Source: Prescottella soli
GTDB lineage: Bacteria; Actinomycetota; Actinomycetes; Mycobacteriales; Mycobacteriaceae
NCBI RefSeq assembly: GCF_040024445.1
Contig: NZ_CP157276.1
Coordinates: 434,001-498,000, forward strand
DNA: 64,000 bases
Reading direction: 5' to 3'
Numbering within the stretch: the stretch's first letter is position 1; every line of letters starts with the position of its first letter. The notes below the pieces were generated by a model. The model made no database searches and had not been told where the DNA came from. It worked only from the letters and a program-made list of their open reading frames with translations. Position numbers and translations under genes: made by a program. Of this stretch, positions 1 to 64,000 are shown one piece after another.

Positions 1-1196
1 CCGGCCGCAGCGTCGCGCTCCTCGCCGCCGGCGATCCGCTGTTCTACAGCTCGTACATGCACATGCACAAGCGTCTGGCCGACCGGTTCGAGGCCGAGGT
101 CATCCCCGGCGTCACCGCCGTCAGCGCCGCGTCCGCCGCCCTGGCCGAGCCGCTGGTCGAGGGCGAGGAGGTGCTGACGGTCCTGCCCGGCACCCTGCCG
201 CAGGACGAGCTGACCCGACGCCTGCGCGAGACCGACGCCGCCGCGATCATGAAGCTCGGCCGCACGTATCCCGCGGTGCGCCAGGCGCTGAAGGACTCCG
301 GGCGGATCGACGAGGCCTACTACGTCGAGCGTGCCAGCACCGACCGGCAGCGGGTCGCCGCGGCCGACGAGGTCGACGACGCCGACGTGCCGTACTTCTC
401 GATCGCCATCGTGCCCAGCCCCGTGAACAACCGCGTCGAGCCCGAGCCTGCGCGCGGTGAGGTGGTCGTCGTCGGACTCGGACCGGGCGACCAGGCCTGG
501 ACCACGCCGGAGGTCCGGCAGGAACTCGCCCGCGCGACCGACCTGGTCGGATACACCACGTACATCGACCGGGTCCCGGCCCGGCCCGGTCAGCGCCGAC
601 ACGCCAGCGACAACCGCGTCGAGGCCGAGCGGGCCGCGATGGCACTGGACATGGCGAAGCGCGGCGCGCGGGTCGCGGTCGTCTCGTCCGGCGATCCCGG
701 CGTGTTCGCGATGGCCGCCGCCGTGCTCGAGGTCGCCGCCGAGGAGCAGTGGCAGGACGTCCCGGTCCGGATCCTGCCCGGCATGACCGCCGCCAACGCC
801 GTCGCGAGCCGCGTCGGTGCCCCGCTGGGCCACGACTACGCGATGCTCTCGCTGTCGGATCGGCTCAAGCCGTGGGACATCGTCGCCAAGCGCGTGTCCG
901 CCGTCGCGAGCGCCGACATGGCGTTCGCCGTCTACAACCCGGCGTCCAAGTCCCGCACGTGGCAGGTCGCCGCGATGCGCGACCTGGTGCTCGAGCACCG
1001 CTCCCCCGACACCCCGGTGATCATCGGCCGCGACATCGCCGGGCCGCAGGAGTCGATCAAGATCGTGCGACTCGCCGATCTCGATCCCGCGGACGTCGAC
1101 ATGCGGTGCCTGCTGATCGTCGGGTCGTCGCAGACGACCGTCGTCGAGAGCGCGACCGGGACAACGGTGTTCACGCCGCGGCACTACCCGGCCTGA
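1..1196 (+). CDS. cobIJ: Fused precorrin-2 C20-methyltransferase / precorrin-3B C17-methyltransferase (CobIJ), 5' end missing
   Basis: Partial gene; the reading frame is open from base 3 and the true start lies left of the window. The first codons (GDPLFYSSYM) are the internal SAM-binding motif of a CobI tetrapyrrole methylase. A second methylase domain begins near base 460 (VVVVGLGPGD) and carries its own SSGDPGVFAMA and LPGMTAANAVASR motifs, typical of CobJ. The CobI-CobJ fusion is the arrangement known from mycobacteria and relatives. The enzyme methylates C20 of precorrin-2 and then C17 with ring contraction, using SAM, in aerobic corrin synthesis. The other cob genes here (cobK, cobM, cobL) lie about 10 kb away on the opposite strand. 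TGA stop at 1194-1196, followed by a strong hairpin. Confidence 0.93.
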   Translation, partial: GRSVALLAAGDPLFYSSYMHMHKRLADRFEAEVIPGVTAVSAASAALAEPLVEGEEVLTVLPGTLPQDELTRRLRETDAAAIMKLGRTYPAVRQALKDSGRIDEAYYVERASTDRQRVAAADEVDDADVPYFSIAIVPSPVNNRVEPEPARGEVVVVGLGPGDQAWTTPEVRQELARATDLVGYTTYIDRVPARPGQRRHASDNRVEAERAAMALDMAKRGARVAVVSSGDPGVFAMAAAVLEVAAEEQWQDVPVRILPGMTAANAVASRVGAPLGHDYAMLSLSDRLKPWDIVAKRVSAVASADMAFAVYNPASKSRTWQVAAMRDLVLEHRSPDTPVIIGRDIAGPQESIKIVRLADLDPADVDMRCLLIVGSSQTTVVESATGTTVFTPRHYPA

Positions 1197-1215
1197 CGGT
1201 ACGGCGCCACCCCTT

Positions 1216-1266
1216 ACGGGAGTTCACGACACGCTTACGGTCTGATCGCGTGCCGTGAACTCCCGT
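1216..1266. terminator. Bidirectional terminator-like hairpin between cobIJ and the converging gene
   Basis: Two 19-base arms (1216-1234 and 1248-1266) are reverse complements with one mismatch, around a 13-base loop. It lies between the stop of cobIJ (plus) and the stop of the minus-strand gene ending at 1287. There is no T tract, which is usual for terminators in this group. Termination is inferred. Confidence 0.65.
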
Positions 1267-1286
1267 TCGGTGGTGGTAGGCGCGGA

Positions 1287-2096
1287 TCAGCTGTCGGGCT
1301 CGGTCGGAAGCGGGTTGACGGTATCGCCGTCCCAGGTCAGCGATTGGTCGGTTCGCGCCGGAAGGGCTTCCAGATCCGCGTCGGCAAGGACCGCGTCAAT
1401 GCAATCTTCGGAAGCACCGAGGTAGGTGGTCATCAGGTCGACGTCCGTTGCCACGCACCAGGCGCGGTCGTCGGGCCACCACAGGTGTGCGCTCATCCCT
1501 ACCGGAAACCGTCGTGTCGCGCCGAACTGGGTGTCCGCCATGTCCAGGGTTCCCGCGAACAGGACCATATCCCGCCCCGGCATAGGAAGCCGTTGGTAGT
1601 CGGATGGTGCGCAGACGTGACCGGAGCCCTCCCAGTGCCCGAACCAGCAGGTTGCGGATGTGCCGGTGAAACGCCTCAGGATCGTGGTCAGAGCGCGGGC
1701 GGTCGCCGGCGGCAGCGATCCCTGGGTTGGATCGTCATCCCACACTCCGGGCTGACCCAGGGTGTCCCAAGAGCCGACGATCGAGCCCCATTCCATGACC
1801 GGATGCGCCGCAGTACCGTTCGCGGCCGCAACGTCAGCCCAGCGCACGGTCCGGCCGCCGGCCGTCGCTGCCGGATGGAAGATGCGTGCGTATGCCGGGT
1901 AGTCCGGCGGAAGCAGCGATGCGATCGTGTGATCGAAGCCGTGCACCCGGTTCACGATCCACTGCCCGGCATCGACTTCGGGAACCATGAGAAGGCCGCG
2001 CTCGTCCCAATCGCGTCCGTCCGCCGCTGAACGATCCATGGGTACATCACACCCTGACGGCCGACAGGTCGCAGTCGAATCCCGCCGCGATGTCAC
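1287..2096 (-). CDS. Uncharacterised actinobacterial protein
   Basis: Protein of about 269 residues that I cannot assign. It is soluble, tryptophan-rich and acidic, without signal peptide or membrane segment. The C-terminal part (AHLWWPDDRAWCVATDVD, then a stretch with alternating acidic residues) looks like a family of uncharacterised actinobacterial proteins, but no function follows. The start is taken at a GTG (2094-2096) because it overlaps the stop of the upstream cold-shock-like gene in a GTGA tetranucleotide, suggesting translational coupling; an in-frame ATG at 2039 is an alternative and would remove a low-quality N-terminal 19 residues. Confidence 0.6.
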   Translation of the reverse strand: MTSRRDSTATCRPSGCDVPMDRSAADGRDWDERGLLMVPEVDAGQWIVNRVHGFDHTIASLLPPDYPAYARIFHPAATAGGRTVRWADVAAANGTAAHPVMEWGSIVGSWDTLGQPGVWDDDPTQGSLPPATARALTTILRRFTGTSATCWFGHWEGSGHVCAPSDYQRLPMPGRDMVLFAGTLDMADTQFGATRRFPVGMSAHLWWPDDRAWCVATDVDLMTTYLGASEDCIDAVLADADLEALPARTDQSLTWDGDTVNPLPTEPDS

Positions 2097-2320
2097 TGTC
2101 CGGGCTGCGCGACTCGGATGGCTCGGTACCGGTAGCCGTCCTGATCGGTCACCTGTTCCCAGTCGAAGACGACGGTGTCACCCACCGTCAAGGTTCGGAA
2201 TCCCGTACCGTCGATGGCGCTGAAGAACGCCCAGCACCCGCCGGGGGTCGCGGCGGAGTCGATGACACCCCACCCCTCGACGTCGTTCCACTCCCGCACC
2301 GTTCCCGTCGTGTCGCTCAT
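2093..2320 (-). CDS. Divergent cold-shock-domain-like protein
   Basis: A 75-residue protein with the overall layout of a cold-shock OB fold: an initial GTVREWNDVEGWGVID strand pair where RNP1 would be (usual KGFGFI replaced by EGWGVI), a second strand CWAFFSAI in place of RNP2 (VFVHFS), and a final strand near YRYRAIRV. The aromatic residues that stack on nucleic acid are only partly kept, so RNA or DNA binding is inference. ATG at 2318-2320 chosen because homology to the fold begins immediately after it; an upstream in-frame start adds an arginine-rich stretch. First gene of a two-gene unit coupled by a GTGA overlap to the uncharacterised gene downstream. Confidence 0.6.
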   Translation of the reverse strand: MSDTTGTVREWNDVEGWGVIDSAATPGGCWAFFSAIDGTGFRTLTVGDTVVFDWEQVTDQDGYRYRAIRVAQPGQ

Positions 2321-2420
2321 GAAGTCGACGATGCCATCTCTCCGCCGACGGAACGTCACAGACGCGCTTCCAGACAACTGCGATTGTCGGGGTCTGCGGA
2401 CGACGGGTAGCGTCCCAGCG

Positions 2421-3275
2421 GTGGCTGCTGATCCGGGAACGTCGTGGTGGGAGCGCTACAACGACGGTGTTCGCTGCATGCACGAATCCGGCTGGGGTGG
2501 AGACGCATCGGTGCTCTCGCGTGAGATCCGCGAACTGCTCGACGACGTCGACGCGGCGTTCGCGGTCACCGGTTCGGCCACGCCGGGGTGGCCGAACCCG
2601 TACTGGGACGGCGCCGCGCCGGACGAGGCGGAGTACGAGCGAGTCAGCAACCCGGAGAAGTTCCTGATCGTGGTGGCCCGCGCGCGGGCGTGGACGAGGG
2701 TTCTGCTCGACCGCGGCTGGGCGCGAGAAGCAGCGCACGTGGACTGGGCCTTGCGGCCCTTCGATTCTGGCGGGACCGACACCGTCCTCTCTCCTGCCGC
2801 CGACGGCGCGGTGCCGCTGGTGTTGACGAGGCACACACCGGTGGACAGCGACCACATCTTCACCGTCACGGTCGCGGCGGGCGACCCGGCGGTGCGGTTG
2901 GCAGAGATTCCCGATTGTGGATGCGACGCGTGCGATCGCGGGTCCGCCGAACTGCTCGAGGAAATGGACCGGTGGGTGCTGTCGGTGGTCGACGGTTCCC
3001 TCGAGGTCGACGTCGCTGCCGACCACTCCTCGGTGCGCACATCCTTCGGCGGTCACGGCGGCACGGTCCAGCATCTCGACCAACCGACGACGTTCACGGC
3101 CGCACCGTGGCCCACGAACTGGACCGCGCGCCCCATCCCGCCCGCGATCGAGACCCGGCACCCCGAACCCGCGCTTCCGCGCACGGTGAGCGGCAGCGCC
3201 GCTCGTGCGGTACTGGATCGACTGCTGCGCCGGGACGGACCGGTGGGCGGCGCTCAACGGTACCGTTCCCAATGA
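2421..3275 (+). CDS. DUF6226 family protein
   Basis: A 284-residue protein beginning at GTG 2421. Its N-terminal half has the pattern I associate with DUF6226 proteins of actinobacteria: FAVTGSATPGWPNP, then DGAAPDEAEYERV and a helical stretch with ARARAWTRVLLDRG. The C-terminal half has a cysteine cluster (DCGCDACDRG) that could bind a metal, followed by a region with many acidic residues. No catalytic motif and no membrane segment are seen; function unknown. It diverges from the cold-shock-like gene with about 100 bases between the starts. The 3' end abuts the operator of the FadR-type regulator. Confidence 0.65.
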   Translation: MAADPGTSWWERYNDGVRCMHESGWGGDASVLSREIRELLDDVDAAFAVTGSATPGWPNPYWDGAAPDEAEYERVSNPEKFLIVVARARAWTRVLLDRGWAREAAHVDWALRPFDSGGTDTVLSPAADGAVPLVLTRHTPVDSDHIFTVTVAAGDPAVRLAEIPDCGCDACDRGSAELLEEMDRWVLSVVDGSLEVDVAADHSSVRTSFGGHGGTVQHLDQPTTFTAAPWPTNWTARPIPPAIETRHPEPALPRTVSGSAARAVLDRLLRRDGPVGGAQRYRSQ

Positions 3276-3281
3276 CCAAAC

Positions 3282-3292
3282 TGGTCTGACCA
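3282..3292. promoter_or_regulatory. FadR/GntR-type operator (TGGTCTGACCA)
   Basis: TGGT-N3-ACCA is a perfect short palindrome matching the general FadR-subfamily GntR operator (TNGTNNNACNA). It lies 38 bases upstream of the regulator gene that starts at 3331 and just upstream of a candidate -35, where bound protein would block polymerase. Autoregulation is inferred from position. Confidence 0.6.
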
Positions 3293-3293
3293 C

Positions 3294-3323
3294 TTGACCA
3301 GCTGGCGAACCCCGACCTAGCTT
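3294..3323 (+). promoter_or_regulatory. Candidate promoter of the fadR-like/hydroxylase operon, probably leaderless
   Basis: A -35-like TTGACC (3294-3299), an 18-base spacer, and a weak -10-like TAGCTT (3318-3323). The predicted transcription start falls at or next to the ATG at 3331, and no Shine-Dalgarno sequence precedes that ATG, so the transcript is probably leaderless. The GntR operator touches the upstream edge. Confidence 0.4.
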
Positions 3324-3330
3324 ATGTGAC

Positions 3331-4065
3331 ATGGATCTCACTCCGGTGCGCCGCAGGTCGATCCCCGACGACGTATTCGATCAGCTCCTCGACCGTGTGA
3401 TCGGCGGCGTCGTCGAGCCCGGTGAGACGCTGCTGAGCGAGCGGCGGATGGCCGAGGCGCTCGGCGTCTCACGGCCCGCCGTGCGAGAGGCGCTGAACCG
3501 CATCGCCGCGATGGGCCTGGTCGACGTCCGGCAGGGCGGCGCGACGGTCGTCAACGACCTGCGACGCCGTGGGGGCCTCGATCTGCTGCCACGATTGCTC
3601 GTTCGGGGCGGTGAAATCGATCCGGCGGTGGCGCACAGCATCCTCGAGGCCCGACTCTGGAACGGGCCGAAGGTTGCGGAACTCGCAGCGCAGCGCGCAC
3701 CCGAGAGCACCGCGGACACCCTGGACGACGCCGTCGACGCGCTCGCCGCCACCGACGACCCCGTGGTCCGGCAACGCATTGCCCTCGATTTCTGGGATCT
3801 GATCGTCGACAGCGCCGACTCGATCACGTTCCGGCTCATGTTCAACACCCTGCGCACCGCGTACGAACCGATGCTCGACGCGCTCGCGGTGGTGATGGCC
3901 GCCGAGGTGAACGAGATCGACCGCTACCGGTCTGTCGTCGCGGCAATCCGACGTCGGGATCCCGAGGGTGCGTTCGCCGCGGCGCACAACCTGCTCGAGC
4001 CTGCGACCACACTCCTGGGCGGCGCGCTCGCCGCCGCGCGGGCCGCGTCCGAGGAGGGCACATGA
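3331..4065 (+). CDS. FadR-subfamily GntR transcriptional regulator
   Basis: A 244-residue cytoplasmic regulator. Residues ~8-75 form the GntR winged helix (ETLLSERRMAEALGVSRPAVREAL, shown here only by its core SERRMAEALGVSRPAVRE), and residues ~90-225 are an all-helical FCD effector domain, which in this family usually binds a small carboxylic acid, often with a metal. It is the first gene of a two-gene unit; its TGA overlaps the ATG of the membrane hydroxylase gene (ATGA, 4062-4065). A FadR-type operator sits upstream of its own promoter, so negative autoregulation and control of the hydroxylase are likely. The effector is unknown. Confidence 0.88.
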   Translation: MDLTPVRRRSIPDDVFDQLLDRVIGGVVEPGETLLSERRMAEALGVSRPAVREALNRIAAMGLVDVRQGGATVVNDLRRRGGLDLLPRLLVRGGEIDPAVAHSILEARLWNGPKVAELAAQRAPESTADTLDDAVDALAATDDPVVRQRIALDFWDLIVDSADSITFRLMFNTLRTAYEPMLDALAVVMAAEVNEIDRYRSVVAAIRRRDPEGAFAAAHNLLEPATTLLGGALAAARAASEEGT

Positions 4066-4745
4066 CCAGCACCCGTCACACCTCGTCCGCGTTCGGCCGC
4101 GACGTCACTCTCGGCGGTGCCGCACGCGAGTTCGTCCGCCATCCGAGTCCGTGGGTCATCGGCGCGCTGTTTGCGGGCGCCGTCACGGCCCGGATTGCCG
4201 TGGGCGTCTCGACCTGGCCCGACGCGCTGGTCCCGCTCGTGATGCTCGCGCTGTTCCCGGTCCTCGAGTGGATCATTCACGTCTTCGTCCTGCACTGGCG
4301 CCCCAAGCGCGTGGCCGGCTTGACCGTCGACCCGCTGCTCGCGCGCAAACACCGCGCACACCACGGGGATCCGCGGAACATCCCGCTGGACTTCATTCCC
4401 GCGCCGGTGTTCGTGTGGCTGGTGCCGCTGCTGCTCGCGATCACGGCGTTCGCCTTCCCCCGCATCGAACTCGGGCTGACGTTCCTTATCGTCATCACGG
4501 CGCTGGGACTGGCGTACGAGTGGACGCATTTCCTCATCCACACCGACTACAAGCCGAAGACCGCGCTGTACAAGGCGACGTGGCGGCATCACCGCAACCA
4601 CCACTACCGCAACGAGCACTACTGGTTCACCGTCACCACTTCCGGCACCGCCGACCGCATCTTCGGCACGGAACCCACCCCCGACACCGTCGAGAAGTCA
4701 CCCACCGCAAAGCGACTCCACGGACTCGACATCGCCAGCACCTAG
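4062..4745 (+). CDS. Fatty acid hydroxylase / sterol desaturase superfamily membrane protein
   Basis: A 227-residue integral membrane di-iron enzyme candidate. Hydrophobic segments lie at ~32-48, 55-76, 115-130 and 138-155. The histidine clusters of the family are present: H73-x4-H78, H97-x2-HH101, H156-x3-H160 and HHRNHH at 176-181, with H186. These would bind two irons for O2-dependent hydroxylation or desaturation of a lipid. Translationally coupled to the FadR-type regulator upstream by ATGA, which suggests a lipid-linked regulon. The substrate cannot be read from the sequence. Confidence 0.82.
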   Translation: MTSTRHTSSAFGRDVTLGGAAREFVRHPSPWVIGALFAGAVTARIAVGVSTWPDALVPLVMLALFPVLEWIIHVFVLHWRPKRVAGLTVDPLLARKHRAHHGDPRNIPLDFIPAPVFVWLVPLLLAITAFAFPRIELGLTFLIVITALGLAYEWTHFLIHTDYKPKTALYKATWRHHRNHHYRNEHYWFTVTTSGTADRIFGTEPTPDTVEKSPTAKRLHGLDIAST

Positions 4746-4762
4746 AACGGGTGCGCGGCGGA

Positions 4763-4975
4763 TCAGCCGGCCGCGTCCTCCTTCAACGTGTGCGCGACGA
4801 GGGCGTTGGCGTGCCCGTGACCGAGTCCGTGCTCGGTCTTGAGCCAGTTCACCAACTCCATGTGCTTGGTCAGATCCGACGAACGAATCAGGCTCTGCCA
4901 CTCACTGATCGGCTTGCCGTACGTCTTCTCGATCGACGGAAAGTAGGACGCGGGACCCTTCACCGGTTCGCTCAT
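4763..4975 (-). CDS. DUF4287 domain-containing protein
   Basis: A 70-residue cytoplasmic protein with the DUF4287 pattern: YFPSIEKTYGKPISEW, then a helix and HMELVNWLKTEHGLGHGHAN, ending in ALVAHTL. This small domain occurs alone or attached to DUF5655 in many soil bacteria; no biochemical role is established to my knowledge. The ATG at 4975 is used because the conserved domain starts right after it. It converges on the hydroxylase gene, with 17 bases between the stops, and lies just downstream of the rhomboid-like gene on the same strand. Confidence 0.75.
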   Translation of the reverse strand: MSEPVKGPASYFPSIEKTYGKPISEWQSLIRSSDLTKHMELVNWLKTEHGLGHGHANALVAHTLKEDAAG

Positions 4976-4985
4976 GGACGGCACG

Positions 4986-5675
4986 CTACCGGCGAGCTAT
5001 GACACGTGCACGGATCGAGCTCGCCCACTCCTCCGGATTCCAGGTTCCCGGCCGCGCCCGGGTGAGCGGGTAGCAGGCGAAACCGATCAGCGTCGCGGTG
5101 AAGTGGCCGATGTCGGTGAAGGTCAGACCGCCGAAGAGCGGCAGACCGTAGACGACCAGGACACCGATCACGTAGAGGTACCGCCACGGCGGCGCGATCC
5201 GGTAGGCGAGGACGGCCGTGACACCGGCCAGCGCGTAACTCACTCCGACGTCGAGGGTGTTCACCGCGGACTCCGGCGCCCGGTGATGGTTGATCGCCAG
5301 GTACAGCACGCCCTCGCTGATGTACGTCGCGCCGACGTGCGCGACCACGGCCACGGTCAGCCACCGCACCGTCCCGAGCCACCGCTCGACGGGGACATGG
5401 AAGAGGTTGAACAACACGAAGTAGCTCAGCCACGAACCACCCGCCAGCCAGAGCGCGCTGGTGATCAGGACGTGGACCGGGTCCTCTTGCAGGTGGTGGA
5501 GATTGGTCGACCGGCTACCCAGGACGTCGTTGAGCTCGGTCGGCGACAGGTGATTCATCACGATGCTGGTCACGAACAGGATCGTCAGCCACACGAACGT
5601 GCCCGGTGCACGACGGACGTACGCCCACGCCGCGGCCGGAACATCCGACACCTTGAACCGCCTCTCGGCATTCAC
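4986..5675 (-). CDS. Rhomboid-like multi-pass membrane protein
   Basis: A 229-residue protein with about six hydrophobic helices (first near residues 22-40). The layout and motifs such as LFNLFHVPVERWLG, HVGATYISEG and DIGHFTATLIGF match actinobacterial rhomboid-like proteins. The catalytic Gly-x-Ser of true rhomboid proteases is not evident: the corresponding region reads DVGVSYALAG, where the serine may or may not be the nucleophile. Membrane location is clear, protease activity is doubtful. GTG at 5673-5675 is used because upstream codons encode an unrelated Pro/Arg-rich stretch. Lies 35 bases downstream of the SDR gene. Confidence 0.7.
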   Translation of the reverse strand: MNAERRFKVSDVPAAAWAYVRRAPGTFVWLTILFVTSIVMNHLSPTELNDVLGSRSTNLHHLQEDPVHVLITSALWLAGGSWLSYFVLFNLFHVPVERWLGTVRWLTVAVVAHVGATYISEGVLYLAINHHRAPESAVNTLDVGVSYALAGVTAVLAYRIAPPWRYLYVIGVLVVYGLPLFGGLTFTDIGHFTATLIGFACYPLTRARPGTWNPEEWASSIRARVIARR

Positions 5676-5710
5676 TCGATCAGTATGACCCCGATCGGTG
5701 TCGACGGCGG

Positions 5711-6517
5711 CTAGTCCGCGACGGACGAGAGGCCGTGTCGCTCCTGGTACCGGCGCAGGTTCCGCTGGGCCAGCCGCGCGATCCACGGGAGCGCCCGGAG
5801 CGTCAGGCCCGGCATCAGCATTCCGGTCTTCACCATCCAGCCGTCGGTCCGGGGCACGTTCGTCTCGACGCGCGGGCGGTCCACCAGCCCGAGCACCCGG
5901 TCGGCGATCTGTTGCGGCGCGAGAGGCGTGCTGAGGAAGTTCAGCGCCGATCCCCCGGTCGCGGCCTCGTGCCGCAGCATCGGCGTGTCCACCGAACCTG
6001 GGTTGACGATGCTCACCCGGACCCCGGTCTCGCGCGTGCGGGCTGCCAGCGCCAGCAGAAAGCCGCGCAGACCGAACTTCGACGCGCTGTATCCGGGGCT
6101 CTCCCCGAGCGGCAGCATCCCGCCGATCGACACGATCGCGACGACGTGGCCCCGGGACTCCTGGAGGACCGGGTACAGCGCGCGGGTCAGATGCACGGGT
6201 GCCAGCAGGTTCACGCCGAGCTCGCGGTCCGCCTCGGCGTCGGTGAGCTTCTCGAACGGCGTCGTCACGACGACGCCGGCGACGTGGACGAGCAGATCGC
6301 AGTCGGCTCCCACCGCCGACACCAGCGCCGCGAGCTCCATGGGATCGGTCAGATCGCAGGGGTGCGGAGCGATCCGGGCCGGCGACGTGTCCGCGAGCGC
6401 CGCGAGACCCGCGCCGTCGACGTCCACCGCGAGAATGTCGTGGCCGCGCGCCGCGAGACCTCGGCAGATCGCAGACCCGATCGCTCCGCCCGCGCCCGTG
6501 ACGACTGCCCGGCTCAC
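5711..6517 (-). CDS. Short-chain dehydrogenase/reductase, partner of the adjacent monooxygenase
   Basis: A 268-residue classical SDR. The cofactor motif TGAGGAIGSAI is at the N terminus, an acidic residue after the second strand (VDVDG) suggests NAD(H) preference, and the active site is a Ser near VSIGG plus YSASK. The C-terminal extension has hydrophobic character (LMPGLTLRALPWIARL), as in SDRs acting on lipophilic alcohols or ketones. The GTG start overlaps the TGA of the FMO-like gene (GTGA, 6514-6517), so the two are probably co-translated and act in one oxidative pathway. Substrate unknown. Confidence 0.85.
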   Translation of the reverse strand: MSRAVVTGAGGAIGSAICRGLAARGHDILAVDVDGAGLAALADTSPARIAPHPCDLTDPMELAALVSAVGADCDLLVHVAGVVVTTPFEKLTDAEADRELGVNLLAPVHLTRALYPVLQESRGHVVAIVSIGGMLPLGESPGYSASKFGLRGFLLALAARTRETGVRVSIVNPGSVDTPMLRHEAATGGSALNFLSTPLAPQQIADRVLGLVDRPRVETNVPRTDGWMVKTGMLMPGLTLRALPWIARLAQRNLRRYQERHGLSSVAD

Positions 6518-7839
6518 GCCGTGACCTTCATGGGATCGAACATCCCCGGCTCCAGCGCCGACCAGCCGAACTCGGCGCGGACGCGTGCCAGGTAGTCGCG
6601 GAACGCGTGCGCGTCGACGTACGCGCTGTGTCGGTCGGTGCCGATGAACGAGATCCCGCCGCTCAGGTCGGGACGATCGGTGGCCATCTTGCGATCGAAC
6701 GCCGCCGCCCTCGCCGGGTTGTGCCGCTGATCGTGGAGGTACTGGGCGAGGACGTTCGTCACCTGATCGAACAGCGTGTAGGCGCTGGAGTTGGTCTCCA
6801 GATAGCCGACACCGAACAGGTTCCGCTGCCTCGGGTTGAACGCCGTCAGATAGAGCCGGGGACGCCCGTGCGCCCAGTCGAAACAGTCGTCCGGCGCATA
6901 CGGAATCGCCCAGTCGTACCCGGTGGCGTACAGCACCAGATCAATCTCACGGCTCGAACCGTCGGTGAACTCGACGCGTGGGCCGGCCAGTCGCGACACG
7001 TCGGGGACGATCGAGACGTCACCGTGCTGGAGATGGTGAACCAGTTGACTGTTGAGCAGCGGGTGCGACTCGAGCAGCTTGTGGTCGGGGCGCGGCAGGC
7101 CCAACCGCGTCAGATCACCCTGTAGCAACCGCAGCATTCCCGTCAGCAGCGGACGCTCGACCGCCAGCGGCAGTCGCGGGCCCTTCTCGGCGAATACATC
7201 GGTCGGCGTCCCGAGGATGTGCTTGGGGATGATGTGGTAGCCGCGCCGCACGCTGACGTACGTCTCGGACGCCGACGCCGCTGCGTCGCAGGCGATGTCG
7301 GCACCCGAGTTGCCGAGACCGACGATGAGCACGCGCTTGCCGCGGAACTCGTCGATCCCGCGGTACGTCACCGCGTGCCGAACCTCACCGTCGAAGTTGC
7401 CCGGATGCACCGGAATTCGCGGCCGCCACGTCACACCGGTCGCGCACACCACCGCGCGGTAGCCGCGGCGCTCCCCCGTCGATAGTCGCACCGACCACCC
7501 GTCGCCGTCCGGCACCACCTCGTCGACCGACGTGTCGAAGCGGATACCGTCGTACAGCCCGTAGGTGCGCGCGAAACTGCGCGTGTAGTCGAGGATCAAC
7601 CGGTTGCCCGGGTAGTCCGGGAAAGAGTCCGGCATCGGGAAGTCGTGGAACCCGGACATCGTGCGTGACGAGATAAAGTGCGCCGACTCGTACATCGGCG
7701 TCCCGGGATTGTCGAGATCCCAGATTCCCCCTACGTCGCTGTGCCGCTCGAACTGGTCGTACTCGATTCCGAGTCCCCTGAAGGCACGAGCCGCCGACAG
7801 CCCCGCCGGCCCTGCCCCCACAATGCACACCCGATCCAT
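6514..7839 (-). CDS. Flavin-containing monooxygenase (FMO / Baeyer-Villiger-like)
   Basis: A 441-residue class B flavoprotein monooxygenase. An FAD Rossmann motif (VGAGPAGLSAARA) starts at residue ~5, the NADPH motif GLGNSGADIACD follows mid-protein, and the fingerprint F-x-G-x3-H-x3-Y occurs as FDGEVRHAVTY. These proteins insert one oxygen atom from O2 into soft nucleophiles or ketones using NADPH. ATG 7839 is chosen because a GGAAGGGG ribosome-binding sequence lies just upstream and the FAD motif follows at once. The downstream SDR overlaps by GTGA. Whether it makes N-oxides or esters cannot be decided. Confidence 0.88.
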   Translation of the reverse strand: MDRVCIVGAGPAGLSAARAFRGLGIEYDQFERHSDVGGIWDLDNPGTPMYESAHFISSRTMSGFHDFPMPDSFPDYPGNRLILDYTRSFARTYGLYDGIRFDTSVDEVVPDGDGWSVRLSTGERRGYRAVVCATGVTWRPRIPVHPGNFDGEVRHAVTYRGIDEFRGKRVLIVGLGNSGADIACDAAASASETYVSVRRGYHIIPKHILGTPTDVFAEKGPRLPLAVERPLLTGMLRLLQGDLTRLGLPRPDHKLLESHPLLNSQLVHHLQHGDVSIVPDVSRLAGPRVEFTDGSSREIDLVLYATGYDWAIPYAPDDCFDWAHGRPRLYLTAFNPRQRNLFGVGYLETNSSAYTLFDQVTNVLAQYLHDQRHNPARAAAFDRKMATDRPDLSGGISFIGTDRHSAYVDAHAFRDYLARVRAEFGWSALEPGMFDPMKVTA

Positions 7840-7924
7840 GGGTCGATCCCCTTCCGTCACGGGTATTCAACCCGGCCCCTCTCGTCTGTGCGGCGAATTG
7901 AGTTGATGGAGAGGTGAGTCCGAG

Positions 7925-8311
7925 GTGTCGTCCCGTCAATGGGAGGTACCGGGGAAGGTTCCGGAATTCCTTCTGTTCCGTCCCGGACGTACTTCTGCAC
8001 GGATGTTGGCGCCTGGGACGAGAGTCCGCGTGCGTAGCGAATCGGCAGGAATCGCTGGAATGGCCGACGGTGCGGGCGCTGGGGTACTCCGCTCTTCCCT
8101 TCTGAAGGACGCCCCTACCTCGTCTCGACGGGATGGCCGGCCGCGACGCGGTCGAGGCCGTAGCGAAAGCGCTCCTCCCCTCCCCACCCCCTGGGGTACG
8201 TGCGGAACCCGACGACTCCCCGATCGCGCGAGCGAAGGTCAGGTACTTCCCCGAGACGAGGACCTCGGCGACGTGAGGCCGGAGACCCGGGGATTCGCCC
8301 TACCTTCTTGA
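7925..8311 (+). other. Uncertain reading frame with a good ribosome-binding site, running into an IS remnant
   Basis: The stretch 7840-8288 holds no recognised gene. One plus-strand frame opens with GTG 7925 preceded by GAGGTGAG at 7911-7918, and its first ~65 codons (SSRQWEVPGKVPEFLLF and on) have reasonable composition, but the rest is arginine/proline-rich and reads antisense into the transposase remnant. I recognise no domain. It may be the broken 5' end of a gene truncated by the IS481 event, or chance. The same interval must contain the promoter of the FMO/SDR pair. Confidence 0.2.
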
Positions 8312-8521
8312 CGTCGATGTGGACCATGTGCCCGGGTCGGCGGGCGATGATCGGTCGAGCAGGCCGAGTTCACCGTGCTGCCGCCAACGGTTGACCCACT
8401 TGGATGCACACGCTCATGAGCTGCCCATCTCCGCCGCTACGTGAGCGATGGGACGGTCTTTGCAGCGTTCGACGAGGCGTCGTCGGCCCTCGATGGAGAG
8501 AGGCGCGTTGGCGCGTGTCAT
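8289..8521 (-). pseudogene. IS481-family transposase remnant
   Basis: Reading the minus strand from ATG 8521 gives MTRANAPLSIEGRRRLVERC and a helix-turn-helix stretch ending KWVNRWRQHGELGLLDRS, the N terminus of an IS481-type transposase. It carries an in-frame TGA at 8414-8416 (codon 36). After codon ~58 the frame shifts and the text jumps to IARRPGHMVHIDVKKVGRIP, which in intact relatives begins the DDE catalytic domain (first Asp in HID), so an internal block of roughly 75 codons is missing by comparison with the family. The 3' catalytic part is absent. Its ATG overlaps the stop of the MFS gene (ATGA), placing the junction exactly at the end of that gene. Not functional. Confidence 0.8.
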
Positions 8522-9771
8522 CGCGCCTCGACCCCCTCGCCGTCCCTGGCGTGGACTTCCTCGCCTTGTTCGCTGCGCAGATACTCGCTCGTGAGGGCAG
8601 GCAGGATCGCCAGGACCGCGACGACCGCGAGGGTGAGGCCCAGGGCGATGGGAGCACGGAGCCCGTGGGCCGGGATCAGGGCCGATCCGATCGCGGAACC
8701 GAGGATGACGCCGAAGGTGATAAACGATGCGTGGATCGTGTTGACCAGCGGTGTGGTGCTGCCGGCTCGCTGCACCCGAACGGCCATTGCGGGGTTCATC
8801 GTCACGCCGACCAGGCCGATCCCGAGCATGAACAACAGCGCCAGCGGCGGGACATCGGTGAATAGTCCGAGTCCTGTCAGGAAGAAGACGTTGAGGCCGG
8901 TGCCAGCCAGCAGAGTCGAGATGGTGTGCCGGTCGGCCAAACGGGCGACGACCATGTTGCCGATCAGGGTCGCGGCGCCGTAGGCGAGCAGGAGCAGCGG
9001 GACCAGGTTCTCTGGAAAGCCTGCGATCTCGGTGAGGATCGGAGTGAAGAAGCTGAACACGGAGAACGTAGCCCCGATGATCAGTGTGCTGGAAATGAGT
9101 GCCAACTGGAGCTGCGGCCTTCGCAGGACCGTGAGCTCATCGCGCATCGACCGTGGCGCTTCTTCTGGAGTGTCGTCGGCGGGGTTCTGGACGAACGCGA
9201 GGGTGAGGATCGCGGCGATCACGGTGAGCAATGAGATTGTCCAAAAAGCAGCCTGCCAGCCCAATTGTCCGCCGACGAACGTCGCTGGTGGCAGTCCGAG
9301 CAGGGTACCGAGCAGGGTACCGAGCATCAGGCCGTTCATCGCGACACCGTTCGCTCGGCCGCGCATCCGTTCGTCCACCAGTCGTGCGCACAGTGACACC
9401 GCAATGCCGAAGAACGCCGCCGAGGCGACGCCACTGATGATCCGGGCGACCGTCATGACCGCGTACGTCGTGGCCAGTGCCGCGATGACGTTGCCGACGA
9501 GGAAGACGGCGATGATCGTCAACAGCGCATTCTTCGGCGGGATCCGCAACAGCAACATGGTCAGGATCGGCCCGCCGACCGTCATCGCGACAGCGAAAAT
9601 CGTGACAAGGTAGCCGATCTGCTCGATTCCCGCGCCCAGGCCATCGGCGAGCTGTGGCATGAGTCCGGCGACGGCGAACTCGCTGGTCACCATCGCGAAG
9701 ATGCCTGCAGCGAGGATGTACACCGCTAGCGGGATTGCCCTGGTAGGAGTGTGCCTTGTTGGCGGGGTCAT
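8518..9771 (-). CDS. MFS drug/sugar efflux transporter, DHA1 (AraJ-like) type
   Basis: A 417-residue permease with 12 predicted transmembrane helices. Characteristic motifs include FAVAGLMPQLADGLG in TM1, VARIISGVASAAFFGIA in TM4 and the antiporter-like stretch MNGLMLGTLLGTLLGLP in TM5, as in AraJ-type and chloramphenicol-efflux DHA1 carriers. It would export a small molecule using the proton gradient. ATG 9771 is chosen over an upstream in-frame start because TMs follow at the usual distance. The 3' end touches an IS481 remnant, so the C-terminal tail may have been altered. The TetR gene upstream and a shared operator-like site imply drug-inducible control. Confidence 0.87.
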   Translation of the reverse strand: MTPPTRHTPTRAIPLAVYILAAGIFAMVTSEFAVAGLMPQLADGLGAGIEQIGYLVTIFAVAMTVGGPILTMLLLRIPPKNALLTIIAVFLVGNVIAALATTYAVMTVARIISGVASAAFFGIAVSLCARLVDERMRGRANGVAMNGLMLGTLLGTLLGLPPATFVGGQLGWQAAFWTISLLTVIAAILTLAFVQNPADDTPEEAPRSMRDELTVLRRPQLQLALISSTLIIGATFSVFSFFTPILTEIAGFPENLVPLLLLAYGAATLIGNMVVARLADRHTISTLLAGTGLNVFFLTGLGLFTDVPPLALLFMLGIGLVGVTMNPAMAVRVQRAGSTTPLVNTIHASFITFGVILGSAIGSALIPAHGLRAPIALGLTLAVVAVLAILPALTSEYLRSEQGEEVHARDGEGVEAR

Positions 9772-9781
9772 ATCGAATGCT

Positions 9782-9803
9782 TTCTGTGATTGATAATCCA
9801 AAA
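9782..9803. promoter_or_regulatory. Operator-like site upstream of the MFS gene
   Basis: On the minus strand this 22-base site begins TTTTGGAT and ends CAGAA, the same outer sequence and spacing as the site upstream of tetR (10469-10490). The inner half is less symmetric here. It lies 10 bases before the MFS ATG and is likely a second binding site of the TetR protein; this is inferred from the match. Confidence 0.4.
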
Positions 9804-9848
9804 CGAGGACGTGCGAAAGCCCCCGGACATGACAGGTGGGGTGGGGAT

Positions 9849-10451
9849 CTAGCTCAAGAGGGCATGGAGTCCGGCGAGTGCGATCCGACGCAGGGCCTCG
9901 GCATCAACGCCGGCCTGCGCAGTGACCCGGATCCCGGAGATGACGGTGCTGACCAGTAGTGCGCCGTCATCCGGATCGACGCCCTCAGGAATGCTTCCGT
10001 CTACCTGGCCGACACGGATGGCCTCAGCCAGAAGCGAACTCCGCTCGTACAGGTCACGGGCGAGGATGCGGGCGATGCGCTCATCCCGCTCGCGCAGGTC
10101 GGGATTCATGAGGCTCTGCACCACCATGCAGCCGGCGGCGTGACCCTGGTGGGCAGCCACCTGCTCCTCAGTGATGATGAGGTCGACCAGCGCCCGCAGC
10201 CGGTCTGCGCCGCGGAGCCCGTCGTCGCCGAGGAGTGCGGTCTGCCGCTCGCGGATCGTGTCGATGTAGTGCTCCAAAGCGCGCACGAACAGCTCGTCCT
10301 TGGAGGTGAAGGCGTTGTAGAGGCTACTGCGTCGGACGCCGGCTGCCTCACAAAGCTGCTCGGTCGAGGTGTCGGCGAAGCCGTGTACCCGGAACTCGGC
10401 GGCCGCGGCATCGAGCACCGCGATCTCGTCGAACGTCCGTGGTCTGCCCAT
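9849..10451 (-). CDS. TetR family transcriptional regulator of the adjacent efflux pump
   Basis: A 200-residue regulator. Residues ~6-50 form the TetR helix-turn-helix (FADTSTEQLCEAAGVRRSSL and YNAFTSKDELF), and the rest is a helical ligand-binding and dimer domain. ATG 10451 (MGRPRTFDE) is used rather than a TTG nine bases upstream. It lies 77 bases upstream of the MFS efflux gene on the same strand; TetR-family repressors so placed usually release DNA on binding the exported compound. A palindromic site overlaps its promoter region. Confidence 0.88.
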   Translation of the reverse strand: MGRPRTFDEIAVLDAAAAEFRVHGFADTSTEQLCEAAGVRRSSLYNAFTSKDELFVRALEHYIDTIRERQTALLGDDGLRGADRLRALVDLIITEEQVAAHQGHAAGCMVVQSLMNPDLRERDERIARILARDLYERSSLLAEAIRVGQVDGSIPEGVDPDDGALLVSTVISGIRVTAQAGVDAEALRRIALAGLHALLS

Positions 10452-10468
10452 GCTCAGCAACCTAGCAG

Positions 10469-10490
10469 TTCTGGATACTCAGATCCAAAA
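10469..10490. promoter_or_regulatory. Palindromic operator upstream of tetR
   Basis: On the minus strand the core is TGGAT-N6-ATCCA inside a 22-base site starting 18 bases upstream of the TetR ATG. The outer bases recur upstream of the MFS gene at identical spacing, which supports a genuine regulator site and autoregulation. Confidence 0.5.
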
Positions 10491-10582
10491 TCCCCGTGGG
10501 ATGACCAAGCCGGGTTCCACGATGACTAACTCGGCCAGTTCGAGCCGATGAGGTCGAACTGTTCACGCAGATTGCGCATTCA

Positions 10583-10717
10583 ACACTCGTTACTGGGCTG
10601 GGTAAATATGCCGACGAACCACTGCGGTTGGGCGATTCGCCCGACTACCAAGTCTGACCATTCCGGGTCGAGCGCCTGAGCAAACCGGTCTGCGCGCTGA
10701 TGCCGCGGTAGATCTCC
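10583..10717 (-). other. Coding-like sequence in frame behind the SMI1/KNR4 gene stop
   Basis: The 258 bases between the TetR start and the SMI1-type gene end contain no complete gene. Continuing the SMI1-type frame through its TGA (10718-10720) gives about 45 codons of plausible protein (core ADRFAQALDPEWSDLVVGRI) to a TGA at 10580-10582. It could be an ancestral C-terminal extension cut off by a nonsense change, or the relic of another short gene. No start codon with ribosome-binding site is seen inside it. Confidence 0.25.
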
Positions 10718-11773
10718 TCAGCCCGCGAAGGCCCGCAGCACCCGGAGAAGCTGCGTCGCATACTCCGAGTCGAACCGGAACCCACCGTCGACAGCTACGA
10801 GATTCCCGCGCTCCACCTTCGCGTCCCACCAGTCGCGCAGGAACCCCTCTGCGTATCCGCCAGTGCAGAAGCCGTACGGGTCCGCGACGAACGAGGTGGT
10901 GATCATCAGGGTGTAGCAGGGCCGTTCGTAGTCGGTTTGCCCCTCGGCCCGGTTCACGAAGTCCTCGAACGACGCCGCGGTGGCCAGGTGGGAATACAGC
11001 CAGAACATGGCGTCGTACATCAGCCACGAGTCCCCGTCGGAGTGGAGCGCGAAGAAACCCTTGGTCGTCACGATCCGCTCGGCGAGCCCACGGATCAACG
11101 CTTCGCCGTCGGGAAGGTTCGCCGCTTCCAAGGCGCGGCGGAGAATCGGAGAGAAGGTGCCCTGCCGAACGACCTCGAGGTCGGCCTGCAGCATCTCCTC
11201 GCTGTCGTCGAACTCGTCCTCGCTCACCAGGCCCCGGACGAAGGTCGCGAAGTCTTTGGCGACGAGGGTGATGCGGTAGTCGTCCTCCTGATCGACGTGC
11301 ACGACGCGCGGCTCCCCGCGCGGGCCGCACTCGCGGTAGTCGAGCATGATCTGTTCGTGCCCCGCGCTGGGGGTGTCGGCGATACCGACACCGATGTCCG
11401 GATACCCCCATTCCTCCCGCTTGAACGTCGATCCGAGCTCGCCGCACAACGACCAGGTCGCGGTGCGGCCGAGCGCGTACAGCCCGGTGATCTGGATATG
11501 GCCCTCGGCCCAGCTCGTCGGCTCGTCCATCGGATAGCAGGCTCGATCGACCATGCCGCCGTTGTGCATCCGCGCCAACTCCACATAAGAGTCGGGCAGC
11601 CGGTACCCGCCCAGCTCCGCTTCGATCGACGCGATAAGTTCGTCGCTCGGTGCAGGCTCGACGTAGTTGTCCCGCGAGTAGTCGCCGTCGTCCCAGAAAC
11701 CCTCGAAGTCGACGCCGCCGAAATGACCAGTGGTGCGCGCGACGCCCTCGGTATCGATGTCCTCCGTGCTCAC
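10718..11773 (-). CDS. SMI1/KNR4 family (SUKH-like) protein
   Basis: A 351-residue soluble, acidic protein. Residues ~35-165 carry the SMI1/KNR4 signature: YRLPDSYVELARMHNGGMV, then the W/G-rich ITGLYALGRTATWSL, EWGYPDIGVGIADTPSAGHE and MLDYRECGPRGEPRVVHV. This superfamily is best known as immunity proteins of bacterial polymorphic toxins. The C-terminal ~170 residues are not recognised. GTG start at 11771-11773 overlaps the cobK TGA (GTGA), with AAAGGA upstream, so it is the last cistron of the cob operon, an unexpected context. No toxin gene is next to it, so it may be a stand-alone protein-binding factor or an orphan immunity gene. Confidence 0.75.
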   Translation of the reverse strand: MSTEDIDTEGVARTTGHFGGVDFEGFWDDGDYSRDNYVEPAPSDELIASIEAELGGYRLPDSYVELARMHNGGMVDRACYPMDEPTSWAEGHIQITGLYALGRTATWSLCGELGSTFKREEWGYPDIGVGIADTPSAGHEQIMLDYRECGPRGEPRVVHVDQEDDYRITLVAKDFATFVRGLVSEDEFDDSEEMLQADLEVVRQGTFSPILRRALEAANLPDGEALIRGLAERIVTTKGFFALHSDGDSWLMYDAMFWLYSHLATAASFEDFVNRAEGQTDYERPCYTLMITTSFVADPYGFCTGGYAEGFLRDWWDAKVERGNLVAVDGGFRFDSEYATQLLRVLRAFAG

Positions 11774-12549
11774 GTGCGTGTCCTTTCGGGGTGTCGACGC
11801 TTCTCGATCTGCGAGACCCAAAGGACCGTAGCTTCGAGGTCCGACATCGACGCCACCCCATCCGGGATCGGTGTCCGAGCAACCATCACCACCGGGATTC
11901 CCAGCTCGCGGGCCGCATCGAGTTTCGCCGACGTGAGCGCTCCCCCGCTGTTCTTCGTCACGACGACGTCGATCCCGCGGTCTCTCATGAGCGCGATCTC
12001 GTCGTCGACCGTGAACGGTCCACGGGCGAGGAGCAACTCGGACCGTGGGGGCATCGACACCTGGGGCGGGTCGATCGCGCGGATCAGGAACCATCCCGGA
12101 CAGTCGGCGAACGCATCGACGCCCTGCCGGCCGATCGTGAGGAACGCCCTCTCCCCCAGCCGCGAAACAGTAGCTGCGGCCGATCCGAGATCCGGAACGA
12201 CGTGCCAGCGATCGCCCGCGCCGGCGCTCCATTCCGCGCGTCGCAGGACCAACAGCGGAACGCCCATCTGCCTCGTCGCGGCGGCAGCGTTCGCCGTGAT
12301 CCGGGCTGCGAACGGGTGGGTCACGTCGACGACGGCGTCGATGCTGTTGTCCCGCAACCACTGTGCGAGCCCGTTCACACCGCCGAAGCCACCGATCCGG
12401 ACCTCCCCGACGGGGAGCACCGGCTCACGCACTCGGCCGGCCAGTGAGGAGATCACCTCGACCGTCGGATCCGGATCGAGGCGCGCGGCGAGCATCCGCG
12501 CCTCGCGGGTACCGCCGAGGACCAGAACTCTCCGTATCGGGGGGCTCAA
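11770..12549 (-). CDS. cobK: Precorrin-6A reductase
   Basis: A 259-residue enzyme reducing precorrin-6A to dihydro-precorrin-6 with NADPH. The N-terminal Rossmann motif LVLGGTREARMLAARL and the internal VDVTHPFAARIT, LTIGRQGVDAFADCPGWFL and VVTKNSGG segments are diagnostic of CobK/CbiJ. It starts with TTG (12547-12549), which overlaps the cobM TGA as TTGA; no better start lies nearby, and the Rossmann motif follows at residue ~8. Its own TGA overlaps the GTG of the SMI1-type gene. Confidence 0.93.
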   Translation of the reverse strand: MSPPIRRVLVLGGTREARMLAARLDPDPTVEVISSLAGRVREPVLPVGEVRIGGFGGVNGLAQWLRDNSIDAVVDVTHPFAARITANAAAATRQMGVPLLVLRRAEWSAGAGDRWHVVPDLGSAAATVSRLGERAFLTIGRQGVDAFADCPGWFLIRAIDPPQVSMPPRSELLLARGPFTVDDEIALMRDRGIDVVVTKNSGGALTSAKLDAARELGIPVVMVARTPIPDGVASMSDLEATVLWVSQIEKRRHPERTRT

Positions 12550-13295
12550 TGGGTCGTGCGGGCGCGCGTCGCCGAATACAGGTAGCTGTCCGGGAATCCC
12601 TCGGCCGCGAGGACACGACCGACGACAACCACCGCGGTCTTGGTGATTCCGGCGGCGTGCACCTGGTCGACCAGGGTCGCGAGGGTGCCGCGCAGCACCA
12701 CCTCGTCGGGCCGGCTCGCGAACGCGACCACCGCTGCCGGACAGTCGGACCCGTAGTTCTCGGACAGTTCCTCGACGATCTGCTCGATGCGGTGCGCGCC
12801 GAGATGGACCACCATCGTGGCGCCGCTGCGCCCGAGTGAACGCAGGTCCTCTCCCGGCGGCATCGCCGTCGACAGCGTCGAGACCCGGGTCAGCACGATC
12901 GATTGGGACACCCCAGGCACGGTCAGCTCACGTCCGAGCGCGGCGGCGGCCGCGGTGAACGCCGGAACGCCGGGCACGATGTCGTAGGCGACGCCGGCGG
13001 CATCGAGCCGTCGCACCTGCTCGGCCACCGCCGAATAGATCGACGGATCGCCGGAGTGCAGCCGCGCGACGTCGAGCCCGGCCGCGTCTGCGGCGATGAT
13101 CTGCTCGATGATCTCGTCGAGGCTCATGCGGGCGGTGTCGATCACGTCCGCGTCGTCCGGGCACAGCGTGAGGAGTTCGGCTGGCACGAGGCTGCCCGCG
13201 TACAGGCACACCGGGCTCTCGGCGATGATGCGCGAGGCCCGCAGCGTGATCAGGTCCGGGGCACCGGGCCCGGCGCCGATGAAATGGACTGTCAT
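12546..13295 (-). CDS. cobM: Precorrin-4 C11-methyltransferase
   Basis: A 249-residue SAM-dependent tetrapyrrole methylase converting precorrin-4 to precorrin-5. The family motifs are all visible: VHFIGAGPGAPDLITLR at the N terminus, VCLYAGSLVP, RLHSGDPSIYSAVAEQ and VPGVPAFTAAAAALG. The ATG at 13295 overlaps the cobL stop (ATGA, 13292-13295); the 3' end overlaps the cobK TTG (TTGA). The frame stays open far upstream, but that extension is shadow sequence opposite cobL codons. Confidence 0.95.
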   Translation of the reverse strand: MTVHFIGAGPGAPDLITLRASRIIAESPVCLYAGSLVPAELLTLCPDDADVIDTARMSLDEIIEQIIAADAAGLDVARLHSGDPSIYSAVAEQVRRLDAAGVAYDIVPGVPAFTAAAAALGRELTVPGVSQSIVLTRVSTLSTAMPPGEDLRSLGRSGATMVVHLGAHRIEQIVEELSENYGSDCPAAVVAFASRPDEVVLRGTLATLVDQVHAAGITKTAVVVVGRVLAAEGFPDSYLYSATRARTTH

Positions 13296-14536
13296 TGCGA
13301 TTCCCTTTCGGTGCTGTGCTGCTTGACGACCGACCATTGGGCGACCGGCAGCTGCGGTCGCCACGCGGTGAACCCGCCGAGCGGCTCGCCTCGATAGACC
13401 TGGAACTTGCGCAGCTCGCCGCCGAGCCGCGAATGCCATTGCAGGACCAGCGCCTCCGATTCCGCGGTGACGGCGTTGACGACCATCCGTCCGCCCGTCC
13501 GCAGGCGCTCCCAGCAGGCGTCGAGCATGCCGTCCTGCGTGACACCGCCGCCGACGAAGATCGCGTCGGGAAGCGACACCTCGTCGGAGAACGCGGCGGG
13601 TGCCGAACCGAGCACCCGCAACGCGGGAACGCCCAGCCGAGCGGCATTGTCGGTGATCTGCGCTACGCGGCGGTCCTCCCGCTCGAACGCGACCGCGCGG
13701 CAACGCGGATCGGTGCGCATCCACTCGATGCCGATGGTGCCGGAACCACCTCCGACATCCCACAACAGCTCGCCGGGCGCCGGCGCCAGCGCCGACAGGG
13801 TCAACGCCCGCACCTCGTGCTTGGTCATCTGCCCGTCCCCCTGGAACGCACTGTCCGGCAGACCGGGCGTCCGGGTGAGCCGCCGGGCCGACGGCGTCGC
13901 CCGCAGCTCGAGCGCGATCACGTTGAGCGGATCCCCCGGAGCCCGATCCCAGGTCCCGGCCTCGCCCCGGGCGACGTTCTCCTCGGGACCACCCAGCTGC
14001 TCGAGGACCGCCATCGCGGTGTCGCCGAAGCCGCGGTCGCGCAGAAACTCCGCGACCGCGGTCGGGGTGTGCTCGTCGGTGCTGAGGACCAGCAGCCGTT
14101 GGCCGTCGATCAGGCTCGCGGCGAGCGTCGCGACGGGACGCCCCACCAGGCTCACCGTCGGCGTCTCGTGCAGCGCCCAACCGAGGCGCGCGCACGCCAG
14201 CGACACCGACGACGGGTGCGCGATCACCCGCAACCGCTCCGGGCCGAGGACCCGGCCGAGCGTGACGCCGACACCGTGGAACATCGGATCGCCGCTCGCG
14301 AGCACGCACACACGGCGCTCGCGGTGCTCGTCGAACAGGCCGGGCAGCGCCGGCACCATCGGCGACGGCCACGGCACCCGCAGCGCCGGCGACTCCGGGA
14401 CCAGCGACAGTTGGCGCGTCGATCCCATCAGCACCTCGGCCTCCCGGATGGCGGCCTGGGCACGGGGCGAGAGGCCGAGCCATCCGTCGGCGCCGATTCC
14501 CACCACGAAGATCTCATCGGTCACACGTTCGATCAC
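13292..14536 (-). CDS. cobL: Precorrin-6Y C5,15-methyltransferase (decarboxylating)
   Basis: A 414-residue bifunctional enzyme. The N-terminal half is a CobE/CbiE-like tetrapyrrole methylase (VVGIGADGWLGL near residue 10, CVLASGDPMFHGVG), and the C-terminal half from ~215 is a CbiT-type Rossmann methyltransferase with LLWDVGGGSGTIGIEW and DAIFVGGG. Together they methylate C5 and C15 and decarboxylate the C12 acetate. GTG at 14534-14536 overlaps the TGA of the SDR gene upstream (GTGA). Full length for the fused CobL type. Confidence 0.94.
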   Translation of the reverse strand: MIERVTDEIFVVGIGADGWLGLSPRAQAAIREAEVLMGSTRQLSLVPESPALRVPWPSPMVPALPGLFDEHRERRVCVLASGDPMFHGVGVTLGRVLGPERLRVIAHPSSVSLACARLGWALHETPTVSLVGRPVATLAASLIDGQRLLVLSTDEHTPTAVAEFLRDRGFGDTAMAVLEQLGGPEENVARGEAGTWDRAPGDPLNVIALELRATPSARRLTRTPGLPDSAFQGDGQMTKHEVRALTLSALAPAPGELLWDVGGGSGTIGIEWMRTDPRCRAVAFEREDRRVAQITDNAARLGVPALRVLGSAPAAFSDEVSLPDAIFVGGGVTQDGMLDACWERLRTGGRMVVNAVTAESEALVLQWHSRLGGELRKFQVYRGEPLGGFTAWRPQLPVAQWSVVKQHSTERESQ

Positions 14537-15288
14537 CTGGGCAGCCGCCGCCAGACGAAATGCGGCATCAGCCGCATCGCGATGAACACCAGCCGCAGCA
14601 CGCCCGGCACGGCCACCTGTTCCCGCCCGCTCCGCAGCCCGTGCGCGACCGCGTCCGCCACCTGCTGGGGCGTGCTGGAGAACGGTGCCGGCTTCATGCC
14701 CTCCGTCATCCGCCCGATCACGAATCCCGGGCGTACCAGCAACAAGCGGACGCCGCTGCCGTGCAGGGCGTCTGCAAGGCCGCTCGCGAAGCCGTCCAGG
14801 CCGGCCTTCGCGGAGCCGTACACGTAGTTGGCGCGACGCACCCGGACACCGGCGATGGACGAGAACACCACGATCTGCCCGGCCCCGTGCGCCCGCATCA
14901 GGTTTGCGAGGTGGGTCAGGACGCTGACCTGCGCGACGTAGTCGGTGTGGACCACCGCGAGCGCGTGGCCGGCGTCCTGCTCGGCGCGGGCCTGATCACC
15001 CAGGACACCGAACGCCAGCACGGCAACCCCGATGGGACCGTGCTGCTCGGCGATCGCCGACAGCACCGCCGGATGGTCGGCGACGCGATCGGCATCGAAC
15101 TCGACGCAATGCACCTCGGTCGCATCGGCGTCGAGCACCATCTGGCACTCCCGTTCCAGGTCACCACGGCGGCGCGCGGCGAGGACGACGACGCGGCCCG
15201 GCGCCAACCGCTGCACAATCTCCAAGCCGATCTCGCTGCGACCACCCAGCAGCACCACCGATCCAGGGGCGTACTCCGTGTCACTCAT
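14533..15288 (-). CDS. SDR oxidoreductase resembling DprE2
   Basis: A 251-residue SDR: cofactor motif LLGGRSEIGLEI, NNAG-equivalent region VLAFGVLGDQ, catalytic serine in FSSIAG and YGSAKAGLDGF. The text VRRANYVYGSAKAGLDGF closely resembles the DprE2 subunit that, with DprE1, epimerises decaprenyl-phospho-ribose to the arabinose donor. No DprE1 partner is nearby. The M. tuberculosis gene in the same place (first gene of the cobLMK run) is also an SDR of unknown substrate, so this is probably that orthologue rather than true DprE2. It leads the five-gene chain and is coupled to cobL by GTGA. Confidence 0.83.
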   Translation of the reverse strand: MSDTEYAPGSVVLLGGRSEIGLEIVQRLAPGRVVVLAARRRGDLERECQMVLDADATEVHCVEFDADRVADHPAVLSAIAEQHGPIGVAVLAFGVLGDQARAEQDAGHALAVVHTDYVAQVSVLTHLANLMRAHGAGQIVVFSSIAGVRVRRANYVYGSAKAGLDGFASGLADALHGSGVRLLLVRPGFVIGRMTEGMKPAPFSSTPQQVADAVAHGLRSGREQVAVPGVLRLVFIAMRLMPHFVWRRLPR

Positions 15289-15332
15289 GACTCCAGTGTC
15301 CTGGATTCGGAGCGCTCGAGTACCGTCGGGGC

Positions 15333-15746
15333 ATGCCCCGAATCCCGTCCGACGCCTCCCACCTGACCGCCGAGGCCACCTCGTTCCTCACAGAACGGCA
15401 CCTGGCGACCCTGACGACGTTGCGCAAGGACGGCACCCCGCACGTCGTCGCGGTGGGCTTCACGTGGGATCCGGAGCGCCGAATCGTCCGGGTCATCACG
15501 AACGACGCGTCGCAGAAGGCCCGCAACGCCGACCGCGGAGGGTACGGCGCGGTGAGCCAGGTCGACGGGGGCCGCTGGATCACGCTCGAGGGTCCCGCCC
15601 GCGTCCTGTCGGATCGGGCCTCGGTGACCGATGCCGAGCAGCGCTACGCCGCCCGCTACCGCACCCCTCGGGAGAACCCGACCCGTGTGGTCATCGAGAT
15701 CGCCGTCGAGCGCGTCATGGGGTCGGCGATTCTCGTCGATCGGTGA
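15333..15746 (+). CDS. F420-dependent biliverdin reductase (Rv2074-type)
   Basis: A 137-residue split-beta-barrel protein of the PPOX/FDOR-B group. The text [40 protein letters not shown] and [16 protein letters not shown] follows, almost word for word, the M. tuberculosis protein shown to reduce biliverdin with reduced F420. It acts in the cytosol as a dimer and may protect against oxidative stress by making bilirubin. It diverges from the SDR-cob operon with 44 bases between the starts, the same neighbourhood as in mycobacteria. Confidence 0.85.
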
Positions 15747-15852
15747 AATCGTCTGGTTTACACCGATATTCGGCCGAACCGAGTGTGGATTCGGCGTCAT
15801 CGACGGCGGTACCGTGTGAGGACGTCACCAGCGCACGCGAGTGGGGATGGTC

Positions 15853-16344
15853 ATGACACCTCGACAGACACACCTGCCGACGACGCACCGATCCGGTCCA
15901 CGTCGGTTCCTGCGATGGGCCGTTCCGGTGACCGTCGTCGCCGCGCTGGCTGCACCGGCGACGGCGAATGCACTGCCACCGCACCCGTTCGGGCCCCCGG
16001 CCTTGACGATCGGTTGCGCCAACCAGGGCAGCCTGATGTCGTTGACCGCGGCCAGCGGACAGTCCGGGCCCGAACAGAAGCCACCGATCGGGCCCGGTGA
16101 GCTCCGATTCGAGACGTTCCCCGCAGCACCGCCGATCCCCGCTGCCGGGCAGGTGACCGTCGCCTGGATCAACCTCGACACGGGGGCGACGGGCATCGCG
16201 CCCCTCGAAGGGGCCTACCCGTACTACTCGACGACGGTGTACACCGGCCACGGGAACATTCGAGCCGCCGTGTTCGGGACGATCGACCTGGGCAGCCTGC
16301 CCCTGTGTCAGACGAACCCGACGTTCGGCAACTTCATCGTCTGA
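15853..16344 (+). CDS. Secreted protein of unknown function
   Basis: A 163-residue exported protein. A basic N terminus is followed by a hydrophobic core ([19 protein letters not shown]) ending in an Ala-x-Ala site, so Sec cleavage at about residue 40 is likely. The mature part is a small beta-rich domain with two cysteines (GCANQG and LCQTNP) that could form a disulfide; a [13 protein letters not shown] stretch resembles mycobacterial small secreted proteins without known activity. ATG 15853 is preferred for its position after a GGGG stretch; GTG 15841 and ATG 15847 are in frame. No operon partner. Confidence 0.7.
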
Positions 16345-16360
16345 CCGACCGGAGGGCGTG

Positions 16361-17515
16361 TCACGCAGGGAGAACCGTCAGCCCGTGTGGGCGAAGGTTC
16401 ATCGGCTCGCACCCGTCGGCCGTCACCACGACGATGTCCTCGATCCGGGCGCCCCACCGCCCACGGAAGTAGATTCCCGGTTCGATGCTGAACGCCATCC
16501 CCGGCTCGAGTGCGACGGTGTTGCCGGCGACGATGTACGGCTCCTCGTGCACCGACAGCCCGATACCGTGCCCGGTGCGGTGGACGAACACGTCTGCCAG
16601 CCCTGCCTCGGCGAGGACGTCGCGCGCCGCGGCGTCCACGGATTCCGCGGTCACGCCGGGACGAACCGCCTCGACGGCCGCGCGCTGTGCCGCCTCGAGC
16701 ACCGCGATCTGCTCCGCGACCTCCGCATCGGGCTCGCCCAGGCTGTACGTGCGGGTGGAGTCCGAGTTGTAGCCGGGTTCGACCGGGCCGCCGATGTCGA
16801 TCACGACGATGTCGCCCGACTCGATGACGCGATCGGAGACCTCGTGGTGCGGGTCGGCGCCGTGCGGACCGGACCCGACGATGACGAACGCCGCCTCGGA
16901 GTGGCCCTCCGCCAGGATCGCGTCGGTGATGTCGGCCGCGACCTCGGCCTCGGTGCGTCCCGGGCGCAGCCATTCGCCCATCCGGGCGTGCACCCGGTCG
17001 ATCGCGGCACCCGCGCGGCGCAGGGCGTCGACCTCGGCGTCGTCCTTGATCATCCGCAGTTCTCGCAGCACACCGGTGGCGAGCACCGGCACGGTGCCGA
17101 ACCGGCGGGCCAGCGGAACCAGGTGCAGCGCCGGCATCGCGTCGGTGACCGCAGTCCGCGGGGACTCCGGGAGCAGCGACGACACCAGCTCGTACGGGTC
17201 GACGCCGTCGACCCAGTCGTGCACCGGCAGCCCCAGGTCGGCCACGGCCGAATCCCCCAGCGACGCAAGCTCGAGCCGCGGCAGCACGACCGACGGCGCA
17301 TTCCCGTCGGACGGCACGACCAGGCAGGTCAACCGCTCGAACGAGTCGGCACGCGACCCGATCAGGTAGCGCAGATCAGGTCCCGGCGTGATGAGCAGGC
17401 CGTCGAGCCCAGCACGCTCCGCGAACTGCGCGGCTCTGGCCAGTCGGTCGGCGTACACCGCCGTCGGGAACCGAGATGCTTCTGGGCCGGAGGAACCGGC
17501 GCTGTGGGAACTCAT
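16361..17515 (-). CDS. pepE: M24B metallopeptidase (Xaa-Pro dipeptidase/aminopeptidase type)
   Basis: A 384-residue cytoplasmic peptidase. An N-terminal creatinase-like domain (~20-145) precedes the pita-bread catalytic domain. The five metal ligands are visible in order: Asp in IVVIDIGG, Asp in [10 protein letters not shown], His in HRTGHGIGL, Glu in SIEPGIYF and Glu in ARIEDIVVV. It would bind two Mn or Co ions and release N-terminal residues before proline. The gene lies where M. tuberculosis has pepE and diverges from the exonuclease gene, with 36 bases between starts. Confidence 0.9.
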
Positions 17516-17551
17516 GGATCCAGGCTAGTGCCGTTTGGCAGGATGGTGCGC

Positions 17552-18496
17552 ATGAGTGGGCCTTTGCTGCTGTTGGACGGTGCGAGTCTGTGGTTCCGGG
17601 CGTTCTATGCGCTCCCCGAGTCGATGACCGCGCCCGACGGGCGCCCGGTCAACGCGGTGCGCGGGTTCACCGACATGGTGGCCGCGCTGATCACCCGCAC
17701 CCAGCCGTCGCGGCTCGCGGTGTGCCTCGACCTGGACTGGCGCCCCCAGTTCCGGGTGGACGCCGTGCCCTCGTACAAGGCCCACCGGGTGGCCGAGGAG
17801 TCCGACGGATCGGCCGAGGAGGTGCCCGACACCCTCACGCCGCAGGTCGACATGATCATGGACGTCCTCGCAGCGGCCGGCATCGCGACCGCAGGCGCCG
17901 AGGGATTCGAGGCCGACGACGTGCTCGGAACACTTGCCGCACAGGAGAAGACGGACCCGGTCGTGGTGGTCAGCGGCGACCGCGACCTGCTGCAGGTCGT
18001 GACCGACAAGCCCGTTCCGGTGCGCGTGCTGTACGTGGGTCGGGGCCTGGCCAAGGCCGAGTTGTTCGGCCCCGCCGAGGTCGCCGAGAAATACGGTGTC
18101 CCCGCGGATCGCGCGGGCGAGGCGTACGCCGAGCTCGCTCTGCTGCGCGGTGATTCGTCCGACGGCCTACCCGGCGTCAAGGGCGTCGGCGAGAAGACCG
18201 CGTCGACGCTGCTGCTGCGACACGGCTCGCTCGAGGGGCTGCGCGCCGCGGCGCTCGACCCGGCCAGCGATGTCGCGAAGGGGGTCCGGGCGAAACTCGC
18301 CGCGGCCGACGACTACATCGACGCGGCCCTGCCTGTCGTGCGGGTCGTGACCGACTCGAAGGTGCAACTGTCCCGCGCCGATACCCTGCCCACCGCCCCG
18401 GCCGACCCCGAGCGACTCGCCGGCATCGCGGCGAACCTCGGTGTCGAGCGTTCGGTTGCCCGCCTGCTGGCCGCGATGGCAACCGAACGCCCGTGA
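17552..18496 (+). CDS. 5'-3' exonuclease (Pol I N-domain-like / FEN family)
   Basis: A 314-residue stand-alone flap/5'-exonuclease. Acidic metal-binding residues appear in [22 protein letters not shown] and [11 protein letters not shown], followed by the helix-hairpin-helix [15 protein letters not shown] that grips duplex DNA. It lacks the polymerase domain of Pol I and would trim flaps or RNA primers. ATG 17552 is used because AGG at 17539-17542 is suitably spaced; ATG 17543 is in frame. Divergent from pepE and convergent with the DUF4333 gene, as in mycobacteria. Confidence 0.9.
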
Positions 18497-18512
18497 ACGC
18501 CTCGGCGACAGC

Positions 18513-19397
18513 CTAGTTCGGGCGGCTGACCTCGTAGGTGCCCTCGTCGTCGGTGAACGTCACGGTCACCTTCTTGGGGGTGCCGTCGACGGTCAGCGAG
18601 CACTCGAACGACGCGCCCTTCTCGACCTTCTGCCCGGACGGGCAGCTGACGCCGGTGACCGCGCGAGCACCGTACGACTCGGTGACGATCTGCTCGACGC
18701 CCTTCTGCGCGGCACCCTGGTCGAGCGTCTTGCTGCCGAACGATCCCACCGCGAACAGGATTCCGCCGACGACCACGACAGCGGCGACGAGGATCCCCAC
18801 CCACATCAGGACCTTCTTGTTGTCAGCGGACGGCGCCGACGCGGGGGGCACGGGTGCACCCCACTGGTTCTGCTGCGGGGCACCGTACTGCTGGGTGGGG
18901 TACCCCTGCTGCGGATACCCACCGGCCTGGGGGTATCCGCCCTGGGGCGTTCCCCCCCACTGCGGCTGTCCCGGGGCGGGTGCACCCCACTGCGGCGCCG
19001 AACCCGGCTGCGGCGCACCGGCGGGCTGGGCGTTCCACGCCTGCTGAGCGGGCTGGGCCTGCTGGCCCGGCGCCTGCTGTCCCCACTGTTGCGCCGCACC
19101 ACCCCACTGCGCGGCGGGCGCGGACTGGGGCGCTGCCGGCGCACCGGGGTACGGCTGGCCGTACTGGTTGTACTGGCCGGGCATCTGCCCCTGCTCCGGC
19201 GCCGGGTACCCGGCGTTCGCGTACGGGTTGGCCCCGTACGGATTCGGGTCGTGCGATTCCGGTGCCGCCTGTGCGGTCGGCACCGTCGGCATCGCCTGCG
19301 TTTCCGGCTGTGCTGCCGGCGCAGCCGGATTGTCGGACTGTTCCGGCGACGGAGCCCACGCCTGGTTGGCGTCGTTGGGTCCCTGCGGAGCGTTCAT
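18513..19397 (-). CDS. DUF4333 membrane protein with a Pro/Gln/Gly-rich N terminus
   Basis: A 294-residue single-pass protein. Residues 1-190 are low complexity, rich in P, Q, A, G, Y and W with recurring QWG and GYPQ units, and presumably cytoplasmic and disordered. One transmembrane helix lies at ~196-215. The C-terminal ~80 residues are a DUF4333 domain with the two expected cysteines (GVSCPSG and SFECSL), likely disulfide-bonded outside. Function unknown; comparable proteins are surface-associated. ATG 19397 is used. It occupies the same place, beside helY, as the mycobacterial equivalent. Confidence 0.85.
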   Translation of the reverse strand: MNAPQGPNDANQAWAPSPEQSDNPAAPAAQPETQAMPTVPTAQAAPESHDPNPYGANPYANAGYPAPEQGQMPGQYNQYGQPYPGAPAAPQSAPAAQWGGAAQQWGQQAPGQQAQPAQQAWNAQPAGAPQPGSAPQWGAPAPGQPQWGGTPQGGYPQAGGYPQQGYPTQQYGAPQQNQWGAPVPPASAPSADNKKVLMWVGILVAAVVVVGGILFAVGSFGSKTLDQGAAQKGVEQIVTESYGARAVTGVSCPSGQKVEKGASFECSLTVDGTPKKVTVTFTDDEGTYEVSRPN

Positions 19398-19542
19398 GAA
19401 CACTGCCTCCTCGACTGGTGCGCTCTGGTCCCGCCCGCCAAGCCGTCTGTCAGGCCCACGACCAGTCCCCTCCCTTGTCAGATATCACCGCCACATTACG
19501 CATTCGCCCGCCCTCGTCGGTACCCGACGGTCGGGACGACCG

Positions 19543-22233
19543 TCAGGTCGCAGCTACCGCGACCACGCCGCGTCGGATCGCCCCGACCGCCCGGGCGGCA
19601 GCCTTCGCGACACTCGGATCCGACGACGTCGAATGCACCTGGTCCAGCAGATCGATCACCTGGCGGCACCACCGCACGAAGTCGCCGGCCGACAGTTCCT
19701 TGCCGCCGGAACCCGCCGCGAGCAGCGCATCCACCAGCGATTCCTCACTGGCCCACTGGTACACCGCGGTCACGAAGCCCGGATCCGGCTCGCGAGTGAG
19801 CGGCAGCTTGTGGCGGATCTCGTCGGACCGCAACTCGCCCCACACCCGGGCCGTGTCCGCGAGTGCTCGGCGGATCGGCACCGTCGGGCCCCGGTCGGGA
19901 GCGTCGGCGTCCTGCCGCGATTCGTACACGACCGACGAGACGACGGCCGCGAGTTCCGCCGGCGACAGACCGCTCCACACCCCACGACGCAGGCACTCCG
20001 CGACGAGAAGGTCGCTCTCGCAGTAGATCCGGCCGAGTCGCTGACCATCCTCGGTGGCCTTCGGGTTCTCGCCGGTGGCGATGAACCCGCGCTCGGTGAG
20101 CAGCGCGACGATCCGGTCGAACGTCCGCGCCAGCGAGTTGGTGGTGGCAGCCACCTTCTGCCGCATGGATTCCGTCTCCCGAGCGAGCCTGTTGTATCGC
20201 TCGCCGATGCGGCTCAGCTGCTCACGGTCCGGCTGCGAATGGCACGGGTGCGCGCGCAACGCCTTGCGGAGCTCGACAACCTCGGGGTCCTCCCGACCGC
20301 CCTTGTCGCGCTTGAGCCTCCGCGGCGGGGTGATGCCGGTACTGCGCAGAGCCGACGCCAGGTCCCGCCGCACCCGCGCCGTACGGTGATCGACGTGCCG
20401 GGGCAGCCGCATGCGTCCCAGCGACCGTGCGGGCACCGGGAAGTCCGCGGCGCTGACCCGGCCCGCCCATTTCTCCTCCGTGAGCACCAGCGGCCGCGGA
20501 TCTCCGCGATCCAGGTCGGTCTCCAGCACCACCGCGAGACCCGACCGCTTCCCCACCGGGATAGCGATGACGTCGCCACGGCGCAGCGAGTTCAGGGACT
20601 CCACCGCCGCACCTCGCCGGTCGGTCCGCTTCTGCCGCTCGAGCTGGCGCTCCCGGCTGCGCAGCCGTTCCCGGATGTGCACGTACTCGAAGTACTCGCC
20701 GTCGACGCCGCCCAGACGGTCCCGCAGTTCCGCGAGGGCCGCCTCGTTGCGTTCGATCCCTCGCGTGAGCCCGACGACCGACCGATCCGCCTGGAACTGC
20801 GCGAAGGAGCGCTCGAGCAGCGCCCGCGACTCCGCCGACCCCATTCGGTCGATGAGGTTGATCGACATGTTGTATCCGGGCCGGAACGAGCTGCGCAGCG
20901 GGAACGTGCGCGTGGACGCGAGTCCCGCGACGTCGGTCGGCTCGACGCCCGGCTGCCACAGCACGACCGCGTGCCCCTCGACGTCGATGCCGCGACGGCC
21001 GGCCCGGCCGGTCAGCTGCGTGTACTCGCCGGGAGTGAGCTCCGCATGGGTGTCACCGTTGTACTTGACGAGCCGCTCGAGCACGACCGAGCGGGCGGGC
21101 ATGTTGATGCCCAGCGCCAGGGTCTCGGTCGCGAACACGGCCCGGACGAGGCCGTTGACGAACAGTTCCTCGACGGTCTCCCGGAACGCCGGCAACATCC
21201 CGGCGTGATGCGCTGCGAATCCCCGCTCGAGCGCTTCGCGCCACCCCCAGTAGCCGAGGACCTCGAGGTCCGCACGCGGCAGGTCCCGCGTGTGCCTGTC
21301 GACGATCTCGCGGATCTGCGCGGTCTGTTCCGGCGTCGTCAACCGCAGCCGGGACCGAACACACTGCGCGAGAGCCGCCTCACAGCCCGCGCGACTGAAG
21401 ATGAACGTGATCGCGGGCAGCAACCCCTCCTCGTCGAGGCGGGCGATCACCTCCGGCCGCGGCAGCGGACGGTGGTCGCTCGAACGACCGCGCCCGCGCG
21501 GCTCCCACGAGTTCATGCGATCGAGCGCGAGGCGCTGCTTCACATGGCGCACGAGATCCGGGTCGACGACCATCTCGCGTCCACCGGTCGGCGTCGCCTT
21601 GGCGTCGAACAGATCGAACAGCCGGCGACCGACCATGATGTGCTGCCACAGCGGGATCGGGCGGGTCTCGTCCACCACGATCGTCGTGTCGCCGCGCACC
21701 GTCTCCATCCACGCACCGAACTCCTCGGCGTTGCTGACGGTCGCCGACAGGCTCACCAGTCGCACGTCGCCCGGCAGGTGGAGGATGACTTCCTCCCACA
21801 CGGCGCCGCGGAAGCGGTCGGCGAGGAAGTGCACCTCGTCCATCACGACGTGGGAGAGCCCGCGCAGCGTCGGTGACTCCGCGTAGATCATGTTGCGGAG
21901 CACCTCGGTCGTCATGACCACGATCGGCGCGTCGGAGTTGATGCTGGTGTCGCCGGTCAGGAGGCCGACGGCATCCTTGCCGTGACGCTCGCTCAACTCG
22001 GCGAACTTCTGGTTGCTCAGCGCCTTGATCGGCGTCGTGTAGAAGCACTTGCGTCCCGCGTCGAGGGCCAGGTGCACGGCGAACTCACCGACGACGGTCT
22101 TGCCGGCGCCGGTCGGCGCGCAGACGAGCACGCCGTGACCGGCCTCGAGTGCCGCGCACGCCTCGATCTGGAACGGATCGAGCGGAAAGCTCAGTTGCTC
22201 CGAGAACGCATCGAGTTGAGTTCGTGACCTCAC
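19543..22233 (-). CDS. helY: Ski2-like DExH helicase HelY
   Basis: An 896-residue superfamily 2 helicase. Walker [11 protein letters not shown] lies near residue 41, the DEVH box in [12 protein letters not shown], the SLSATVSN motif III, and the C-terminal RecA domain carries the motif [18 protein letters not shown]/rRNA-processing domain forms the last ~170 residues. Members unwind RNA or DNA-RNA duplexes and are linked to RNA turnover; the exact role in actinobacteria is unsettled. The GTG at 22231-22233 overlaps the tatC TGA (GTGA), so helY is translated with the Tat operon. Confidence 0.93.
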
Positions 22234-23198
22234 AACGTGTCCGAGTAGTCCTGCGCGGAAGTCGCCTTCGGTGCCGCGGACGGCTGCACCGGCGACACGT
22301 TGTCGATCGACGTGGGTGCCGTGATGGAGGAGGCCTCCTCGTCCGACAGCGCAGCGAGGTCCTCGGCCTCACGCCGTGCCTTGCGCCCGTCGTGCACGCG
22401 GGAGATCTGGATCGACAGCTCCAGCAGCACGGTGAGCGCGGCCGCCAGGGCGATCATCGTGAACGGGTCCTGGCCCGGGGTCGCGACGGCCGCGAAGACG
22501 AACAGCGAGAAGATCAGGCCACGACGCCACGCCTTGAGCTTCGCGTACGAGACCACACCCACGAAGTTGAGCGCGACGATCAGCAGCGGAATCTCGAAGC
22601 TGACGCCGAAGATGATCAGAACGTTGATCACGAAGCCGAAGTACTGCGAACCGCTGAGCGCGGTGACCTGGACGTTGTCGCCGATGGACAGCAGGAAGTG
22701 CAGGGCCTGTGCCACGACGAGGTAGGCGAGGACCGCGCCCGTGACGAACAGGGCCGACGCCGCGACGACGAAGCTGACCGCGTACTTGCGTTCCTTGGCG
22801 TACAGGCCCGGAGTGATGAACCGCCACAGCTGATACAGCCAGACGGGGCACGCGAGAACGATGCCGGCGGTCATTGCGACCTTCAGACGCAGCATGAACT
22901 GTTCGAACGGACCCGTCGCGAGCAGTCGACACATGTCGTCGGGACTACCGGCTGGGCTGAAGTCCGCGCGACTCGACGCCGGCAGGGAACAATACGGCCC
23001 GGTCAAGACATTGCCGAGACTCTCGATCCCGAAGATCGACGTCGAGTACCAGACGAAACCGATCAGCGTCGTGACCACGATCGCGCCGACGGCGATGAGC
23101 AGACGCGTGCGCAGCTCGTAGAGATGGTCGACGAGCGACATCGTGCCGTCTGGATTTGTCCTGCGCCTGCTCCGACGCGGGTCGAACGGAATTCGCAC
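22230..23198 (-). CDS. tatC: Twin-arginine translocase subunit TatC
   Basis: A 322-residue membrane protein with six transmembrane helices and the TatC signatures [27 protein letters not shown] (conserved Glu that contacts the twin-arginine signal), [16 protein letters not shown] and TPGQDPFTM. It is the receptor of the Tat pathway for folded proteins. A long acidic, serine-rich C-terminal tail (~from residue 265) is typical of actinobacterial TatC. Starts with GTG. It follows tatA by 70 bases and is coupled to helY. Confidence 0.95.
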
Positions 23199-23268
23199 TA
23201 TGGGCCCTAGCCTTGGTCAGCAGTGATCCGGGGCGATCGACTCACCCCGGATGCTCGTGAAACGTGAA

Positions 23269-23541
23269 CTAGGCCGACTTCGGCTCGGTGCGGGGCTGCT
23301 GCGGGGTCTCCACGACCGTGGCATCGAGCGGCGCGGACGGCAGCTGGGCGGACGGAGCCGGGTCGGACGCAGGGCTCGCGGACGTGTTGCCGTCGTTCTG
23401 CATCTCCTTGACCTCACTCTTGAAGATCCGCAGGGACCTGCCGAGGCCACGAGCCGCTTCCGGCAGCTTCTTGGAACCGAACAGGATGACGACCACCAGC
23501 GCCACGATGGCCCAGTGCCACAGGCTGAAGCCTCCGGTCAT
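23269..23541 (-). CDS. tatA: Sec-independent translocase protein TatA
   Basis: A 90-residue protein: short N-terminal membrane helix ([16 protein letters not shown]), the [20 protein letters not shown] hinge and amphipathic helix, then an acidic, proline-rich tail. TatA oligomers form the pore of the Tat system. ATG 23541 is fixed by a perfect GGAGG six bases upstream; upstream in-frame codons are non-coding. Lies between pafC and tatC on one strand, with 240 bases before it that probably hold its promoter. Confidence 0.95.
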
Positions 23542-23781
23542 TACTACCTCCAAATTTGCAGACGCCAACGATGCTACCGGACGTGAGTGCGTCGGTCTTG
23601 GTGCAAACGTCCTGTTCACCGTGACTTAACAACCAACCGGAGCGGTTTGCGCACCTACCGATGATCCGGTTCACGCAACCGCTATCCGAAATTACTCTTC
23701 TCGCCGTCTCCGCGGGGCCCGTTCGGCCGGATCGAGACGGCAATTCGGACACACGTGACCGGCGACGAACGGTGCCGGATC

Positions 23782-24759
23782 TCACGCCCCGAGGGCGTCG
23801 TATGCGTCGAGCGCCGCCCGGGCGCGATCGCGAACCGCGTCGACGAGTTCCACCGGCCCGAGCACGCGGGCGGCCGACCCGAAACCGAGTACGAGACGGG
23901 CCATCCACTCCAGCGACCCGTAGCGCATCGTCACCTCGATCGAGCCGTCCGGCAGCGTCCGCACCAGGTCCATCGGATAGTTGTCGAGAATCCAGCCGTG
24001 GGAGCCCGAGATCTGCAGGTCCGCGAGCGGCAACCCGGCGTCGGCGCTGAACAACTCGAGATGCTCCTCGGTCCCCAACGCCTGCGCGGGCGGCGCCGAC
24101 ACCTCGTTCAGCTCCTCGGCCGCGTCGATCCGGTCGAACCGGAAGAGCCGCACCCCCTCCGCCTGCCGGCACCACGCCTGCAGGTAGGTGTGATCGTCGA
24201 CCAGCAGCGACCGGATCGGATCGACCACGCGCTCGGAGACGGCGTCACGCGACGCCGAGTAGTACGTCAGGTGCAGCGCGTGATCGTGCTGCAGTGCAGA
24301 CCGGACGGTCGCCGCGACGGGATTCTCGGGTGTCGCCGCGGACGCGCCGTCCTCGTCCGACCTGCCGCCGCTCATCGCGCGGGCGGCGGTTCCGGCCGCC
24401 GATTCGATCTTCGCGATCGCGCCCTGCGCCGCGGTCGGATCGACCATTCCCGGCATTTCGGCCAGCGAGCGCAGCGCCACCAGGAGCACCGTCGCCTCCG
24501 TCGACGTCAGACGCAGGGGCCTGTCCATTCCCGCCGAGAAGATCACCGACACGGTGTCCTCGTCGAAGGACAGATCGATCAGATCGCCCGGGCCGTACCC
24601 CGGGAGCCCGCACACCCACAGCTGGTCCAGGTCCTTCATCAGATTCGGAACCGTGACACCCAGCTCTCGTGCCGCCTGCTCCTTGCTGATGCCCGGGTTC
24701 GCCATGAAGTACGGCACCATGTTCAGCAGCCGGGCCAGCCGGGACAGTCGGACGCTCAT
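23782..24759 (-). CDS. pafC: PafC, WYL-domain subunit of the DNA-damage regulator PafBC
   Basis: A 325-residue protein: N-terminal winged helix (ARLLNMVPYFMANPGISKEQ and AARELGV), WYL domain (HLTYYSASRDAVSERVVDPI, YLQAWCRQAEGVRLFRFDRI) and a C-terminal WCX extension. With PafB it forms a transcriptional activator of the LexA-independent DNA-damage response in mycobacteria, thought to sense single-stranded DNA through the WYL module. Despite its position it is not needed for pupylation. The ATG overlaps the pafB stop as ATGA (24756-24759). Confidence 0.93.
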   Translation of the reverse strand: MSVRLSRLARLLNMVPYFMANPGISKEQAARELGVTVPNLMKDLDQLWVCGLPGYGPGDLIDLSFDEDTVSVIFSAGMDRPLRLTSTEATVLLVALRSLAEMPGMVDPTAAQGAIAKIESAAGTAARAMSGGRSDEDGASAATPENPVAATVRSALQHDHALHLTYYSASRDAVSERVVDPIRSLLVDDHTYLQAWCRQAEGVRLFRFDRIDAAEELNEVSAPPAQALGTEEHLELFSADAGLPLADLQISGSHGWILDNYPMDLVRTLPDGSIEVTMRYGSLEWMARLVLGFGSAARVLGPVELVDAVRDRARAALDAYDALGA

Positions 24760-25772
24760 CGCTCTGCCTCCACGCTCTCCGTCGCGGCCGCGTCCACGGC
24801 GGCAGCGAAACGCAGCTTCTCCTTGACCATCGACCGCAGGGATTCCGGCTCCAGCACGAGGGCGTCGACGCCGTGGCCGGCGATCAGCCGGGCGGTCCAG
24901 TCCCACGACCGGACCGGGATCTCGAGCACCGCCCCGGGCCGCGACCCCAGTTCGCGCGTGCCCCGGACGGTTCCGAGCCGACGCAGCTCGGTCGCGCCCC
25001 CCTCGGCCACCCACACCACCGCGACGCCCGTCACGGACCCGGCACCGGTCACCGCGTCGACGACGGCCCGCAGATCCACGTCCACGGGCTTGCGGACCAC
25101 GTTGGCGGGTCCGATCGCCTGCACCGGATCACCGATCCGCGACAGCCGGAACGTGCGGGTCGCGTCTCGATCGACGTCGTGCCCGACGAGATACCACCGT
25201 CCACGCAGCGTCACGACACCCCACGGTTCGACGGTCCGGGTGACGAACGCCTCGGTGGGGGCGCCCCGATGCTGGAACGTCACCACGCGGCCCGCGTCGA
25301 TCGCCTCGAGCAGCTGCCGCATCGCGGATTCCGATCCGCGGGTGCGCGCGGGGATGGCCGGCACCGGGACGGCGTCGAGTTCCCCATCGACCTGCACCCC
25401 GGCGGCGCGCAGCTTCATCAGCGCGCTCTGGGACGCCGACAACAGTTCCGGCGATCCCCACAGGCGCACCGCGACTGCGACTGCCGCCGCCTCCGCGGCG
25501 TCCAGGTCGACATCGGGCAACTCGTAGGCGTCGCGATTGATCCGGTATCCCTCCACACCGGAGAACCGGCTCGCCTGTCCGGTCTCCAGGGGGATGCCGA
25601 GGTCTCGCAGCTCGTTCTTGTCCCGCTCGAACATTCGGCTGAACGCTTCGTGACTCGCGGAGTCGTCGTAGCCGGCCACGCTCTCGCGGATCTTCTCCGC
25701 GGTGAGGAACTGTCGGGTCGAGAGCAGACAGATGACAAGGTTCATCAACCGCTCGACTTTGGATATCGCCAC
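24756..25772 (-). CDS. pafB: PafB, WYL-domain subunit of PafBC
   Basis: A 338-residue partner of PafC with the same three-part layout: winged helix (MNLVICLLSTRQFLTAEKIR), WYL domain (VVTFQHRGAPTEAFVTRTVE, GRWYLVGHDVDRDATRTFRL) and C-terminal WCX domain. It starts at GTG 25772; the frame is open further upstream but only as a shadow of pafA. Coupled to pafC by ATGA and 80 bases downstream of pafA, so the three are probably one transcript. Confidence 0.93.
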   Translation of the reverse strand: MAISKVERLMNLVICLLSTRQFLTAEKIRESVAGYDDSASHEAFSRMFERDKNELRDLGIPLETGQASRFSGVEGYRINRDAYELPDVDLDAAEAAAVAVAVRLWGSPELLSASQSALMKLRAAGVQVDGELDAVPVPAIPARTRGSESAMRQLLEAIDAGRVVTFQHRGAPTEAFVTRTVEPWGVVTLRGRWYLVGHDVDRDATRTFRLSRIGDPVQAIGPANVVRKPVDVDLRAVVDAVTGAGSVTGVAVVWVAEGGATELRRLGTVRGTRELGSRPGAVLEIPVRSWDWTARLIAGHGVDALVLEPESLRSMVKEKLRFAAAVDAAATESVEAER

Positions 25773-25852
25773 GTCGCCGAGCCTAGTGGCAACGGACCAG
25801 ACCGAGCGGTAGCAAAACGGACGAACTGCCCGGTGGAACCCGCCCGATACGG

Positions 25853-27211
25853 TCACATGGACGCGATGAGCCGCTCCACGCGCTCGTCCACCGAACGGAA
25901 CGGGTCCTTGCACAGCACGGTCCGCTGCGCCTGATCGTTCAGCTTGAGGTGCACCCAGTCCACCGTGAAATCGCGGCCGGCGTCCTGCGCGGCGGCGATG
26001 AAGTCGCCGCGCAGCTTGGCTCGCGTGGTCTGCGGGGGCGTCTCCACGGCCGCCTCGATGGTCTCGTCCTCGGTGACCCGCTTCGCCAGCCCCTTGCGCT
26101 GCAACAGGTCGAAGACACCGCGGCCACGCTTGATGTCGTGGTACGCGAGATCGAGCTGCGCGATCTTGGGATCGGAGAGTTCCATCCCGTACTTGTCCTG
26201 GTAGCGCTGGAACAGCTTGCGCTTGATCACCCAGTCGATCTCGGTGTCGACCTTCGCGAAATCCTGGTTCTCGACCGCGTCGAGTGTCCGGCCCCACAGG
26301 TCGACGACCTGATCGACCTGCGGATCGCGCTCGCGCGTCCGCAGATGGTCGACGGCCCGGGAGTAGTACTCGCGCTGGATATCGAGCGCGCTCGCCTGCC
26401 GCCCGCCGGCCAGCCGGACGGGACGGCGGCCCGTGAGATCGTGGCTCACCTCGCGGATGGCGCGGATCGGGTTGTCGAGCGCGAAGTCCCGGAACGGCAC
26501 CCCGGCCTCGATCATCTCGAGCACCAACGCGGCCGTTCCGACCTTGAGCATCGTGGTCGTCTCGGACATGTTGGAGTCACCGACGATCACGTGGAGCCGG
26601 CGATACTTCTCGGCATCGGCATGCGGCTCGTCGCGGGTGTTGATGATCGGACGCGACCGCGTGGTCGCCGACGACACGCCTTCCCAGATGTGCTCGGCCC
26701 GCTGCGACAGGCAGAAGGTTGCGGCCTTGGGCGTCTGCAAGATCTTGCCGGCGCCGCAGATCAACTGCCGCGTCACCAGGAAGGGCAGCAGCACGTCCGA
26801 GATCCGGGAGAACTCCCCTGCCCGCACGACGAGAAAGTTCTCGTGGCAGCCGTACGAATTGCCGGCCGAATCGGTGTTGTTCTTGAACAGATAGATGTCG
26901 CCGCCGATGCCCTCCTCGGCGAGCCGCTGCTCGGCATCGACCAGAAGCTCCTCGAGCACACGCTCGCCCGCGCGATCGTGATTGACGAGCTGCAGGAGGC
27001 TGTCGCACTCGGCGGTCGCATACTCCGGATGCGATCCGACGTCGAGGTACAGGCGCGCACCGTTGCGGAGGAACACGTTGGAACTGCGGCCCCACGAGAC
27101 CACCCGCCGGAAGAGGTAACGGGCAACCTCGTCCGGACTCAGCCGTCGATGACCGTGAAAGGTGCAGGTGACACCGAACTCGGTCTCAATTCCCATGATT
27201 CGTCGCTGCAC
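25853..27211 (-). CDS. pafA: Pup-protein ligase PafA
   Basis: A 452-residue glutamine-synthetase-fold enzyme that uses ATP to join the C-terminal glutamate of Pup to a lysine of target proteins. Nucleotide and metal motifs: MGIETEFGV (Glu and Asp region), [39 protein letters not shown] and [14 protein letters not shown]. The sequence follows the mycobacterial protein almost residue for residue and ends with the typical [12 protein letters not shown] start at 27209-27211. It diverges from the PAP2-kinase fusion with 72 bases between starts and heads the pafABC unit. Confidence 0.97.
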
Positions 27212-27283
27212 ACTTCGACACTACAGCGCCGAACGCGATTGCCTTGCCGTTCAGGATCAGTCGCGCCGCCATAGGGTGGGAAC

Positions 27284-28765
27284 GTGGCCGAAGTGAGATA
27301 TTTCCCGGAACGTACCGACCGCGTTCTCATGCGTCTCAGCACCGACCTGCCACCGTCCCGACTCGACGGTGGACTGCGTGCCCTGAGCACCTCCGCGAGC
27401 CACAGCGTCCTGTGGCTGGGCATCGCGGCGGGTCTCGGACTCGCCGGGGGCCGGGCCCGTCGGGCGGCGGTTCGGGGGATCCTCTCGGTGGCCGGCGCGA
27501 GCGCACTCACCAACGCGGTCCTCAAGCCGCTGTTGCCGCGTCGCCGCCCGCCCGCGGGCACGCCGGAGTTCACGATCAGACGCGGACTCCCCGCGCCCGC
27601 ATCGTCGTCGTTCCCGTCCGGGCATTCGGCCTCCGCGGCCGCGTTTGCAACCGGTGTGGCACTCGAATTCCCCGCTGTGGGGGCGGCGCTGGCCCCGCTG
27701 GCGGCCGCGGTCGCCTACTCGCGCGTACACACCGGCGTGCACTGGCCGTCCGACATCGCGGTGGGTATGGGCGTCGGCAGCGCTGTCGCGCTCGCCACCC
27801 GACGGTGGTGGCCGGTGCGCGACGAGGAACCCGCGACACTCGGCCCCGACCGGCGCACGCGAGCGCTTTCCGAGGGCGACGGCATGATCGTGTTCGTCAA
27901 TCCGGGATCCGGTAACGACGACGACGGCATCCGGTCCGAAGTCGAGGAGGCCCTGCCGAAGGCCGAGGTCGTGGAGTTCGACCCCGACCGCGATTTCGAC
28001 ACCCAACTCGACGAGGTGATCACGGAACGGTCACCCGAGGCCGTCGGGGTGTGTGGCGGTGACGGAACCGTTGTCACCGTCGCGGCGGCCGCCGTCCGGC
28101 ACGACCTGCCGCTCGCGGTCTTTCCGGGCGGGACGCTCAACCACTTCGCCCGTGACGCCGGCGTCGGCGACATCGCGTCCACCGCCGAGGCGATCGCAAC
28201 GGGCAGCGCCGAACTGGTCGATCTGGGGCAGGTGGAGGTGGACGGCGGGCCGGCAACGACGTTCGTCAACACCGCCAGCCTCGGTGGTTACCCGGAGTCG
28301 GTGCGACTGCGCGAACGCTGGCAGCCCCGGCTCGGCAAATGGCCGGCCGCGGCGCTGGCCATGACCCGGGTCCTCGCCCGAACCCGACCGATGAACGTCC
28401 TTATCGACGGAACACGGCACTCGATCTGGATGGCGTTCGTGGGGAACGGCCGGTACTCCCCCGCCGACCAGGTGCCGATGTCCCGACCGGAGATTCACCG
28501 CGGCACGCTCGATGTGCGGTACATCCGCGCCGACCGACGGTTCTCCCGCACTCGACTCGTGGCCGCGGCGCTCACCGGGACGCTCGGGTCGTCGGCGACC
28601 TACGTGCAGCGCGCCACGGCGTCGCTGACCGTGGAGGTCGACGGGGAGGCCGTCGCGTTGGCGACCGACGGCGAGGTGGTCGCCGACGGCCGCAGGTTCG
28701 AGTTCCGCAGCGAGCCCCGGAGCGTGACCCTGTACCGCAGGCTCCCGGCCGACCGGCCCGGCTAG
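27284..28765 (+). CDS. PAP2 phosphatase - diacylglycerol/lipid kinase fusion protein
   Basis: A 493-residue two-domain protein. Residues ~35-180 form a PAP2 acid-phosphatase domain with the three motifs K-x6-RP ([10 protein letters not shown]), PSGHS and SR-x5-H-x3-D ([12 protein letters not shown]), in a segment with membrane helices. Residues ~200-480 form a lipid kinase domain of the diacylglycerol/sphingosine kinase type, with the GGDGT loop ([13 protein letters not shown]) and [12 protein letters not shown]. The fusion could exchange phosphate between lipid intermediates. GTG start at 27284. Its TAG shares the tetranucleotide CTAG with the stop of the converging prcA. Confidence 0.88.
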
Positions 28766-29559
28766 TCGGAGCTTCCGGCCTCGTCGGCCTCGCCGCTCGG
28801 CTCCTCGCCGGTCTTGCCCTGGTCGCTCTCGGGTGCCGGCGGCGCCGACACCGGCAGCATCGCTTCGAGCGCGGCACCGGTGATGCGGCGGAACGCCCGT
28901 CGGGGCCGGGACTGGTCGAGCACCGCGACCTCGAGCCCCGACACCCCGAGCGTGCGCCGCTCGGCGTCCCCGTTGCCGCCCGACGTCCCGTTCTGCAGGG
29001 CCTTCACCGCGACCGAGACCGCCTCGGCGAGTTCCATCCCGGCCCGGTAGGACTCGCGCAGTGCCGTCACGATCGGCTCGGTGGTACCGCCCATGACGAC
29101 GAACTGCTGCTCGTCGACGATCGACCCGTCGTAGGTGATCCGGTACAGCTGCGCCTGCGGACCCGCCCCGTGCGGACCGACCTCGGCGACGCAGATCTCC
29201 ACCTCGTACGGCTTGGGCTGTTCGGTGAAGATCGTGCCCAGAGTCTGCGCGTAGCCGTTCGCCAACGAGCGTCCGGTCACGTCCCGCCGGTCGTACGAAT
29301 ACCCACGCATGTCGGCGTGGACGATCCCGGCCCGGCGCAGGTTCTCGAACTCGTTGTACTTGCCGACCGCGGCGAAACCGAGTCGGTCGTACAGTTCGCT
29401 CACCTTGTGGAGCGCGGTCGACGGATTCTCCGCGACGAACAGCACACCGTCGGCGAAGGTGAGCACGATGACGCTGCGCCCGCGCGCGATTCCCTTGCGC
29501 GCCAGCTCCGAGCGATCGCGCATGATCTGCTCGGCGGAGGCGTAGTACGGCAGCGTCAT
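28762..29559 (-). CDS. prcA: 20S proteasome alpha subunit
   Basis: A 265-residue non-catalytic ring subunit. The N-terminal gate region [20 protein letters not shown] is the actinobacterial PrcA start; [18 protein letters not shown] and [20 protein letters not shown] are conserved. The C terminus is acidic and disordered. PrcA rings dock the Mpa ATPase and gate the chamber. The ATG overlaps the prcB stop (ATGA, 29556-29559), giving stoichiometric translation; the TAG overlaps the converging fusion gene. Confidence 0.97.
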
Positions 29560-30437
29560 CGCGGGGTGCGTCCTTCCTCGGTACGGCCGGCCACGACGGC
29601 GGCGGCCAGTTCGGCCGTGCGTTCCGTCGGCACGTACGCCGCGCCGGCGGAGGAGACCGTCACCGCGGTCGGGTAGATCGAGCGGACCATGTCCGGTCCA
29701 CCGGTCGCGGAGTCGTCGTCGGCGGCGTCGTACAGTGCCTCGATCGCCATCCGCAGCGCCGAATCCTCGTCGCCGCCTTCCCGGTACAGCTTCTTGAGCG
29801 ACGCCTTCGCGAACAGCGACCCGGATCCGACGGCGTGGTACCCGGCGCGCTCCTCGTACCGACCGCCCACGACGTCGTACGAGACGATTCGTCCGGCTTT
29901 CACCGGATCGGCCGCATCGAGATCGAAGCCGACCAGGAGCGGCACGACCGCCAAGCCCTGCATCGCGGCACCGAGATTGCCCCGCACCATCGACGACAGC
30001 CGGTTGGCCTTGCCGTCGAACGTCAACTGGACGCCCTCGATCTTCTCGTAATGCTCGAGTTCGACCGCGAACAGACGCACCAGTTCGATTGCCACACCGG
30101 CGGTGCCGGCGATGCCGGCTGCCGAGTAGTCGTCCGTGACGAACACCTTCTCGACGTCGCGGCTGGCGATCAGGTTCCCCATCGTGGCGCGACGGTCACC
30201 CGCGATCACGACGCCACCGGCGAAGGTGAGCGCGACGATCGTGGTGCCGTGCGGCGCGATGTCCGCCGTGCCACCGTCGGAGCCGGCGCGGCTCATGTCG
30301 ATTCGATTCCCGGGCAACAGTTCCGGTGCATGGATGCGCAGGTGCTCGGAGAACGACGAGATGTTCGACCCGTAGGTGAACCCTGTGTTCATGCCGACGC
30401 CGTCAACCGACGGCACCCCTGCACGATCCGACCTCAC
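29556..30437 (-). CDS. prcB: 20S proteasome beta subunit
   Basis: A 293-residue precursor. A propeptide of 64 residues is removed before the catalytic threonine ([21 protein letters not shown], Thr65), with the Lys of the active site in [20 protein letters not shown]. Cleaves unfolded polypeptides inside the chamber. GTG start at 30435-30437 overlaps the TGA of pup (GTGA, 30434-30437); the first residues before [10 protein letters not shown] are less conserved, so a start further in is possible but the coupling favours the GTG. Confidence 0.97.
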
Positions 30438-30628
30438 TGCCCGCCCTTCTGAACGTAGGCACGAACGAAGTCTTCGGCGTTCTCCTCGAGCACGTCGTCG
30501 ATCTCGTCGAGAAGATCGTCGGTGTCTTCCGCCAACTTCTCGCGACGTTCCTGCCCGGCCGCTCCCTCACCGATCGGGGCATCGTCGTCGTCGCCACCAC
30601 CGGCGCGCTTGGTCTGCTCCTGGGCCAT
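30434..30628 (-). CDS. pup: Prokaryotic ubiquitin-like protein Pup
   Basis: A 64-residue, intrinsically disordered, acidic protein. It starts [12 protein letters not shown], has the helical Mpa-binding region [20 protein letters not shown] and ends YVQKGGQ. The final Gln must be deamidated by Dop to Glu before PafA can attach it to lysines. Overlaps prcB by GTGA and lies 125 bases downstream of dop, so pup-prcB-prcA is one unit. Confidence 0.98.
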
Positions 30629-30753
30629 GGCCACCGACCTCCTTCTCACCGGGACTCGTCGACGCACGTCCGACGAGTCCTGCTCGGACCCTAACCCTAC
30701 CGATCGACGGTGCCCATCGGGCTGCAAGCACGGGACGCGACTCGCCGGTGTGA

Positions 30754-32253
30754 TCAGTTCGTAAGCTGATCCACCAGCTCAGCGGCCGTATCCACGGAGT
30801 CCAGAAGCTTGCCGACATGGGCGCGGCTACCGCGCAGAGGCTCGAGGGTCGGGATTCGCACGAGCGATTCACCACCCAGATCGAAGATCACCGAGTCCCA
30901 GCTCGCGGCCGCGATGTCCGCGCCGAACCGGCGCAGGCACTCACCGCGGAAGAAGGCGCGGGTGTCGGTCGGCGGGTTGTGCACCGCGTCGAGAACCTGC
31001 TGCTCGTCGACCAGTCGTTTCATCGATCCGCGCGCCACGAGGCGGTTGTAGAGGCCCTTCTCGAGCCGCACGTCGGAGTACTGCAGATCGATCATGTGCA
31101 GTCGCGGCGCTGACCACGACAATCCCTCGCGGTTCCGGAAGCCTTCGAGCAGACGCAGTTTCGCGGGCCAGTCGAGCAGGTGAGCGCACTCCATCGGGTC
31201 GCGCTCGAGCAGATCGAGCACCATCGCCCACTTGTCGATGATGTCCGCGACCCGCGGATCGTCGTTGCCCTCGCGATCGACGAACTTGGCCACTCGGTCC
31301 AGGTAGATCCGCTGCAGCGCGAGCCCGGTCAGTTCGCGGCCGTCGGCCAGCGCCACCGTCGCCCGCAGCGTCGGATCGTGGCTGATGTGGTGCACGGCGG
31401 TGACCGGGCGGGCGAGCTGCAGGTCGGTCAGATCGACACCGGCCTCGATGAGATCGAGCACCAGCGCGGTGGTGCCCACCTTCAGATACGTCGACATCTC
31501 GGCCAGATTCGCGTCGCCGATGATGACGTGCAGTCGGCGGTACTTGTCCGCGTCCGCGTGCGGCTCGTCGCGGGTGTTGATGATCCCTCGCTTGAGGGTC
31601 GTCTCCAGGCCGACCTCGACCTCGATGTAGTCGGCGCGCTGGGAGAGCTGGAAACCGGCTTCGTCGCCGGACTGCCCGATGCCGACCCGACCCGACCCGC
31701 AGATGACCTGCCGGGACGCGAAGAACGGCGACAGCCCCGTGATTACCGCCGAGAACGGCGTCTCGCGGGACATGAGGTAGTTCTCGTGCGTGCCGTACGA
31801 GGCGCCCTTGCCGTCGACGTTGTTCTTGTACAACTGCAGGCGGGGGGCACCGGGGACGCTGGACGCGTGCCGGGCCGCGGCCTCCATGACACGTTCGCCG
31901 GCCTTGTCCCAGATCACCGCGTCGAGCGGATCGGTCACCTCGGGCGCCGAGTACTCCGGGTGTGCGTGGTCGACGTACAGCCGGGCCCCGTTGGTGAGGA
32001 TCATGTTGGCGGCGCCGACCTCGTCGGCGTCGATCACCGGCGCAGGCCCGCCCAGTCGGCCCAGGTCGAATCCGCGCGCGTCGCGCAGCGGCGACTCCAC
32101 CTCGTAGTCCCACCGTGTCCGCCGGGCCCGGGGCACACCGGCGGCCGCCGCGTACGCGAGCACTGCCTGTGTCGAGGTCAGAATCGGGTTCGCCGAAGGC
32201 TCGTTGGGCGACGAGATGCCGTACTCGACCTCGATGCCGATGATCCGCTGCAT
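30754..32253 (-). CDS. dop: Deamidase/depupylase of Pup (Dop)
   Basis: A 499-residue homologue of PafA with the same fold ([52 protein letters not shown]). It converts the C-terminal Gln of Pup to Glu and also removes Pup from substrates. The insertion of about 40 residues after the first strand (the flexible Dop loop, near [20 protein letters not shown]) distinguishes it from PafA. ATG 32253. It precedes pup on the same strand and ends where the divergent spacer of the reductase gene starts. Confidence 0.96.
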
Positions 32254-32308
32254 GGCACGAGCCTAGATCGTTCCGGTCACGCGCACCCCGAGACCGCGTC
32301 GCGCGACG

Positions 32309-32686
32309 TCAGGTGGCGCGGCACTGGAGGTACGAGTCGGCGCCGAGCTGCCGCAGCACGAGAGCCACAGGGGCCGGCGCCCAGCGCGCCGCACGGTCGA
32401 CCTCGAGACGCGGTTCGACGAGATGCACGACGTGGCCGCGCACCTCGACATCGCATTCCCCCGCCGCGAGAACGTTACGCACCCAGTCGCTGTCGGTGCC
32501 GTACGTCATCGCGAAGCGGTAGCCGTTTCCGATCCGAAACGCGTTGACCGGGGTGCGGTAGCGGCGTCCTGATCGTCGACCGCGGTGATCCACCACCGCG
32601 AACCCGGGCAGATGCCCGGCGATGCGGACGACCGCACGATTGAGTCCCGCGCGGTTGGCCCGGGCGAGTGAACGTGGAAGGGGCAC
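32309..32686 (-). CDS. Deazaflavin (F420)-dependent nitroreductase-family protein
   Basis: A 125-residue split-beta-barrel of the Ddn/FDOR-A type: DHRGRRSGRRYRTPVNAFRI, GYRFAMTYGTDSDWVRNVLA and AGECDVEVRGHVVHLVEP. These bind reduced F420 and reduce quinones or other hydride acceptors at the membrane; many have unknown substrates. The GTG at 32684-32686 is chosen since GAGGTGG lies about nine bases upstream and the family start is close. It shares a divergent spacer with the HEAT-repeat gene. Confidence 0.82.
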   Translation of the reverse strand: MPLPRSLARANRAGLNRAVVRIAGHLPGFAVVDHRGRRSGRRYRTPVNAFRIGNGYRFAMTYGTDSDWVRNVLAAGECDVEVRGHVVHLVEPRLEVDRAARWAPAPVALVLRQLGADSYLQCRAT

Positions 32687-32770
32687 GATGCCACCACCTC
32701 TCGTTCGTTTCAGCGTATCGCCTACCCGCCGCGCCACCGGGTCACAACGCACGACGCCTGACACCGAGGC

Positions 32771-32800
32771 TTGACCCTGACACAGTGACAACGATTCGAA
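32771..32800 (+). promoter_or_regulatory. Possible MerR-type promoter of the HEAT/MerR gene pair
   Basis: TTGACC at 32771-32776 could be a -35. The long spacer to the AT-richer region near 32793-32800 contains a rough dyad (CTGACAC and GTGACAA, five of seven positions complementary). MerR regulators act at promoters with long spacers carrying such dyads. The -10 is not clear, so this is tentative. Confidence 0.3.
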
Positions 32801-32825
32801 TGGTCGACGAAGGAGGTGGTTGTCC

Positions 32826-33482
32826 GTGAACACAACCAACCACGGTGGGCCGAATGCCCATCTCGTCGACGCTCTGGCCGCGACCGACCAGTCGCGTCGG
32901 CTGCGCGCCGCACTCTCGGTCGGCACGCACCCCGATCCCGGTCTCGCGGAGGCTCTCGTCGCTCGGTGTGCCGTCGAACCGGACTTCTTCGTCCGGGACA
33001 TGCTCACCTGGGCGTTGTGCCGCTTGCCAGCCGAGATCACGGTGCCGCGGCTGATCCGCGAACTCGGGTCGAACCCCGCGCAGGCCCGTAGCCAGGCGCT
33101 GCACACTCTGTCCAAGATCGGTGACCGCCGTGCCTGGCCCGCGGTGTCGACGCTGCTGCACGACGCGCACGACGACGTCGCGCGCAGCGCCTGGCGGGCC
33201 GCCGTGGCACTGGTGCCACCCGGCGGCGAGGGCGGGCTGGCGGCCTCCCTCGCATCCGAGCTGGGCCGGGGCGACCGGGACCTGCAGCTCAGCCTGGGTC
33301 GTGCGTTCGTCGGGCTCGGGGACGCCGCATTCGCGGTGCTGGACGCCGCCGCGGCGAGTTCCGATCCGCACGTTCGCGCGCACGCGGAGGCCACCGAGCG
33401 GCTGTGCCGCGACCCCGACAGCGGATTCACCCTCTCGCTCGAGATGGCGAAGCGCGTCGCGGTCACCGGTCCGGACACGTAG
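32826..33482 (+). CDS. HEAT-repeat protein
   Basis: A 218-residue soluble protein made of helical HEAT-like repeats: VRDMLTWALCRLPAEITVPR, RSQALHTLSKIGDRRAWPAV and VARSAWRAAVALVPPGGEGG are successive units of about 30-33 residues. Such solenoids bind proteins or nucleic acid; no catalytic residues are seen. GTG 32826 is chosen since AGGAGG (32811-32816) is well placed; TTG 32820 is too near. It is followed by the MerR-HEAT gene after 15 bases, so the two repeats proteins probably work together. Confidence 0.75.
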   Translation: MNTTNHGGPNAHLVDALAATDQSRRLRAALSVGTHPDPGLAEALVARCAVEPDFFVRDMLTWALCRLPAEITVPRLIRELGSNPAQARSQALHTLSKIGDRRAWPAVSTLLHDAHDDVARSAWRAAVALVPPGGEGGLAASLASELGRGDRDLQLSLGRAFVGLGDAAFAVLDAAAASSDPHVRAHAEATERLCRDPDSGFTLSLEMAKRVAVTGPDT

Positions 33483-33497
33483 AAGTGAGGAGATGAG

Positions 33498-34517
33498 ATG
33501 TTGATCGGCGAGGTCTCGCGGCGTTCGGGGGTCAGCACGCGGATGCTGCGCCACTACGACTCGCTGGGGCTGGTGCAACCCACCGGCCGCACCTCGGGTG
33601 GCTACCGCGAGTACTCCGCCGACGACATCAGACGGCTCTTCCACGTCGAGAGCCTCAGGACCCTGGGGCTCTCGTTGAACGACGCGAAGCGGGCGCTCGA
33701 CGAACCCGACTTCGCGCCGGCGGATCTGGTGGGAGAACTCATCCGGCACACGCGTGAGCGGATCGCCGCCGAGGAGGAACTGCTCGGAAAGCTCCGACAC
33801 GTCGACGCCGCGGCCCCGCCGGAGTGGGAGGAGGTCCTACGCATCGTGACGCTGTTGCGCGCGCTCGAATCGGAGTCCGCGGCACGCCGTCAACAGGCGA
33901 TCCTGTCCCAGGACGGGAGTGGGTCGATGCCCGTCGAAGCGCTGGCCGAGGCAGCGTTGTCGGAGGACGACCTCAACGTGGCCGGAGCGCTGCACTGGTC
34001 GCTGGCGAGAGCCGGCGGTCGGGGTCTCACCGATCTGGCCGTCGGTCTCGACTCCGAGGCGGTCGACGTCCGACGGCGCGCCACTGCCGCGATAGCGGCC
34101 GTGCACACCGCGGAGGCCACGGAACTTCTGAGGCGCTCTCTCGATGATCCGGACACGACGGTCCGCGGACGTGCGGCCCTCGCTCTCGGCTCTCGCGGAG
34201 GCGTCGACGCGATGCCCGTCCTCCTCGACATGGTCATCGAGGGGCGGCGCGATGTCGAGGCTGCGGAGGTGCTGGGGCTCTTGACGGCGACCGCCGCCTC
34301 GGCCGACGACGTCGTCGCGGTCTTGCAGGGTCAGCTCGACAACACGGACGACGCGCCCACACGGTTGCGGATCACGCAGGCGCTCGCGGAGATTCCCGGC
34401 CCGGCGGCGCGCAGGGCCCTCGCAGGACTGGCCCGCGACGGTGACCGCACCATCGCGGCGACTGCGGCAGCGATCATCGACAATCAGGACCGCGGACCGA
34501 GACAGCACCGACGGTAG
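33498..34517 (+). CDS. MerR family regulator fused to HEAT-like repeats
   Basis: A 339-residue protein. Residues 1-70 are a MerR DNA-binding domain (MLIGEVSRRSGVSTRMLRHY, then the wing RTSGGYREYSADDIRRL) and ~75-115 the dimer coiled coil. Residues ~130-330 are alpha-helical repeats of HEAT/PBS-lyase type (VRRRATAAIAAVHTAEATEL, VRGRAALALGSRGGVDAMPV). The repeat module takes the place of a ligand-binding domain, suggesting that a protein or a large ligand is sensed. Coupled in transcription to the HEAT protein upstream; GAGGAG precedes ATG 33498. Confidence 0.82.
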   Translation: MLIGEVSRRSGVSTRMLRHYDSLGLVQPTGRTSGGYREYSADDIRRLFHVESLRTLGLSLNDAKRALDEPDFAPADLVGELIRHTRERIAAEEELLGKLRHVDAAAPPEWEEVLRIVTLLRALESESAARRQQAILSQDGSGSMPVEALAEAALSEDDLNVAGALHWSLARAGGRGLTDLAVGLDSEAVDVRRRATAAIAAVHTAEATELLRRSLDDPDTTVRGRAALALGSRGGVDAMPVLLDMVIEGRRDVEAAEVLGLLTATAASADDVVAVLQGQLDNTDDAPTRLRITQALAEIPGPAARRALAGLARDGDRTIAATAAAIIDNQDRGPRQHRR

Positions 34518-34570
34518 CGATCACCGACCACGTCGAGGTACGTCGCCGTGGTCGATGCGACGATGACTCC

Positions 34571-35077
34571 ATGGACGAAGTGGTCTCGGTCTACGACGAG
34601 CACGGCACCGTGATCGGTGCCGCACCACGCACCCGGGTCTACGCCGAGGGGCTCTGGCACGCCAGCGCCGGTGTGCTTCTGCGTTCACTCGACGGCACCC
34701 GCATCTACGTCCACCGGCGGGCACCGGACAAGGCCGTCTTCGCGAGCATGCACGACTGCCTCGCCGGGGGTGTCGTCGATCCCGGCGAGACGCCGGAAGT
34801 CACAGCGCGCCGCGAACTCGCCGAGGAACTCGGTGTCACCGGCGTCGAACTCACCCCGATCGCCCGGGTCTCCTGGGACGGGACGTGGGACGGGGCGCCA
34901 CTACGCTGCCACCTGTACGCGTTCGAAGCGCGCTACGACGGCCCCGTCCACCACCAGGCCAGCGAGATAACCGACGGGTGGTGGTGGCCGGAACAGGATC
35001 TGCGGAATCACCTGCAGGACCCGGAGTGGCCGTTCGTACCGGACACCCGGGTCCTGCTGGAGAACTACTTCGACTGA
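34571..35077 (+). CDS. NUDIX hydrolase (YfcD-like)
   Basis: A 168-residue hydrolase with a complete NUDIX box, GGVVDPGETPEVTARRELAE followed by ELGV (G-x5-E-x7-REUxEExGU). The N-terminal VSVYDEHGTVIGAAPRTRVY and the ending are like YfcD/IPP-isomerase-related NUDIX enzymes. It splits a nucleoside diphosphate linked to another moiety; substrate unknown. Same strand as the MerR gene (53 bases downstream) and convergent with mpa. Confidence 0.88.
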   Translation: MDEVVSVYDEHGTVIGAAPRTRVYAEGLWHASAGVLLRSLDGTRIYVHRRAPDKAVFASMHDCLAGGVVDPGETPEVTARRELAEELGVTGVELTPIARVSWDGTWDGAPLRCHLYAFEARYDGPVHHQASEITDGWWWPEQDLRNHLQDPEWPFVPDTRVLLENYFD

Positions 35078-35094
35078 CCGGTCGTCACACGTAG

Positions 35095-36858
35095 TCAGAG
35101 GTACTGGCCCGTGTTGGATTCCGTGTCGATCGCGCGGCTCGCGCTCGCGTTCTTGCCGGTGACCAGCGTGCGGATGTAGACGATCCGTTCGCCCTTCTTG
35201 CCGGAGATCCGGGCCCAGTCGTCCGGATTGGTCGTGTTCGGCAGATCCTCGTTCTCGGAGAACTCGTCGACGATCGAATCGAACACGTGCTGGACGCGCA
35301 GGCCGGGCGAGCCCGTGTCGAGCACCGACTTGATGGCGTACTTCTTGGACCGGTCGACGATGTTCTGGATCATCGCGCCCGAGTTGAAGTCCTTGAAGTA
35401 CAGGACCTCCTTGTCGCCGTTCGCATACGTGACCTCGAGGAAACGGTTGTCGTCGCTCTCGGCGTACATACGGTCGACGACCCGCTCGATCATCGCCTTC
35501 ACGCACGCCGCACGATCGCCGCGGAACTCGGCGAGATCCTCCGCATGCAGCGGGAGATGCTCGGTGAGGTACTTCGAGAAGATGTCCTGCGCGGACTCGG
35601 CGTCCGGGCGTTCGATCTTGATCTTCACGTCGAGCCGGCCGGGACGCAGGATGGCCGGGTCGATCATGTCCTCACGGTTCGACGCACCGATCACGATGAC
35701 GTTCTCGAGCCCCTCGACGCCGTCGATCTCGCTCAGCAGCTGCGGGACGACGGTGGTCTCGACGTCGGACGACACGCCCGATCCGCGGGTCCGGAAGATC
35801 GAGTCCATCTCGTCGAAGAACACGATCACCGGCGTGCCCTCGGACGCCTTCTCCCGCGCCCGCTGGAAGATCATCCGGATGTGACGCTCGGTCTCACCGA
35901 CGAACTTGTTCAGCAGCTCGGGGCCCTTGATGTTGAGGAAGTAGGACTTGGCCTCCTTGCTGTCCTCGCCACGGGACTCCGCGATCTTCTTCGCGAGCGA
36001 GTTCGCAACCGCCTTCGCGATGAGCGTCTTGCCGCAGCCCGGGGGCCCGTACAGCAGGACTCCCTTCGGGGGCCGCAGCGCGTACTCGTGGAACAGATCC
36101 TTGTGCAGGAACGGCAGCTCGACCGCGTCCCGGATCTGCTCGATCTGCCGTCCGAGGCCGCCGATGTCGTTGTAGCCGACGTCGGGGACCTCCTCGAGGA
36201 CCAGATCCTCGACCTCGGCCTTGGGGATGCGCTCGTACGCGTATCCGGCCTTGGTGTCGACCAGGAGGGAATCGCCGGGCCGCAATCTGCGCGACGGGGA
36301 GTCCGGATCCTTGATGCCGTCGTCGCCCGCGATCTCGGCGAGCGGCGCCGCGAGCCACACGACGCGTTCCTCGTCCGCGTGCCCGACGACCAGCGCACGC
36401 GCACCGTCGTCGAGAATCTCACGCAGAGCACAGATCTCGCCCACACGCTCGAAGGTCGTCGCTTCGACGATCGTGAGCGCCTCGTTGAGACGAACCGTCT
36501 GCCCCATGGACAACGATTCGGCATCGACGTTCGGCGAGCACGTCAAACGCATCTTCCGGCCGGACGTGAACACGTCGACGGTCTGGTCGTCGTGCACGCC
36601 GAGGAGAACGCCGTAGCCACTGGGGGGCTGCCCGAGCCGATCGACCTCCTCGCGCAGGGCGATGAGCTGCTGCCGGGCTTCCTTCAGGGTGTCCATCAAT
36701 TTGCCGTTGCGGATGGTGAGTGAGTCCACCCGCGACTCGAGCTCACGCAGCTGTTCGGGCGATTCCGCGAGTTGCCTACGGAGTGCCGCTGTCTCCGCCC
36801 TCATTGCGTCGAGTTCGCGCGCCGCCGCAACCGGGTCCGGATTCTCTGTCGGGTTCAT
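35095..36858 (-). CDS. mpa: Mycobacterial proteasome ATPase (Mpa/ARC)
   Basis: A 587-residue AAA+ unfoldase. The N-terminal coiled coil (~residues 10-80, captures Pup) is followed by two OB domains (~85-235) and an AAA module with Walker [14 protein letters not shown] and Walker [14 protein letters not shown]. The C terminus ends GQYL; the penultimate tyrosine docks in the proteasome alpha ring and is required for gate opening. ATG 36858 has GGAGG upstream; the in-frame codons before it are not conserved. It lies separated from dop by four genes. Confidence 0.96.
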
Positions 36859-37041
36859 CTGCAGCTCCTCCCAGTCCGATCTATCAACGCTACCGGCACG
36901 ACGGGCAAAGCGGGGTGCGACACGTGTTCGAACGGGTGCCGGTATCACTCTTCGGTCTCGAGACCGGCATCTCCACCCATGTTAGCCTAGCCTTCCTAGC
37001 GGCCGGTCATCTCCGATCGACCCCCAACGAAAGGCCTCACT

Positions 37042-37530
37042 GTGATCATCCGCAAGTCCCTCGTCGCCGCCGGTGTGCTGGTCGCCGCTCTCGGAATGAC
37101 CGCCTGCAGCTCCGACGACTCGTCCGACAAGGCCGACACGACCTCGGCCGCGTCGTCCACGACGAGCGCGACGACCTCGACCGCTGCTGCCGCAGCAGCA
37201 GCGCCCTCGGCGGAGGTCCTCGAGAAGCAGCTGACGGTCTTCCTCGACCCGGCCGCCCCGGTCGCGGAGAAGACGACGGTGATCGAGAACGGCGCGCAGC
37301 GCACCGCCACGGTCGAGCAGTTCAACGGGGTTCTCGCCGGCTACCCGCTGACGGCGAAGGTCACCGAGGTGAAGAGCGAGAACGGCACCGTCACCGCCGT
37401 CACCCAGATCGCGGGCCCGCACGGCGGAGCGCCGGTCCCGGTCGCGTTCACTCAGGTGAACGGCCAATGGGTGATCTCCGACGCCTCGACCTGCGAGCTC
37501 TTCGGCATGGGCCGCGTGAGCTGCTCCTGA
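37042..37530 (+). CDS. Lipoprotein with MTB12-like domain
   Basis: A 162-residue exported lipoprotein. The signal peptide (IRKSLVAAGVLVAALG) ends in the lipobox LGMTAC with Cys22 as lipid anchor, followed by a Thr/Ser/Ala-rich linker to ~residue 58. The folded part (LTVFLDPAAPVAEKTTVIEN and ANGQWVISDAS-like ending) resembles the low-molecular-weight antigen MTB12 (CFP-2) domain, of unknown function. GTG start. It diverges from mpa, with 183 bases between starts. Confidence 0.78.
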   Translation: MIIRKSLVAAGVLVAALGMTACSSDDSSDKADTTSAASSTTSATTSTAAAAAAAPSAEVLEKQLTVFLDPAAPVAEKTTVIENGAQRTATVEQFNGVLAGYPLTAKVTEVKSENGTVTAVTQIAGPHGGAPVPVAFTQVNGQWVISDASTCELFGMGRVSCS

Positions 37531-37550
37531 CGGACCGCCCCGCCGCGGCG

Positions 37551-39374
<1,824 letters not shown>

Positions 39375-39378
<4 letters not shown>

Positions 39379-40184
39379 GCGATCTGGCCTATTACATTCC
39401 ACTCGGAGCCGCGTCGGACGGTGTCGAACGGTTCGAGTCGACCCCGCTGACCGCGAGCACGTGGGCCGACACGATGCAGCACGGCGCCCCGCCGTCGGCA
39501 CTGCTGGTGCGCGCCCTCGAGCGCTGCGCCCATCGCCCGGACACCCGCCTGACCCGGGTCGTCGTCGAGATCCTGGGGCCCATCCCGATCAGCGAGATCG
39601 AGGTCCGCTCGTGGGTCGAACGCCCCGGCAAGCGTGTCGAGCTCGTCGTCGCCGAACTGTGGGCCACAGGTCCCGACGGCACGGCGCGCGCGGTTGCGCG
39701 CGGCACCGGATGGCGCATGGAGACCGTCGATACCACGGCCGTCGTACACACGGCCGACGCTCCCCTGCGCCCAGTGGCGGAGTCGCACGAGGTCGATCTG
39801 GGCGGACTGTTCTGGGGCACCGGATTCGTGAAGAGCTTGGAGTGGCGCTGGCTCGCCGAGATCGGCTGCGAGGGGCCCGGTCAGATGTGGGCGCGCCCGA
39901 TTCCTGTTCTGGTGGAGGGCGAGTCGCTGACCCCGATCCAGCGGCTGTTCACGGTCGCTGACGTCTCCAACGGCGCCGGCGCCAAGATTCACCCCGAGGA
40001 GTGGACGTTCCTGAACACCGACCTGACGGTGCACCTGTTCCGTGTGCCCGAGGGCGAGTGGATCGGGTTGTCGTCGGAGACGTCGTACGGGCCGGACGGT
40101 GTCGGCATGTGTGCCGGCGTCCTCTACGACGAGACCGGCGCCGTCGGACGGATCAATCAGACCCTCCAGGTTCGCGCCCGCTAG
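39375..40184 (+). CDS. Double hot-dog acyl-CoA thioesterase family protein
   Basis: A 269-residue protein of the thioesterase superfamily (TesB/4HBT_3 type). Two hot-dog repeats are suggested by MQHGAPPSALLVRALERC in the first half and the C-terminal WTFLNTDLTVHLFRVPEGEW, IGLSSETSYGPDGVG with Asp/Gln-type residues in place of the thioesterase active site. Likely hydrolyses or senses an acyl-CoA. The GTG overlaps the nuclease stop. A perfect palindrome follows its stop. Confidence 0.82.
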
Positions 40185-40198
40185 GGGCCCTAGTACGC

Positions 40199-40238
40199 CG
40201 ACGGCGGTGGTTCCCGGATCCGGGAACCACCGCCGTCG
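40199..40238. terminator. Perfect 40-base palindrome, bidirectional terminator
   Basis: The two 20-base halves (40199-40218 and 40219-40238) are exact reverse complements with no spacer; folding would leave a loop of a few bases at a CCGGATCCGG centre. It lies between the stops of the thioesterase (plus) and hisG (minus), 14 and 18 bases away. No T tract follows. Confidence 0.75.
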
Positions 40239-40256
40239 AAGTTCTGGGGCGTCGCG

Positions 40257-41108
40257 TCAGAAGGCGCGGCAGGAACGGATGTCCGACGCCAGGATGGCCT
40301 TGGCACCGAGGTCCGCCAGCTGATCCATCACCGCGTTGTGACCCTTGCGCGGCACCATGGCCCGCACCGCCACCCACTTCTCGTCGGCCAACGGCGACAG
40401 CGTCGGCGACTCGAGTCCCGGGGTGACCTTGACGGCCTCGTCCAGAACGCCCTTGGGGCAGTCGTAGTCGAGCATCAGGTACTGCTGAGCGAACACGACG
40501 CCCTGGACGCGCGCGATCAGCTGGTTGCGGGCGCGGTCGTCCCGGTCGGAGCCCTCACGCTCGATCAGCACACCCTCCGAATCGCACAGGGCGTCGCCGA
40601 ACGCGACGAGGTTGTGCTGGCGCAGCGTGCGGCCGGATCCGACGACGTCGGCGATCGCGTCTGCGACACCGAGCTGGATCGAGATCTCGACGGCGCCGTC
40701 AAGACGGATGACGGTGGCCTCGATGCCGCGGGATGCGAGATCCGAGCGCACCAGGTTCGGGTACGACGTGGCGATCCGCAGACCCGCCAGATCCTCGACC
40801 TTCCACTCCTTGCCCGCGGGACCGGCGTAGCGGAACGTCGACCCCCCGAATCCGAGCGCGAGCCGCTCGGTGACCGGGGCGCCCGAGTCGAGCGAGAGAT
40901 CACGGCCGGTGATGCCGAGGTCGAGGTCGCCCGAGCCGACGTAGATGGCGATGTCCTTGGGGCGCAGGAAGAAGAACTCGACGGAGTTGGTGGGATCGAG
41001 GACGGTGAGGTCACGCGAATCGGTGCGGCGGCGGTATCCGGCTTCGGCGAGGATCTGACTGGCCGATTCCGAGAGCGATCCCTTGTTGGGTACTGCGACG
41101 CGCAGCAT
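40257..41108 (-). CDS. hisG: ATP phosphoribosyltransferase (long form)
   Basis: A 283-residue enzyme starting histidine synthesis by joining ATP and PRPP. It has [16 protein letters not shown], the periplasmic-binding-protein-like catalytic domain with the PRPP loop [15 protein letters not shown], and a C-terminal ACT-like regulatory domain (~from 212) that gives histidine feedback inhibition. Long-form enzymes work without HisZ. It follows hisE by 90 bases on the same strand. Confidence 0.96.
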
Positions 41109-41198
41109 GTGGGGTGGTCCTTCCGGGACGATGTGGCTGAGGTTGGTCGACGGGAACTTCCGATCACCGGCAGCCGTCAGTGGTGACGACGGATGCCG

Positions 41199-41462
41199 TC
41201 ACAGATGTCGGTAGACGTCCTCGAGCTTCAGTCCCTTGCCCACCATCAGGACCTGGACCCAGTACAGCAGCTGAGAGATTTCCTCGGCCAGAGCCTCGTC
41301 GCTCTCGTGTTCGGCGGCGATCCAGACCTCGCCGGCCTCCTCGAGCACCTTCTTGCCCTGCGCATGGACACCTGCGTCCAGCGCGGCAACGGTGCCGGAT
41401 CCCTCGGGGCGGGAGGCGGCGCGCTCGGTCAGCTCGGCGAACAGGGATTCGAAGGTCTTCAC
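41199..41462 (-). CDS. hisE: Phosphoribosyl-ATP pyrophosphatase
   Basis: An 87-residue helical enzyme of the MazG-like fold: [20 protein letters not shown], then [20 protein letters not shown] with the acidic residues that bind Mg, and [14 protein letters not shown]. It hydrolyses PR-ATP to PR-AMP, the second histidine step. GTG at 41460-41462; the preceding codons are not part of the family. Stands just upstream of hisG, a pair kept in mycobacteria. Confidence 0.95.
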
Positions 41463-41501
41463 GGGTATCGATTGTCTCACGAGACACCGGACAGCCCGCA
41501 C

Positions 41502-42389
41502 TCAGTACTCCAGGACCCGCCGGCTCTCGAACCGCCTGGTCTCGCCGGTGACCGGATCGTCGAACTCGAGGCTGCGGGCGAGCAGCCGCAGTGGGTCGGT
41601 GAAGTCGTCCGGATCGCGGCGCCGGAACTGCGGATAGAAGTTGTCGCCGACGATCGGCGCACCGAGGGAATTCAGGTGCAGCCGCAGCTGATGCGTCCGG
41701 CCGGTCCGGGGGCGCAGCCGGTAGCGGGCGAGATCGCCGCGGCGCTCGACCATCTCGATCAGCGTCTCCGAATTCGGTTCTCCCGGTTCCTCGTACGCCG
41801 TCAGCTCCCCGTGTACCTTGCGGATCCTGCTGCGCACCGTCCGCGGGAATTCGACGCCCTCGCGGTACGGCGCGATCGCCTCGTACACCTTGCGCACCCG
41901 CTGCCGCTCGAACATCTCCTGGTAGGGACGACGCAACGCGGGATCGGCGGTGCACAGCAGCACGCCGGCGGTCATCCGGTCCAGCCGGTGCACCGGGACC
42001 AGGTCCGGCAGGTCCAGTTCGCGGCGCAGTCGCACCACCACCGTCTCGCGGATGTGCGCGCCCCGCGGGATGGTCGACAGGAAGTGCGGCTTGTCGACGA
42101 CGACCAGACCACCGACGTGGTGCAGGACGTCGATGGCGAAGGGTACCGGCACCTCCGGCGCCGGCTCCCGGTAGAAGTATACGAATCGCGTGGGCTGGTA
42201 GCGGGTGTCGTGGTCGACGACCCGGCCGTGCTCGTCGACCACTTCGCGGGCGGCGATCCGGCCCGCCCAGTCCTCGTCCGGAAGATGCGTCGACAGGTAC
42301 TCGACGATCGTGGGAGCCGTGACTTCGGCCGGCATCCGGAGGCGGTCCGGGCCGAGTCCGTCCCGCACCGGCAGCGGCGCGCGTGCCAT
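41502..42389 (-). CDS. RluA-family RNA pseudouridine synthase
   Basis: A 295-residue enzyme. The catalytic loop is VHRLDRMTAGVLL with the essential Asp, preceded by VVVDKPHFLST and followed by RTGRTHQLRLHL, all standard for the RluA/RluD group. It isomerises uridine in rRNA or tRNA; the actual site is not predictable. The first ~70 residues are not a classic S4 domain. 39 bases upstream of hisE and 19 bases downstream of trhO on one strand. Confidence 0.9.
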   Translation of the reverse strand: MARAPLPVRDGLGPDRLRMPAEVTAPTIVEYLSTHLPDEDWAGRIAAREVVDEHGRVVDHDTRYQPTRFVYFYREPAPEVPVPFAIDVLHHVGGLVVVDKPHFLSTIPRGAHIRETVVVRLRRELDLPDLVPVHRLDRMTAGVLLCTADPALRRPYQEMFERQRVRKVYEAIAPYREGVEFPRTVRSRIRKVHGELTAYEEPGEPNSETLIEMVERRGDLARYRLRPRTGRTHQLRLHLNSLGAPIVGDNFYPQFRRRDPDDFTDPLRLLARSLEFDDPVTGETRRFESRRVLEY

Positions 42390-42408
42390 CGTCAGCGCTC
42401 CCGCGGCG

Positions 42409-43260
42409 TCACGCGTCGGGGACGCACGTCTCGCAGACGAGCGTCAGCTCGCGCCCGTTGACGTCCGGATGGTTGCGGTACCGCGACGTGGGCGCCTGAC
42501 ACAGCGTGCACCTGCCCAGCGTCACCGCCTTGTCGGTGAAGTCGAGGTTCATGCGCTGGTCGAACACGTACAGCGAGCCGTCCCACAGACCCTCGTCACC
42601 GAAAGCCTCTCCGTAGCGGACGATTCCACCGTCGAGCTGGTACACCTCTTCGAATCCGCGGTTGCGCATGAGCGCCGACAGCACCTCGCAGCGGACGCCG
42701 CCGGTGCAGTACGTGACGACCGGCTTGGCCTTGAGGTGGTCGTAGCGGCCGCTGTCCAGTTCGGACACGAAGTCGCGCGTGGTCGCGACGTCGGGCACCA
42801 CCGCGTCCCGGAACCGCCCGATCTCGGCCTCGAACTTGTTGCGCCCGTCGAAGAACACGACGTCGCCGGCGCGCAGCGCCATCAGTTCGTGAAGTTCGTT
42901 CGGGGACAGGTGGACACCGCCGCCGACGACGCCGTCGGCATCGACCTTCAGCTCGTCCGGGGCGCCGAACGTGACGATCTCCGGACGCACCTTCACCGAC
43001 AGGCGCGGGAAGTCGTCACCGGCGCCGTCGGACCACTTGATGTCGGCGTCCTTGAACGGCCCGTACGACCGAGTGCCGCGCACGTACCGCTTGACGTCGG
43101 CGATGTCGCCGCCGACGGTCGCGTTGATGCCGTGCTCGGAGATCAGGATCCGGCCCTTGAGGTTGTTCGACTCGGCCAGCGTGTGCTGCCACAGCCGGAT
43201 CGCCTCGGGATCGGCGAGCGGCGTGAACCGGTAGAAGAGAACGATCTTCGGCGTCGCCAC
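42409..43260 (-). CDS. trhO: tRNA uridine(34) hydroxylase TrhO (rhodanese-related)
   Basis: A 283-residue protein of the YceA/TrhO family: an N-terminal UPF0176 acylphosphatase-like domain ([20 protein letters not shown]), a central rhodanese domain with the catalytic Cys in [14 protein letters not shown], and a C-terminal region with two CxxC pairs (RCTLCQAP and CETC) that may bind zinc. It makes 5-hydroxyuridine at the wobble position of tRNA without prephenate. GTG start at 43258-43260, two bases after the HAD gene stop. Confidence 0.92.
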
Positions 43261-43262
43261 GG

Positions 43263-43970
43263 TCAGGCCACCTCCTGCCGGTGCAGCGCGACCAGGTCGG
43301 ATTCGGTGAGGCCCTCGAGTGTCGTGCGGAACACCCGCTTCGCGGAGGCCGGCACATCGGTGATCGACGGGATCACCAGTACGGTGCAGCCCGCGGCATC
43401 GGCCGCGGCCGCACCGGTCGGCGAATCCTCCACTGCGAGACAGTCCACGGGGTCGACGCCGAGTAACTGCGCGGCACGCAGGTACGGCGCCGGGTCCGGC
43501 TTGCCGGCCGGCACCTCGTCACCGCACACCGAGTGGTCGAAGTGCTCGCGCCCGAGCGTGTCGAGCGCGAACTCGCACAACTCGCGGTCGGTGTTGGTCA
43601 CGAGTGCCGAGCCGAGTCCCGCCGCGCGGACGGTGCGCAACGCCTGCTGCGCACCGGGCCGCCACGGCAGTCCGGCCTCGAACAGCTCCCCCATCCGGGC
43701 GTACAGCCAGTTCTTCGCGTCGGCCAGCGCGTCCGGATGCGGATCCAGGTCGAGCGACGCGAACACCGTCGTGAGTGCGTTGTAGCTGGACGCGCCGATC
43801 GTCGCCTGGCGGGTCTCCTCCGACATCGGACCACCGAGATGCAGCGACAACTCCCGGACGCCGATGTCCCACAGGTTCTCGGATTCGAGGAGCGTGCCGT
43901 CCATGTCCCACAGGACCGCGCGGAGGGTGCCCGTAGGCCTGCCCGACGCCGTCCCAGTTCGATCAAACAT
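43263..43970 (-). CDS. HAD-superfamily phosphatase
   Basis: A 235-residue hydrolase with all HAD motifs: nucleophile in [11 protein letters not shown], motif [11 protein letters not shown], the Lys in [11 protein letters not shown] and motif [17 protein letters not shown]. The cap is of the beta-phosphoglucomutase type. A sugar phosphate or similar is the likely substrate. ATG 43970 overlaps the 3' end of metH by eight bases (43963-43970), so it is translated from the metH message and may remove a by-product of that pathway; this link is inference. Confidence 0.88.
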
Positions 43971-46900
43971 TGAAGTACTTGGCCTCCGGGTGGTGCAGCA
44001 CGAACGCGTCGGTGGACTGCTCGGGGTGCAGCTGCACTTCCTCGGACAGCTCCACGCCGATCCGCTCGGGCTCGAGCAGCGCGACCAGCTTGCGCCGGTC
44101 CTCGAGGTCCGGGCAGGCACCGTAGCCGAACGAGTAACGCGCGCCGCGGTATTCGAGCTTGAAGAAGTCCTCGACGTTCTTCGGATCCTCGTCGGACACG
44201 TGGTGGCCGTCCGGCATGATGAGCTCCTCGCGGACCCGCTGGTGCCAGTACTCCGCGAGCGCCTCGGTGAGCTGGACGCCGATGCCGTGCACCTCGAGGT
44301 AGTCGCGGTACGCGTTGGCGGCGAACAGTTCGTTCGCGAAGTCCGCGATCGGCTGCCCCATCGTCACCAGGTTCATCGGCAGCACGTCGACCTGCCCGGT
44401 CTTGCGCGCGTCCTCCCGCGAGCGCATGAAGTCGGCGATACACAGGAAGCGGTCGCGCTGCTGGCGCGGGAACGTGAACCGGAAGCGTTCGGGCGCATCC
44501 GGATCCGGCTCGGTGAGCACGACAACGTCGTCACCCTCGGACACGGCCGGGAAGTACCCGTACACCACGGCGGCGTGGTGGAGCACACCCTCGGTGCTGA
44601 GCCGGTCCAGCCAGTACCGCAGACGCGGCCGGCCCTCGGTCTCGACCAGCTCCTCGTACGTCGGGCCGTCGCCGGCCCGCTGGCCGCGCAGACCCCACTG
44701 GCCGAGGAACAGGGCGCGCTCGTCGAGCAGCCCCGAGTACTCGGCCAGGGCGATGCCCTTGACGATCCTGGTGCCCCAGAACGGCGGCGTGGGAACGCCG
44801 ATGTCGCTCGCGACATCGGAGCGCTCCGGCACCTCGACCGGCGCAGCGTCGGCCTTGCGCTTCTCGGCGATCCGCTTCGACCGCTCGTGCCGCGCCTTGC
44901 GCTCGGCCGCCTTCTCCGCGGCCGCCAACGCTTCCGGGCTGTCCGGCGCCGGGCCCTCGCCGCGCTTGGTGGCCATGATCGTGTCCATCAGGTGCAGGCC
45001 CTCGAACGCGTCCCGCGCGTACGACACCTCGCCCTGGTAGACGTCGGACAGGTCGTTCTCGACGTACGAGCGGGTCAGTGCCGCGCCACCGAGGAGGACC
45101 GGGAACTGCTCCGCGACACCCTTCGCGTTGAGCTCCTCGAGGTTCTCCTTCATCACGACGGTCGACTTCACGAGCAGACCCGACATGCCGATGACGTCGG
45201 CCTTCTTGTCGAGCGCGACGTCGAGGATGGTCGCGATCGGCTGCTTGATGCCGATGTTGACGACCTCGTACCCGTTGTTGGACAGGATGATGTCGACGAG
45301 GTTCTTACCGATGTCGTGGACGTCGCCCTTGACGGTCGCGAGCACGATGCGGCCCTTGCCGTCGTCGCCGGTGGACTCCATGTGCGGTTCGAGGTACGCG
45401 ACCGCGGCCTTCATGACCTCGGCCGACTGCAGCACGAACGGAAGCTGCATCTGGCCGGAGCCGAACAGCTCGCCGACCGTCTTCATGCCCGACAGCAGTG
45501 TCTCGTTGATGATTTCGAGCGGCGGACGCTCGAGCATCGCCGCGTCCAGGTCGGCCTCGAGTCCGTTGCGCTCGCCGTCGACGATGCGGCGCTCGAGTCG
45601 ATCGAACAGCGGCAGTGCCGCCAGTTCCTCGGCGCGTGATTCGCGTGCGGACGCCGCCGAGACACCCTCGAACAATTCCATCAGCTTCTGCAGCGGGTCG
45701 TAGCCCTCGCGGCGACGGTCGTACACCAGGTCGAGCGCCGTCTCGCGCTGCTCGTCCGGAATGCGCGCCATCGGCAGGATCTTCGACGCGTGCACGATCG
45801 CGGTGTCCAGACCGGCAGCGGTGCACTCGTGCAGGAACACAGAGTTGAGCACCTGCCGGGCAGCAGCGTTGAGGCCGAACGAGATGTTCGAGATGCCGAG
45901 GGTGAAGTGGACGTCCGGGTAGCGCCGCTTGATCTCGCGGATCGCGTCGATCGTCTCGATACCGTCGCGGCGCACCTCCTCCTGGCCCGTCGAGATCGGG
46001 AAGGTGAGCGCGTCGATGATGATGTCGGACTGCGACAGTCCCCACGTGGTGGTGATGTCCTGGATGAGGCGCTCGGCGATCCGCACCTTGTGCTCGGCGG
46101 TGCGGGCCTGGCCCTCCTCGTCGATGGTCAACGCGACCACCGCGGCACCGTGCTCCTTGACCAGCTTCATGATCCGCTGGTAGCGCGAGTTCGGGCCGTC
46201 ACCGTCCTCGTAGTTCACCGAGTTGACGGCACAGCGGCCGCCCAGGTGCTCGAGACCGGCGCGCAGCACGTCCGGCTCGGTGGAGTCGAGCATGATCGGC
46301 AGCGTCGACGCCGTCGCGAACCGGCTCGCGAGCGCGGCCATGTCGGCCGCGCCGTCGCGACCGACGTAGTCGACGTTGAGGTCGAGCATGTGCGCGCCGT
46401 CGCGAGTCTGGTCCTTCGCGATGTCGATGCACTTCTGGTAGTCCTCGGCGAGCATCGCTTCGCGGAACGCCTTGGAGCCGTTGGAGTTCGTGCGTTCGCC
46501 GATCATCAGGATGCTGGCGTCCTGATCGAACGGCACTGCCTGGTAGAGCGACGAGGTGCCGTCCTCCGGCTGCGGGTTGCGCTTGGCCTGCTCCACTTTG
46601 CGCACGGCGTCGGCGACCTGACGGATGTGCTCGGGCGTCGTACCGCAGCAGCCGCCGACGAGCGAGAGACCGAACTCGCTCACGAAGCCCGACAACGCGA
46701 CGGCGAGTTCCTCTGCCGTGAGCGGGTATTCGGCGCCGTTCGGGCCGAGCTGGGGCAGGCCGGCGTTCGGCATCACCGACACCGGCAGCGTCGAGTGCCG
46801 CGACAGGTGCCGCAGGTGCTCGCTCATCTCGTCGGGACCGGTGGCGCAGTTGAGGCCGATCATGTCGATGCCGAGCGGCTCGAGCGCCGTGAGCGCCGCA

Positions 46901-47532
46901 CCGATCTCGCTGCCCAGGAGCATGGTGCCCGTGGTCTCGACCGTGACGTGGGTGATGATCGGCAGCCGTCGGCCGAGCCTCTCCATCGCGTTCTGGCTGC
47001 CGATGATCGCCGCCTTGACCTGGAGCAGGTCCTGGCAGGTCTCGACGAGGATCGCGTCCGCGCCGCCCTCGATCATGCCGAGTGCGGACTCGGTGTAGGC
47101 GTCCCGGAGCACCGAGAACGGCGCGTGGCCGAGCGTGGGCAGCTTGGTGCCCGGACCCATCGAACCGAGGACGAACCGGGGAATCCCGTCCCGGCCCGGT
47201 CCCATCTCGTCGGCGACCTCGCGCGCAATGCGGGTGCCGCGCTCGGACAGATCCCGGATGCGGTGGGCGATGTCGTAGTCGGCGAGGTTCGGCAGGTTGC
47301 AGCCGAACGTGTTGGTTTCGACCGCGTCGGCGCCGGCTTCGAAGTACGCGCGGTGGATGTCGCGCAGCACATCGGGGCGCGTCTCGTTCAGAATCTCGTT
47401 GCAGCCCTCGAGCCCGAGGAAGTCGTCGAGAGTCAGATCCGCGGCCTGCAGCATCGTGCCCATGGCGCCGTCGCCGATCACAACACGCTGTTTCAGCGCA
47501 TCGAGCAGGGCAGAGTGGAATGGTGCAGACAT
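43963..47532 (-). CDS. metH: Cobalamin-dependent methionine synthase
   Basis: A 1189-residue four-module enzyme. Module 1 (~1-330) binds homocysteine and zinc through Cys in MIGLNCATGP and VGGCCGTTPEH. Module 2 (~345-630) binds methyl-tetrahydrofolate (ILMIGERTNSNGSKAFREAM). Module 3 (~660-890) holds cobalamin, with the axial His in DVHDIGKNLVDIILSNNGYE. Module 4 (~930-1189) is the reactivation domain with SAM (ending near YSFGYGACPDLEDR). It consumes the cofactor made by the cob genes in this window. ATG 47532. No B12 riboswitch is seen in the 51 bases before it. Confidence 0.97.
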   Translation of the reverse strand: MSAPFHSALLDALKQRVVIGDGAMGTMLQAADLTLDDFLGLEGCNEILNETRPDVLRDIHRAYFEAGADAVETNTFGCNLPNLADYDIAHRIRDLSERGTRIAREVADEMGPGRDGIPRFVLGSMGPGTKLPTLGHAPFSVLRDAYTESALGMIEGGADAILVETCQDLLQVKAAIIGSQNAMERLGRRLPIITHVTVETTGTMLLGSEIGAALTALEPLGIDMIGLNCATGPDEMSEHLRHLSRHSTLPVSVMPNAGLPQLGPNGAEYPLTAEELAVALSGFVSEFGLSLVGGCCGTTPEHIRQVADAVRKVEQAKRNPQPEDGTSSLYQAVPFDQDASILMIGERTNSNGSKAFREAMLAEDYQKCIDIAKDQTRDGAHMLDLNVDYVGRDGAADMAALASRFATASTLPIMLDSTEPDVLRAGLEHLGGRCAVNSVNYEDGDGPNSRYQRIMKLVKEHGAAVVALTIDEEGQARTAEHKVRIAERLIQDITTTWGLSQSDIIIDALTFPISTGQEEVRRDGIETIDAIREIKRRYPDVHFTLGISNISFGLNAAARQVLNSVFLHECTAAGLDTAIVHASKILPMARIPDEQRETALDLVYDRRREGYDPLQKLMELFEGVSAASARESRAEELAALPLFDRLERRIVDGERNGLEADLDAAMLERPPLEIINETLLSGMKTVGELFGSGQMQLPFVLQSAEVMKAAVAYLEPHMESTGDDGKGRIVLATVKGDVHDIGKNLVDIILSNNGYEVVNIGIKQPIATILDVALDKKADVIGMSGLLVKSTVVMKENLEELNAKGVAEQFPVLLGGAALTRSYVENDLSDVYQGEVSYARDAFEGLHLMDTIMATKRGEGPAPDSPEALAAAEKAAERKARHERSKRIAEKRKADAAPVEVPERSDVASDIGVPTPPFWGTRIVKGIALAEYSGLLDERALFLGQWGLRGQRAGDGPTYEELVETEGRPRLRYWLDRLSTEGVLHHAAVVYGYFPAVSEGDDVVVLTEPDPDAPERFRFTFPRQQRDRFLCIADFMRSREDARKTGQVDVLPMNLVTMGQPIADFANELFAANAYRDYLEVHGIGVQLTEALAEYWHQRVREELIMPDGHHVSDEDPKNVEDFFKLEYRGARYSFGYGACPDLEDRRKLVALLEPERIGVELSEEVQLHPEQSTDAFVLHHPEAKYFNV

Positions 47533-47583
47533 GCCGTCCAGAGTAGTGGGCGGTCCGACGGCGCCTGGTCGTAGGCTGGGTAC

Positions 47584-48492
47584 GTGAGTTCCCCCGAGTT
47601 CCCCGACACCACTGCATCGGCCGATACCGATGCGGCAGTGCCGACTCTGCGCGACCCCGTCCTCATCGCAGCCTTCGAAGGTTGGAACGACGCGGGCGAC
47701 GCCGCGAGCGGTGCTGTCGAGCACCTCGAGCTCACGTGGGACGCCGAGCCGCTCGCCGAACTCGACTCCGAGGACTACTACGACTACCAGGTCAATCGCC
47801 CCATGATCCGGCAGGTCGACGGCGTCACCCGCGAGATCGTGTGGCCCACCACGCAGTTGTCGGTGTGTTCCCCGCCCGGCAGCGAACGTGACGTTCTGCT
47901 GCTGCGCGGTATCGAGCCGAACATGAGGTGGCGCAGCTACTGCAAGGAACTGCTCGAGTTCATCGAGGAACTCGGCGTCCACACGGTCGTGATCCTCGGC
48001 GCGCTGCTGGCCGACACCCCGCACAGCCGCCCGGTCCCCGTGACCGGCACCGCGTACAGCGTCGAGGCCGCCGAGCGTTTCAATCTCGAGAACTCCCGCT
48101 ACGAGGGTCCGACGGGCATCGCGGGCGTCCTGCAGGACGCGTGCGTCAAGGCCGGGGTGCCCGCGGTCTCGTTCTGGGCAGCGGTTCCGCACTACGTCTC
48201 GCAGCCGCCCAATCCCAAGGCGACCGTGGCGCTGTTGCAGCGGGTCGAGGACGTCCTCGACGTCGAGGTGCCGCTCGGTGACCTGCCCAACCAGGCAGAG
48301 GACTGGGAGGAGTCGGTGTCGGAGATGACCCGCGACGACGAGGAGATCGCGGAGTACGTCCGCACCCTCGAGGAGCGCGGCGACGCCGAGGCCGACATCT
48401 CGGACGCCATCTCCAAGATCGACGGCGATGCGCTCGCCGCCGAGTTCGAGCGGTACCTGCGCCGCCGCGGACCCGGACGATTCGGAGCGTGA
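47584..48492 (+). CDS. PAC2 family protein
   Basis: A 302-residue protein of the proteasome-assembly-chaperone-2 family: LIAAFEGWNDAGDAASGAVE, LLRGIEPNMRWRSYCKELLE, VVILGALLADTPHSRPVPVT and WAAVPHYVSQPPNPKA. In eukaryotes the fold helps build 20S rings; a bacterial role in proteasome assembly is only a suggestion, although the prc genes are in this window. The end of the protein (~240-300) is acidic. GTG start; diverges from metH (51 bases) and couples to an MFS gene by GTGA. Confidence 0.88.
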   Translation: MSSPEFPDTTASADTDAAVPTLRDPVLIAAFEGWNDAGDAASGAVEHLELTWDAEPLAELDSEDYYDYQVNRPMIRQVDGVTREIVWPTTQLSVCSPPGSERDVLLLRGIEPNMRWRSYCKELLEFIEELGVHTVVILGALLADTPHSRPVPVTGTAYSVEAAERFNLENSRYEGPTGIAGVLQDACVKAGVPAVSFWAAVPHYVSQPPNPKATVALLQRVEDVLDVEVPLGDLPNQAEDWEESVSEMTRDDEEIAEYVRTLEERGDAEADISDAISKIDGDALAAEFERYLRRRGPGRFGA

Positions 48493-49652
48493 GCGGCGCA
48501 GACTCGCCGCGCCTTCGCACCCGCGTCCAGCTCGCCGCGCTCTACGCCGGCGGATTCCTGGGCCCGTTCGGCGGCGGAGTCGTCACGTCGATGCTGCCGG
48601 AGATCGGCGACGGACTCGGCGTCGACGCATCCGCGGCCGCGACGTCACTGACGGCCTACCTGCTGCCGTTCGCGCTGGTCATGCTCGTGTCCGGGACCCT
48701 GGGCGCGCGCTGGGGGCGGATGCGGACGGTGCGCACCGCGTACGGGGTGTACCTCGCTACATCCGTTGCGTGCTTCGCGGCGCCCACGCTGGAACTGTTC
48801 CTCGGCGCGCGGGTGCTGCAGGGATGCTCGAACGCCTTCACCACTCCCCTGTTGTTGGCGACCCTCGCCGCCATGACGCCGCCGCAGAAGCTCGGCCGCG
48901 CCTTGGGCGCCTTCGGGGCGCTGCAGGCGGCCGGCCAGACGAGCGCACCGCTCATCGGCGGTCTCGCGGCCGAGGTGAACTGGCGCCTGGCGTTCCTCGC
49001 GATCGCGCTCGTCGCCGGACTGCTCGGGGCGATCGGGCTGCCCGACGCCGCACGCGACATTCCTGCCGACACCGGAGCGCGCCTGCGCGACGCGCTGCGG
49101 CCGGAGGTGCTCCGCGTCGGCGCCGTCGCACTCCTCGGCTGGGGCGCGCTCGGCGGTCTGGGGTTCCTCCTGGCCTTCCGGGCCGAGGACGTTTTCGGGA
49201 TGGACCCCGCCGCCCGCGGCCTGCTGCTGACCGGGTTCGGCGTTGCCGGCATCCTCACCGCCCGCACCGTCGGCAGATTGATCGACCGGATCGGGGCGCG
49301 GCGCACGGTGATGATCGGCGCCCTCGCGGGTGCGGCCCTGGTGGCGATCGTCGGCACGGTCGGCAGCGCCGCCGTCGCCGCACTCGCCTGGTTCGTAGCC
49401 GGTGTGGCCTCGCAGTTCATCCTCGTCGGCGTCAACGCCGCGGTCCTCGGAGGCGAGGGCGGGAACCGTGGTGGCGCGGTGTCGGTGGTGCAGTCGCTCC
49501 GGTTCTCCGGTGCCGCCCTCGCGCCGCTCGCCTTGACCCCGCTGTACGCCGTCCACCCAAACCTGAGTTTCCTGCTCCCTGCGCTGTTGCTGGCGGTACT
49601 CCCTCCGCTTCTCATGCCCCGGCCCGGTCGCGCGGCAACTCCCGCAGCCTGA
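48489..49652 (+). CDS. MFS transporter
   Basis: A 387-residue permease with about 12 transmembrane helices (LAALYAGGFLGPFGGGVVTS in TM1, GTLGARWGRMRTVRTAYGVY as the TM2-3 loop motif A, LGARVLQGCSNAFTTPLLLA in TM4). Efflux by proton antiport is likely, substrate unknown. The GTG overlaps the PAC2 gene stop (GTGA, 48489-48492). After its TGA comes a 257-base spacer that must contain the promoter of the jet-like genes; I see no recognisable element in it beyond a TATCTT at 49866-49871. Confidence 0.88.
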   Translation: MSGADSPRLRTRVQLAALYAGGFLGPFGGGVVTSMLPEIGDGLGVDASAAATSLTAYLLPFALVMLVSGTLGARWGRMRTVRTAYGVYLATSVACFAAPTLELFLGARVLQGCSNAFTTPLLLATLAAMTPPQKLGRALGAFGALQAAGQTSAPLIGGLAAEVNWRLAFLAIALVAGLLGAIGLPDAARDIPADTGARLRDALRPEVLRVGAVALLGWGALGGLGFLLAFRAEDVFGMDPAARGLLLTGFGVAGILTARTVGRLIDRIGARRTVMIGALAGAALVAIVGTVGSAAVAALAWFVAGVASQFILVGVNAAVLGGEGGNRGGAVSVVQSLRFSGAALAPLALTPLYAVHPNLSFLLPALLLAVLPPLLMPRPGRAATPAA

Positions 49653-49909
49653 ATCACCGGCACACGACGGCTGGGCGAATCTGATCCGATTGCGACAGAA
49701 CCCCTCTCGTAGAGGCGGTCGGGTCGGCGCGGCACTCGCGACGGGACGTCTCACGCGGACCGACACCACCCCGGCTGGCCGACGCGACAACCCGCCTATT
49801 CGGATATTCCACTGGTTCCGTCCTGCACAGATTTCCACCCGACACGCCGGGGCGCCGATTCCGCTTATCTTCTGTTTCCGTTGCGCACAGAGTGGCTACT
49901 GTTGCCGAT

Positions 49910-50980
49910 GTGACCACACCCGACGTTGCGCCGAATCCGCGGCCCGAACGGAGCATCGACATCTACCGCCGGTCGGTGTCGTGGCTCGAGACCCACCTCC
50001 CCCACGGCTGGACGGCGTCGGCGGATCGGCCCCGCTCCCCCGCGGCGCCCACCCGCCTGCTGATCACGGCACCCGACGGCGAGGCGGTCTCGTATTCGAT
50101 CGTCACGTCGAAGGGTGTGCTCAGCGGCGACGTCGCCCGCATCTCCGCCGAGTTGTCCGACAGCGATCGGGCATTCGTGTGTGCGCACTACCTGTCGGAC
50201 CCGGTCCGCCGCCAACTCGACGGGCACGGGATCTCGTACGCGGACGCCACGGGCAACGTGAACCTCGTCGCCGCCCGGCCCGCGATCTGGGTGCGCAACC
50301 GCGGCGCCGACGCCGACCCGTGGCGGGGTCCCGGCCGGCCGTCCGGTGTACTCACCGGCGAACCGTCCGAACGCGTGGTCCGCGCGCTCGCCGACCACAC
50401 CGGCGAGATGTCGGTCCCGGAACTCATCAAGGTCTCCGGCGCGTCCACGGGTGCCGCGTACCGGGTGGTCGAGGTGCTCTTCGAGCGCGAACTGCTCACC
50501 CGACTGCCACGCGGCCCGATCACCGACGTCCGGTGGCCGCACATGTTGCGCGCGTGGGCTGCCGATCGCAAACCCTGCGCCACACGCAGTTTCGCCGCAC
50601 CCGGCGGTCTCGACGACCTGCGATCCCGCCTGGCCGCGACCAACGGCGATCTCGGCTACGCCGTCACCGGAATCGGCGCCACCGATTACGCCACCCCCAG
50701 TGTGCTCGAGGTGTACGCCGACGACGTCGACGCGTTCGCGGCGGCGCTGGATCTGCGGCCCGTCGACGGCGGGGCCGACGTGGTGGTGGCGACCCCGTGG
50801 TCGGCGGTGGTGTTCGAGCGCATGCAGTACCGCGACGGGCTGCGCTGCGTCTCCCCCGCGCACGCGTACGCGGACCTGGTCGCCGGCCCGTTCCGCCACC
50901 CCGACGCCGCCGAGTACCTGCTGACAGCACTCACCGCGGACGAATCGTCGTGGCGCCGTGCCACTCGGCGCACCCGATGA
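49910..50980 (+). CDS. Winged-helix protein, possibly AbiEi-like, at the head of the Wadjet-like locus
   Basis: A 356-residue soluble protein. Residues ~115-135 carry the motif HGISYADATGNVNLVAARPA, common in actinobacterial proteins of this kind and reminiscent of a nuclease-like or sensor fold. A winged helix follows at ~160-215 (MSVPELIKVSGASTGAAYRV, then VEVLFERELLTRLPRG). The C-terminal ~130 residues (GYAVTGIGATDYATPS, then VSPAHAYADLVAG) recall the nucleotidyltransferase-like end of AbiEi-type antitoxins. These assignments are from memory of family patterns. Same strand and 43 bases before jetA, so it is probably its regulator or a system component. GTG 49892 is an alternative start. 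Confidence 0.6.
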   Translation: MTTPDVAPNPRPERSIDIYRRSVSWLETHLPHGWTASADRPRSPAAPTRLLITAPDGEAVSYSIVTSKGVLSGDVARISAELSDSDRAFVCAHYLSDPVRRQLDGHGISYADATGNVNLVAARPAIWVRNRGADADPWRGPGRPSGVLTGEPSERVVRALADHTGEMSVPELIKVSGASTGAAYRVVEVLFERELLTRLPRGPITDVRWPHMLRAWAADRKPCATRSFAAPGGLDDLRSRLAATNGDLGYAVTGIGATDYATPSVLEVYADDVDAFAAALDLRPVDGGADVVVATPWSAVVFERMQYRDGLRCVSPAHAYADLVAGPFRHPDAAEYLLTALTADESSWRRATRRTR

Positions 50981-51023
50981 CCGACCGGCGTGTTCGCTCA
51001 CGGACCGGGCGACGCCCTAGGCT

Positions 51024-52550
51024 GTGACGGTGAGCGATTCAGGTGACACGAGGACGGCCGGGTCGTCGACGGACGTCGAATTCGCCGCGCGTGAGGACCG
51101 GCTGCGACTGTTCTCCTTCACCACGGCGGAGAAGCGCGCCGAGTACCTGTGGGTGTTGCGCGCGTTCGACAACGCCCGCGCGAACTACGTGGTCCTCTTG
51201 CATGCCGGCGAGGTCGCGGACATCCTCACGCGCATCGCCGGTGACGACCCGCACGGCGCGCTCACCGCGGCCGAGATCACCCCGCTGCTGGAGCAGTTGC
51301 ACACGTGGGGCGTGTTGGAACGCAGCTACGACGGCAGCCGCGCGGCCACTCTCGCCGAGTACCGCAACCGGCACTTCGTCTACCAGTTCAGTCAGGCGGG
51401 CTACCTGGCGTTCCGCGCCGTCGAGGACCTCCTCGGCGCCCGGCTCGAGGACGCGACCCTGTCCCGACTCGCGCTGCCCGATCTACTCGCCGACCTCGAG
51501 GAACTCGCCGAGGCCAACCGGCGCGGCGACGACGACCTGATCTACCGCAAGCTCGCCCGCCTGGATTCGACGCTGACCGACATGGCCGCCCGGGCCGCGC
51601 AGTTCTACCTGATGCTCGGGGACCTGGTGCGCACCACGGAGATCACGCCCGAGGCGTTCCTCGTACACAAGGACGCGCTGCTCAGCCACATGCGGGAGTT
51701 CAGCTCGGACCTCGCCCGCTACGCCCCCAAGCTCTCGGCCGCGATCGCACTCGTGGAGTCCACCGGGATCGACGGGCTGCTCGCCCGTGCGGCGGCGAGC
51801 GACGAACGTCTGTTCATGTCCCACGAGGAGCGCGAATCCGATTGGCGCGCACGCTGGTCGGGCCTGGCCCAGTGGTTCGTCGCGGCCGCCGGCCCGAGCG
51901 AATCCGATCGGCTCCGCGAGGGCACGATGAGCGCGATCGCGGCGGTGCTGTCACTGCTGCGCCGAGTCACCGAAACCCGCCGCGGCGGTGTGAGCCGCGA
52001 GAGCCAGCTAAGACACCTCGCCGGCTGGTTCGCCGCGACGCCCACGGAGGAATCGGCGCACGCGCTGTTCCAGCTGGTGTTCGACCTCGGTCGCCCGCGG
52101 CACCTGTCCATGGTCCATCCGGACGCCGACATCATCCCCGACTCGCGGTCATGGTGGGACGCGACGCCCGTCGAGATCTCCCGCACGCTCGCCGAGACCG
52201 GCCGCGCGGCGTCGCCCGGCATGCCGTCGCGCGTGCAGCGCAACGAGGGCAGCATCCGCCGACTGCGGGAGGAGCAGTTGGCAGCACAACGCGCCCGCGC
52301 GGTCGCGGCGTCGTCGCTCGCGTCGAACGGCGCCTACGACCGCGTGCTCGACGCCGAGGAGACCGACGTCCTGCTGAGCCTGCTCAACGCCGCGCTCACC
52401 GCGCGGGTGCCGGTCAGCGGCACGATTCCCAGTTCGACCGGGTCGGAGAACGGTGTGCGGTTGACGCTGAGCCCGCACGCGGAGTCCACCGTGGTCCAGA
52501 CCGCCCGCGGTCGGCTCCACCTCGACGGTCTGCAGGTGAGCGTGAAGTGA
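51024..52550 (+). CDS. jetA: JetA-like kleisin subunit of a type II Wadjet-like complex (TIGR02677 / DUF2397)
   Basis: A 508-residue protein matching the TIGR02677 family: start RLFSFTTAEKRAEYLWVLRA, then a winged-helix region with YRNRHFVYQFSQAGYLAFRA, a helical middle, WFAAAGP-like and LRHLAGWFAATPTEESAHAL stretches. In Wadjet systems JetA is the kleisin bridging the heads of JetC. Typical length for the family is about 500. GTG 51024 or GTG 51030 could start it; a TAGGCT just upstream suggests a possible internal, leaderless promoter. The TGA overlaps jetB as GTGA (52547-52550). Confidence 0.83.
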   Translation: MTVSDSGDTRTAGSSTDVEFAAREDRLRLFSFTTAEKRAEYLWVLRAFDNARANYVVLLHAGEVADILTRIAGDDPHGALTAAEITPLLEQLHTWGVLERSYDGSRAATLAEYRNRHFVYQFSQAGYLAFRAVEDLLGARLEDATLSRLALPDLLADLEELAEANRRGDDDLIYRKLARLDSTLTDMAARAAQFYLMLGDLVRTTEITPEAFLVHKDALLSHMREFSSDLARYAPKLSAAIALVESTGIDGLLARAAASDERLFMSHEERESDWRARWSGLAQWFVAAAGPSESDRLREGTMSAIAAVLSLLRRVTETRRGGVSRESQLRHLAGWFAATPTEESAHALFQLVFDLGRPRHLSMVHPDADIIPDSRSWWDATPVEISRTLAETGRAASPGMPSRVQRNEGSIRRLREEQLAAQRARAVAASSLASNGAYDRVLDAEETDVLLSLLNAALTARVPVSGTIPSSTGSENGVRLTLSPHAESTVVQTARGRLHLDGLQVSVK

Positions 52551-53968
52551 GGGCCCGCACCGTCTCCCCGCTGGACCTCGATTCGTACCAGCGGGCCGCC
52601 CGCGTCATCCTGTCGAACCATCTTGTGACGCAGACCTATCCGGACCGCCTCGCGCTGCCGCTGCTGCGCCGGTGGGCGACCGAGCTGCGCGACGACCTGC
52701 TCGAGCTGTTCGGGTACCGGCTCGAGGTGACCGAGACGACGGCCCGCCTGTTCACGGTGGCCGACCGTCTCACGCCGGGCACCCCCGCCCGGACCGCCAA
52801 CGACCGCACCTTCGACCGGCACCGCTACGCGTATCTCGCGCTCGCGCTCGCGGCCCTGGGCCGAGCGGGCAACCAGATCACGTTGTCGGAGTTGGCCGAT
52901 CACGTCGCCGCCGAGGCCGCGCAGGTTCCCGGGGTGGCGCTGTCGACGGACCGGGCGGCGGACCGCGACGCGTTCGTCGACGCGGTCGGCTGGCTGGCGG
53001 CGCGCGGCGCGATCGTCCTCGCCGACGGCGATGCCGGCGGATGGGCGTCGAATCCCGATGCGGGCGAGGCGCTCTACGACATCGACCGCTCGGTGGTCGT
53101 CGCGCTCTTCCGCCCACCGCGGGCCCTGCAGCACCTGACGTCGGTGCGCTCGCTGCTCGCCGGCGAGAAGGAACCCCTCGACGACGAGATCGGGTACCGC
53201 CCCACCGATCCGCGCGAGATCGCGCGCCGGATGCGCCGCGCCCTCGTCGAACGTCCCGTCGTGTACGCCGACGAGTTCACCGACGACGAACGGCTCCAGC
53301 TGGCGCTCCCGCGCACGGCGGCGGACGTCGAGGAGCTGACCGGGCTGGTGGCCGAGCGCCGGGCCGAGGGCATCGCGATGATCGACCCGTCGGGCCGGAT
53401 GTCGGACGTCCGCTTCCCCAGCACGGGCACCGTCGCCCAGGTCGCGCTGCTGCTGGCCGGCGAGATGGCCGACCGCGTCCTCGACCTGGATGCGCCCGAA
53501 CTCCCCCGGCGCCCGCTTCCCGTGTCGGATCAGCACGACCTGATGGCCCACCTGGACGCCGCAATTCCCAGCGCCGGGATCTTCGAGCACCTCGCCGACG
53601 ACGCCGGGGACGCCCCCGCCGATCTCTTCACGCCGGTGGACGACCGGCCCGAACCGGCCCGGTACGCGCTGCTCGACGACGCCTGGCTGGCGGCGGCCGT
53701 CGACGAACTGGTCCGCCAGTTCGGCCGCACGTTCGCCGCGCAGTGGCAGGCCGACCACGCAGGGCTGCAACGCAGCGCCGTGGCGCTGCTCGACCGCCTG
53801 CACCTGGTCCGGCTGGTCGACGACGGCGTCCTGGTGTTGCCGGCGATCGCGCGATTCCGCGGCGTCGTGGTCAACATCCGCGACCGCACCGCGCAGTCCG
53901 ACCTGTTCCACGAACAGGTCCTCGGCGAACCTTCGAGCACCGACGAACCCACCTCCGTAGAGAAGTAG
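52547..53968 (+). CDS. jetB: JetB-like KITE subunit of a type II Wadjet-like complex (TIGR02678 / DUF2398)
   Basis: A 473-residue protein matching TIGR02678: YQRAARVILSNHLVTQTYPD near the N terminus, then ELRDDLLELFGYRLEVTETT, FDRHRYAYLALALAALGRAG and the later YRPTDPREIARRMRRALVER. It would be the winged-helix (KITE) subunit binding the kleisin JetA. The GTG is coupled to jetA, and a 13-base gap leads to jetC. No frameshift or internal stop: the gene looks functional. Confidence 0.83.
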   Translation: MRARTVSPLDLDSYQRAARVILSNHLVTQTYPDRLALPLLRRWATELRDDLLELFGYRLEVTETTARLFTVADRLTPGTPARTANDRTFDRHRYAYLALALAALGRAGNQITLSELADHVAAEAAQVPGVALSTDRAADRDAFVDAVGWLAARGAIVLADGDAGGWASNPDAGEALYDIDRSVVVALFRPPRALQHLTSVRSLLAGEKEPLDDEIGYRPTDPREIARRMRRALVERPVVYADEFTDDERLQLALPRTAADVEELTGLVAERRAEGIAMIDPSGRMSDVRFPSTGTVAQVALLLAGEMADRVLDLDAPELPRRPLPVSDQHDLMAHLDAAIPSAGIFEHLADDAGDAPADLFTPVDDRPEPARYALLDDAWLAAAVDELVRQFGRTFAAQWQADHAGLQRSAVALLDRLHLVRLVDDGVLVLPAIARFRGVVVNIRDRTAQSDLFHEQVLGEPSSTDEPTSVEK

Positions 53969-53981
53969 AGGCACCTTTCGT

Positions 53982-56900
53982 ATGGCACACGCGCGTTTCA
54001 AGCCGACCCGCGCCGGGATCGTCAACCTGTGGGACTACCGCGACCAGGAGTTCTCATTCGCCGACGGACGCCTGGTGCTGCGCGGGCCTAACGGCTCGGG
54101 CAAGACCAAGGCCCTCGAGGTGCTGTTCCCGTTCGTGTTCGACGGCCGCATCGAGCCGCGGCGCCTCAACCCGTTCGCGGGCGAGGAGCGGACCATGAAG
54201 TCGAATCTCCTCTACCGCGGGCAGGATTCGGCCCACTCGTACGTGTGGATGGAGTTCTGCCGCGGACCGCAGGACGACCCGGAGGCCGTCACCGTCGGCA
54301 TCGGGATGCGCGCGACCCGCCAGAACGACAAGGTCACCCGCTGGTACTTCGTCGCCGAGGGCCGGGTGGGCGTCGACTTCTCGCTGCTCGGCAGCGACGA
54401 CCGGCCGCTCACCAAGAAGCAGCTGGCCGAGCAGCTCGGCAGCGACGCCCTCACCGACCGTCCGGTCGACTACCGCGCTGCCATCGATGCCAGGCTGTTC
54501 GGCCTCGGGGCCGAACGCTACGACCAGCTGATCAACCTGATCCTGACGCTGCGCCGCCCGCAGCTCGCGAAGAACCTCGACCCGAAGGGGTTGTCGCAGG
54601 CCCTCACCGACGGTCTTCGCCCGCTCGACGAGCAGCTGGTACTCGAGGCGGCCCGCTCGTTCAGCGACATGGAGGAGGTGGGCCGCGCACTCGAAGGTCT
54701 CGCCGCCGCCGACCAGGCCGCGCAGAGCTTCGTCACCGTGTACTCGAAGTACCTGGCCCAGCAGGCCCGCACCGACGTCGAGCAGGTGGCCCGCCGCCTC
54801 GAGTCGGTGGACCGGGCGAAGGCGGTCCTCGACCAGGCACTCGCGCTGCAGACGTCGCGGCAGGAGGAGCGCCTGCTCGCGGAGGAGCGGTTCACCGTCG
54901 CCGAGCGCGCCCTCGAGCAGGCCCGCGCGGACCTCGACACCCTCCAGCGGTCGGGTGCCTACGAGGGCAAGCAGCAACTCGACGACCTCGCCGCCGCCGT
55001 CGAACAGCTCAAGGTGTCGACCGCACAGCAGGCCGACAAGGCACGCAAGGCGCAGGCGACGCTCGAGCAGCGGACCGACGAGGCCACGCGCGCGACCGAT
55101 GCGGTTCGCCGCGCGAGCGCCGCGATGGTGCGCGCCGAGGAGGAACTGGCCGGGGCGGCCGAGCAGGCCGGGATCGCGTGGGCCCCGTTGCCCGAGGGCG
55201 CGCGCGCCGACCAGATCACCACCGCCGTCCGGGGGCACGCCGAGGAACGCGACGGCGACGTCCGGGCCGTGCGCGCGGCCCTGGCCACGGTCGAGAAGGC
55301 GACCACCGAGCGTGAACGCGCCGACCGCGCGGCGGACAAGGGCCGCGAGCTCCTGGACGCTGCCCAGGCCGCGGTCGCCGAGGCCGAGGCGTCCGTGGAA
55401 CTGGCCCGCGCCGACTGCGCGGCCGCGTTGCGCGGATGGTGGACGGAGCATTCCACCGAGTACGGCTCGATCGGCGTCACCGCCGACCTGTTCGCGGCAC
55501 TCGATGCCGCGCTGGCGCGGGCCGGCGAGGACGACTCCCCCAGCCTGGCCACGGTGCTGCACGAGCAAACCCATTCGGCGCTCGACGACCAGCGGGCGCA
55601 CCGCCGTGATGCCGCCGCCGAGCAGACCACCACCACAGAGCGGATCGCCGCGCTGCGTGCCGACCGGCGGCGCGTCGCCGCCGAACACGACGACGCCCCG
55701 GCCGGTTTCGCGTTCCGCACCGGTGACCGCACGGAGCTTCCCGGCGCGCCGCTGTGGCGTCTGGTGCGGTTCGCGGACGGCGTCGACCCGGCCGTCGCCG
55801 CGGGCGTCGAGTCCGCCCTCGCCGCGGCGAACCTCCTCGACGGCTGGGTGTTCGGCGGTGATGGTCCGCTCCCGGACGCCCCGTCGGAGCAGTTCCTCAT
55901 GCCGCTGCCCGAGGATCGTCGACCGGACGGTCCGACCCTCGCCGAGGTCCTCGAGGTGGAGCCCGACGCAGGCGTGCCGGAGACGATCGTGCAGGCCATC
56001 CTGGAATCCGTGGCGCTCGACCGCACCGGCACGGGTGGTGCTGCCGCCGTCGGCGTCGGGGTGGACGGCCGCTTCTGGCAGGGCGTCCAGCGCGGCCGCC
56101 ACGTCAAGGCCGATGCCGAGTACATCGGCACCACCGCCCGCGAGCGCCGGCGCGCCCAACGCCTCGAGGAACTCGACGACGAGATCGCTGCGGCGGAGGA
56201 GGCCCTGAGCGCCGCCCGCGACGCCGAGGCCGAGACTGTCGCCGTCCTCGACCGCCTGGCCGGTGCCGCCAAGGCGCTGCCGCGGCCGTCGGGGGTGCTC
56301 GCCGCGATCAAGAAGCTGACCGAGTCGGCCGGTGCCCTGCGCACAAGGTCGGAGTCCACCGCCACCGTCGGCGAGGAACTCGACCAGGCGATCGCGGACC
56401 ACACCGCCAAGGACAAGCAGCTGCGCGCGGTCGCCGTCACGCACCGCACGTCGCACCAGGCCCGGGACGTCGACGCCCTCGCCGCCGCGATCCGGCACTT
56501 CGAGAATCAGGGCGAGCAGTTGCTGCGCTGCCGCCGCGACCACGAGAAGGAACTCGAGCTCCATCGGGAGGCCGACGACCGCCTCGAGGAGGCGCGCGGG
56601 AACGCCGAGGAGTTCGTCGAGGAAGCCGCCGTCGCCGAGGAGAACTACGCGCAGCAGATCTCGCGCCTCGAAACCCTCCGCGAGGCACTCGGCGCCAGCG
56701 CCGAGCAGATCGACGCCGACCTCGAGCAGGCCCGGGCCCGGATCGAGGTGTGCAAGACCGAGCAGCGCGCCGCCCGCAAGACCTACGACGCCGCGGTCGA
56801 GCAGATCGGCAAGGCCGAGGGCGCGCACGCCGCCGCGATCGAGGCCCTGCGCAGTGCGCTGACCGAAACCCGTTCGGACGCAGACCGACTCGCGCCGTAC

Positions 56901-58154
56901 GCGCGGCGCGACCTGCTCGATCTGCTCGGCGCCCCGACCCAGCACGCGTGGCCGCAGAGCTCCGCGGCGTGGCTGAGCCCGGATCAGCTGGTGTACCGGA
57001 TCGCCACCGAGGGCGATCCCGACGCACCGATCCTGCCGCCCGACGTGGAGGCTCTCTACCGGGCGCTCGACGCGGCGACGGCGTCGGTGAAGACCAGCGA
57101 GAACGCGAAGAAGTCGACCCGCTCGGCGCTCACGGCGGCGCTGCAGGACTTCGACGCCCAGCTCGCCGCGGCCGGCCAGGACTACCGGCTGCAGTGGGAT
57201 GCGCCGGACGGACTCACCGTCGTCCGGGTGCAGGACGACCAGGGCTACTCGTCGATCGGCGAGTTCGCGACCCGGATCAGCGCGGCGCGTCGAGATCAGG
57301 AGGTGCTGCTGACGGATTCGGAGCGGCGCATCCTCGAGGACGCGCTGCTCACCGGACTCGCGCAGCAGATCCACGAGCGCACCGCCGACGCCCGTGACCT
57401 CATCGCCCAGATGGGCGCCGAGATGCGCGAGCGGCGGATGTCGTCGGGCAGCACCATCGGCGTCCACTGGATCCTCGCCGACAACCTCGACGACAGTTCA
57501 CGAGCGGTGTCGAAGCTGCTCGACCGGGCGCCGTCGGCACTGAGTGCGGACGAATTGGCCACCATCCGAGCGCATTTCGCGGCGCAGGTCCGCATCGCCC
57601 GGGCGGCCCATCCCGAGCGGTCGTACCCGGAGATCCTGGCGTCCGCGCTCGACTACCGGCGCTGGCGGGTGTTCTCGTTCACCCTCATCGGCGGCGACGG
57701 CAGCGAGGACCGGCTCACCGTGGCCCGGCACAGCGCGCTGTCCGGTGGTGAGCAGTCGGTGTCGCTGCACCTGCCGCTGTTCGCCGCGGCGCACGTCATG
57801 TTGTCGTCGGCGGATCCGCACTCCCCGCGCCTGCTCGGTCTCGACGAGGCGTTCGCCGGCGTCGACGACAACGGCCGCAGCGAACTCCTCGGTCTGAGCG
57901 TGCAGTTCGATCTCGATCTGTTCATGACCGGATACGACCTGTGGATCACGTACGCGGGCGTGCCGGGATGCGCGCACTACGACCTCGCGCACTCGACGGC
58001 GGAGCAGAGCGTGAGCGCGGCGCTGCTCGTGTGGTCCGGCGGCGAACTGCTCGCGGAGCACGACGGCAGCAACCTGGCCCGCGCCCTCGGCTCGCCGATG
58101 CGCCGCCGGGTGCCCGCCACCGCGGAGGGCGGACTCGAGTTCGCCGAGGTCTAG
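53982..58154 (+). CDS. jetC: JetC-like SMC/MukB-type ATPase of a type II Wadjet-like complex (TIGR02680)
   Basis: A 1390-residue SMC-like motor. Walker A GPNGSGKT is at residues 35-42 and the ABC signature LSGGEQSVSLHLPL starts at ~1253, with Walker B LLGLDEAF (D1288, E1289). Between them lie two long coiled-coil arms (~250-560 and ~720-990) and a hinge-like globular region (~575-715, GAPLWRLVRFADGVDPAVAA). All catalytic residues are kept. In Wadjet, JetC with JetA and JetB extrudes DNA loops and a JetD nuclease then cuts circular plasmids. Here no jetD follows: after the stop there is a hairpin and then an unrelated gene. Confidence 0.88.
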   Translation: MAHARFKPTRAGIVNLWDYRDQEFSFADGRLVLRGPNGSGKTKALEVLFPFVFDGRIEPRRLNPFAGEERTMKSNLLYRGQDSAHSYVWMEFCRGPQDDPEAVTVGIGMRATRQNDKVTRWYFVAEGRVGVDFSLLGSDDRPLTKKQLAEQLGSDALTDRPVDYRAAIDARLFGLGAERYDQLINLILTLRRPQLAKNLDPKGLSQALTDGLRPLDEQLVLEAARSFSDMEEVGRALEGLAAADQAAQSFVTVYSKYLAQQARTDVEQVARRLESVDRAKAVLDQALALQTSRQEERLLAEERFTVAERALEQARADLDTLQRSGAYEGKQQLDDLAAAVEQLKVSTAQQADKARKAQATLEQRTDEATRATDAVRRASAAMVRAEEELAGAAEQAGIAWAPLPEGARADQITTAVRGHAEERDGDVRAVRAALATVEKATTERERADRAADKGRELLDAAQAAVAEAEASVELARADCAAALRGWWTEHSTEYGSIGVTADLFAALDAALARAGEDDSPSLATVLHEQTHSALDDQRAHRRDAAAEQTTTTERIAALRADRRRVAAEHDDAPAGFAFRTGDRTELPGAPLWRLVRFADGVDPAVAAGVESALAAANLLDGWVFGGDGPLPDAPSEQFLMPLPEDRRPDGPTLAEVLEVEPDAGVPETIVQAILESVALDRTGTGGAAAVGVGVDGRFWQGVQRGRHVKADAEYIGTTARERRRAQRLEELDDEIAAAEEALSAARDAEAETVAVLDRLAGAAKALPRPSGVLAAIKKLTESAGALRTRSESTATVGEELDQAIADHTAKDKQLRAVAVTHRTSHQARDVDALAAAIRHFENQGEQLLRCRRDHEKELELHREADDRLEEARGNAEEFVEEAAVAEENYAQQISRLETLREALGASAEQIDADLEQARARIEVCKTEQRAARKTYDAAVEQIGKAEGAHAAAIEALRSALTETRSDADRLAPYARRDLLDLLGAPTQHAWPQSSAAWLSPDQLVYRIATEGDPDAPILPPDVEALYRALDAATASVKTSENAKKSTRSALTAALQDFDAQLAAAGQDYRLQWDAPDGLTVVRVQDDQGYSSIGEFATRISAARRDQEVLLTDSERRILEDALLTGLAQQIHERTADARDLIAQMGAEMRERRMSSGSTIGVHWILADNLDDSSRAVSKLLDRAPSALSADELATIRAHFAAQVRIARAAHPERSYPEILASALDYRRWRVFSFTLIGGDGSEDRLTVARHSALSGGEQSVSLHLPLFAAAHVMLSSADPHSPRLLGLDEAFAGVDDNGRSELLGLSVQFDLDLFMTGYDLWITYAGVPGCAHYDLAHSTAEQSVSAALLVWSGGELLAEHDGSNLARALGSPMRRRVPATAEGGLEFAEV

Positions 58155-58204
58155 CCCGGGCCCCTCCGACGAAGAGCCACTCCGAGAACCGACCCGTCCG
58201 AACC

Positions 58205-58243
58205 GGCGCGCTGCACCCACCGACCGCGTGTGTGCAGCGCGCC
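58205..58243. terminator. Terminator-like hairpin behind jetC
   Basis: Perfect 12-base arms GGCGCGCTGCAC (58205-58216) and its complement (58232-58243) around a 15-base loop, 50 bases after the jetC stop. It marks the end of the jet transcript; there is no reading frame between jetC and this hairpin. Without T tract, so it may depend on Rho. Confidence 0.6.
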
Positions 58244-58301
58244 GACCTCTGTGCGGACCATCACTCGGCCCGAACGGGCGTCTCACACATTCCGTACATC
58301 G

Positions 58302-58345
58302 TGTGACCCAGATCACAATGTAACTCAATTGTGATCTGGGTCGCC
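58302..58345. promoter_or_regulatory. Paired CRP/GlxR-like sites within a 38-base inverted repeat
   Basis: TGTGA-N6-TCACA at 58302-58317 fits the CRP/GlxR consensus exactly. A second, weaker site (TGTGA-N6-TCGCC) is at 58330-58345. They belong to a larger inverted repeat with 15-base perfect arms at 58305-58319 and 58328-58342 and an 8-base loop. Upstream of the GH19 promoter, at distances compatible with activation by a cAMP-receptor-type protein. Confidence 0.65.
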
Positions 58346-58350
58346 GCAGC

Positions 58351-58380
58351 TTGCGATCTTCAGGACTCCGCCTGTTATCT
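58351..58380 (+). promoter_or_regulatory. Candidate promoter of the GH19 hydrolase gene
   Basis: TTGCGA (58351-58356), an 18-base spacer and TTATCT (58375-58380). A start near 58387 would leave an untranslated leader of about 110 bases before the TTG codon. The CRP/GlxR-like sites lie directly upstream. Confidence 0.45.
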
Positions 58381-58498
58381 GGTTGTGACCTTGTCGTGAC
58401 CACCGGGTGATGCAGCGGTCAGAACAACTTACTCGACCCTACCGGTGCTCACGTTCGGCGGCTGCCCCGTCTGCAGCCCAAAAGCTGGAGCACGAACC

Positions 58499-59374
58499 TT
58501 GAACGATTCGCGTAAGAGCAATTTCGACCAGACGTCGACCACTACCCGATGCGGGCTCATGTCACGAACCCGCATCGCCGGCGTAGCCACCCTGGCCGCG
58601 GCCGGCCTGATCGGAAACGCCGTTTTCGGACCGCTCGCGTCCGGTAACGCCGAGCCCCTGCCGGCAGCCCCGGCAGCGCTGACAGCCCCCGCCGCCGCAG
58701 CGGCACCGGCGCAGTTCCTCGAGTCCACGGGCCTGCTGAAGGCGCTCAACCTGCCGGACTCGACCCCCGTGCCCGCCCCGGCCCCTAATCCGCAAGCCAG
58801 CATCATCCCGGCCATCGCACCCCCACCCCCGCCCCCGCCGCCCGCACCGGCGTCCGTCACGCTCGACGAACTCGTGAGCATCGTGCCGCAGGTGTCACCC
58901 GCGCAGCTCGCCGGCTACGTCGCGCCGCTGAACGACGCACTGGCGAAGGCCGCCATCGACACCCCGGTGCGCAAGGCCGCGTTCATCTCGCAGCTCGTCG
59001 TCGAGTCGGATTCGTTCCGCACGTTCGAGGAGTACGCGTCCGGCCGCGCCTACGAGGGGCGCTCGGACCTCGGTAACGTCGCGCCCGGCGACGGCGAGCG
59101 CTACAAGGGCCGCGGAGCCATCCAGGTCACCGGCCGCCACAACTACGAGAGCGTCAGCAACTACCTCGGCATCGACTTCGTCGCGCATCCCGAGCTCATG
59201 TCGACGCCGGAGAACGCCTTCGACACCGCCGCCTGGTACTGGCAGTCCCGCAACCTCAACGCCGTGTCGGATACCGGCAGCATCGAGAGCGTCTCGCGCA
59301 TCGTCAACGGCGGCACGAACGGCCTGTCGCAGCGCATCGACAGCTTCCAGCGCGCGCTCGGGGTCCTCCACTAG
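58499..59374 (+). CDS. Secreted glycoside hydrolase family 19-like protein
   Basis: A 291-residue exported protein. A signal peptide (RIAGVATLAAAGLIGNAVFG) is followed by an Ala/Pro-rich linker with an eight-proline run. The last ~170 residues are a GH19/lysozyme-like domain: KAAFISQLVVESDSFRTFEE with the catalytic Glu, then GERYKGRGAIQVTGRHNYES and FDTAAWYWQSRNLN. It probably cleaves chitin-like or peptidoglycan glycans. TTG 58499 is preferred as start because GGAG lies eight bases upstream; ATG 58559 would give a shorter, more usual signal peptide. Controlled by CRP/GlxR-like sites. Confidence 0.8.
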   Translation: MNDSRKSNFDQTSTTTRCGLMSRTRIAGVATLAAAGLIGNAVFGPLASGNAEPLPAAPAALTAPAAAAAPAQFLESTGLLKALNLPDSTPVPAPAPNPQASIIPAIAPPPPPPPPAPASVTLDELVSIVPQVSPAQLAGYVAPLNDALAKAAIDTPVRKAAFISQLVVESDSFRTFEEYASGRAYEGRSDLGNVAPGDGERYKGRGAIQVTGRHNYESVSNYLGIDFVAHPELMSTPENAFDTAAWYWQSRNLNAVSDTGSIESVSRIVNGGTNGLSQRIDSFQRALGVLH

Positions 59375-59399
59375 AGATCGACCGACGAGAGTCTCCAGG

Positions 59400-59429
59400 T
59401 TGAGTTTTCGGACACCCGAACTCTATAGT
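59400..59429 (+). promoter_or_regulatory. mntH promoter with an internal palindrome
   Basis: TTGAGT (59400-59405), 18-base spacer, TATAGT (59424-59429). The spacer holds TTCGG-ACAC-CCGAA (59407-59420), a palindrome ideally placed for a repressor. A metal-responsive repressor such as MntR is the natural candidate, but I do not recognise its consensus. Confidence 0.5.
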
Positions 59430-59484
59430 GCGAAGAGGCGAATAACCGACCATCGGCTGTTCGAGAAGCGCCCTGTGGAGATCA

Positions 59485-60738
59485 GTGAGCACCGATATCG
59501 ACGCACCCGCCCCGCACCGTCCGCGGGGCGGTTTGCGTTCCGTAGCCCTGCTGGGCCCGGCGTTCGTCGCCGCGATCGCATACGTCGATCCCGGTAACGT
59601 CGCCGCGAACCTCACCGCGGGCGCGAAGTACGGCTACCTGCTGATCTGGGTGCTGGTCCTCGCCAACGCGATGGCCGTGCTGATCCAGTACCTGTCCGCC
59701 AAGCTCGGCCTCGTCACCGGGCACTCGCTGCCCGAGATGCTCGGCATGCGGCTCCGCACGGGCAATCGGCGCGCATTCTGGGTGCAGGCCGAGGTGATGG
59801 CGGCGGCGACCGACCTGGCCGAGGTGATCGGCGGCGCCGTCGCACTCCACCTGCTGTTCGGGCTGCCGCTGCTCGTCGGCGGTCTGATCACCGGTGTCGT
59901 CTCGATGGTGATCCTGTCGATCCAGTCCCGCCGTGGACAGCGGGCCTTCGAGTTCGTGGTGATGGGTCTGCTCGCGATCATCACGATCGGGTTCCTCGCC
60001 GGACTCGCGTTCACCGACGTCTCGGGCCGCGACGCCGCCGAGGGTCTCGTCCCCCGCTTCGACGGCGCCGAAACCGTCCTCCTGGCCGCCGGCATGCTCG
60101 GAGCCACGGTGATGCCCCACGCGATCTACCTGCACTCCGCGCTCGCCCGCGACCGGCACGGCGCCGCGGGGCACGGGCCCCGGCTGCACCGACTGTTGCG
60201 CATCACCCGATGGGACGTCGCGAGCGCGTTGGTCGTCGCCGGCGGCGTGAACATCGGCATGCTGCTGTTGGCCGCGTCCGCGCTGCGTGGTGTCCCCGAC
60301 ACCGACAGCATCGAGGGCGCGCACGCCGCGATCGAGGCGTCCCTCGGCCCGGGCGTCGCGATCGTGTTCGGTGTCGGCCTGCTCGCGTCGGGCCTGGCGT
60401 CCACCTCGGTCGGCTGCGCCGCCGGGTCCGAGATCATGCGCGGACTGCTGAACATGCGGATCCCGGTGCTGACGCGTCGGGTCGTCACGCTGATCCCGGC
60501 GCTGATCGTGCTCGGCATCGGCGTGGACCCCACCTACGCGCTGGTCATCAGCCAGGTCGTGCTGAGCCTGTGCATCCCGTTCGCCCTGATCCCGCTGGTG
60601 CGCATGACGTCCGACCGGGAACTCATGGGCCCCGAACGCAACGCCCCGGCCACGACGGCCGTCGCCTGGTTCTGCGCCGGGCTGATCATCGCGCTCAACA
60701 TCGCGCTCCTGTGGCTGACCTTCACCGGGGCGAGCTGA
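59485..60738 (+). CDS. mntH: Nramp-family divalent metal (Mn2+/Fe2+) transporter
   Basis: A 417-residue permease with about 11 transmembrane helices. TM1 carries the metal-binding DPGN (AAIAYVDPGNVAANLTAGAK) and TM6 the matching MPH (GATVMPHAIYLHSALARDR). It imports Mn2+ or Fe2+ with protons. GTG 59485 has GGAG just upstream. Alone in its transcription unit, behind a promoter with a palindrome in the spacer, which fits repression under metal sufficiency. Converges on mgtE with 11 bases between stops. Confidence 0.93.
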   Translation: MSTDIDAPAPHRPRGGLRSVALLGPAFVAAIAYVDPGNVAANLTAGAKYGYLLIWVLVLANAMAVLIQYLSAKLGLVTGHSLPEMLGMRLRTGNRRAFWVQAEVMAAATDLAEVIGGAVALHLLFGLPLLVGGLITGVVSMVILSIQSRRGQRAFEFVVMGLLAIITIGFLAGLAFTDVSGRDAAEGLVPRFDGAETVLLAAGMLGATVMPHAIYLHSALARDRHGAAGHGPRLHRLLRITRWDVASALVVAGGVNIGMLLLAASALRGVPDTDSIEGAHAAIEASLGPGVAIVFGVGLLASGLASTSVGCAAGSEIMRGLLNMRIPVLTRRVVTLIPALIVLGIGVDPTYALVISQVVLSLCIPFALIPLVRMTSDRELMGPERNAPATTAVAWFCAGLIIALNIALLWLTFTGAS

Positions 60739-60749
60739 ATCTCCGAACG

Positions 60750-62108
60750 TCACAGGCCGAGAACGGCTTTGGCGATAAGGAAGTACAGGATCAGTCCGGT
60801 GGCGTCGACGAACGTCGTGATGAACGGATTCGAGAACACCGCCGGATCGGCGCGGACGGCGCGGGCGACCAGCGGCATCATGCCGCCGACGGTCGCAGCC
60901 ATCGTGCACACGGCGAGCAGCGTCAGCCCGATGACCAGGCCGATGTCGTAACCGTAGATCGCGCCGGCCAAAACGTACGCGATCGCGCCGAGGAGAGCGC
61001 CGAGGAACATCCCCACCCGCAGCTCCCTGAGCACGACCCGCACGACGTCCCGAGAACCGATCTCGCCCAGCGCAAGTGCACGGGTGACGGTCGTGGCTGC
61101 CTGATTGCCCGTGTTGCCGCCGGTGCCGACCAGCAACGGCACGAACAGCGCGAGCGTGACGACCCCGTCGAGCGTGGATTCGAATATCTCGAGCACCTGC
61201 ACCGTCAGCGTCGCACCGAGAGCGAGCACCAGCAGCCACACCACGCGGGAGCGGACGATGCGGCGCACCGGTGTGGTCAGATACGGCTGCCGGAGCGGTT
61301 CGGTGCCACTGATCCGGGCCTGGTCCTCGGTGTCGGCTTCCTCGAGGACGCGCAGCGCATCGTCCACGGTGACGATGCCGACGAGCCGGGTCTCCGCGTC
61401 GACGACCGGCAGGGCCAGATGTTTCACCTGCGCGCAGTAGCGGGCGGCGTCCTCGGCGGCCTCGGTGGCGAGGACCCACTCCGCCGGCTGCACGATCTCA
61501 GCGATCGTCGAGTCCGGTGACGCGCGCAGCAGGTCCCGGAGGCTCACGACCCCCACCAGGACACGGTGGCCGTCGGTCACCGGCAGGGTGTACACGGTCT
61601 CCGCGTCGTCGAGCCGGCGCGTCAGTCGCTCCAGCGTCGCGGCCACGGTCAGGTCCGGGTGGGTGGTGACCAGTTCGGTACTCATCCGACGTCCGATCGA
61701 CCCCGCCGGATAGCCGAGGATCGTTGCGGTCAACGCGCGCTCATGGTCGGGCAGCCCGCGCAACAACTCGGTCGCCACCGCCGCGGGCAGCTCGTCGAGC
61801 AGCTCGACACGGTCGTCCGGGTCGAGACCCGCGAACAGCGCCGCGACATCGTCCTCCCGCAGCCCTTCGAGGAGATCACGCTGCAACGTAGGTGGCAGCG
61901 CCTCGAACACCGTCATCGCGAGGTCCTTCGGCAGGACGCGGTACAGCACGGCGCGGTGTGTGCGGTCGAGTCGCTCGAGGACATCCACCACCTGCACGGC
62001 GGTCAGGGGCGCGACGGCCTCGGTGAGTGCCGGCAGATCGGACGCAGCGACCGCCCGTTCGGCCACTCGGATCGGAAAATCGGTGTCGGACGCATCGATT
62101 CGGCTCAT
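60750..62108 (-). CDS. mgtE: MgtE-type magnesium transporter
   Basis: A 452-residue channel. Residues ~15-125 form the MgtE N domain (LPPTLQRDLLEGLREDDVAA, LDPDDRVELLDELPAAVATE), ~130-260 two CBS domains that sense Mg2+, a connecting helix, and five transmembrane helices from ~285 with the pore motif PLLVGTGGNTGNQAATTV. Closes at high cytosolic Mg2+. ATG 62108 is used; ATG 62120 is in frame. Lies 40 bases downstream of the ABM-domain gene on one strand. Confidence 0.93.
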   Translation of the reverse strand: MSRIDASDTDFPIRVAERAVAASDLPALTEAVAPLTAVQVVDVLERLDRTHRAVLYRVLPKDLAMTVFEALPPTLQRDLLEGLREDDVAALFAGLDPDDRVELLDELPAAVATELLRGLPDHERALTATILGYPAGSIGRRMSTELVTTHPDLTVAATLERLTRRLDDAETVYTLPVTDGHRVLVGVVSLRDLLRASPDSTIAEIVQPAEWVLATEAAEDAARYCAQVKHLALPVVDAETRLVGIVTVDDALRVLEEADTEDQARISGTEPLRQPYLTTPVRRIVRSRVVWLLVLALGATLTVQVLEIFESTLDGVVTLALFVPLLVGTGGNTGNQAATTVTRALALGEIGSRDVVRVVLRELRVGMFLGALLGAIAYVLAGAIYGYDIGLVIGLTLLAVCTMAATVGGMMPLVARAVRADPAVFSNPFITTFVDATGLILYFLIAKAVLGL

Positions 62109-62148
62109 CGACTGCACCATAGCCCGCCGCCCGACATCCCGCCGGGCG

Positions 62149-63117
62149 TCAGGGCAACGACCACACCACCGTCGTGACGAGCCAGAAGACAACCGCCGCG
62201 GCCGCCAGGAACCCGATCGACACCGCCGTCCCGATGGCGTCGATGCGCCGCCCGGCGGGGCCGTCGGGCTCGAGCCAGAAGCGCAGCGCGCGGGTGACGA
62301 TCGGCATCACCACGCAGGTCAGCAGGCTCACCGACGCGATGTTCCCGATCAGCAGACTCGCCCACAGCGGCGCGCCCGGCCACAGCTCGTCGATCACGAC
62401 GGTGAGCACGACGACGAGCGGATAGAGCCCGACCAGCACCGACAGCGCGGTCTTCCACGACGGCACCGCGCTGCCCGCCGCCCCGCGCGTCGGGAACCAG
62501 GATCCGTACGGGTTCGGGATCGGGCCGACGCTGAAGTCCTGGAACGCCTTACCTTCCGCGAGCAGCGCCGCACGTTCCGGCGACTCGAGCCAGCGGTCGA
62601 GGTGCTCCTGCGAGTCGAACGTGAACAGGATCGTCCACTCGTTCTGGACACCCGGTATCGGCGCGTGCCGTTCCGAGCCGCGGAACCCGGGAAACCGCGT
62701 CTCCGCGTCGTCGATCCGCTGCTGCCACGCGAGGAACTCGGATTCACGCCCCGGCACCGGCGGGTGGGAGACGACGACGGTGACCGCCTCCGTCCCCGGT
62801 TCGCCGAGCAGGATGTGCTGCGTCGGAGGCGCATCGAACATCGTGCGCGCCCGCTCCACGAGGTCGCGCCGCCGGGCACTGTCCAACCAGCGCCGGAGAT
62901 TCTCCAGCGAATCGAACAGGTAGACGACCGACCACGCACGCGTACCGCCGGCCGGCGGGTTCACGTCCGTTCCCAGGAAGCCCGCGAACGATGCTGCAGC
63001 CGAATCCATCTCGTCCTGCCACCGCCGGAAGGCGGCGTCCGAACCCGGCCGCACCAGATGCGTGACGACCACGGTCGCCGGTGAGCGGTGGCGGGCCGTG
63101 GCATCCCGGTCCGCCAT
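62149..63117 (-). CDS. Protein with two ABM-like domains and a membrane anchor
   Basis: A 322-residue protein. Two dimeric alpha/beta-barrel (antibiotic-biosynthesis-monooxygenase-like) domains lie at ~12-105 (TVVVTHLVRPGSDAAFRRWQ) and ~110-200 (TVVVSHPPVPGRESEFLAWQ), each with the F-x-GF-x-G pattern (FAGFLGTD, FPGFRGSE). The last ~110 residues form three hydrophobic segments. Single ABM domains pair as dimers, so the tandem makes an intramolecular pair tied to the membrane. Activity unknown. Upstream of mgtE and divergent from the GNAT-AAA gene; the 236 bases between starts show no recognisable element. Confidence 0.78.
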   Translation of the reverse strand: MADRDATARHRSPATVVVTHLVRPGSDAAFRRWQDEMDSAAASFAGFLGTDVNPPAGGTRAWSVVYLFDSLENLRRWLDSARRRDLVERARTMFDAPPTQHILLGEPGTEAVTVVVSHPPVPGRESEFLAWQQRIDDAETRFPGFRGSERHAPIPGVQNEWTILFTFDSQEHLDRWLESPERAALLAEGKAFQDFSVGPIPNPYGSWFPTRGAAGSAVPSWKTALSVLVGLYPLVVVLTVVIDELWPGAPLWASLLIGNIASVSLLTCVVMPIVTRALRFWLEPDGPAGRRIDAIGTAVSIGFLAAAAVVFWLVTTVVWSLP

Positions 63118-63353
63118 GTCAGTATTGGTGTCTGTCCGGCGTCATGTCCGATTCGCCTCCGGAGCGTCGCGGTACACCTGGCCACAATTTACCCACGCGG
63201 TGAGGCTCCCCACACGGGATTACACCTGATCGTCGCCGTGACCTGCCCCTTTCCCGCATCTCGTAGCCGAATCGATTCCGCGCACGCCCTGACAGCCCCG
63301 GCACCGACGTGTCTACTGGGGGAACACCGACGAGTGGATCGAGGTGAGCGCAG

Positions 63354-64000
63354 ATGCCGGTGTGGCGATTGCGAGACTTCCAGAACGACGACCTGGATCA
63401 GGCCATTCAGATCTGGGACCAGAGCAGGCCCCCCGGGTCGCCCGAGCCCGTCTTCACACTCGCCGAGGTGATGGCGGCCGCGCGGGCGGGCCAACCCGCG
63501 GTCGTCGCGGTCGTCGGGGACGAACTCGTGGGCATGGCGATGGCGCAGGTCCACGGCGAACGCGCGTGGATCCTGCTCGTCGCGCTCGGCTCGCGGTGGC
63601 GCAACCGCGGTATCGGCAGCGACCTGCTCGCCCATCTCGAGCGGCGGCTGCGCGCCGCGGGCGCACACCGGATCTCGGCGGTGCTGCCCGAGGCCGCCAC
63701 CGGCACGGCCGCGTTCGAGCACTCCGGCTACCGGCGCCGCGACGGCCTCGTCTACTACGAACTGCTCGAGCCCCTGGGCCCGGACGAGACGCTTCTCAGC
63801 GAACTCGGCGGGCGCGTCATGCCGAGCGGCCTGTGGCAGAAGGTGTCCGGGATGGAGGCCGTCAAGGACGTCATCGAACTGCGAATCGTGTCGCCCCTCG
63901 AGCACCCGGACGTCGCGGACCGGTACGGCGTCACACCGCCCAAGGCCGTCATCCTGTTCGGGCCACCGGGCACCGGCAAGACGAGCTTCGCGAAGGCCAT
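63354..64000 (+). CDS. GNAT acetyltransferase-AAA+ ATPase fusion, 3' end missing
   Basis: The gene runs off the window after ~215 codons. Residues ~1-145 are a GNAT domain (LLVALGSRWRNRGIGSDLLA with the acetyl-CoA loop RNRGIG, and AFEHSGYRRRDGL). Then SGMEAVKDVIELRIVSPLEH leads to the Walker A GPPGTGKTSFAKA of an AAA+ module similar to FtsH/proteasomal ATPases. ATG 63354 is well spaced from GAGGTG (63341-63346). The combination is found in some actinobacteria; its role is not known to me. Confidence 0.8.
   Translation, partial: MPVWRLRDFQNDDLDQAIQIWDQSRPPGSPEPVFTLAEVMAAARAGQPAVVAVVGDELVGMAMAQVHGERAWILLVALGSRWRNRGIGSDLLAHLERRLRAAGAHRISAVLPEAATGTAAFEHSGYRRRDGLVYYELLEPLGPDETLLSELGGRVMPSGLWQKVSGMEAVKDVIELRIVSPLEHPDVADRYGVTPPKAVILFGPPGTGKTSFAKA

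Follow-up and report, generated by a model that had tools for sequence, protein, structure and literature searches.

A type II Wadjet-like JetABC operon without a detectable JetD in Prescottella soli: a possible nuclease-independent SMC motor

The window, a 64,000-nucleotide stretch of the Prescottella soli genome (NZ_CP157276.1, positions 434,001 to 498,000), encodes an intact type II Wadjet-like JetABC operon, and no JetD was found in the locus or the genome by profile searches. Wadjet is a DNA-looping motor with a DNA-cutting partner that normally destroys plasmids, and it is understood as a motor whose action ends in a cut. With confidence slightly better than even, the JetABC complex here was judged from its sequence to be a nuclease-independent SMC motor derived from type II Wadjet that would function like MksBEF. 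The observations behind this reading are the gene content, the lack of a detectable JetD homologue, the conserved flanks, the repeated absence of JetD among relatives and the purifying selection on JetABC; the direction of change and the cellular role are what we infer from them, as is motor activity from homology. The features of the locus are listed below.

49892..50980, + strand: gene U, the upstream neighbour, with a weak wHTH; neither a Jet subunit nor JetD
51024..52550, + strand: jetA, type II kleisin (TIGR02677, DUF2397); intact ORF
52547..53968, + strand: jetB, type II KITE (TIGR02678, DUF2398); intact ORF
53982..58154, + strand: jetC, type II SMC ATPase (TIGR02680), 1390 aa; intact ORF
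58155..58444, no strand: jetD position of JetD-bearing relatives; intergenic here, with no jetD remnant detected
58204..58244, + strand: near-perfect inverted repeat, possible terminator; 17-nt arms with 94% complementarity

The three subunits named by the earlier note (kleisin, KITE and SMC) each scored above the NCBIfam cut-off. JetA2 reached 232 bits against TIGR02677 (curated cut-off 166), with 613 bits for PADLOC PDLC00536 and 487 bits for PF09660. JetB2 reached 140 bits against TIGR02678 (cut-off 125) and 698 bits for PDLC00545, while JetC2 reached 724 bits against TIGR02680 (cut-off 463) and 1436 bits for PDLC00553. All three lie in one operon, as in type II Wadjet, and the GTGA coupling of jetA to jetB was real: the jetA stop and jetB start overlap at 52547-52550, as seen in the translation. 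The ATPase motifs of JetC were intact, comprising Walker A (GPNGSGKT), the signature (LSGGE) and Walker B (LLGLDEAF), and they were kept in 78/78 members of this JetC clade, the window's included. The locus had previously been taken to start at 49910; however, 49892-50980 is a separate gene, and jetA starts at 51024. Similarly, the hairpin after jetC had been described as having perfect arms, but its arms are not perfectly complementary over their full length, and the repeat was not listed as terminator-like in a consensus terminator scan. In 10/14 loci of the genus, the 200 nt around the end of jetC held no perfect arms of at least 8 nt enclosing a loop of 3-10, although this loop limit would also miss a hairpin of the kind present here.

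The JetD component of type II Wadjet was not found at the locus, genome-wide or in any of the 14 sampled genomes of the genus. JetC occurred in 14/14 sampled Prescottella genomes (13 above the cut-off), and JetA and JetB occurred in all 14 regions, while profile searches found no JetD homologue in the window's genome or the other 13. TIGR02679, which was built without these sequences, gave no match in the window's genome (6/10 candidates scored) and detected JetD in 39 others. Profile A1 gave none at E<=1 in the window's genome (101/101 candidates scored) or across Prescottella, where every candidate was scored. A second JetD profile search of the window's genome was also empty (32/89 candidates scored) and matched 5/5 JetD-bearing control genomes, which had also supplied rows to profile A1. 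In addition, PF09983 had no match in the window's genome, where the same search matched 1/14 control genomes, and PF09664 had none, a weak test as no control genome matched. Among 50 JetD-less genomes, nothing was obtained with profile A1 at E<=0.01 (32 candidates scored per genome). These searches did not support the suggestion that a JetD-family nuclease is supplied in trans.

JetABC is under purifying selection in Prescottella. The omega values there were 0.103 for JetA, 0.213 for JetB, 0.125 for JetC and 0.099 for mshC at a mean dS of 0.6-0.7, while those in JetD-bearing Rhodococcoides were 0.067, 0.127, 0.082 and 0.062, respectively, with dS >1, at which saturation may distort omega. Pairs with dS outside 0.02-2 were excluded. 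The dN/dS comparison proposed by the earlier note thus showed matching ratios to mshC for JetA/JetB/JetC, 1.0/2.2/1.3 in Prescottella vs 1.1/2.0/1.3 in JetD-bearing Rhodococcoides. When PAC2 was used as the yardstick, the ratios were 1.4/2.9/1.7 and 2.2/4.2/2.7, respectively. Constraint was weaker in some JetD-less groups, with ratios to mshC of 1.6/2.5/2.1 in g6b and 1.9/2.2/2.1 in the sister group g21. Three long ORFs, that is, intact JetABC, were present in 66/67 JetD-less loci and in 13/14 Prescottella loci. The disrupted JetABC envisaged by the earlier note was seen only in one frameshifted locus (G003), which is likely an assembly error because GH19 and mshC are also split there and the genome is 79% complete. 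This locus (L125) was excluded from the Prescottella selection group and the residue test for its frameshifts. A recent loss of JetD was likewise not supported for the genus, as all 14 genomes and all 6 loci of g21 lack JetD and JetABC is intact and constrained. Of the three options originally raised, a nuclease-independent role has the best support, through the signs of selection and because a JetD in trans and a recent loss were set aside.

The alternative that survives best, although we consider it unlikely, is that JetABC still restricts plasmids via a JetD-unrelated nuclease encoded elsewhere that docks on the same surface. The resemblance of constraint in Prescottella to that in JetD-bearing relatives fits this idea, and no sign of erosion of a JetD docking surface was seen in JetD-less lineages. 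JetD-linked residue columns numbered 0, 2 and 4 in JetA, JetB and JetC vs null means of 0.5, 0.4 and 1.9 in a test of little power, which is no association in excess of the null; counts of columns invariant in all 77 were set aside, as they include gap columns. The unchanged residues could reflect another partner using the JetD surface. However, there was no candidate nuclease at the locus, and no gene family followed jetC across JetD-less genera. ORFs after jetC, counted only with homologues in at least 2 other genomes and named by eye, included a SARP-like regulator, a secreted hydrolase, dehydrogenases and others; those conserved in JetD-less loci differed between genera, no common replacement gene was seen, and a substitute effector directly 3' of jetC was accordingly rejected. 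Apparent 4-nt gaps between jetC and the next ORFs were artefacts of stop-to-stop ORFs. Gene U was also rejected as a substitute effector, being unlinked to jetABC across genera and having no PADLOC, NCBIfam, nuclease or defence match. It belongs to no known family (HTH_IclR 19.4 bits, below the cut-off of 22). In G140, 245 kb separate it from jetC; in R. ruber and R. aetherivorans it sits some 4.7 kb upstream, and it is also present in G139, a genome outside the listed JetC genomes.

The distribution of JetD bears on the direction of change. JetD was carried by 15/16 JetC genomes outside the family and 39/129 inside it; thus, JetD was probably ancestral in the clade and was repeatedly lost. 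A conserved chromosomal flank (left or right) was present in 65/78 sampled loci of this JetC clade, and JetD was present in 11/78, with 7 of these 11 in Rhodococcoides; 9/80 named loci were not scorable for JetD, as the contig end was reached. The relatives with jetD after jetC that the earlier note had sought do exist, namely Rhodococcoides and Rhodococcus tibetensis. JetD lay between jetC and mshC in 9/11 JetD-bearing loci, and the jetC end was 14-71 nt from mshC in 12 JetD-less loci. It had been supposed that JetD always occupies the mshC site and that G053 was only cut by a contig end; this was wrong, as neither of the conserved flanks was seen in JetD-bearing G053 and G150 over 7.8 kb downstream.

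Remnants of jetD were sought by tblastn, with the 11 JetD proteins as queries and the sequence following jetC (at most 4 kb) as target; JetD-less loci gave only weak matches or ones in a jetC-overlapping stretch. The best, from the R. ruber group (E 7e-10 and weaker), were dropped as artefacts because they align solely to the N-terminal extension overlapping jetC. In JetD-less G237, 12 nt after the jetC stop resemble the beginning of jetD in its sister G149 (10/12 identical, by eye), a possible jetD trace that is suggestive only.

The reverse history was considered quite unlikely; it would start from a JetD-less JetABC as the ancestral state of the clade, with JetD acquired on several occasions, either by itself or as part of a complete JetABCD operon. 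Parsimony without polarity agrees with it (Fitch, 6 changes from a JetD-less ancestor; Dollo, 17 losses), and at least G053 and G150 may have moved, as they lack the conserved flanks and G053 groups with Nocardia, not with its own genus. However, the near-universal JetD of JetC genomes outside the family, the shared jetC-mshC site and the bases retained in G237 stand against gain. Moreover, the JetD proteins of the clade form one branch (support 0.986), and their distances track those of JetABC (r 0.96, 55 non-independent pairs). That JetABC is a vestige slowly decaying after nuclease loss, with no present function, is very improbable: the raised omega ratios of g6b and g21 and the frameshifted G003 could be read in this way, but omega of 0.10-0.21 in Prescottella, 13/14 intact loci and the likely assembly error in G003 are against it. 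Finally, although the JetD of this clade has changed about 1.9 times faster than its JetABC, it is scarcely credible that a complete Wadjet with a very divergent JetD was overlooked, as TIGR02679 finds JetD in 39 genomes of the family and 15 JetC genomes outside it and not here, and the A1 search of the genus and that of the 50 JetD-less genomes were empty.

Under the favoured reading of a nuclease-independent motor, jetD was probably present in an ancestor and lost in this lineage and in several sister ones. By homology with JetABC acting within JetABCD, the kept complex would still load on DNA and extrude loops with ATP without cleavage. Like MksBEF, it may be a condensin-like complex that has no nuclease and organises or segregates DNA; alternatively, small circular DNA might be silenced or destabilised, uncut. 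A canonical SMC is also encoded in the window's genome, and a condensin role of JetABC would thus be an extra one. More tentatively, a Wadjet-type SMC may have been domesticated in Prescottella, Rhodococcus and Nocardia as a largely vertical, nuclease-free, condensin-like system with many independent nuclease losses. A similar path of nuclease loss has been speculated for MukBEF/MksBEF. The keeping of the motor and the repeated dropping of the cutter in a large bacterial group suggest that the motor has its own use.

Among known systems, type II Wadjet (JetABCD, e.g., N. vireti nvJET) shares type II JetA, JetB and JetC homologues in one operon, and JetC and JetA here match their counterparts in the solved 9qe0/9qe1, while JetB had no match among solved structure entries. 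Unlike here, that system has the cleaving nuclease JetD. Loops are extruded by JetABC as the motor, and JetD becomes active once extrusion has taken place (PMC12647877). Suppression of plasmid transformation in B. subtilis required every one of the four subunits (PMC10586767), so plasmid restriction through the established mechanism is not expected from JetABC alone. Genomes counted as Wadjet-positive on three genes may not restrict plasmids. Three-protein Wadjet calls with no JetD already stand in published tables for R. erythropolis NI86/21 (PMC12915292, Table 4) and Paenarthrobacter lasiusi (PMC11719660, Table 6), where the absence appears to draw no comment. MksBEF/MukBEF condensins also combine SMC, kleisin and KITE with no nuclease, as found here, and in P. 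aeruginosa MksBEF organises the chromosome and assists in its segregation (PMC7485682). In contrast to those condensins, for which a chromosome role is known in the case of MksBEF, the proteins here come from type II Wadjet families, with JetC in TIGR02680 and a weak PADLOC JetC1 match (35.7 bits). The closest comparison is with JetABCD of Rhodococcoides and Rhodococcus tibetensis, which belongs to the same JetABC clade, mostly with the same mshC flank, but has jetD directly after jetC. Sister strains that differ in having jetD at one site allow the proposed link between a defence SMC and a condensin to be tested directly.

The features of the type II Wadjet locus in the window, which encodes the kleisin JetA, the KITE subunit JetB, and the SMC ATPase JetC, were as follows.

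49892–50980, gene U, a separate gene upstream of jetA with a weak wHTH match
51024–52550, jetA, matched by TIGR02677 and a PADLOC type II model
52547–53968, jetB, matched by TIGR02678 and a PADLOC type II model
53982–58154, jetC, matched by TIGR02680 and a PADLOC type II model
58204–58244, inverted repeat 3′ of jetC with 17-nt arms (94%)
58445–59374, gene 3′ of jetC with a GH19 domain (domain match)

The three Jet subunits and the GTGA coupling of jetA and jetB described in the earlier note were recovered, with a 13-nt gap between jetB and jetC, but the hairpin arms, described there as perfect, matched at 94% over 17 nt. The interval assigned to the locus, from 49910, started too early, 49892–50980 being gene U. 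Gene U, which encodes a conserved protein, had no PADLOC match, no NCBIfam match, and no known family; in addition to the weak wHTH match, it has a well conserved SYADATGN stretch. Its spacing to jetA, measured between HMM envelopes, was 44–89 nt in most named loci of the Prescottella genus; the R. erythropolis group had a spacing of 52 nt. A perfect inverted repeat of 15 nt was seen at 58305–58342, 5′ of the GH19 gene, adjoining TGTGACCCAGATCACA, which resembles a Crp/GlxR site, and a TGTGA-N6-TCACA match was present within 1.2 kb past jetC in 3 of 14 genus loci. JetC and JetA of the window each matched their counterpart chains in the solved entries 9qe0 and 9qe1, while the search of solved structure chains returned none for JetB or the JetD profile.

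The nuclease JetD, noted earlier as lacking at this locus, was not found elsewhere in the genome either. No match to TIGR02679, PF09983, PF09664, or A1, a profile from 20 JetD proteins, was detected in the window's genome (5.48 Mb, single contig), although the PF09664 result shows little on its own because 0/14 control genomes matched. TIGR02679, an independent model, detected JetD in 39 other genomes of the family. A1 matched JetD in 5/5 JetD-bearing genomes (E 1e-144 or better), all of which contributed rows to it. When all first-look candidates were scored in the 14 genus genomes (101 candidates in the window's own), A1 gave none at E ≤ 1, and with 32 candidates scored per genome, 0/50 JetD-less genomes matched, the window's among them. 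One canonical SMC exceeded the cut-off in the window's genome. The genus sample included Prescottella agglutinans, equi, defluvii (two), and subtropica, and Rhodococcus hoagii, spongiicola, and sp. OK519.

A JetA-alignment scan matched 262 stretches, the best 80 of which were taken as named loci; among these 80, JetD was present in 21 and absent from 50, and 9 ended too early to score. The 21 JetD-bearing loci were from three Rhodococcoides, R. yunnanensis, R. tibetensis, one labelled R. ruber, and 15 Rhodococcus, and the 50 JetD-less loci included P. agglutinans, P. defluvii, P. equi, R. erythropolis, R. jostii, R. opacus, and Nocardia species. Across 101 regions, the window plus 100 others, JetA and JetB were present in all and JetD in 22. 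Within the window's JetC clade, to which 78 of these regions belong, JetD was present in 11/78 loci, namely Rhodococcoides (g6, 7/13), the Rhodococcus group g23 (2/17), Antrihabitans (g15, 1/4), and the R. ruber group (g27, 1/10), and was not found in the clade loci of Prescottella (g1, 0/14), the Rhodococcus group g21 (0/6), Nocardia (g22, 0/12), Speluncibacter (g25, 0/1), or g28 (0/1).

The setting of the locus was mostly conserved in the clade. A conserved left or right flank was present within the region in 65/78 loci and both in 31. The left flank was composed of a putative metH-side cluster, PAC2, and MFS, and the right flank of a gene with a tRNA-synt_1e domain, which we take to be mshC (downstream in 49), followed by DUF3090, histidine phosphatase, and BacA genes. 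A flank was kept in g1 (13/14, the remaining one being cut by the contig start), g6 (13/13), g23 (17/17), g22 (12/12, left flank only), g15 (3/4), g21 (5/6), and g28 (1/1), and in 0/1 of g25; in g27 it was kept in 1/10, and the neighbourhood is therefore mostly different in the R. ruber group. Downstream of jetC, where the earlier note had proposed looking for jetD in relatives, jetD lay between jetC and mshC in the 9 JetD-bearing loci of g6 and g23; neither flank was seen in the other two (genomes G053 and G150). In 12 JetD-less loci (G087, G027, G035, G194, G271, G060, G092, G105, G128, G176, G237, and G048), the distance from the jetC end to mshC was 14–71 nt, stop codons included, and in most Prescottella genomes the interval held several genes, the GH19 gene first. 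Strong perfect hairpins with 19- and 13-nt arms lay just past the jetC stop in L110 and L080, JetD-less loci with the nearest JetD-bearing sisters. A perfect hairpin of at least 8 nt within 200 nt of the jetC stop was present in 21/67 JetD-less versus 0/11 JetD-bearing loci; in the latter, these 200 nt are jetD coding sequence.

JetABC is maintained in the JetD-less loci. Three single long ORFs were present in 66/67 JetD-less and 11/11 JetD-bearing loci, and Walker A, signature, and Walker B motifs in 78/78 members (in pieces for G003). In the sole exception, L125 of G003, JetA, JetB, JetC, GH19, and mshC were each split across frames in a 79% complete assembly, for which sequencing error is likelier than decay. 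The dN/dS comparison proposed earlier also pointed to retention: pairwise omega in Prescottella (13 loci, 78 pairs; 55 for mshC) was 0.103, 0.213, and 0.125 for JetA, JetB, and JetC, with mshC at 0.099 and PAC2 at 0.074. In JetD-bearing g6, the values were 0.067, 0.127, 0.082, 0.062, and 0.030, respectively, although dS exceeded 1 and saturation may therefore distort them. The JetA/JetB/JetC-to-mshC ratios, 1.0/2.2/1.3 in Prescottella versus 1.1/2.0/1.3 in JetD-bearing g6, were thus alike. Those of JetD-less g23a were similar (0.8/1.9/1.2) and those of g23b close (0.9/1.7/2.0), and constraint looked weaker in g6b (1.6/2.5/2.1) and g21 (1.9/2.2/2.1).

JetD was probably lost, not gained, in this clade. 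Gain is the reading favored by Fitch parsimony alone (6 changes, JetD-less ancestor), as a JetD-bearing ancestor would cost 17 losses, a number that might fall if G053 and G150 had been acquired by transfer. The polarity toward loss was drawn from genomes outside the family, since nearly all of those with JetC carry JetD. In the phylum sample, JetC (better than 1e-60) was present in 18/246 genomes, 16 of them outside the family, and 15 of these 16 had JetD; in the sixteenth (G489), JetC was fragmentary and lay at the end of a contig. G488, without strong JetC, matched JetD partially at 47 bits, and weak matches (<25 bits) occurred in four further genomes. In the family sample, tallied by hand, JetC (better than 1e-60) was present in 129/301 genomes and JetD (better than 1e-10) in 39, with G299 a weak fortieth; all 39 fall within the 129, leaving 90 JetC genomes without JetD. 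In the JetABC tree, built with FastTree only, loci sorted largely, not strictly, by genus, with g23 in two places and neither g15 nor g6 a single branch. The 78-locus clade was monophyletic. JetD-bearing and JetD-less loci were sister leaves in G149/G237 and G268/G048, the latter pair corresponding to R. kyotonense JCM 23211 and KB10. The JetD proteins of the clade fell on a single branch with support 0.986, and distances among them tracked those of JetABC (r 0.96, 55 non-independent pairs).

Other type II lineages were also sampled. The JetD of nine sampled Nocardia loci belongs to a second lineage. In g27, a second type II lineage had no JetD in any of its nine sampled loci (L087, L089, L091, L094, L096, L098, L100, L102, and L103), although its Nocardia sisters (L049, L051, and L059) have it. 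In a third lineage, g13 (L127, L128, and L129), JetA, JetB, and JetC were present, and JetD was found neither at the locus nor in the three genomes.

No analysis of a JetD-less type II Wadjet was found in the open-access papers searched. Three-protein Wadjet calls appear uncommented in tables for R. erythropolis NI86/21 (PMC12915292) and Paenarthrobacter lasiusi (PMC11719660). In PADLOC, a Wadjet call depends on the presence of all four genes, and incomplete sets are listed as 'other' (PMC9252829). Wadjet is described as unusually common in Actinobacteria in a survey whose main text, by term search, never mentions JetD (PMC10482375).

JetABC is described as a DNA extruder, with JetD activated after extrusion is complete, and nvJET, the type II system of N. 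vireti, cleaves circular DNA (PMC12647877). Given these published roles, extrusion of DNA without cleavage is the most likely activity of the retained complex. Its target would be the chromosome or incoming circular DNA, both being compatible with the sequence. No JetD-linked residues were detected in JetA, JetB, or JetC, and it is therefore possible that another partner uses JetD's surface on JetABC. In B. subtilis, plasmid transformation was suppressed only with all four subunits (PMC10586767), and in C. glutamicum, the nuclease MksG is joined to the complex via MksF (PMC10123090). A JetABC motor kept without its nuclease would resemble MksBEF, and MukBEF, probably together with MksBEF, has been speculated to have arisen from Wadjet (PMC10586767).
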